DNA from: a virus
Virus record (IMG/VR): IMGVR_UViG_3300020200_002649
Span: 1-22,812 of that record
Length of the DNA stretch: 22,812 bases
Strand: one strand, 5' to 3'
Part shown: in pieces, positions 1-22,812 of the stretch
Numbering within the stretch: position 1 is the stretch's first letter
Layout: each line of letters begins with the position of its first letter
Translations under genes and position numbers: made by a program
The notes under the pieces: generated by a model
The model's database searches: none
What the model was told of the DNA's origin: nothing
The model's input: the letters and a program-made list of their open reading frames with translations, nothing else

Positions 1-246
1 AAATCCACGCTCGCTGAAATAGCAAGTCTCGCCGTATCCCTCCTGCGTGTGCTCGTCATACGCAACTTCATAAACGACCGGGCCGTACAGTTGCGCTTCG
101 GTTATGTCGCTCGTCGCGTGTGCGATACGCCAACCCAACGGATAGCCACCCGTGTCTTGCGTCGTCGGCGTGGGGTGAACCTTGCGCGTGCGCTTCGGAA
201 ACGCCACGGGTGTTCCGTGATACAGCCTCACGGTCTCGGTCCTCAT
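1..246 (-). CDS. ADP-ribosyltransferase-like protein, C-terminus beyond window edge
   Basis: This reading frame starts at an ATG at 246 and is open for 82 codons to the window edge, so the C-terminus is missing. The N-terminus reads MRTETVRLYHGTPVAF, and near residue 50 there is a segment HATSDITEAQLYG followed by VVYEVAYD. A YHGT strand followed by a 'taT.d...A..yG ... vYeV' segment is how small Arr-type ADP-ribosyltransferases begin, with the His and Tyr of the H-Y-[E/D] signature. This is family inference by eye, and the third catalytic residue lies outside the window. The start overlaps the stop of the upstream 84-aa gene as ATGA, so the two are translationally coupled and share the promoter at 533-505. 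If the assignment holds, it could modify host proteins or RNA. Gene existence is likely; function is tentative. Confidence 0.7.
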   Translation of the reverse strand, partial: MRTETVRLYHGTPVAFPKRTRKVHPTPTTQDTGGYPLGWRIAHATSDITEAQLYGPVVYEVAYDEHTQEGYGETCYFSERGF

Positions 247-497
247 TGGACGACCCACGGGTTGCCCTGGTACCCCTCGTCCCCGTGCGCGTACTGCTCC
301 AGGGCCGCCATCGGGTTGAGCCCCTCGGTGAAGGCGAGCTGCTCCCAGTCGGTCGCGGCGTCGGCGGGCGAGTACCCGCCCCCGCTGATCGCGTCCAGGA
401 TCGCCCGGTAGTAGCGGATCGCCCGCTCCAACTCCTGGGTGAGTTCGTCCAAATGCCATCGTTGCTCGTCGGTGAGCGTGTTCGTTTCCTTTTCCAT
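243..497 (-). CDS. small acidic helical protein of unknown function, leaderless
   Basis: This 84-residue protein begins MEKETNTLTDEQ and ends GNPWVVQ. It is rich in Glu and Asp, with a predicted long helix at about residues 8-38 (EQRWHLDELTQELERAIRYY), and has no recognised domain. The ATG at 497 was chosen over longer in-frame options because a TTGCAA/TAGTGT promoter ends exactly 7 nt before it. The predicted transcript would therefore start at or next to the A of the ATG, leaving no 5' leader and no room for a Shine-Dalgarno sequence. Its stop overlaps the start of the ADP-ribosyltransferase-like gene. It is divergent from the gene at 605. Confidence 0.75.
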   Translation of the reverse strand: MEKETNTLTDEQRWHLDELTQELERAIRYYRAILDAISGGGYSPADAATDWEQLAFTEGLNPMAALEQYAHGDEGYQGNPWVVQ

Positions 498-504
498 GCC
501 CCAA

Positions 505-533
505 ACACTACCGCCGATCCTTGCGGGTTGCAA
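505..533 (-). promoter_or_regulatory. promoter TTGCAA-N17-TAGTGT for the leftward leaderless operon
   Basis: On the minus strand the -35 is TTGCAA (533-528), the spacer is 17 nt and the -10 is TAGTGT (510-505) preceded by G. The start codon of the 84-aa gene follows 7 nt later. The -35 sits at the centre of a 22-nt palindrome. Confidence 0.7.
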
Positions 534-541
534 CCCGCAAG
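520..541. repeat. 22-nt perfect palindrome over a -35 element; half-site repeated at 561-574
   Basis: The arms CTTGCGGGTTG and its complement meet at the central TTGCAA, giving a perfect 22-nt inverted repeat. The same half, CTTGCGGGTTGCAA, recurs at 561-574, where it forms the -35 of the rightward promoter. The arrangement suggests an operator shared by two divergent promoters. No binding protein can be named. Confidence 0.6.
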
Positions 542-568
542 AAGTGGCACACGTCACCTCCTTGCGGG

Positions 569-597
569 TTGCAAGGTGCCCGTGCGCGCCGTAGCGT
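569..597 (+). promoter_or_regulatory. promoter TTGCAA-N17-TAGCGT for the rightward accessory operon
   Basis: The -35 TTGCAA is at 569-574, the spacer is 17 nt and the -10 TAGCGT is at 592-597, preceded by CCG. The ATG of the first gene is at 605, 7 nt after the -10, implying a leaderless transcript. It is divergent from the promoter at 533-505. Confidence 0.7.
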
Positions 598-604
598 GAC
601 GCCC

Positions 605-949
605 ATGGAAAAGACGACGCTGCGACGAGACTACGAGAGTTCGCACGACAGCGGGAGCGTGGCCGAGGGCCTGCACGCCGTGCGGAGGTACGCTGAGGGG
701 GCCGTCCTGGTCGCCTGGGACGGGTGCCACAAGATCTACCTGGCCATGGACGAGACCGAGGCGGAGTGGTTCCGCCGGAGGACGGGTGGGTTCTCGGAGA
801 AGTTCTCGGGGTCGCCCGACGAGATGTACGACATGGTGGTCGCCTGGTGGGAGGAATCCTGCCCGCTGCGATTCGTGTCGGCGGTGTGGCACGACGAGGC
901 CGACCCGAACGCGGGTTTCGTGCGCCTGATCGCGCAGGGCGCCCAATGA
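605..949 (+). CDS. 114-aa protein of unknown function, leaderless
   Basis: The product begins MEKTTLRRDYESS and is acidic and tryptophan-rich (VAWWEESC, SAVWHDEAD). No known domain is recognised. The start at 605 is fixed by the promoter, whose -10 ends at 597; no Shine-Dalgarno sequence is available. Its stop overlaps the next gene's ATG (ATGA at 946-949). It is first in a three-gene operon of small proteins. Confidence 0.75.
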   Translation: MEKTTLRRDYESSHDSGSVAEGLHAVRRYAEGAVLVAWDGCHKIYLAMDETEAEWFRRRTGGFSEKFSGSPDEMYDMVVAWWEESCPLRFVSAVWHDEADPNAGFVRLIAQGAQ

Positions 950-1200
950 GCATCGAGCACTACTTCGTCGTCAAGTGGACCGAGCGGGACGGCTTCGTCC
1001 TGGACGACGAGACCCTCATGATCCGCTTCGACGACCGACCCCTCTACGAGGTCGAGTCGGTCTATCACGACGGGGTCCTGGGCGAGCAGGGCTGGCTCCG
1101 CGTCCCCAAGAAGGGCAAGGTCGCCGACCGGGACGCCGACCTGGGCCGACGCCTGCGCCGCATGCTCTCGACGAAGAGGAAGCGCGGGAAGCGGAAGTGA
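946..1200 (+). CDS. 84-aa protein of unknown function with basic tail
   Basis: The ATG at 946 overlaps the preceding stop. The product begins MSIEHYFVVKWTERDGF, looks beta-rich in its first half, and ends in a strongly basic tail (LSTKRKRGKRK) that could bind nucleic acid. No family is recognised. The stop overlaps a GTG start of the next gene (GTGA at 1197-1200), so translation is probably coupled. Confidence 0.7.
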   Translation: MSIEHYFVVKWTERDGFVLDDETLMIRFDDRPLYEVESVYHDGVLGEQGWLRVPKKGKVADRDADLGRRLRRMLSTKRKRGKRK

Positions 1201-1376
1201 CCGGCAGGCAGCTGACCGAGATGTTCTGGGAGAGGATCGCCGACGACGTCGCCGAACTCGGCCACGAGGTCTCCGACAGGGACGTCCCCGCGATCCTGCG
1301 GAGGCTCGACGAGATGACGACCGACATCGGGAAACTCCTGCCCAGGGAAACGACGGTGGCGGATGACACTCCTTAG
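1197..1376 (+). CDS. 59-aa helical protein of unknown function
   Basis: The GTG at 1197 overlaps the stop of the previous gene. The product (MTGRQLTEMFWERIADDV...) is largely helical and amphipathic, with no recognisable domain. The 3' end of the gene contains one copy of the 15-nt repeat GACGGTGGCGGATGA, and its last codons run to within a few bases of the next promoter's -35. Confidence 0.65.
   Translation: MTGRQLTEMFWERIADDVAELGHEVSDRDVPAILRRLDEMTTDIGKLLPRETTVADDTP
1352..1366 (+). repeat. 15-nt repeat GACGGTGGCGGATGA, copy 1
   Basis: This is an exact copy of a 15-mer also found at 3134-3148 and 3175-3189, with its first 12 nt at 2393-2404. This copy ends 13 nt before the -35 of the promoter at 1380. 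Confidence 0.6.
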
Positions 1377-1379
1377 GGG

Positions 1380-1408
1380 TTGCAAGGGACCACATGTCGC
1401 CGTATCGT
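1380..1408 (+). promoter_or_regulatory. promoter TTGCAA-N17-TATCGT
   Basis: The -35 TTGCAA is at 1380-1385, the spacer is 17 nt, and the -10 TATCGT at 1403-1408 is preceded by G. It drives the operon starting at 1439. Unlike the promoters at 505-597, it yields a leader of roughly 24 nt with a full Shine-Dalgarno sequence. Confidence 0.7.
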
Positions 1409-1438
1409 GTAACCACGAACAACGATAAGGAGGCCACC

Positions 1439-1783
1439 GTGCCCAGGAAGAAGACAACCAAGAAGAAGACCAAGCGGACGACGCGGGCGCTCTCACGCCG
1501 CGTCACGAGCCTGGAGAACGAGTTCTCCCGGATCATGGGGGCGCTGCAGAACAAGACGCAGCCGATCGTCAAGAACAAGGCGGCCAACACCTACGTGGCG
1601 ACCGTGTCGTTCTCGGCCGACCGCCGCCTCACCGAGGCCGAGGTCGACAGGCTCTCCTGCGCGATCCACGCCCAGGTCGAGGATCCAGCGGGCCTCGACG
1701 AGGAGAAGCGCGCCGATTTCAGCGTGTGCGACGTCAAGACGATCATCAGGCGGACCCGCAAGATCAACCGCCGCCGGAAGTAG
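1439..1783 (+). CDS. 114-aa basic protein of unknown function
   Basis: The start is the GTG at 1439, placed 5 nt after a strong Shine-Dalgarno sequence AAGGAGG (1427-1433). An ATG at 1394 lies inside the promoter and is not credible. The first 20 residues are Lys/Thr/Arg-rich (PRKKTTKKKTKRTTR), followed by a segment with helix and strand propensity and a basic C-terminus (RTRKINRRRK). No family is recognised; both basic ends suggest nucleic-acid contact. It is followed after 6 nt by the next gene. Confidence 0.7.
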   Translation: MPRKKTTKKKTKRTTRALSRRVTSLENEFSRIMGALQNKTQPIVKNKAANTYVATVSFSADRRLTEAEVDRLSCAIHAQVEDPAGLDEEKRADFSVCDVKTIIRRTRKINRRRK

Positions 1784-1789
1784 GGCGTC

Positions 1790-2338
1790 GTGGGTTACTA
1801 CGTCAACGTCACCGAGATGTCGGTGCGCATCAAGTCCCAGGACGCCGACGACGCACTCGCCGCGCTGAGGAAGTTCAACGCCGAGTGCCCGCCCGCGATG
1901 AAGCGTGGCGGCACCGTGGGCGAGGACGGCAAGGAGGAGAAGTGGTTCTCCTGGATGAGGGCCGACTTCTCCGAGTACGAGTCGCTCGGCCAACTCCTCA
2001 ACGAGATGGGGTTCGAGCACATCGTCACGGACGGGTGGATATGCCTCACCAATTGGCACGGCGACAAGCAGGGCCAGGAGGACCTCCTGATGGAGGCCAT
2101 CGCCCGCTGGGTGGAGGACGGCAGCTTCGTTGAGTGGGTGGGCGAGGACTGCTACCGCTACCGCTGGGACTTCAAGGACTCCAAACTCCTCGTCAGGGAG
2201 GAGCGACGATCCTGGGGCGACGAGACGGTCACCCCGACCGAGAGGCGCCTCGCGTCCATTGGCGAGATGGATCGCTTCCAGAAGATGCTCCAGCAGCTGA
2301 AGTCCTACCCGCCGGCCGACGGCAAGGCGGACGCCTGA
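1790..2338 (+). CDS. 182-aa protein of unknown function
   Basis: The product starts MGYYVNVTEMSVRI from a GTG at 1790. It has two tryptophan-rich acidic stretches (EKWFSWMRADFSEYESLGQLLNEMGF and a WICLTNWHGDKQG segment) and a helical C-terminus. It resembles small alpha/beta phage proteins but no family can be named. Its TGA overlaps the ATG of an 18-codon microprotein gene (TGATG), so the two are almost certainly translated together. Confidence 0.75.
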   Translation: MGYYVNVTEMSVRIKSQDADDALAALRKFNAECPPAMKRGGTVGEDGKEEKWFSWMRADFSEYESLGQLLNEMGFEHIVTDGWICLTNWHGDKQGQEDLLMEAIARWVEDGSFVEWVGEDCYRYRWDFKDSKLLVREERRSWGDETVTPTERRLASIGEMDRFQKMLQQLKSYPPADGKADA

Positions 2339-2394
2339 TGTGGACGCTGTTGTTCTTCGCCTTCTGCACCTTCATGGTCTGGCTGTGGACATGA
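2338..2394 (+). CDS. 18-aa hydrophobic microprotein, copy 1
   Basis: The peptide MWTLLFFAFCTFMVWLWT is encoded from an ATG that overlaps the stop of the 182-aa gene as TGATG. It is almost entirely hydrophobic and aromatic, and just long enough to span or insert into a membrane. A second copy (MWELSFFAFCGFMTWLWT) occurs at 9229-9285 after an unrelated gene with the same overlap. Several codons differ only at synonymous positions, which points to selection on the peptide. Its 3' end contains the -35 of the next promoter. Function unknown. Confidence 0.7.
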   Translation: MWTLLFFAFCTFMVWLWT

Positions 2395-2413
2395 CGGTGG
2401 CGGAAGATAGGAT
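2386..2413 (+). promoter_or_regulatory. promoter TGGACA-N16-TAGGAT for the leaderless gene at 2420
   Basis: The -35 TGGACA (2386-2391) overlaps the end of the microprotein gene. The -10 TAGGAT (2408-2413) lies 6 nt before the ATG at 2420. The spacer holds a 12-nt match (2393-2404) to the 15-nt repeat GACGGTGGCGGATGA, as expected of a regulatory site. Confidence 0.55.
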
Positions 2414-2419
2414 GATCGG

Positions 2420-2656
2420 ATGAGCAAGCAACGAAACAAGGCGCGGACATTCTCCGCACAGGACAAGAGGGATCACCGCTCCGTGGTGGGCAGGGTCGGC
2501 AGCGTCTCGATCGACGACATATCCGTCGCCGTGAGGGTCGTCGCCGAGCGGTTCAGGTACGGCAGGCTGGACCTGCAGGTCAGGCCACTGGCCGGCAGGG
2601 GCTCGAGGTGGGTGGAGTTCCACAACGTGCAGCTGAGCAACAAGAGGAAGGGCTGA
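2420..2656 (+). CDS. 78-aa basic protein of unknown function, probably leaderless
   Basis: The product begins MSKQRNKARTFSAQDKRDH and is basic at both ends. A central SIDDISVAVRVVAERFRYGRL stretch could form a helix. No domain is recognised. The ATG follows a TAGGAT -10 by 6 nt and has no usable Shine-Dalgarno sequence. It is followed 2 nt later by a small membrane-protein gene. Confidence 0.65.
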   Translation: MSKQRNKARTFSAQDKRDHRSVVGRVGSVSIDDISVAVRVVAERFRYGRLDLQVRPLAGRGSRWVEFHNVQLSNKRKG

Positions 2657-2658
2657 CC

Positions 2659-2772
2659 ATGGAGTTCTGGATCAACGTGACCGCCGTGGTGGCGGTCTGC
2701 GCACTGGCGGCCGTGGTGGTCGTCGCGAGGGCCTGCGTGCGAATCTTCGCGCGCAAGGGAAACGACGCGTAG
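2659..2772 (+). CDS. 37-aa single-pass membrane protein
   Basis: The ATG at 2659 opens a 37-codon frame, MEFWINVTAVVAVCALAAVV continuing VVARACVRIFARKGNDA. Residues 5-24 form one convincing transmembrane segment followed by a positively charged tail, predicting the N-terminus outside and the C-terminus in the cytoplasm. It is the last gene of the operon, 36 nt before a strong terminator. Small single-pass proteins are common in phage accessory operons, but no role can be assigned. Confidence 0.65.
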   Translation: MEFWINVTAVVAVCALAAVVVVARACVRIFARKGNDA

Positions 2773-2808
2773 CCCCCCTTCGCCGCCGTTTTCCGCCCCG
2801 GGGTACCG

Positions 2809-2832
2809 AAAGGACCCCGGGGTCCTTTTTTT
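2809..2832 (+). terminator. rho-independent terminator
   Basis: A perfect inverted repeat, AAAGGACCCC followed by GGGGTCCTTT, runs directly into a T-run ending at 2832. It closes the rightward accessory operon. Confidence 0.85.
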
Positions 2833-3133
2833 GCACCGAAACGGCTTAACGGCCGTACCAGAACGCGACTCGCGGCGCGCTCCTGAGTCCAGCCGGGCCC
2901 CGCGCAGGTACCGAAACGGCCGTACCGGCGCCTCCTGCGTACCGTCCGCGGCGCTCCCGAGTCCAGCCCCTGCGGGCGTCGCGAGCCGTCGGGATCCGGC
3001 TCCCCACGCGTCGTTCCAGAGTCCAGCCCCCCCCTGCCCCCCCCCAGACGAACCCCCTCGGGGCTCCGGAGTGGCGATTGGGATACGGGACCGCAGAGCG
3101 TCGCGCGGGGCGACCGCTTTGACCAGGCCTTCC

Positions 3134-3148
3134 GACGGTGGCGGATGA
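3134..3148 (+). repeat. 15-nt repeat GACGGTGGCGGATGA, copy 3
   Basis: Exact match to the copies at 1352 and 3175, located in the non-coding region. Confidence 0.6.
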
Positions 3149-3174
3149 CGGGCCGGCGCGTGGCCGGGGGCCGC

Positions 3175-3189
3175 GACGGTGGCGGATGA
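3175..3189 (+). repeat. 15-nt repeat GACGGTGGCGGATGA, copy 4
   Basis: Exact match, 41 nt after the copy at 3134 in the same orientation. Confidence 0.6.
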
Positions 3190-3335
3190 GCGAGCCGCCG
3201 CCGCGGGAAGAAAGGAGAAAAGACCCGGGCGGCGACCCGCGGCTCGGACAAGGGGGGTTGAGACCGAGCGAAGCCGATTGTAGCCCACGGGACCCCCCTC
3301 CGCCCGCGATCCCCGAAAAAAGACCACCAAGGCCC

Positions 3336-3365
3336 TTGACATGGGCGGCGCTTTCGCGCTAGAAG
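3336..3365 (+). promoter_or_regulatory. sigma70-like promoter TTGACA-N18-TAGAAG
   Basis: A consensus TTGACA at 3336-3341 and TAGAAG at 3360-3365 are separated by 18 nt. Transcription would read through the hairpin at 3437-3472 and give the replication operon a leader of nearly 290 nt. The region from about 3366 to 3600 is less GC-rich than its surroundings and has no convincing gene. Confidence 0.5.
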
Positions 3366-3436
3366 AGTTCAAAAAAAGTCAGTCGTGATACCTGCCCTCC
3401 TTCGTGGACGACGGAGCCGAAGGGTCGGTTCGTTCG

Positions 3437-3472
3437 TCGTACTGCAACGAACAAAGGTTCGTTGCGATACGA
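3437..3472 (+). repeat. long inverted repeat in the leader of the replication operon
   Basis: Arms 3437-3452 and 3457-3472 can pair over 14 of 16 positions: an inner 9-bp stem GCAACGAAC/GTTCGTTGC with an AAAG tetraloop, then a two-base mismatch, then 5 bp. There is no T-run after it, so it is not an intrinsic terminator. It could be an RNA regulatory element or part of the origin. Confidence 0.6.
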
Positions 3473-3603
3473 CCTGGGTGACTCCGTGTGCGATCGGATG
3501 ACCTTAAGTACAACGAATGGTACGTATTCTCTACAGAGGGTCCGTGCGAGGCGTTCGCAGCAGTTCGGTGGGGCTCTGTGCAAAAACGGGCGCGCAATCG
3601 GGC

Positions 3604-3632
3604 TTGATTCGGCGGCCCGGGTGGCCTATGAT
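3604..3632 (+). promoter_or_regulatory. promoter TTGATT-N17-TATGAT of the replication operon
   Basis: The -35 TTGATT is at 3604-3609, the spacer is 17 nt and the -10 TATGAT is at 3627-3632. A GTG at 3639 lies 6 nt downstream and a Shine-Dalgarno-served GTG lies at 3657. Confidence 0.65.
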
Positions 3633-3656
3633 CTTCCCGTGCAGGGGGTGTTGTTC

Positions 3657-4037
3657 GTGACGGAGCCGAAACCCAGGAGGAACCACGCGCAGCGCAAGTA
3701 CGCGCGGCGCAGGAAGAGCAGCGAGTCGGCCGACCAGGACGACGTCAGGACCGTGTGGGAGGAGTGGGTGCGCGTGCACCGCGCCGGCCAGGAGAACAGG
3801 GTCAAGCTCACCGAGGAGCGCCGCGAGAGGATCTCGTGGGCCGTGGTCACCTACGGCGTCGCAACGTGCCTGGAGGCGATAGCCGGTTGCAAGCTCAGCC
3901 CCTTCCACCAGGGCGACAACGACCGCGGGCGCAAGTACGACGACGTCGAGCTCATACTGCGCGACGCGGCCAAGATCGAGAGGTTCTGCGAGATCGCCAG
4001 GGAGAACCGCTCGAGGCCCAAGGGCACCGACTTCTGA
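3657..4037 (+). CDS. replisome organiser-like protein (C-terminal type of phage replication initiators)
   Basis: This 126-aa product has a basic N-terminus (KPRRNHAQRKYARRRK). Residues from about 30 onward include KLTEERRERISWAV, a short helix pair, CKLSPFHQGDNDRGRKYDDVEL and an ILRDAAKIERF segment. The order 'KLt..RR..I......l..ai.g...s.fH.G.N..gk.Y.dlelilRd...ie.f' is characteristic of the C-terminal region of phage replisome organisers and DnaD-like initiators. The N-terminal winged-helix part seen in many family members is absent here. The GTG at 3657 follows the purine-rich AGGGGGTG (3643-3650); an alternative GTG at 3639 lies 6 nt after the -10 and would be leaderless. The stop overlaps the next ATG (TGATG). 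Role in replication initiation is inferred from the motif and the neighbour. Confidence 0.7.
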   Translation: MTEPKPRRNHAQRKYARRRKSSESADQDDVRTVWEEWVRVHRAGQENRVKLTEERRERISWAVVTYGVATCLEAIAGCKLSPFHQGDNDRGRKYDDVELILRDAAKIERFCEIARENRSRPKGTDF

Positions 4038-4510
4038 TGGACCAGGACTCCGCCGGCAGGGTGGTCGTGGCCTTCTACAACGCCTGGAACGAGCGCATCC
4101 CCAAGGGGACGGACTGGGACGAGCTGCTCTCCACCTGGGCCCGCTTCTTGTCCGACGTCAGCGTCAAGGAGGCCCGCCACGCATACCGCCGCCTCGTGGC
4201 GCAGGACTCCAACTGGCTCCCGAGGCCCGGCACCGTCCGCAGGATCGCGCTGTCGACCAGGGGCGACCAACCACCCAGGGAGTGGGAGGCGTGGGCGCAG
4301 CTCCGCAGGATCGCCGACGGGTCGCGCACGGGCGTCGGTTCCGTCGAGAGGATGCACCCCGTCGTCGCCGCGACGCTGGCCTCCCTCGGCGGGCGCGAGG
4401 CGCTCGAGCTGCACACCAACGGCGACCGCGAGCTCTTCTTCCGCGCGTACCGCGACAAGCTCGCCGACTGGGAGACGGAGAACTTCGGGGTTCCCTCGCA
4501 ATCGGACTGA
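4037..4510 (+). CDS. putative helicase loader / replication accessory protein
   Basis: This 157-aa product starts at the ATG overlapping the previous stop. Residues about 9-70 contain VAFYNAWNERIPKGTDWDELLSTW in register with a helical segment, then ARHAYRRLVAQDSNWLPRPG and TVRRIAL. The layout 'W...L.d.....a..a...l......w.P.pg.vr' resembles helicase loaders of the G39P type, in which short helices precede an 'FPPTVAEI'-like element. The sequence similarity is weak and the call is contextual: it is cotranscribed with an initiator-like gene beside a putative origin. The C-terminal half is helical and acidic with no motif. Confidence 0.5.
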   Translation: MDQDSAGRVVVAFYNAWNERIPKGTDWDELLSTWARFLSDVSVKEARHAYRRLVAQDSNWLPRPGTVRRIALSTRGDQPPREWEAWAQLRRIADGSRTGVGSVERMHPVVAATLASLGGREALELHTNGDRELFFRAYRDKLADWETENFGVPSQSD

Positions 4511-4529
4511 CCGTAGTAGCCTCGCGCGC

Positions 4530-4715
4530 GTGGCGATCGGGAGGGGTGGCAGACCGGCGAAGAGGGCCGACGGCGACTGGGCGACGGTGACCATCCGCGT
4601 GCCCGCCTGGTTCAAGAACCACCTCGTCGAGGTGTCCGACGGCTACGACATGTCGATCACCGACTACCTCAAGGCACTGGTGCTCAGGGATGCCCCGCCA
4701 ACCGACGCCGCCTAG
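4530..4715 (+). CDS. ribbon-helix-helix DNA-binding protein, probably leaderless
   Basis: This 61-aa protein begins at GTG 4530 with MAIGRGGRPAKRADG. It then has the beta strand ATVTIRVPAWFKNHL and two helices (EVSDGYDMSITDYLKALVL), the Arc/MetJ-type ribbon-helix-helix arrangement expected to dimerise and bind DNA. A TAGCCT -10-like hexamer ends 7 nt before the GTG, matching other leaderless starts in the window, though its -35 is poor. It overlaps the next gene, a divergent copy of the same fold, by 26 nt. Possible operon autoregulator. Confidence 0.7.
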   Translation: MAIGRGGRPAKRADGDWATVTIRVPAWFKNHLVEVSDGYDMSITDYLKALVLRDAPPTDAA

Positions 4716-5031
4716 GGGCGACGACGAGCTCCACCAGATCTGCGTGCGGATACCGGGCTGGCTGAAGGGCCGGGTGCTGGCCATCTGCGAGCGCGAGGAC
4801 ATCTCGCTCAACGCCCTCGTCTCCAACGCGATCAGGGAGGCCGAGAGGGCCGACAGGGGGCTGCCGTCCCCGCCGGAGGGCCGTCCCAACCCGACGATAG
4901 CCGAGGTGCTCGCCGCCTACGCAACCGGCGACAAGCTCACCAGGCCCTGCGGGAGGACCAGGTGCGATCAGAGGCTGGTGCGTCTGGACGGCCACGAGTT
5001 CTGCGACGAGTGCGGGATCCGCGTCGGATAA
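4690..5031 (+). CDS. ribbon-helix-helix protein with C-terminal zinc-ribbon-like Cys pairs
   Basis: The 113-aa product has an N-terminal ribbon-helix-helix unit (HQICVRIPGWLKGRVLAICE, then EDISLNALVSNAIREAE), clearly parallel to the RVPAWFK...DYLKALV of the upstream gene, which suggests tandem duplication. The C-terminus adds CGRTRC (C-x4-C) and, about 16 residues on, CDEC (C-x2-C), a four-cysteine set able to bind zinc. The ATG at 4690 lies inside the upstream gene in another frame. It is the last gene before a terminator. Likely DNA-binding regulator; target unknown. Confidence 0.7.
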   Translation: MPRQPTPPRGDDELHQICVRIPGWLKGRVLAICEREDISLNALVSNAIREAERADRGLPSPPEGRPNPTIAEVLAAYATGDKLTRPCGRTRCDQRLVRLDGHEFCDECGIRVG

Positions 5032-5039
5032 ATCGGGAC

Positions 5040-5063
5040 GCGCGCCCGGGCGTGTATTTTTTT
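5040..5063 (+). terminator. rho-independent terminator
   Basis: A six-pair stem (GCGCGC/GCGTGT, two G-U pairs) with a CCGG loop is followed by ATTTTTTT. It ends the replication/RHH operon 9 nt after the last stop. Confidence 0.75.
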
Positions 5064-5123
5064 CCGATAGTCTCGCATAAATCAGCTCGCGCACGCGTAG
5101 TTTCAATTTTTTTTTCGCCGCTT

Positions 5124-5150
5124 CTGGCCGGCTACTTACATTCCGGCCGG
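5124..5150. repeat. hairpin between convergent operons with loop containing GCTACTTACA
   Basis: CTGGCCGG (5124-5131) pairs with CCGGCCGG (5143-5150) around an 11-nt loop. A run of T precedes it on the plus strand, so it does not read as a terminator in either direction. The 10-mer GCTACTTACA (5131-5140) spans the end of the left arm and the loop, and recurs at 11011-11020 and, on the minus strand, at 21461-21452. Confidence 0.45.
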
Positions 5151-5232
5151 TTTCCTAGCAACTACAAAATCAACGATAACCGCCCGCACCGCCACCGCGG
5201 CGGCCCTTGCGCGTTTCCGGGCCGGGGCGGAT

Positions 5233-5598
5233 TCACTCGCCCCACATCTGGCTGAGCGTCGGCCTCGTCGGCTGGATCCTCCTGCGCTTCTGCTCGGCCG
5301 CCAGCTGCCTCGACGTCAGGCCCGCCCACACGCCGTGCATGTCGGCCGCCGGGAACTCCAGCGCGTAGTCCAGGCAGTGGTGCCTGACCGTGCAGTTCGC
5401 ACACATCTCGCGCGCCTCCTGGATGTAGCTGATGTCCTTGTGCCCCTTGGGGAACATCTTGTCGGTTTCCCCCTTGCACCTGGCCCTCGCCATCCACTCG
5501 GTTCTTGGCATATCGACGCCCGCCGGCGCAGACGCCGGTTTCGCTGGCGCGGTTCTCTTCGGCCGCTTGCCCTCCTCGGGCTCCCTCTTCCTCGGCAT
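5233..5598 (-). CDS. WhiB-family iron-sulfur transcriptional regulator
   Basis: The 121-aa product has the WhiB cysteine set: C41 in RARCKG, then C66, C69 and C75 in EMCANCTVRHHCLDYAL, which bind a [4Fe-4S] cluster in this family. The turn motif GVWAG (residues 89-93) and a basic tail (QLAAEQKRRR) follow, as in Wbl proteins that contact the primary sigma factor and DNA. About 35 Lys/Arg/Pro-rich residues precede the domain. The ATG at 5598 has GGGAGG upstream, favouring this start over Met30. It is the last gene of the leftward 8005-5233 operon. Phage WhiB proteins can alter host transcription; that role here is inference. Confidence 0.92.
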   Translation of the reverse strand: MPRKREPEEGKRPKRTAPAKPASAPAGVDMPRTEWMARARCKGETDKMFPKGHKDISYIQEAREMCANCTVRHHCLDYALEFPAADMHGVWAGLTSRQLAAEQKRRRIQPTRPTLSQMWGE

Positions 5599-5653
5599 GT
5601 CGCCTCCCTAGGGGCAAACCTACCGGCTGGCTACGGGTCAATTCCTGCTTTGG

Positions 5654-6301
5654 CTAGCGACTCTTTTTGGTGCGCCTAATTTTCTTGCCGCTACTTTCGT
5701 CGCGCTCCTTCGTCTGCTGCGTGGCGACGTGGAACGGCGCCCCCGTGCCCGGGTCGAACCTGCTTGCGACCGACAGCGCCTTCAGGACCGCGTTGCGGGC
5801 GGCCAGCTGGGACCTGCCCCACCCGGTCGCCGCCATCGCCCCCAGCGCGTAGCGGGATCCGCTGCCCACCGAGTAGAGGCCCGAGGCCTCGTTGATCCAG
5901 CTGTAGTCGCCGTCCACCCCGTAGATCCTGCCGTTCACCGCGGCTATCAGCTCGCTCTCGAACTCGCACTTCCCCGGGGACTCCTTGTGGATCGGGGCGT
6001 AGCCCGACTTCTCCATCACGTCCCTGAGGGCGGGGACGAAGTCGGTGGAGACGAACTTGTCGAGCGCCGAGCCGACGAGCGTCGGCCTGGGGACGGGCGG
6101 GGTGAAGTTGTGGGAGAGGATGTTGATCGCCCTCAGGTCGCCAGCCGCCCCGATGAGCCAGGGCCCGTTCTGGACGACCTTGCGCTGGCTGTCCGACAGC
6201 ACGTGGGTCTCGGAGTCCCCGTCGTCGGAGGTGTTGGAGATCCGGGAGTCCCACCCGATCACGCACCAGCCCTCCCCCTGCACGGCGATTATGGTGGTCA
6301 T
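5654..6301 (-). CDS. proteasome/HslV-like Ntn hydrolase
   Basis: The 215-aa product starts MTTIIAVQGEGWCVIGWDSR. Removal of Met1 would expose Thr2, the N-terminal nucleophile of proteasome beta subunits and HslV. Asp18, a lysine at about residue 41 (SQRKVV) and the glycine-rich VGSGSRYALGAM segment match the family's D17, K33 and 'GSGg.yA.gA' positions. Length is close to a mature beta subunit plus a basic tail (SGKKIRRTKKSR). The ATG follows GGGGAGGAA. No ATPase partner is encoded nearby, so any substrate delivery would use host factors or none. Peptidase activity is inferred. Confidence 0.8.
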   Translation of the reverse strand: MTTIIAVQGEGWCVIGWDSRISNTSDDGDSETHVLSDSQRKVVQNGPWLIGAAGDLRAINILSHNFTPPVPRPTLVGSALDKFVSTDFVPALRDVMEKSGYAPIHKESPGKCEFESELIAAVNGRIYGVDGDYSWINEASGLYSVGSGSRYALGAMAATGWGRSQLAARNAVLKALSVASRFDPGTGAPFHVATQQTKERDESSGKKIRRTKKSR

Positions 6302-6358
6302 CTGTTCCTCCCCGTGTCTGGTGCTGGTTGCTTCTTTGGGACGGTCTCACAAGGAGGG

Positions 6359-6402
6359 AAAAAAGGGGCGCTTGTCGGCCTAGTGGACAAGCACGCCACC
6401 CC
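6359..6402 (-). terminator. rho-independent terminator after the phosphoesterase gene
   Basis: On the minus strand GGCGTGCTTGTC pairs imperfectly with GACAAGCGCC around a 9-nt loop, followed by CC and six T (complement of 6364-6359). It lies just after the stop at 6413, so the Ntn hydrolase and WhiB genes may need read-through or their own promoter. Confidence 0.7.
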
Positions 6403-6412
6403 CTGGAGCCCC

Positions 6413-7639
6413 CTATGAGGCCTGCTTGAGGTTGGGTGCCTTGGCCTTGCGGGCGTCGTACTCCTTGCCCCTGAATATGGCGTAGCCGTCGTAGATCGTC
6501 ACCACCTCGTAGCTGAACAGGTTCTTGCCGGTTTCCTCGTAGGTGACGAGCCCGACGCCCTGTTGCCAGTCCTCGACGACGGTCTTCGGGCGCCCCCACG
6601 CGTCCACCCCGCCCTTGGTGGAAGGCACGGCGCCGTCTATGCGGGCGAGCGTGCCGGGGCTGGCCGCCATGATGGTGCGGGCCCCGTCCCAGTCGTGGCG
6701 GGTCCTGTAGGCCAGCTCGATCCTGTGGATGTGCCCGTATATCACCGAGAGCTTCTGCTCGTTGAGGTAGATGTGGGCCGTGGAGCCTTTCGAGCGGACC
6801 CTGTTGCCGTGGATGCAGGCCAGCTGCTTGTTGATCAGGTAGCGCCCGGCCGGGTAGCCGCTCTCGAACTCGACGCCGTACTCGTCCATCCTGCACAGCG
6901 ACGGGATGGACATGTCGGGCCAGGTCTGCGGGGTGTTGCCCTTGGTGATGCCGAAGGCGGCCTTGGCGTTGTCAAGGATGTAGTTGGTGAGCCTCTCCTC
7001 GTGGTTGCCGGCCAGCCACACGACCTTGGACTTGGGCGAGGCCGACCTGATCTCGGCGCACAGCGTGGTCGCCCTGTCGATCGACGCCTGCGTGGTCAGG
7101 GCGAACGCCGGGCTGAGCCTGTACTTGCCGAACTCGGGCAGGTCCAGGTTGTCGCCGAGCATCACCACCTGGTCGGGCTGGATGTCCCTGATCATCGCCA
7201 TCGCTATGGCGATAGCTCTCTCGTCGTGGGTGGGGATCAGCTGGCTGTCGACGTCGCGGAAGTACCCGATCTGTATATCGGGCACGATGACGGCCGTCTT
7301 CCTGCCCCTAGACGACCTCGCCTTGACCTCGGACTTTTGTATTTGCACGGAGGGTCCTGGCTTGGGGAGCTCCCACTTCGGCCCCTCCTCCCACGCCGGG
7401 GAGAACTGGATCGCCTGCAGGTCGTGCACCTGGAACTCGCCCTCGGCGTCCTTGGTGACCTGCTGGTAGATCGACACCTTCTTCACCGAGCCGATGTCGG
7501 CGAGGTCTATGCCCTTGGCCCTGATCATCTCCTCGATGGCGTTGAGGACCTTCTTGGAGCGGGCCCTGTCCTCGGAGCCCTCCTTGATCCGTCTCATGCC
7601 CTCGGCCAGCCTCTTCTGGTTCGGTTTGTCCCTTTTCAC
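6413..7639 (-). CDS. calcineurin-like metallophosphoesterase
   Basis: The 408-aa product carries the metallophosphoesterase motifs in order: VPDIQIG (D121, with Gln in place of the usual His of DxH), LGDNLD (D163), AGNHEER (N212-H213), IHGN (H277) and YGHIH (H303, H305). These ligate two metal ions in this superfamily. The first 110 residues are helical and linker-like and contain no recognised domain. The start is a GTG with GGGAGGAA upstream. It lies 12 nt after the HTH gene, a pairing seen in other actinophages, and is followed by its own terminator. The substrate (nucleotide, nucleic acid or protein) cannot be told. Confidence 0.88.
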   Translation of the reverse strand: MKRDKPNQKRLAEGMRRIKEGSEDRARSKKVLNAIEEMIRAKGIDLADIGSVKKVSIYQQVTKDAEGEFQVHDLQAIQFSPAWEEGPKWELPKPGPSVQIQKSEVKARSSRGRKTAVIVPDIQIGYFRDVDSQLIPTHDERAIAIAMAMIRDIQPDQVVMLGDNLDLPEFGKYRLSPAFALTTQASIDRATTLCAEIRSASPKSKVVWLAGNHEERLTNYILDNAKAAFGITKGNTPQTWPDMSIPSLCRMDEYGVEFESGYPAGRYLINKQLACIHGNRVRSKGSTAHIYLNEQKLSVIYGHIHRIELAYRTRHDWDGARTIMAASPGTLARIDGAVPSTKGGVDAWGRPKTVVEDWQQGVGLVTYEETGKNLFSYEVVTIYDGYAIFRGKEYDARKAKAPNLKQAS

Positions 7640-7651
7640 TGTTCCTCCCGT

Positions 7652-8005
7652 TCACTCGCCGCCGAACTTCTCGTCTAGTCCGCACTTGTCGTCGTGGGCG
7701 CAGGCGCACACCCTCTTGCGGTAGTCGTAAATCGTCTGGCGGGATATGCGGTGGCCCGACGCCCTCATCTCGCGTATTATGTCGCTGGTCGAGGTGAGCT
7801 CGTCGTTCAGCGCGTCGTAGAGGCACTGGCCCGTCTCGTGGTCCTGCTCCTCGAGCTTGTAGATGAGCTTCGCCATTGGGCATACGAGGTGCTGCGCATC
7901 CTCGTTCGAGTTCTTCCTTATCTTCCTCAGCCTCTCAGAGAGCACGTCGATTTTCCTGTCGATCGCGCGGCTTTGCTTTGTCGTCTTCTTGGTGTCCTTG
8001 GCCAC
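7652..8005 (-). CDS. putative HTH DNA-binding protein with C-terminal Cys/His cluster
   Basis: The 117-aa product has a basic, helical N-terminus (MAKDTKKTTKQSRAIDRK). Residues about 70-97 (SDIIREMRASGHRISRQT followed by IYDYRKR) look like a helix-turn-helix recognition unit. The end carries CACAHDDKC, a possible metal-binding cluster. The GTG start at 8005 has an excellent AAGGAGGAG Shine-Dalgarno sequence; an overlapping ATG is in the wrong frame. It is the first gene of the leftward operon. A small-terminase-like role is possible, but no family is recognised. Confidence 0.65.
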   Translation of the reverse strand: MAKDTKKTTKQSRAIDRKIDVLSERLRKIRKNSNEDAQHLVCPMAKLIYKLEEQDHETGQCLYDALNDELTSTSDIIREMRASGHRISRQTIYDYRKRVCACAHDDKCGLDEKFGGE

Positions 8006-8023
8006 ATCTCCTCCTTGCGAGCA

Positions 8024-8053
8024 ACCCTACATCACGGGGGTGCGTTCGCGCAA
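8024..8053 (-). promoter_or_regulatory. promoter TTGCGC-N18-TAGGGT for the leftward HTH-MPE operon
   Basis: On the minus strand the -35 is TTGCGC (8053-8048) and the -10 is TAGGGT (8029-8024) with an 18-nt spacer. The leader would be about 12 nt, containing AAGGAGGAG. It faces away from a TAGGAT hexamer (8054-8059) that serves the plus-strand gene. Confidence 0.5.
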
Positions 8054-8065
8054 TAGGATATGTCG

Positions 8066-8503
8066 ATGGCAACCGGGGAATACAGAAAGCACGCGATCGA
8101 CGACGCCCTCGCCAAGGCGCTGAGGGGTAGCGTCGGGGACGACGCCGAGGCGCGCAAGCTGGCGGAGACGGTGATGAAGCAGCTGGAGAAGCACAGGCTC
8201 ATCTACTACTCGTCCCCGGACGAGATAACCCTCCTCAGCGCGGCGGGTCGCCTGCTGGTGGCGCTGGCCGAGACGCCCGACGCGACGCAGAGGTCGCTGG
8301 CCGTGTTCCTCGGGGTCAGCGAGGGGGCCATCAGGAAGTCGGTGGACCAGCTCGTGGCGGCCGGGCTCGTGGCAAAGACAAAAGTCAAGAACAGGAACCT
8401 CCTCGTGATCGTCCCGGCCAAGGTCGCCGAGACCAGCGATATCAGGAGGCTCGGGGCGCTCCTGAGGGCGCTGGGAGCCGGGAAAGAGGACGACCTGTTC
8501 TGA
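8066..8503 (+). CDS. winged-helix (MarR-like) DNA-binding protein
   Basis: Counting from ATG 8066 the product has 145 residues and starts MATGEYRKHAIDD. Residues about 50-110 form a winged helix: LLSAAGRLLVALAETPDATQ, then RSLAVFLGVSEGAIRKSVDQ as the helix-turn-helix, then LVAAGLVAKTKVKNRNLLVI as the wing. The pattern resembles MarR/ArsR-type regulators. No Shine-Dalgarno sequence is seen. The TAGGAT (8054-8059) 6 nt before the second in-frame ATG favours 8066 over 8060, again as a leaderless message. Likely transcription regulator; target unknown. Confidence 0.75.
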   Translation: MATGEYRKHAIDDALAKALRGSVGDDAEARKLAETVMKQLEKHRLIYYSSPDEITLLSAAGRLLVALAETPDATQRSLAVFLGVSEGAIRKSVDQLVAAGLVAKTKVKNRNLLVIVPAKVAETSDIRRLGALLRALGAGKEDDLF

Positions 8504-8748
8504 TATCGGTGGGGATGCCCGTCTCTCGGTGACGCTCCCGTTTCGGCTCCCCAGGCACTACCGTTTCGTGGTTCCAAACGCAACGAACGCAAGTGAAAGG
8601 CTTCACGAGACGCCGAGGACGGGAAAGGCGCCGCCCCCGACGTCTCACCTATATCTGACGACATGAACGGACGAACGTTCGGTAAAAATGATGTGACTCA
8701 TGTCACGGCAATTTCTGCGTAGCCATTTGAAAAAACTTGCGATTGGGG
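8504..8748. other. intergenic region with several inverted repeats
   Basis: No convincing protein gene. Visible elements are the hairpin GTGAA-AGGC-TTCAC (8593-8606), GAGACG/CGTCTC arms (8607-8612 and 8641-8646), the palindrome CGAACGTTCG (8672-8681) and the operator-like GTGAC-TCAT-GTCAC (8693-8706). A 19-codon frame at 8663-8722 exists but has no independent support. Confidence 0.5.
8693..8706. promoter_or_regulatory. operator-like inverted repeat GTGAC-N4-GTCAC
   Basis: Five-base arms are separated by TCAT and lie 43 nt upstream of the -35 of the promoter at 8749. The symmetry suits a dimeric regulator such as the adjacent winged-helix protein. Inferred from position only. Confidence 0.4.
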
Positions 8749-8777
8749 TTGCAATACCACCCGTGGGTCCGTAGTGT
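8749..8777 (+). promoter_or_regulatory. promoter TTGCAA-N17-TAGTGT
   Basis: The -35 TTGCAA is at 8749-8754, the spacer is 17 nt, and the -10 TAGTGT at 8772-8777 is preceded by CCG. It has the same architecture as the promoters at 569, 1380 and 10975, and drives the operon starting at 8816. Confidence 0.75.
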
Positions 8778-8815
8778 GTCCCATAAGTTATCCAACTACC
8801 TACCAAGGAGAAGAC

Positions 8816-9229
8816 ATGAAAGACAAGCAGAAGAAGCCAGCCAGCGCGATGCAGGCGGCCCGCGCGTTCGCCGAAGCGAAGTCGTGCTACGACGAGGCGG
8901 TCAAGGCCAAGAAGCTCGCCGAGCAGAACTTCATCGAGGCGTGCGCCAAGGAGGGCGTGGAGTTCTCGGTCATCACCGACGACGCCGGCCTCTCGTCCAA
9001 GGTGTTCGTGCGCCGCACGGTCCGCACCAAGATCATCCTGGACAAGCTCCGCAAGCTCGTCAAGCCGGCGGTGCTCAAGAAGCTCGTCGTGGAGGAGGTC
9101 GACCAGAAGTTGGTCGCAAGCGCCCTCCTGATGAACGTGATCGACCAGGCGACGGTGGACCAGGCCAGCGAGGCCACAACCGTCGTGTCCGTGATGGTGA
9201 CCCAGCTCGAGACCAAGGTTGACGCCTGA
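8816..9229 (+). CDS. 137-aa helical protein of unknown function
   Basis: The ATG at 8816 follows AAGGAG with good spacing; a longer frame would start inside the promoter. The product begins MKDKQKKPASAMQAARAFAE. It has a charged coiled-coil-like helix (residues 10-45), a central VFVRRTVRTKIILDKLRKLV and an Ala/Val-rich end. No family is recognised. Its stop overlaps the 18-codon microprotein gene as TGATG, exactly as at 2338, and the 14 nt GACGCCTGATGTGG across the junction are identical at both sites. Confidence 0.75.
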   Translation: MKDKQKKPASAMQAARAFAEAKSCYDEAVKAKKLAEQNFIEACAKEGVEFSVITDDAGLSSKVFVRRTVRTKIILDKLRKLVKPAVLKKLVVEEVDQKLVASALLMNVIDQATVDQASEATTVVSVMVTQLETKVDA

Positions 9230-9285
9230 TGTGGGAGCTCTCCTTCTTCGCGTTCTGCGGTTTCATGACCTGGCTCTGGACCTGA
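9229..9285 (+). CDS. 18-aa hydrophobic microprotein, copy 2
   Basis: The peptide MWELSFFAFCGFMTWLWT matches the one at 2338-2394 in 14 of 18 residues. FFAFC, FM and WLWT are invariant, while codons for Leu, Ala and Thr differ at third positions. The ATG overlaps the stop of the 137-aa gene. It is probably membrane-inserted. The repeated presence of this tiny gene as the second cistron of TTGCAA-promoter operons argues that it is real. Function unknown. Confidence 0.7.
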   Translation: MWELSFFAFCGFMTWLWT

Positions 9286-9288
9286 GCG

Positions 9289-9690
9289 ATGACCGTTAGG
9301 ACCGAGACCGCCGAGTTCATGAGCCAGCACGCCGACGGCGTGGGGACGCTCGCCGACCTGCGCGCCGAGTGGGGCCCGATTGGTCAGCTGAACGAGTTCG
9401 AGCGCGGCGACGACGGCAATCCGACCGAGGCGACCCTCGACCGGTTCCGTCACATGGAGGGCGTGGACGCCAGGATGCGTTTCGTGCTCAACGAGCGCGG
9501 GGCCGTCTGGACCGTGTACGAGGAGCTCACCGACACCAACATCACCAGGAAGGGTCGCATTTACCTGCGCAACTCGTTGAAGTTGTACACCCACGGCGAC
9601 AAGACGCGGATCCTCGGATGGGTGGTCACCGCCAAGGGCTCGGGTTCGTTCTACAAGACCTACCTCGTCGCAGATGGGGAGACCCTATGA
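9289..9690 (+). CDS. 133-aa protein of unknown function
   Basis: The product begins MTVRTETAEFMSQHADGVGT 3 nt after the microprotein stop. The second half looks beta-rich (RFVLNERGAVWTVYEELTD and IYLRNSLKLYTHGDKTRILG, then WVVTAKGSGSFYKTYLVA), perhaps a small barrel. No family is recognised. Its stop overlaps the next ATG (ATGA at 9687). Confidence 0.7.
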   Translation: MTVRTETAEFMSQHADGVGTLADLRAEWGPIGQLNEFERGDDGNPTEATLDRFRHMEGVDARMRFVLNERGAVWTVYEELTDTNITRKGRIYLRNSLKLYTHGDKTRILGWVVTAKGSGSFYKTYLVADGETL

Positions 9691-9935
9691 CGACGAAGAT
9701 CGACGCCCGAAACGAGCTCGTCTCCAAGGCCTACGGGTGGATGGCGGGCAAGAAAATCGCCCGGGTCCGACCCCTGACGCGCCTTGAGTGCCACGAGATG
9801 GGGTGGACCTACGACCACCAGGCGTTCGCCGTCGTCGTGGAGTTCGAGGACGGAACGGCCTTCGTGCCGATGGCCGACCCCGAGGGCAACGGTTGTGGCT
9901 ACCTCGCCGAGGCGACCGTCCAGGAGGAGCGATGA
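9687..9935 (+). CDS. 82-aa protein of unknown function
   Basis: The ATG overlaps the previous stop (ATGA). The product MTTKIDARNELVSKAYGWMA continues through strands FAVVVEFEDGTAFVPMADP. It has a compact alpha/beta appearance with no recognised domain. The stop overlaps the next ATG at 9932, and AGGAGG within its last codons serves as that gene's Shine-Dalgarno sequence. Confidence 0.7.
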   Translation: MTTKIDARNELVSKAYGWMAGKKIARVRPLTRLECHEMGWTYDHQAFAVVVEFEDGTAFVPMADPEGNGCGYLAEATVQEER

Positions 9936-10231
9936 GTCAGATCATGAGGGTCGGCATGCCGCTCGAGAAGCAACGGGCAACGATCGTGGCCTTCACGGCG
10001 AGGGAGGACGGGTGGCTCGTCCTGTGCATCAGGTGGAACGACTTCATGCCGTACGTCGTGTGGGACGCCGCGCCCGCCAAGTGGGGCGAGTCGGGCGAGA
10101 AGTCCGCGACCTACCGCGGCGACGGAATCACATTCACGCGAGGCGACTACTGCCACACCATAGGCGCTGCGATGTACCAGTACGCTCACCGCGGGGGAGA
10201 CATCTCCGTGGTGAACGAAGGAGCAATATAA
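9932..10231 (+). CDS. 99-aa protein of unknown function
   Basis: It starts at ATG 9932 with CAGGAGGAGC upstream and encodes MSQIMRVGMPLEKQRATIVA, followed by strands WLVLCIRWNDFMPYVVW and a Gly-rich GDYCHTIGAAMYQYA segment. No family is recognised. It is tightly coupled to the upstream gene; the XRE gene follows 20 nt later. Confidence 0.7.
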   Translation: MSQIMRVGMPLEKQRATIVAFTAREDGWLVLCIRWNDFMPYVVWDAAPAKWGESGEKSATYRGDGITFTRGDYCHTIGAAMYQYAHRGGDISVVNEGAI

Positions 10232-10251
10232 CCAAGGTCAGGAGGACCAAC

Positions 10252-10476
10252 ATGAAGAAAACCATCAGCATCGTCGAGAAAGAGGTCGCCAAGCGACTCC
10301 GCTCGGCCCGACAGAAGGCGGCCATGTCGCAGAACGCCCTCGCCGACGCCGCCGGCGTCGAGCGCAAGACGATCAACCGAATTGAGTGCGGACACTTCTC
10401 GCCCAGCCTCGAGACGCTCACCCGTCTCTGCTCGGCGCTGGGCACCAAGCTCTCGGCGTTCCTCAGGGGAATCTAA
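10252..10476 (+). CDS. XRE/Cro-family helix-turn-helix regulator
   Basis: The 74-aa protein has a complete Cro/CI-type HTH: LRSARQKAAMSQNALADAAG, VERKTINRIECG and HFSPSLETLTRLCSALG. The recognition elements SQNALADAAGVERKTINRIE match the family pattern 'sq..LA..aGv....i.riE.G...Ps..tl..ia.aLg'. GGAGG precedes the ATG. It is the last gene of the operon and could be a repressor of phage promoters. The 16-nt palindrome at 10539 is a candidate site but this is untested. Confidence 0.9.
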   Translation: MKKTISIVEKEVAKRLRSARQKAAMSQNALADAAGVERKTINRIECGHFSPSLETLTRLCSALGTKLSAFLRGI

Positions 10477-10483
10477 CCGAGTT

Positions 10484-10536
10484 GAAGTTCGGCCCCTGGG
10501 ATCTCCCTCCCTTTTCCGACCCCGGGGGCCGACTTC
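10484..10536 (+). repeat. large hairpin after the XRE gene
   Basis: GAAGTTCGGCCCC (10484-10496) pairs with GGGGCCGACTTC (10525-10536) with one bulged T. There is no T-run, so it is at most a weak terminator or a processing signal before the tRNA. Confidence 0.5.
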
Positions 10537-10538
10537 AT

Positions 10539-10554
10539 ACTACGTCGACGTAGT
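10539..10554. repeat. 16-nt perfect palindrome ACTACGTCGACGTAGT directly upstream of the tRNA
   Basis: Perfect dyad symmetry centred on GTCGAC, ending 3 nt before the tRNA 5' end. It is candidate operator DNA, or a hairpin in the precursor RNA. Confidence 0.6.
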
Positions 10555-10557
10555 TCT

Positions 10558-10634
10558 GTCCTCGTAGCTCAGCTGGATAGAGCGACGGCTTCCTAAGCCG
10601 CAGGTCGCAGGTTCGACTCCTGCCGAGGACGCCA
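10558..10634 (+). tRNA. tRNA-Arg (anticodon CCU)
   Basis: The acceptor stem GTCCTCG pairs with CGAGGAC (10624-10630). The D stem is GCTC/GAGC, the anticodon loop is TTCCTAA with CCT at its centre, and the T arm is GCAGG-TTCGACT-CCTGC. The discriminator G is followed by an encoded CCA (10632-10634). Position 27-43 of the anticodon stem is an A-C mismatch. It reads AGG, an arginine codon the window uses freely. The end lies 1 nt from the stop codon of the convergent thioredoxin gene. Confidence 0.95.
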
Positions 10635-10635
10635 G

Positions 10636-10953
10636 TCAGTCCCCGAATGCTTCGTCAACCGCCGACACGACCCTGTCCGGGCCGGTGGCTCCGACGATCG
10701 ACGAGACCTTCCTGCCGTCGCGGAACATGAGCAGCGTCGGGATGCTCATCACATTGAAGCGCCTCGCCAGCTGGGGGTTCTCGTCGACGTTGCACTTGTA
10801 GAAGGCGACCGACCCCTCGTAGGCTCGGGAAATGTTGTCAAGCATCGGTCCCATGACCCTGCACGGCCCGCACCACTCGGCCCACATGTCCACGACCATC
10901 GGCCCGCCCTGGGCCACCAGCTCGTTGAACTCCGCCTCGTCTATCTTCCTCAT
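10636..10953 (-). CDS. thioredoxin
   Basis: The 105-aa protein has the thioredoxin active site WCGPC (residues 27-31) after the VVDMWAEW strand, FYKCNVDENPQLARRFNV, the cis-proline SIPT (P72) and the FRDG turn. It is full-length for a cytoplasmic thioredoxin with no signal peptide, and should reduce disulfides. In phages such proteins may serve ribonucleotide reductase or act as polymerase processivity factors; neither partner is in the window. The ATG at 10953 lies 6 nt after a TAAAAT -10 hexamer and lacks a Shine-Dalgarno sequence, so the message is probably leaderless. Confidence 0.95.
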   Translation of the reverse strand: MRKIDEAEFNELVAQGGPMVVDMWAEWCGPCRVMGPMLDNISRAYEGSVAFYKCNVDENPQLARRFNVMSIPTLLMFRDGRKVSSIVGATGPDRVVSAVDEAFGD

Positions 10954-10959
10954 GATGAA

Positions 10960-10988
10960 ATTTTACCCCGGAGGTTGCAATTCGTCCA
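10960..10988 (-). promoter_or_regulatory. promoter TGGACG-N17-TAAAAT for thioredoxin
   Basis: On the minus strand TGGACG (10988-10983) and TAAAAT (10965-10960) have a 17-nt spacer; the ATG follows after 6 nt. It overlaps the -35 of the divergent WhiB promoter, so the two may interfere. Confidence 0.5.
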
Positions 10989-11003
10989 GACGCGCCGTAG
11001 TCT
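10975..11003 (+). promoter_or_regulatory. promoter TTGCAA-N17-TAGTCT for the WhiB-SNF2 operon
   Basis: The -35 TTGCAA is at 10975-10980, the spacer is 17 nt, and the -10 TAGTCT at 10998-11003 is preceded by CCG. It belongs to the same class as the promoters at 569, 1380 and 8749. Confidence 0.7.
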
Positions 11004-11032
11004 GCACCTTGCTACTTACAAGGAGTACCTAC

Positions 11033-11281
11033 ATGATCCACATATCAGGCGAGTCCTGGCGACGCAAAGCAAGGTGTGCGACGATCCCGCAGACGGACGA
11101 CTTCTTCCCGATCGGCAGGAAGAAACCGAAGAAGGCCCTGCAGGCGTGCTCGATCTGCTTCGTCCGCAAGAAGTGCCTCCAGTACGCCCTCGACAACGAC
11201 ATAGAGCACGGCATATGGGGAGGCAAGACCGAGAGCGAGCGCAAGCGAATCAAGAAGAAGGCCAAGAGGTCGGCGGCGTGA
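11033..11281 (+). CDS. WhiB-family iron-sulfur transcriptional regulator (second copy)
   Basis: The 82-aa protein has C15 (RKARCATI), C39, C42 and C48 (QACSICFVRKKCLQYAL), the canonical GIWGG turn (residues 60-64) and a basic C-terminal tail (KRIKKKAKRSAA). This is the minimal Wbl architecture, with a [4Fe-4S] cluster and likely binding to the sigma factor region 4. The ATG at 11033 follows AAGGAG with 7-nt spacing. The stop overlaps the GTG of the SNF2 gene. It is shorter than, and distinct from, the WhiB at 5233; each may target different promoters. Confidence 0.93.
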   Translation: MIHISGESWRRKARCATIPQTDDFFPIGRKKPKKALQACSICFVRKKCLQYALDNDIEHGIWGGKTESERKRIKKKAKRSAA

Positions 11282-13221
11282 GCCAGAAGTACCTGTGGCT
11301 CGGGGACGGCGAGCTCGTGATGGACTTCCCCTACGACGCGTCCGACGTGCAGGCGGTCAAGTGCATCCGGGGGGCGCGCTGGGACAAGGTCGGCAAGGTC
11401 TGGCGTTTCCCCGCCACGAGCATCCGGGAGGCGAGGGACTTCGCCTCCGCGAGGGGGTTCAGGATTGACCCAGCGGTCATGAGGTTCGACGCACCGAGCC
11501 GGCTCCACGACCCGGGCGGAATAACATGCACCGACAACTGGGCGTACATCGACTTCGGTTGGGACGAGGTGAAGGTGCGGCAGGTCAAGAAGATCCCTGG
11601 CGTCACGTGGAACTCGGATACGAAGGCATGGAAGGTCCCGATGAGCTCGGCCATGGAGGTCATAGGGTTCGCCGAGTCGTTCAAGATGGGCGTGCCCGTC
11701 TACCTGCGCGCGTACGCAGAGTCCCGGAAACTTGAGAGCAAGACGATGAACGAGGCGTCAAGGGCCGAGTCGGCCGACATCAAGATAGACGGCATCAAGG
11801 GCAAGCTGCTCCCCTACCAGTTGGCGGGCGTCAGCTACGCGTTCAACGCCCGCCGGTGCTTCATCGCGGACGACATGGGGCTCGGCAAGACGCTCCAGGC
11901 GATAGCGACGCTGGAATACGCCGAGCAGAACGGGTGCTCGGTGTTCCCGGTCGTGGTCGTTTGCCCCCCGAACCTCGTCCTGAACTGGAAGGCCGAGTAC
12001 GCGAGGTGGGCTCCGCATCGCAGCGTCTCCGTGGTCACCGACAGGAAGAACTTCCCGGAGGAGAAGCACGACGTTCTCGTCCTCGGGTACTCAAACATCC
12101 ACCACTGGGTGAGGGCCCTGATCGATTACCAGAGCCTCATCTGCGACGAGTCCCACTACCTGAAGACGAAGGAGGCGCAGCGAACCAGGGCGGCGACGAA
12201 GATAGCCAAGCGAATAGGCACGGGTATTGTCCTGTGCCTGACGGGGACCCCGGTGACCAACAGGCCCATGGAGTACGCCAGCCAGCTCGGCATAATCGGG
12301 CGACTGGACGAGCTCGGCGGAGAGTGGGGTTTCTACCGCCGCTACTGCGACGCGTTCAAGGACAAGTTCGGCCACTGGATCCTCAGCGGCGCGTCCAACC
12401 TCGAGGAGCTCAACGACAGGCTCCGGTCGTCGTGCTACATCAGGAGGACCAAGGACCAGGTGCTCGCGGAGCTCCCCGACGTGGTTCACGACATGTACCA
12501 CGTGGGCATGAGCGAGAAGCACGCCAAGGAGTACGCCAAGGCCGAGGACGACATCGTCGAGTACCTCGTCGAGAGGGCCAAGGAGATCGCCAGGGAGCTC
12601 GGCAAGTCCCCGAGGTCCGCCGCCGTCGCGGCCAAGATGAGGACGGAGTCGCACCTGCACCTCGTGAAGGTCTCCGTGCTCCGCAGGCTCGCCGCCAAGG
12701 CGAAGATGGAATCCATCAAGGAGTGGGTGCAGGCGAACATCGAGGCCGGCCAGAAGGTCGTCATCGCCGCCCACCACAGGGACGTCGTTGACGAGCTGGC
12801 CGCCGAGTTCGGCGGTCTCAAGATCCAGGGCGGCATGAAGGTGGAGGAGGTGGAGGAGGCGAAGAGGAAGTTCCAGACGCTCCCAGTCGAGGAGGCCCCG
12901 GCCATCGTGCTGTCCATCCAGGCTGCGAAGACGGGCCACACGCTCACCGCCGCGCAGAAGGTCCTTTTCGTGGAGCTTCCGTGGACGCCCGCCGACGTCG
13001 ACCAGCTCTACTCCCGATGCCACAGGCTCGGCCAGAAGGGGTCCGTGATGGTCACCTACTCGATCGCCGACGGAACCGTGGACGAGAGGATCTACAGGCT
13101 GATCGAGTCGAAGCGCGAGATCGTCAACGCCGCCGTGGACGGAACCACGGACGAACTGGAGAGGGAGGGCGTCGAGCAGCTGGTGATGTCGCTGCTGGAG
13201 AGGGGACTGGGCGACAAGTGA
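11278..13221 (+). CDS. SNF2-family (SMARCAL1-like) DNA helicase/translocase
   Basis: The 647-aa protein starts at a GTG overlapping the WhiB stop. Residues about 1-160 contain two similar units (KCIRGARWDKVGKVWRFP and KKIPGVTWNSDTKAWKVP) reminiscent of HARP domains of annealing helicases. The motor follows: LLPYQLAGVSYA, Walker A GLGKT (201-205), DESH (290-293), LTGTP (321-325). The C-terminal lobe has VVIAAHHRDVVDELA, an SIQAAKTGHTLTAA segment and QLYSRCHRLGQKG starting at residue 576. All SNF2 motifs are intact. The family uses ATP to move on or rewind DNA at forks; a role in phage replication or repair is inferred. Confidence 0.93.
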   Translation: MSQKYLWLGDGELVMDFPYDASDVQAVKCIRGARWDKVGKVWRFPATSIREARDFASARGFRIDPAVMRFDAPSRLHDPGGITCTDNWAYIDFGWDEVKVRQVKKIPGVTWNSDTKAWKVPMSSAMEVIGFAESFKMGVPVYLRAYAESRKLESKTMNEASRAESADIKIDGIKGKLLPYQLAGVSYAFNARRCFIADDMGLGKTLQAIATLEYAEQNGCSVFPVVVVCPPNLVLNWKAEYARWAPHRSVSVVTDRKNFPEEKHDVLVLGYSNIHHWVRALIDYQSLICDESHYLKTKEAQRTRAATKIAKRIGTGIVLCLTGTPVTNRPMEYASQLGIIGRLDELGGEWGFYRRYCDAFKDKFGHWILSGASNLEELNDRLRSSCYIRRTKDQVLAELPDVVHDMYHVGMSEKHAKEYAKAEDDIVEYLVERAKEIARELGKSPRSAAVAAKMRTESHLHLVKVSVLRRLAAKAKMESIKEWVQANIEAGQKVVIAAHHRDVVDELAAEFGGLKIQGGMKVEEVEEAKRKFQTLPVEEAPAIVLSIQAAKTGHTLTAAQKVLFVELPWTPADVDQLYSRCHRLGQKGSVMVTYSIADGTVDERIYRLIESKREIVNAAVDGTTDELEREGVEQLVMSLLERGLGDK

Positions 13222-13256
13222 TCCCACCGCGGGGAAACTCAATATAGACAATGCGC

Positions 13257-13262
13257 TATAAT
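13257..13262 (+). promoter_or_regulatory. consensus -10 element (TATAAT) of the tmRNA gene
   Basis: TATAAT lies 16 nt before the mature tmRNA 5' end. No good -35 is found at the usual spacing. The few extra nucleotides would be removed by RNase P. Confidence 0.55.
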
Positions 13263-13278
13263 GAAGACGCAATCTCAA

Positions 13279-13658
13279 GGGGCTGACAGGTTTCGACGAT
13301 CGGTCTGTCCGTGGAGGGTGCGACCCGAGTTGCTCAGACTCGCAAAACAGGGCAACCAAACAACTGCCAACAAGCAGTTCGCTCTCGCCGCCTAATCAAG
13401 CGGTAGGAGAGCACTCGTGAGCCGCAAGGTCACACGGGGCCGATCCACCGCAGCCCGGCAACAGAAGCGGGGACGACGACGGGAAAGACCGTTGACCTCG
13501 GGGAACGAAAGCCCGACGACATCCCGGAAAGACGGGACGCGGCCTAGGCGACTAGGCGGCCGACCCGTCGGCGACGCAGCGTCAGCGCCGAAACGGGAAC
13601 GGTCGTAGCAATCTCTTCGGTATCCGCTCGGACGGGGGTTCGATTCCCCCCAGCTCCA
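13279..13658 (+). ncRNA. ssrA: transfer-messenger RNA (tmRNA)
   Basis: The 5' end GGGGCTGACAGGTTTCGAC and the 3' end GGGGGTTCGATTCCCCCCAG followed by CTCCA form the tRNA-Ala-like domain (acceptor GGGGCTG with CAGCTCC, one G-U pair). The tag reading frame runs from GCA at 13342 to TAA at 13393-13395 and encodes AKQGNQTTANKQFALAA, ending in the FALAA degradation signal typical of Actinobacteria. The rest is pseudoknot-like GC-rich sequence. CCA is not encoded (CTA follows). The gene is about 380 nt and complete. It would rescue stalled ribosomes and tag products for ClpXP using host SmpB; no SmpB is in the window. The 3' end directly abuts the stop codon of the convergent gene at 13659. Confidence 0.96.
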
Positions 13659-13895
13659 CTATTCGTCTTCGTGCATTTCGTCGTAGTAAACCATCGCCTG
13701 TCTCAGCCAATCGTGAGCCATTCCGAGGGCGTGAAGAAACTCGTCCTCTTCTCCGCCGTTGGGGTGTAGTGGCGAATACAAAGCGAACTCCGACGCGAAC
13801 CAGTGATGTTCGCAGACGATGTTGTTGATCTTCTTTTCCGCTTCGTCCAATTCCGATTTGACGAAAGCCGGATCAAGGCTGTTCTCGTCCTTCAC
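13659..13895 (-). CDS. 78-aa acidic protein of unknown function
   Basis: The product MKDENSLDPAFVKSELDEAE is very acidic and helical, with a histidine/aromatic patch (CEHHWFASEFALYSPLHP) and a C-terminal YYDEMHEDE. No family is recognised. The start is probably the GTG at 13895, although no Shine-Dalgarno sequence is visible there. The stop codon (complement of CTA 13659-13661) begins at the base after the tmRNA 3' end. It is downstream of, and probably cotranscribed with, the gene at 14185. Confidence 0.6.
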   Translation of the reverse strand: MKDENSLDPAFVKSELDEAEKKINNIVCEHHWFASEFALYSPLHPNGGEEDEFLHALGMAHDWLRQAMVYYDEMHEDE

Positions 13896-13906
13896 TGCGG
13901 GGGAAA

Positions 13907-14185
13907 TCAGGAGGCTACCTTTTTGCCGTCCCTGGGCGGTATCTTCCCGTCGGTCAGGTGCGCGAGCAAGAACTTCAGGTGGGCGTTGCCGTCCTCGTCC
14001 ACAGCCGTGACTTCGGCCTGGGTGAGCTCAATGATGCCTCGAGCCACGTCTCCGCAACGATCGAAGAACTCCTGCTGCTCGGACTCGGCCGCCTCGGGGT
14101 CAAACGACATCTCGAAGATGGCGTCCTGGAGTTGGTCGATCACGTACAGTCGCGCCTTTTCGGGCGTCATTGGGCCAGCGTTCAT
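13907..14185 (-). CDS. 92-aa protein of unknown function, leaderless
   Basis: The ATG at 14185 is chosen because a TTGCGT-N17-TAGTCT promoter ends 7 nt before it. Longer starts at 14191 or 14221 fall within or before the -10. The product begins MNAGPMTPEKARLYVIDQLQ and is acidic and helical (EAAESEQQEFFDRCGDVARG) with a short basic end. No family is recognised. Confidence 0.7.
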   Translation of the reverse strand: MNAGPMTPEKARLYVIDQLQDAIFEMSFDPEAAESEQQEFFDRCGDVARGIIELTQAEVTAVDEDGNAHLKFLLAHLTDGKIPPRDGKKVAS

Positions 14186-14192
14186 ACCCATC

Positions 14193-14221
14193 AGACTATC
14201 ACGGGATTGTCCTTGACGCAA
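14193..14221 (-). promoter_or_regulatory. promoter TTGCGT-N17-TAGTCT for the leftward leaderless gene
   Basis: On the minus strand the -35 TTGCGT (14221-14216) and -10 TAGTCT (14198-14193) are 17 nt apart; the ATG follows 7 nt later. The -35 overlaps that of the divergent SSB promoter. Confidence 0.65.
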
Positions 14222-14241
14222 ACCGCCGGAGGTGGTATGCT
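14213..14241 (+). promoter_or_regulatory. promoter TTGACG-N17-TATGCT for the ssb operon
   Basis: The -35 TTGACG is at 14213-14218, the spacer is 17 nt and the -10 TATGCT is at 14236-14241. The leader of about 33 nt ends with a GAGGAGG Shine-Dalgarno sequence. The -35 shares three bases with the divergent promoter. Confidence 0.75.
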
Positions 14242-14280
14242 GCGAGTGGCGAATTCAACCGACACGAGGAGGATACTGAC

Positions 14281-14769
14281 ATGTCACTAGCGCCTGTAAC
14301 AATCACCGGAAACCTCACGGCCGACCCCGAGGTGAGGTACTTCGATTCGGGGACTGCCAAGCTGCAGTTCTCGGTCGCGGTAAACAACTACTGGACCGAC
14401 GCCAAGGGCGAGAAGCAGGAGAAGACCTCTTTCTTCAACGTCGTCGCCTGGAGGAACCTCGCCGAGGACGGCGCCGGAATCCTCGCCAAGGGAGTCCGGG
14501 TCACCGTGACCGGCCGCCTCGAGCAGGAGAGCTGGGACGACAAGGAGACGGGCAAGAAGCGCTCGGCCATCCACGTGCTCGCCGACGAGATCGGGATCTC
14601 GGTCCGCTCCATCGAGAAGTTTGACCGCAAGCAGCGCCAACAGGGCGAAGGCAACGGCAAGGAGCAGGGTCGCGGCAATGTCCGTGGCACCACCTCGTCG
14701 CAGTCCAAGCAACCTGCGAGGGTCGGTGGCTCGAACCAGCCTGCGTTCGACGGAGAAGAACCCTTCTGA
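14281..14769 (+). CDS. ssb: single-stranded DNA-binding protein
   Basis: The 162-aa protein has an N-terminal OB fold: MSLAPVTITGNLTADPEVRY, LQFSVAVNN, KTSFFNVVAWRNLAE and GVRVTVTGRLEQESWDDKET, ending near residue 112. A Gln/Gly/Ser-rich flexible linker follows, and the acidic tip DGEEPF is the conserved SSB tail that recruits partner proteins. Length and layout match bacterial-type SSB, which acts as a tetramer on single-stranded DNA at the fork. It heads an operon with the methyltransferase; its TGA overlaps the proposed CTG start of that gene. Confidence 0.96.
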   Translation: MSLAPVTITGNLTADPEVRYFDSGTAKLQFSVAVNNYWTDAKGEKQEKTSFFNVVAWRNLAEDGAGILAKGVRVTVTGRLEQESWDDKETGKKRSAIHVLADEIGISVRSIEKFDRKQRQQGEGNGKEQGRGNVRGTTSSQSKQPARVGGSNQPAFDGEEPF

Positions 14770-16301
14770 CCCTGACTTTCGGCAGTCTTTTCGCCGGCGT
14801 CGGTGGCTTCGATCTCGGATTCGAGGCCGCCGGCTGGCGTTGCCGATGGCAGGCGGAATGGGACGAGCAGTGCCAGCGGATCCTCCGCAGGCACTGGCCG
14901 GACGTTCCGAAGCACTACGACGTAAAGGACGTCAACGGGAGGTTGCTGGAGCCAGTCGACGCAATAAACTTCGGCTCTCCATGCCAGGATCTTTCCGTCG
15001 CCGGGAAGAGGGCTGGTCTCACTGGTTCTCGGTCCGGTTTGTTTCACGAGGCAATGCGGATTATCAGGGAGATGCGCGATGCAACAAACGGAACTTTTCC
15101 AAGACTGGCAATATGGGAGAACGTCCCAGGAGCCCTCAACTCCAACAAAGGCGCTGACTTCGGGGTCGTCCTCGACGAAATGGCTGACGCAGGGGCTGTG
15201 GCTGTCGAGTGGGCAGTGCTGGATGCGCAGCACTTCGGAATCCCCCAGCGACGAAGGCGCATCTTCGTGTGTTCTCTCTTCGATTCTGGCGCCGCAGAGC
15301 GAAGTACCTTCCCGATATTACCTGTCGGCGAGGGCTTGCGCAGGCATTCTAAGAAGGGCGATAAGGAGAAACAAGACGCTTCCTCCCCGGCTGAAGGCGG
15401 CGCTGCAGGCGGTCGTGGACAAGAACCAGGACCGGGACAAGGGCAACTCGACTTCGGACTAGAAACCGAGCATGACCAGGAGGGGTTCAGGATGCGCGGT
15501 TTCGGCGACTACGCCTCCGACGAGACAGCCTCCGCCATCAAGGCGCGCGACCACAAGGACGCCACCGATCTCGTCGTGTCGGGCGCCCAAGTGTTCACGC
15601 AGTCGAGCTTCTCCAAGTATGTAGACGGGATCGGCACCCTCCGCGCAGCCGGCGGGGACATCGGCGGTGGCAGCGAGACCCTGGTCGCCTACGAGTACCC
15701 GGAGACGATGGTCTTCCACGCGCACCGGCAGGACGGCGTGAGGATGCAGGGGGACACGGTGAACACGCTCACGGCGTTCATGGGCACGGGTGGCCTGAAC
15801 ACCCCGATGGTCGCACAGGCAATCGGTTTCTCCCACACCCAGTGCCTCGACGCCCAGCCGTCCGAGATCGCCTTCCCGACGCTCAGGACCGGGGGCGCCG
15901 GCCACGCCGTGGCCCACACGGACGTCAACGACGGTCTCGCCATGACCCTCAGGTCCGGCGGTGACGGCGGCGTGCCGTCGTCGCGCGGCGAGAATCTCGT
16001 CATCGAGCCCGACGGCGCCGTCGCGTACGACGAGTACAACAACAGGCTCGTGGACGGCGGGATCCACCACTCGTTGCGCGCCGGGACGAAGCAATCCAGC
16101 GGCGTAGTGCAGAACATGGTCGTGAGGAGGCTCATGCCATCGGAGTGCGAGGCGCTGATGGGATGGCCGAGGGACCACACGAGGTGGACTGACGAAGGCG
16201 AGGAAGTCAGCGACACGCACAGGTACAAGCAGTGCGGCAACGGCGTCGCCGCCCCCGTCGCGGAGTGGATCGCGAGGAAGTACGGGGCCGTCCTTGAATA
16301 G
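14766..16301 (+). CDS. C5-cytosine DNA methyltransferase, apparent CTG start
   Basis: The 511-residue frame has the C5-methyltransferase motifs in order: I LFAGVGGFDLGFEAAG (SAM site), IV GSPCQDLS (catalytic C73), VI WENVPG (E118), VIII QRRRRIF, IX MPSECEALMGWP and X GNGVAAPVAEWIA. Motif I must be included, yet no ATG, GTG or TTG precedes it in frame. The only reasonable start is CTG 14766, overlapping the SSB stop as CTGA, 10 nt after GGAG. Between VIII and IX, where target recognition resides, there are repeated 'TLR.GG..G' segments. It would methylate phage cytosines, plausibly against host restriction; the target sequence is unknown. Confidence 0.9.
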   Translation: MTLTFGSLFAGVGGFDLGFEAAGWRCRWQAEWDEQCQRILRRHWPDVPKHYDVKDVNGRLLEPVDAINFGSPCQDLSVAGKRAGLTGSRSGLFHEAMRIIREMRDATNGTFPRLAIWENVPGALNSNKGADFGVVLDEMADAGAVAVEWAVLDAQHFGIPQRRRRIFVCSLFDSGAAERSTFPILPVGEGLRRHSKKGDKEKQDASSPAEGGAAGGRGQEPGPGQGQLDFGLETEHDQEGFRMRGFGDYASDETASAIKARDHKDATDLVVSGAQVFTQSSFSKYVDGIGTLRAAGGDIGGGSETLVAYEYPETMVFHAHRQDGVRMQGDTVNTLTAFMGTGGLNTPMVAQAIGFSHTQCLDAQPSEIAFPTLRTGGAGHAVAHTDVNDGLAMTLRSGGDGGVPSSRGENLVIEPDGAVAYDEYNNRLVDGGIHHSLRAGTKQSSGVVQNMVVRRLMPSECEALMGWPRDHTRWTDEGEEVSDTHRYKQCGNGVAAPVAEWIARKYGAVLE

Positions 16302-16902
16302 GTTTGATCCGGTGACGGCTTCAACATGGGACGATGCCGCGATGAACGCGCTCCTGCTGTTCCTTCCCAACGCGAGCGGGCAGTACGTGTGCAGGCCGTT
16401 CAATCTCAATCACTACCGACCGATGATCAACACGAAGGATTACGGGGTGGACGGAACGCTCAAGATGCTCAGGAGCTCCGTGAACTCCCTCATAGACCTG
16501 CAGTTCAACGAGAACGGCATCGTGTCGCGCAACTCAGCGCCCGTCGTCGCGGTGACCGAGGCGTGGAGACAGGTGGGTTTCTACGCGAGGATGTTCGGTT
16601 CGCAGGTGTGCCCGGCGTCCATGATGTCGAGCACCAACATCGCCGACCACGTTCACGGGGTTCTGGTCAGGAAGCAGATGGACTACGGCCACGAAAACAT
16701 CAGGAGGTTCGGCAGGGTCGGGCTGATCGTGAGGATCCAGGACAAGGTTGCGCGCCTCGAGAACCTCGTGGCGAGGGGTGCGACCGACGACCCCAAGAAC
16801 GAGTCGATCACGGACAATGTCGTGGACGTGATGGGGTACGCCTCGATCGGGTTGATGTGGGAGGCGGGAAGCTTCCTCCTCCCCCTGAGGGAGATCGCCT
16901 AG
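16294..16902 (+). CDS. DUF1599-like (nucleotide modification associated domain 1) protein
   Basis: The product has up to 202 residues. The second half contains RKQMDYGHENIRRFGRVGL, IRIQDKVARLENLVARGATD and an ESITDNVVDVMGYASIGLMW segment. The order 'K..dYG ... i...dK..Rl.nl ... e...Dt..D...Ya' is that of the DUF1599/Nmad1 all-alpha group, related to MazG-type NTP pyrophosphatases. An enzyme acting on nucleotides or modified bases next to a DNA methyltransferase makes sense, but the reaction is not known. The start is uncertain: TTG 16294 (8-nt overlap with the methyltransferase), GTG 16312 or ATG 16342. Its stop overlaps the convergent gene's stop within CTAG. Confidence 0.75.
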   Translation: MNRFDPVTASTWDDAAMNALLLFLPNASGQYVCRPFNLNHYRPMINTKDYGVDGTLKMLRSSVNSLIDLQFNENGIVSRNSAPVVAVTEAWRQVGFYARMFGSQVCPASMMSSTNIADHVHGVLVRKQMDYGHENIRRFGRVGLIVRIQDKVARLENLVARGATDDPKNESITDNVVDVMGYASIGLMWEAGSFLLPLREIA

Positions 16903-17105
16903 AGGTTGGCCTTGCCGCTGTAGATGTCGTAGACGGTGGCGATGCCCAGGTTGTTCCGCCAGTCGAACTTCGGCATCTCCGGCAGCGGTTTGTCGCTCTT
17001 CTCCTTCGGTCGGGAGAGCGACGCCACGAGCGCCTCCAGCTCCGAAATGCGCTTCTCCATGGCCTCGAACCTCTCGTCGAGGTCTGTCTTGTCCGCGTCT
17101 CTCAC
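16899..17105 (-). CDS. 68-aa coiled-coil protein
   Basis: The GTG at 17105 overlaps the stop of the nuclease gene (GTGA). The product MRDADKTDLDERFEAMEKRI continues as a heptad-like helix to residue 32, then a Lys/Pro-rich linker and a NLGIATVYDIYSGKANL end. It probably oligomerises. Function unknown. It is the last gene of the leftward late cassette. Its TAG overlaps the TAG of the plus-strand gene in the palindrome CTAG. Confidence 0.7.
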   Translation of the reverse strand: MRDADKTDLDERFEAMEKRISELEALVASLSRPKEKSDKPLPEMPKFDWRNNLGIATVYDIYSGKANL

Positions 17106-17503
17106 TTGTGCTTGTACTCCGCCCAGGTCTTGTCGCCGACGCCATAGTACTCCCTGGCGAAACCCGCCTGCACGATGTCGACGTTGAGGCACGCCGTCGT
17201 CGGGTCGTCCACCTTGTCCGATGAGTAGACCTTCGCCAGGATCCTCCCGTACTTGTCGTTCTTGTCCGGGATGGTGTTCACGAAGACCCACTGGTGCCTG
17301 TCGAGCCAGTCCTTGGTGAACGACTTGGCCTTCAGGCCCATCTCCTTCTCGGCCGCGTCCTTGGTCCTCGACTCGGGGGTGTTCACCCCGAAGAGGCGGA
17401 CCCTGATCTTGTGGTGAATGTTGAAGCCGAGGTCGATCATCAGGTCCACGGTGTCCCCGTCGACCACGTTGAGCACCTTCGCTCCGTACCAGAACCTTTG
17501 CAT
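17102..17503 (-). CDS. staphylococcal nuclease-like (SNase/TNase) protein
   Basis: The 133-aa protein shows the SNase fold signature VVDGDTVDLMIDLGF (metal-site Asp), IRVRLFGVNTPES (Arg36 and Glu44, corresponding to the catalytic R35/E43 pair), GLKAKSFTKDWL and DKYGRILAKVY (second Arg). It is full-length for the domain and has no signal peptide. ATG 17503 overlaps the upstream stop (TGATG); GTG 17506 is an alternative. Its position after virion genes suggests a late or packaged role, but intracellular DNA turnover is equally possible. Confidence 0.9.
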   Translation of the reverse strand: MQRFWYGAKVLNVVDGDTVDLMIDLGFNIHHKIRVRLFGVNTPESRTKDAAEKEMGLKAKSFTKDWLDRHQWVFVNTIPDKNDKYGRILAKVYSSDKVDDPTTACLNVDIVQAGFAREYYGVGDKTWAEYKHK

Positions 17504-19872
17504 CACTTACCACGCTCCTGACCGAAGTTCCTTCCAGTGCGCGGTCGGCGATCTCGGTCGGAGTCGGGATTTCTGCGGTTCGGATTCGGCGTTCTGGTTA
17601 TCGGTTTCGTACGAGACGGAGGATTCTTTTGCACGTCGCGGCCAGGAATTTCGCGAGGATTGATGGTCGCCGGCCTTGGTCGTCGGTCGTCGTCGCCCCT
17701 CGGAACTATTTCCGTCCGAGGAGGTGGGTCTCCAGGTCCAGGTCGTCGCGCGCGAAGCGGTGGATCGCCGGGACGTCCGTACCTGCCCGGTTCCGTGGTT
17801 CGTTGCGGCGGTGATCCAGGTTCGGGAATGCGAGCGCGAAGCGGTGGGTCCCCCGGTCGCGTGTCGCGGTCTCCCCCCGTTGGCCGATCCGGTGCCGGTC
17901 GCGTGTCGCGGTTTCCCCCCGTGGGCCGATTCGGTGCCGGTCGCGTGTCGCGGTCCCGGGCCGTGCCGTTGCTTGAGCGCCTCTCATCGTCTTTGAAAAC
18001 GTTCGTCACCAATCGTTCCTTCAGATTGCGCGGTTCCCGGCTCGGAGTGGTGGGGCGACTTGAAGTCCTTTGCGGTGCGGACGGAGGAGTCGGCCGTTTT
18101 GATTCCGCTTTTCTGGTGGCCCTCTCCCTTTCCGCTGCGGCGTAACGCGCCTTGGCCGCGTCGTGTGCGGCCTGGCGCTTTTTGTCATTGCGCTGGTCGA
18201 GGATTTGCCTGTCCTCCCAGGTCTGGAAGTCGTAGAACTGCGGGTTTTCGTTGATGTACCTTCCGTCGTCCACGACGCCGCCGGTGCTCGGTTTCGCCGA
18301 GCCCCTCGGGGGCGGGAACTTTCGCTCGTTTACCTTCCTGGCGTCGTCGGCCGTGGGGAAGCGAACTCCCGGCTTCTGCGCCTGGGGGTAACGATCGGCC
18401 GGTTTACCTGGAACGTACGCACCAGGGTCAGGGTACCTGTCGGCAGGCAGGCCGGGAACGTATCCAGGTGGATACTTCACCGGCGGTTTGGCGGGTTCCC
18501 CGGTGGACGGCTTCTGTCTCGGCTTGCCCGCGTTCATGCGGCGGTTGTACTCATCCCTCGCCTCTCGCCTGGCCTGACGCTCCTCGTCGCTTCTGTTTGG
18601 AGCGTTCCAGTATTTTCCTCCAGTTTCCGGATCAACAGTAAAGTTGCCTTCAGCTGGTTTTATTCCCCTCTTGCGCAATTGATTGTTGACGAACCTCTTT
18701 CTGTCCTCTTCGACGGTGAAGTCGGCCCTCGCTTGTCCCCTCGCCTCCCTCTCCTCGTCGCTGCGTCCGTAAGTATGAAGCGATCCGTCGTCGTGTTCGT
18801 GTATTTGGTTGCCCTGAGTCGGGGTTATGCCCTGCTCCCTGAGCGACCGGTTGACGTGCCTCCTCCTGCGCTTCTCGAGGAAGGAGTTGTCCATTCTTTG
18901 ATATGGCTGGCCGCGACCGGGCTTCTTCTTGACTGGTTGCTCGTCCGGCGTTCCGTCGAATATCATTCCGTCACTGTCCCGGTCGATCATGTCGGCCGCG
19001 TCGGTTACCGACACGTTGCCGCCTATGGTTGCCCCGAGCGCCTTCACGGACTGGCGGACGTTCACCGACTTCGTCTTGGTGATCGGACCGCCGGTCACCC
19101 ACGCCCTGCAGGTCCTCTCCGAGGCGCACTTGAAGTCGAAGGCCTCGCAGTACCCGAGGTGGCCGGCTCCGTCGATCGCCTCCCACTCGTCCTTGCCCTT
19201 GGGGCCAGTCACGCCCTTCTCGATGCACGACTTCATCTCGGGCGTGACGATGAACATCGAGCAGTTGCCGCACTTCTGCTTGCGCGCCTGGTCCGCCGAG
19301 ACGTCCCACTCGGCGCCGAGCTTCTTGTAGAAGGCCTCGTTCGGTTCCTTCGGGTTCAGCGGCCCGTACATCGCAGTCTTGATCGCCTTCGCCCTGTTCT
19401 TCAGGTTCGTGGCGATGTCCCTGGTCGCCTTGGGGCACGAGGTGGCCGATTCCTCCTTGACCTTGATCTTCCTCTTCCCCGAGCTGACGGGAATCACCGG
19501 GGCCTTGGCCGGGTCGTAGACGCCGCCGACCACCCCGTCAGGTATCACGGCGAACCTGCACTTGCCGCCGTCCTCGACCTTCTGGGCGATGATCTTGCAC
19601 ACGCCGTTGCCCTCGTACAGGGCGCAGTTGGCGCACCTCACCCCGATGTGCGCGACGACGTTGTCCTTGGCGGCCTCGTAGCCCGCCCAGATCCCGGTCT
19701 CGTCCTCGTTGAACTTCCCGTACTTCCTCGCTATCGCCACAAGCGAGTCGGCTAGCTCCTGCTCCTCGGGCGCGAGCTTGGGTTTGGTCTGGACTGGCTT
19801 CGTCGGTTCCTGCTGGACGACGACCAAGAGCTCGCCTGAGACCAGCTTAGCGAGTAGTTCGTTTGGGTCCAA
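17503..19872 (-). CDS. 789-aa capsid-cassette protein with two HiPIP-like cysteine clusters and repeat-rich tail
   Basis: It starts at TTG 19872 with GGAG upstream. Residues 80-110 (C80-x2-C83-x8-C92-x12-C105, RCANCALYEGNGVCKII and GGKCRFAVIP) resemble the [4Fe-4S] site of high-potential iron-sulfur proteins. Residues 201-255 hold a second set (C201-x2-C204, C216, GYC242, C249, C255). IDRDSDGMIFDGTPDE (about 300) is a linker-like motif seen in phage head proteins. Then come two roughly 65-residue repeats (VN..LR..GI.P..GN ... RSDEER.AR), a PGYVPGLPADRYP repeat, and a Pro/Arg-rich disordered tail with 14-residue repeats. It directly follows the major capsid gene. A minor head or packaged protein is likely; metal binding is inferred. 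Confidence 0.8.
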   Translation of the reverse strand: MDPNELLAKLVSGELLVVVQQEPTKPVQTKPKLAPEEQELADSLVAIARKYGKFNEDETGIWAGYEAAKDNVVAHIGVRCANCALYEGNGVCKIIAQKVEDGGKCRFAVIPDGVVGGVYDPAKAPVIPVSSGKRKIKVKEESATSCPKATRDIATNLKNRAKAIKTAMYGPLNPKEPNEAFYKKLGAEWDVSADQARKQKCGNCSMFIVTPEMKSCIEKGVTGPKGKDEWEAIDGAGHLGYCEAFDFKCASERTCRAWVTGGPITKTKSVNVRQSVKALGATIGGNVSVTDAADMIDRDSDGMIFDGTPDEQPVKKKPGRGQPYQRMDNSFLEKRRRRHVNRSLREQGITPTQGNQIHEHDDGSLHTYGRSDEEREARGQARADFTVEEDRKRFVNNQLRKRGIKPAEGNFTVDPETGGKYWNAPNRSDEERQARREARDEYNRRMNAGKPRQKPSTGEPAKPPVKYPPGYVPGLPADRYPDPGAYVPGKPADRYPQAQKPGVRFPTADDARKVNERKFPPPRGSAKPSTGGVVDDGRYINENPQFYDFQTWEDRQILDQRNDKKRQAAHDAAKARYAAAERERATRKAESKRPTPPSAPQRTSSRPTTPSREPRNLKERLVTNVFKDDERRSSNGTARDRDTRPAPNRPTGGNRDTRPAPDRPTGGDRDTRPGDPPLRARIPEPGSPPQRTTEPGRYGRPGDPPLRARRPGPGDPPPRTEIVPRGDDDRRPRPATINPREIPGRDVQKNPPSRTKPITRTPNPNRRNPDSDRDRRPRTGRNFGQERGK
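17855..17980. repeat. 42-bp tandem repeats encoding 14-residue RDTRPAP.RPTGG. units
   Basis: GGTCGCGTGTCGCGGT occurs at 17855, 17897 and 17939, exactly 42 nt apart; most of the intervening sequence also matches. In the protein they read RDTRPAPNRPTGGN, RDTRPAPDRPTGGD and RDTRPG. A looser GDPPLRAR repeat flanks them. Confidence 0.85.
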
Positions 19873-19893
19873 GGATTTTCTCCGGTTGATTCT

Positions 19894-19909
19894 TGGGACA
19901 ATTGTCCCA
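19894..19909. repeat. 16-nt perfect palindrome TGGGACAATTGTCCCA between capsid and downstream gene
   Basis: Perfect dyad centred on AATT, followed at 19909 by ACGAAA-ATTC-TTTCGT (6-bp stem). Both lie in the intergenic gap before the 789-aa gene's start codon on the minus strand. Confidence 0.6.
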
Positions 19910-19949
19910 CGAAAATTCTTTCGTCGTGGTAAGTCCCCGACAGGACGAC

Positions 19950-19990
19950 GCCCCCGCCCCGGCCGAATGTTCCTCGGCTAGGACGGGGGC
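19950..19990 (-). repeat. GC-rich hairpin after the major capsid gene
   Basis: GCCCCCG (19950-19956) pairs with CGGGGGC (19984-19990), and the stem continues through several pairs to an inner GCCGA/TCGGC stem. There is no T-run. It could attenuate read-through or stabilise the capsid mRNA 3' end, lowering expression of the 789-aa gene relative to capsid. Confidence 0.5.
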
Positions 19991-20017
19991 GACGCCTTCG
20001 CGTCAGCTCAGATCAGA

Positions 20018-21340
20018 TCAGACTGGCGCGCTGTCGAACGTGACCTTGACGAAGGCCTCCGGACGCTTGACCGCGAGCGCCAGGCGCTGCTCGGCCAAGA
20101 TGACGATCGCGTTGCGGACGAAGAAGTCGGCGTGTTGCTCGCTGACCCTGATGTTCGCTTGCTCGCGGTCGTACAGCTGGGCGCCGGTACCGAACGCACC
20201 GACGAGAGCGGTGCCCTCGGCGATTGCCGGTGACTCGACGACCGAGGTCCTCCACAGCCTCGGCTGACCGCCGAGAGCCACGGAAACCGCGACCAGGTAC
20301 TGGCCGTTGTCGTCCTTCGAGAGTTCGATCTTCTCCCAGTCGCTCGGGTGCATGACCACGCCGGTCGGCTCGTAGTAGGCCAAGAAGGACAGGGTCAGGG
20401 CGCGACGAATCGCGTCTCCCCTGTTGTCCCCGGTCTGACCCGACGACCAGTCGTATTCCTGGATTCCCGTCGTCTGGAGGACGCCCCTCAGGTTCTCACC
20501 CGTGCCACTGCCGTTGAGGATCTGCGTGTCCTCGAGGAGGCGCAGGCCGTACATGAGCTCGTTGTCGATGATGCTTCGGAGCTGCGGCTCGTCTGCGAGC
20601 ACATTGCGGTGCGCTGCCTCGTAGTGGGCAAGCGTGCGCACCGAAGCGGACTCTGCGACGAACTGGAGGCTCGACTGTGGCTTCGCAGCGAATGCGGCAC
20701 CATCGCGCTGGGCGACCGGTGCAGCATTGTTGTCGGCAGTCGTGCCAGGCGTCGTGTATCCGAAGTGACGGAAGTACTCGATCGTCGAGGCCGTGGTCGA
20801 GCGCGACGGGAACAAGTCCCTGACTCGCTTCGTCCTCGTCGGCTGGGTGACCATCGGGTCGCGCTGGACTGTTCCGAAGTTCGGATCAGCACCGTTGGCG
20901 AGGTTGCCCGTCGCCATCGAGGTGTAGACGTCCTTTGCGCCGTACTGGGTCAGCGAGCCGTTGAACTGCCACGGAGCTGCCATGTTCGCGCCGTTGCGAC
21001 CGCCCTGGAGCGACTTGAACTCTGGCGATTCGACGAACTGTTGGCCGATCGACCTAGGCGACTGCACCACTGGCGTGATGGCTGCTGCCTGGGCGGCGAT
21101 CGATGCGTCTGCCGAGGTTGAACCCCAGTCCTGCACCTTGCCGAGTGATTCGAGACCCTCGATGAGTCCCTTGATCTCGCGGATGTCGGACATGTTCTTG
21201 TCGAACGCCGACTTCTGCTCGGTGGTCACGACGACCGTTCCGTTGTCCACGCGGAACGAGTCCGCAATTTCCTTGTTCTGCTGCATCTTCTCACGGAGCG
21301 CTGACTGCAACTCGCGGAGTCTGCTCGTGTCTTGCGACAT
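20018..21340 (-). CDS. HK97-fold major capsid protein
   Basis: The 440-aa product begins MSQDTSRLRELQSALREKMQ, a charged helical delta/scaffold-like region to about residue 100. The HK97 fold follows: RDLFPSRSTTASTIEYFRHF, SLQFVAESASVRTLAHYEAA, IDNELMYGLRLLEDTQILNG, ENLRGVLQTTGI, a GVVMHPSDWEKIELSKDDNG segment and GTALVGAFGTGAQLYDREQA near the end. ATG 21340 is chosen because AGGAGG sits 7 nt upstream; the frame extends 27 codons further but without support. Many family members cleave off the N-terminal part during maturation; no protease is visible in the window. This gene identifies the minus-strand block as the late virion cassette. Confidence 0.95.
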   Translation of the reverse strand: MSQDTSRLRELQSALREKMQQNKEIADSFRVDNGTVVVTTEQKSAFDKNMSDIREIKGLIEGLESLGKVQDWGSTSADASIAAQAAAITPVVQSPRSIGQQFVESPEFKSLQGGRNGANMAAPWQFNGSLTQYGAKDVYTSMATGNLANGADPNFGTVQRDPMVTQPTRTKRVRDLFPSRSTTASTIEYFRHFGYTTPGTTADNNAAPVAQRDGAAFAAKPQSSLQFVAESASVRTLAHYEAAHRNVLADEPQLRSIIDNELMYGLRLLEDTQILNGSGTGENLRGVLQTTGIQEYDWSSGQTGDNRGDAIRRALTLSFLAYYEPTGVVMHPSDWEKIELSKDDNGQYLVAVSVALGGQPRLWRTSVVESPAIAEGTALVGAFGTGAQLYDREQANIRVSEQHADFFVRNAIVILAEQRLALAVKRPEAFVKVTFDSAPV

Positions 21341-21467
21341 GTTTTTGCCTCCTGGGCGTTGTATTGTTTGCTGTTGTTTCCAGACAGCGCCAGGTAAGCA
21401 CCCGCTGCTTGCGTCTTGCATTCAAAGTTAGCAGAATACTTGAGTTTGTAGTGTAAGTAGCGTTTTT
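21341..21467 (-). other. leader region of the capsid gene
   Basis: This 127-nt gap is AT-richer than its surroundings and contains the inverted repeat TAGCG/CGCTA, the 10-mer GCTACTTACA (minus strand, 21461-21452) and the AGGAGG before the capsid start. No clean -35/-10 pair is seen, so capsid expression may depend on an upstream late promoter. Confidence 0.4.
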
Positions 21468-21671
21468 TTACTGCGCTATTTCGATTATCAGTCCGCGCCG
21501 CTCCATGTCGTCGTACTCGTCGCGCAGTTTGTCAACCGTTTTCCTATTTTCTGGCGTGTCGGACAGCCCGTAGTGCGACAGCGGCAGTTGGTTGATGGCG
21601 CACAACTGTATTGCCTCCCAGGCCGACAAACCAGCCCCGGCCCTAGGCCTGTCCGCAATCTTGTCGCTCAT
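21468..21671 (-). CDS. 67-aa protein of unknown function upstream of capsid
   Basis: The product MSDKIADRPRAGAGLSAWEA continues IQLCAINQLPLSHYGLSDTP with a charged helical end (DKLRDEYDDMERRGL). GGAGG lies upstream of ATG 21671. It is small and soluble, with no recognised domain. Its position between the kinase-like gene and the capsid gene suggests a head-assembly or scaffold-accessory role, but nothing in the sequence proves it. Confidence 0.65.
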   Translation of the reverse strand: MSDKIADRPRAGAGLSAWEAIQLCAINQLPLSHYGLSDTPENRKTVDKLRDEYDDMERRGLIIEIAQ

Positions 21672-21716
21672 CTCGGTCCTCCAGTGTATCTTTCCGGTCC
21701 GGGTTCGGTGGCAAGG

Positions 21717-22812
21717 TCATTTACTGAATGGGATGGTTATGATCTTCGTTTTGCGAGGTTCGATCTTGCCCCCGTCCGGTGCGGTCCTGTCCTGGAACAG
21801 ATACCTGAAGAGATACGGGTGCTTCACTTCCAACGTCGAGGGCTGGCCCTGCTGCCCGAGCAGGAGCTGGCCAACCAGTTGCGGTTTGGCCGGGTCCTTC
21901 TCCGAGTCCCATATGTACAGCTCGTCGAACAACTGTCGCGCCATGAAGTCTGGGATCATTTGCATGAGGTTCCACTGGATCTGGGAAACGATGTACGGTG
22001 GGACGCCGCGCCCGAACTGACTCTGTCGGTCAATGACCCTCTGCTGCAGGGTGCTCTCGGGGGCGAAGAAATAGTGCGCCACCACGTCGTACCCCATCTT
22101 CCTCCAGTCCGTGATGTCCCTGAAACCGTCGTTGAATTGCCCGCTGGTGTCGTACACGAGGTCCAGCCCCTCCTTGGTCGCGGCTCTCGCCATCACGGCC
22201 GTCACCTGGCGCGACTCGGCGTGAACAAGGCTGGACCCGTTGGGCAGCCTCCTCGCATACCACAGCCTCGCCTCTGGCATCATGATCTTTGCGTCGTCGG
22301 GGTCGGCAACGACAGCGCTGTCGTAGTTGGGTATCCCCGATAGTCCTGTCGTCCGGGCGAGTGTCTTGCCCACGCCTGACGCACCTCCGAGGATGTAAAC
22401 CGTCGGTCTCTGCTGGTCGTTCGGGACGTCGCCCTTCCTCGCCCGCTCGAGGCTGAGTTCGATGTACGGCCTCCAGAGACTCTCCACCCTCGTCTTGTCG
22501 CCCCACGCCGAGAACAAGTCGTCGCCCCCCCTGGAGTGCCCGACCTTGTAGAAGCCCGCGGTGTCCGCACCGCTCTCGAGGAGACGCGGGGGCATCGAGC
22601 TCTGGACGGACAGAAGGCCGAGCTCCCTTGGCAGTGAGTCGTCGATGGGTGAGGCGGACATTCCCGCCTCGGCATCGGGCCCGAATCTCCACGAGGAGCT
22701 CGCAACCCTGTTGCCCCACGGCATCATCGGGTGCGGCATGTCGCCCTGCTCGGGGAACAACTTCTTGCCCGTCGCCCTGCGGACGAGGTTGACCATGGCG
22801 ATCATCTTCTGG
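21717..22812 (-). CDS. zeta-toxin-like P-loop kinase domain protein, N-terminus possibly beyond window
   Basis: Counting from Met at 22805, residues 134-148 (PTVYILGGASGVGKT) are a Walker A motif, followed by VVADPDDAKIMMPE (the zeta-toxin NpDdiK-like element), SLVHAESRQVTAVMARAATK, LVYDTSGQFNDGF and a QQRVIDRQSQFGRGVPP arginine region. Zeta toxins phosphorylate UDP-N-acetylglucosamine or related substrates. The frame has no stop before the window edge, so this may be the C-terminal domain of a longer head protein; the first 120 residues are not recognised. It is encoded just before the capsid gene, so a packaged effector or a structural NTPase are both possible. Confidence 0.75.
   Translation of the reverse strand, partial: QKMIAMVNLVRRATGKKLFPEQGDMPHPMMPWGNRVASSSWRFGPDAEAGMSASPIDDSLPRELGLLSVQSSMPPRLLESGADTAGFYKVGHSRGGDDLFSAWGDKTRVESLWRPYIELSLERARKGDVPNDQQRPTVYILGGASGVGKTLARTTGLSGIPNYDSAVVADPDDAKIMMPEARLWYARRLPNGSSLVHAESRQVTAVMARAATKEGLDLVYDTSGQFNDGFRDITDWRKMGYDVVAHYFFAPESTLQQRVIDRQSQFGRGVPPYIVSQIQWNLMQMIPDFMARQLFDELYIWDSEKDPAKPQLVGQLLLGQQGQPSTLEVKHPYLFRYLFQDRTAPDGGKIEPRKTKIITIPFSK

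Follow-up and report, generated by a model that had tools for sequence, protein, structure and literature searches.

Paired 18-codon ORFs in two operons of an actinophage-like virus, putative membrane peptides with counterparts in its relatives

Phages encode small membrane proteins of the exclusion or host-takeover type, such as T4 Imm and the Sie proteins of P22 and lambda, while holins and other lysis-cassette proteins adjoin the endolysin gene, are longer than 60 aa and have a charged tail. CydX, KdpF and MgtR are small proteins tuning the activity of a membrane protein partner, and PheL, TrpL and TnaC are aromatic-rich leader peptides. IbsC remains toxic when shortened to 15 aa, 10 of them hydrophobic (PMC8309996), and the phage peptides described here reach this size and hydrophobicity. 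Phage genomes are predicted to contain unannotated small ORFs encoding proteins of less than 100 aa (review PMC11323111); our peptides share this broad class, but their length of 15–21 aa is below that at which most surveys start. Their twin pattern suggests an unrecognised and unannotated class of membrane peptides in uncultured phages.

Twin ORFs in two operons

The window, that is, the whole analyzed stretch of 22,812 nt, contains two short ORFs, A and B, each with an ATG start, 18 codons and a TGA stop. The features of both loci are as follows.

1378..1409, + strand: promoter-like element of operon A, GGTTGCAA-N17-TATCGTG (pattern search)
1790..2338, + strand: 182-aa gene, phrog_38862 (unknown function), its TGA overlapping the start of peptide A
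2338..2394, + strand: peptide A, MWTLLFFAFCTFMVWLWT; orthologues in L226 (848) and G004 (41317)
2394..2407, + strand: conserved DNA motif ACGGTGGMGGAWGA, beginning at the final base of the TGA of peptide A
2420..2656, + strand: 78-aa gene, 3' neighbour of the peptide at locus A in all clades with such a peptide
8747..8778, + strand: promoter-like element of operon B, GGTTGCAA-N17-TAGTGTG (pattern search)
8816..9229, + strand: 137-aa gene without a family match, its TGA overlapping the start of peptide B
9229..9285, + strand: peptide B, MWELSFFAFCGFMTWLWT; orthologues in G001 (6356), G004 (48278) and G006 (114217, MYPVFFIGFCGFVVWLWS)
10252..10476, + strand: HTH regulator gene, last of operon B

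An earlier sequence-only reading had reported 14 of 18 residues identical between A and B, and recomputation gave the same identity (44/57 at the nucleotide level) with both ORFs at the positions listed above; the 15 nt upstream of A and B can be aligned as well. The BLOSUM62 scores for the two peptides are 111–113, while no other 18-aa segment in the six reading frames of the window scores more than 19 against either peptide, hence the likeness is not due to chance. The same reading had described a TGATG start overlapping the upstream stop, seen at both A and B as a 1-nt overlap with the preceding gene, and operons with TTGCAA promoters, for which promoter-like elements were located at 1378–1409 and 8747–8778. 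The pattern TTGCAA-N17-TANYNT occurs four times in the window and recurs in the related contigs G001, G004, G005, G006 and G018; the reversed-pattern control gave zero matches. Clear Shine-Dalgarno-like sequences precede only some of the peptide copies.

Pfam and PHROGs gave no match for most neighbour genes, and a search of the peptide loci against Rfam matched no RNA family. The genes upstream of the peptides vary between copies and between clades. The 182-aa gene has homologues in Arthrobacter Tankvirus phages, where no peptide comes after it. In G005, G018 and the G007 clade (locus A) the tiny peptide comes instead after a homologue of the HTH regulator. Because the peptide moves relative to its neighbours, their function is a poor guide, and prediction of function via the neighbours, most of which lack a family match, was rejected.

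Conservation and selection

Close relatives carry homologues of exactly 18 codons at both equivalent places (loci A and B). Absence of the peptides from these places and frameshifts among the copies had been named as grounds for doubting them; the homologues were found at both loci and no frameshift was seen within the clade. One phage, G004, has a third copy (C) with a TAG stop, all others ending with TGA. In the 18-residue clade, residues F6, F9, C10, W15, L16 and W17 are invariant, and the conserved pattern is FC-x-[FL]-x-[VT]-WLW-[ST]. When a PSSM was applied to contigs, true members scored at least 72 and everything else at most 17. A sequence search of genome contigs had one true match, L226, a phage-like contig of 3.9 kb assigned to a bacterial MAG.

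Beyond the clade, a 23-aa query matched none of 50,697 cultured-phage records in TBLASTN, and a strict DNA pattern gave zero matches in viral contigs. Relaxed patterns yielded, among the matches listed, only relatives and chance matches, with a score gap between 75 and 50. The peptides matched no described small-protein family in the searches run here.

The sequence-only reading had argued for selection at the protein level from identical residues encoded by different synonymous codons. This holds for four of the nine identical residues of A and B that allow a synonymous choice. The twins of G018 and G009 resemble each other at the DNA level little more than by chance (z 1.0–4.6) while the peptides match through synonymous codons (identical residues with different codons: 5/8, 4/5, 4/8 and 4/7), indicating that selection acts on the peptide. 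In a neutral simulation, an 18-codon, Lys/Arg-free, hydrophobic ORF was retained in 5.6% of trials for A (window to G004) and, by the same criteria, in 1.8% (window to G004) and 0.8% (window to G006) for B. The codon choice is gene-like in G000, G004, G005 and G018, where 0.6–3.2% of out-of-frame windows score as high, and uninformative in the G007/G009 clade (0.32).

A dN/dS comparison of the copies, proposed in the same reading, gave a mixed answer: the pairwise ratio was 0.20 at locus A (window vs G004) and about one for several B pairs, and with approximately 10 synonymous sites per copy such a ratio alone is weak. We therefore dropped dN/dS as proof of coding and replaced it with the twin codon comparison, the neutral simulation and codon preference. 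Selection acts on the amino-acid sequence, most strongly in its C-terminal half, and the ORFs are very likely real, translated genes.

Lineage-specific pairs in distant relatives

Distant relatives lack the window-type sequence and have their own pair or trio of hydrophobic, Lys/Arg-free peptides of 15–21 residues. Their places are locus A, again directly 5' of the 78-aa gene, and the B operon, and almost every copy shows the 1-nt stop/start overlap. Contigs at 56–58% identity (G010–G016) gave no clear twin. The whole set spans 15–21 aa with GRAVY values of 1.0–2.95 and at most one charged residue; Lys and Arg are absent, and an acidic residue, where present, is near the N-terminus. Tiny ORFs with a 1-nt overlap were hydrophobic in 16 of 21 cases, vs 50 of the 1750 tiny ORFs that lie out of frame within genes. 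The corresponding count in seven cultured actinophages was 0/10, and the idea that the peptide is a general actinophage trait was rejected since these genomes lack such ORFs.

The likeness of twins within a genome was significant in four divergent clades (shuffle p 0.0002, 0.0006, 0.0002 and 0.003), and the matched twin pairing ranked first among 24 permutations. No cross-clade pair was significant (all p > 0.07), and a single homologous microprotein family across clades is not supported; kinship between clades is suggested by position, length, composition and overlap only. At the sequence level, copies within one genome share a sequence type and are jointly replaced in other clades, the G005 and G018 types being represented by one phage each. 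That the copies diverge in concert, lineage by lineage, is a new result, which the first reading of the window had missed along with the twin peptides of unrelated sequence in distant relatives.

Proposed role and comparison with known systems

The best overall explanation, which we put forward tentatively, is that the two ORFs of this actinophage-like virus are genuine genes, encoding tiny peptides that insert into the membrane, are made early and disturb it or one of its proteins. Each phage carries two or three copies in separate operons, which have phage-type promoters in the clade of the window. As the start mostly overlaps the upstream stop by 1 nt, a ribosome finishing the upstream gene could restart on the peptide (translational coupling); the peptide would be made early in infection in an amount coupled to the upstream gene. 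It would be complete before leaving the ribosome tunnel, so that insertion into the inner membrane would have to come after release, presumably as one short helix that has aromatic residues at its termini. There it could disturb the lipid bilayer or a protein within it, the most plausible effects being a block to superinfection or a drop in membrane potential, in the manner of Ibs-type peptides. The lineage-specific sequence common to the copies suggests that both share a single target or assemble into mixed oligomers.

The earlier proposal of membrane-active microproteins (exclusion, depolarising or lysis-modulating factors) stands in part. The genes are conserved and selected at the protein level, and by composition their products are probably membrane peptides; exclusion or depolarisation is a possible candidate function, and a host-enzyme regulator or similar function fits as well as exclusion. 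A role in lysis is less likely because the peptides belong to small operons of early type, at a distance from every recognised lysis gene. A self-specific system, in which two or three copies of a phage's own type match each other or one target and are swapped wholesale between lineages, is rather doubtful, although a wholesale swap of the peptide type is expected for an exclusion or recognition determinant.

Alternatively, each peptide may bind one particular membrane protein, of the host or of the phage, and tune its activity, the lineage-specific peptide sequences tracking hosts or targets. Such a regulatory partner is a possible reading: residue-level conservation in the 18-residue clade exceeds mere hydrophobicity and joint replacement of both copies would be expected if one changing partner were bound, but no gene visibly co-varies and the upstream genes differ by copy and clade. 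It is unlikely that the peptides act within the ribosome, their conserved C-terminus stalling termination and so controlling downstream genes in cis. Conservation does peak beside the stop codon in each clade, the composition is rich in aromatics and 15–21 residues would stay within the tunnel; however, the peptides are inside or at the end of operons, never at the head, the next gene differs, and no close downstream gene exists at locus B of G005 and G018 or at locus A of G009. Moreover, the locus A peptide of the G007/G009 clade overlaps the stem of a terminator-like hairpin, into which that of G009 runs, and a cis-acting stall leaves the matched sequences at two loci unexplained.

The remaining readings deny that the ORF is a gene of its own. 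A DNA or RNA repeat, such as an operator, a recombination site or an antisense target, whose frame is open by accident could account for the nucleotide likeness of the window-clade twins (z 14–20), for GACGCCTG common to both 5' of the ATG and for the conserved DNA motif adjoining peptide A. The synonymous-codon pattern in G018 and G009, where DNA likeness is near chance and the peptides match, largely refutes it. The TAG stop of G004 copy C, the gene-like codon choice and the lack of an Rfam match at the loci also speak against it, and we regard it as very unlikely. It is highly improbable that a −1 frameshift appends the hydrophobic stretch and so gives the upstream protein an optional membrane anchor. 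The peptide is in the same −1 frame in all 1-nt and 4-nt overlaps and the upstream frame is open at locus A of the window (ORF 2134–2394), but inspection showed no shared slippery heptamer before the stops, in-frame stops are found 2–3 codons 5' of B in the window and G001, and the third G009 copy starts 1 nt past a TAG in a different frame.

Genes of 15–21 codons are under the cut-off of most gene callers, and we know of few phage cases in which such short genes are recognisable from comparative evidence alone. Here the fixed position, the stop/start overlap, the codon evidence and the matched divergence of the copies make them recognisable; a search rule for other phages would be a hydrophobic, Lys/Arg-free ORF with a 1-nt overlap, repeated in one genome. 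Should the copies serve lineage-specific recognition or exclusion, they would offer a minimal model for how a single short helix gains specificity, and the genes of a self-specific system, if true, would be among the shortest known.

Compared with known systems, a holin or lysis-cassette protein was rejected, since the peptides have 15–21 aa without Lys or Arg and their neighbours are small unknown genes and the HTH regulator. PheL, TrpL and TnaC have similar length and Phe/Trp richness, whereas the phage peptides have two or three matched copies and no attenuator or biosynthetic gene 3' of them; at least one operon gene always precedes the peptide, which is the last ORF in several clades, and a leader or attenuator peptide at the operon head was therefore rejected. 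Proteins of the T4 Imm and P22/lambda Sie type resemble the peptides in early-type expression context and probable membrane-seeking character, but are several times longer and single-copy. The E. coli type I toxins Ibs (IbsA–E) and ShoB have 18–26 aa, are very hydrophobic and form a single helix, as predicted for the phage peptides; Ibs is multicopy as well, and IbsC lacks a C-terminal positive charge as the phage peptides lack Lys and Arg. Ibs and ShoB are encoded by separate transcripts under antisense RNA control; at the peptide loci, where Rfam gave no match, an undescribed antisense RNA may be present. The peptides likened to them by composition are phage-borne, reside in operons with the start overlapping the upstream stop, and have copies that co-diverge between clades.

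Twin peptides in two operons

Two 18-residue hydrophobic microproteins (A and B) had been proposed from the sequence alone, and both ORFs are present as described: 14 of 18 amino acids and 44 of 57 nucleotides are identical, and each start codon begins on the last base of the upstream TGA. The next-best 18-residue stretch in the window scores 19, compared with 111-113 for the two peptides. Gene content and promoters of the TTGCAA-N17-TANYNT pattern suggest early expression of both operons.

Features of operons A and B
1378-1409, operon A promoter
about 1394/1439 to 1783, first gene
1790-2338, second gene
2338-2394, peptide A
2420-2656, 78-aa gene
2659-2772 (+), last gene of operon A, encoding another small protein of membrane type (37 aa, MEFWINVTAVVAVCALAAVVVVARACVRIFARKGNDA), conserved in the related contigs L226 and G004
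8747-8778, operon B promoter
8816-9229, gene before peptide B
9229-9285, peptide B
9289-9690, 9687-9935 and 9932-10231, genes after peptide B
10252-10476, HTH gene closing operon B

In this virus record of 22.8 kb, the HK97-type major capsid protein is nearest to those of actinophages (Brevibacterium Cantare, 46%; Gordonia GMA6, 44%), and we read some window genes as WhiB-like. The host is probably actinobacterial, and the origin is probably a lake, the record title 'K_DeepCast_35m' suggesting Lake Tanganyika. The window also carries a tRNA-Arg (CCT; 10558-10634) and a tmRNA (13279-13659, +) whose tag is ANKQFALAA. A 215-aa protein (5654-6301, -; starting MTTIIAVQGEGWCVIGWDSRIS) resembles N-terminal-nucleophile hydrolases of the proteasome-beta/HslV type; a Pfam query that included the stop codon gave no match. 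A dispersed motif, GACGGTGGNGGAWGA, occurs at 1353, 2394, 3135 and 3176 (+), one copy starting on the stop codon of peptide A. Mainly intergenic, it is found throughout the phage group (G001, L226, G004, G005, G007-G013, G017 and G018), even in contigs only 55-58% related, and in several places a TTGCA promoter-like element follows it some 20-35 nt downstream.

Peptides in close and distant relatives

Close relatives, a small set of IMG/VR contigs, were gathered by protein and pattern searches.

Peptides of the 18-codon clade
Locus A, window and L226: MWTLLFFAFCTFMVWLWT
Locus A, G002-G004: MWTLQFFAFCAFVVWLWS
Locus B, window: MWELSFFAFCGFMTWLWT
Locus B, G001: MWELSFFTFCGLMVWLWS
Locus B, G002-G004: MQPILFFAFCGFIVWLWS
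Locus B, G006: MYPVFFIGFCGFVVWLWS
Third place, G004, behind a 91-aa gene: MEILTFFTFCVFVVWLWS

All listed members have 18 codons and a TGATG start, with F6, F9, C10, W15, L16 and W17 invariant. L226 (VGRJ01000183.1), a 3.9-kb phage contig closely akin to the window, lies in a 'Deltaproteobacteria' MAG, where it was probably mis-binned; it and G001 probably represent one phage, since their gene-by-gene identity to the window is equal where they overlap. As far as compared, G002-G004 are copies of one phage. The genes upstream of A and B encode unrelated proteins and often close with the same Asp-Ala-stop codons (GACGCCTGATG), suggesting that copying between the operons took in a module beginning a few bases 5' of the ATG.

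Peptides of distant relatives (the G005 and G018 types are one phage each)
G005, locus A: MDLMTWFVFLTALGVVWFS, directly before the homologue of 2420-2656, TAATG overlap
G005, second: MDWVIFLFALATIWFA, behind the HTH gene closing operon B, TAATG overlap
G018, locus A: MTDVPAFLGLVFVIMLFACVG, ATGA overlap
G018, second: MEWVALAFVVGLFCCVG, behind the HTH gene
G007/G008/G009/G017, locus A: MQA(L/A)VVLLILWVLFL, behind an HTH homologue
G007/G008/G009/G017, B operon: MAAVVAILIVFCVFS
G007/G008/G009/G017, third place: MYA(I/V)VVLLIIFCVFN, TTG start without overlap

In G005 (109 kb), whose neighbour genes are mostly 50-90% identical to those of the window, no peptide lies behind the 137-aa gene. No recognisable tiny peptide was found in G012-G016.

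Enrichment, selection and joint divergence

At stops of called genes in the phage-group contigs, 16 of 21 tiny ORFs (12-26 aa) with a 1-nt overlap are hydrophobic and carry no more than one charge, compared with 2.9% of 1750 out-of-frame tiny ORFs; genes were called with our own script. There is some redundancy among the contigs, which represent about seven distinct phages, some 15 distinct loci and four sequence types, so these counts are unfit for a formal probability. In seven cultured actinophages, none of ten tiny overlapping ORFs (12-30 aa; 1- or 4-nt overlaps) was of this hydrophobic kind. We do not class with the tiny peptides a different, longer one of 23-28 aa with charges, IATGTI..FL.VIY.A.K.L.D, which overlaps a WhiB-like gene stop by 1 nt in two more distant relatives, G010 (18229, -) and G011 (8230, -).

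The G018 and G009 twins have nucleotide similarity near chance (z 1.0-4.6) and use different synonymous codons at 5/8, 4/5, 4/8 and 4/7 identical residues; we disfavour DNA elements as an explanation. In G000, G004, G005 and G018 the choice among synonymous codons is gene-like; in G006 and G009 it is uninformative. In neutral simulation at the observed divergence such an ORF is seldom retained. Taken together, these results support translation, for which pairwise dN/dS would be insufficient alone.

Within one genome, A and B resemble each other (shuffle p = 0.0002 in the window, 0.0006 in G005, 0.0002 in G018 and 0.003 in G009), as does the third G009 copy its other two (p = 0.0002-0.0004), while none of 24 cross-clade peptide comparisons is significant (all p > 0.07), even though neighbouring proteins remain recognisable. 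The observed pairing gives the top sum among all 24 permutations. Either repeated copying of the peptide from one operon to the other or co-selection would give this joint divergence. At the short range of the window clade itself there is no sign of gene conversion, since orthologous A copies (14/18 alike) are not closer than the twins.

Possible role of the peptides

The peptides are short, hydrophobic and neutral or slightly acidic; in the 18-residue clade, both termini carry aromatics. The stop/start overlap joins them to upstream genes. Frameshift tails of such genes are a disfavoured reading, as are arrest peptides. About 30 residues fit inside the ribosome tunnel. The peptides would therefore be set free too early for recognition by any targeting factor, and membrane insertion would have to follow release. 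Given these sequence features, the tunnel argument and the Ibs model, we favour membrane peptides from early-type operons that would alter a target in the membrane or the membrane potential. A role as regulators of a single membrane protein would fit nearly as well, and we hold this possible rather than probable; exclusion as the role is a similarly tentative suggestion. For the favoured membrane peptides the nearest functional model is Ibs, a depolarising peptide of 19 aa that stays toxic when shortened to as few as 15 aa, 10 of them hydrophobic (PMC8309996).
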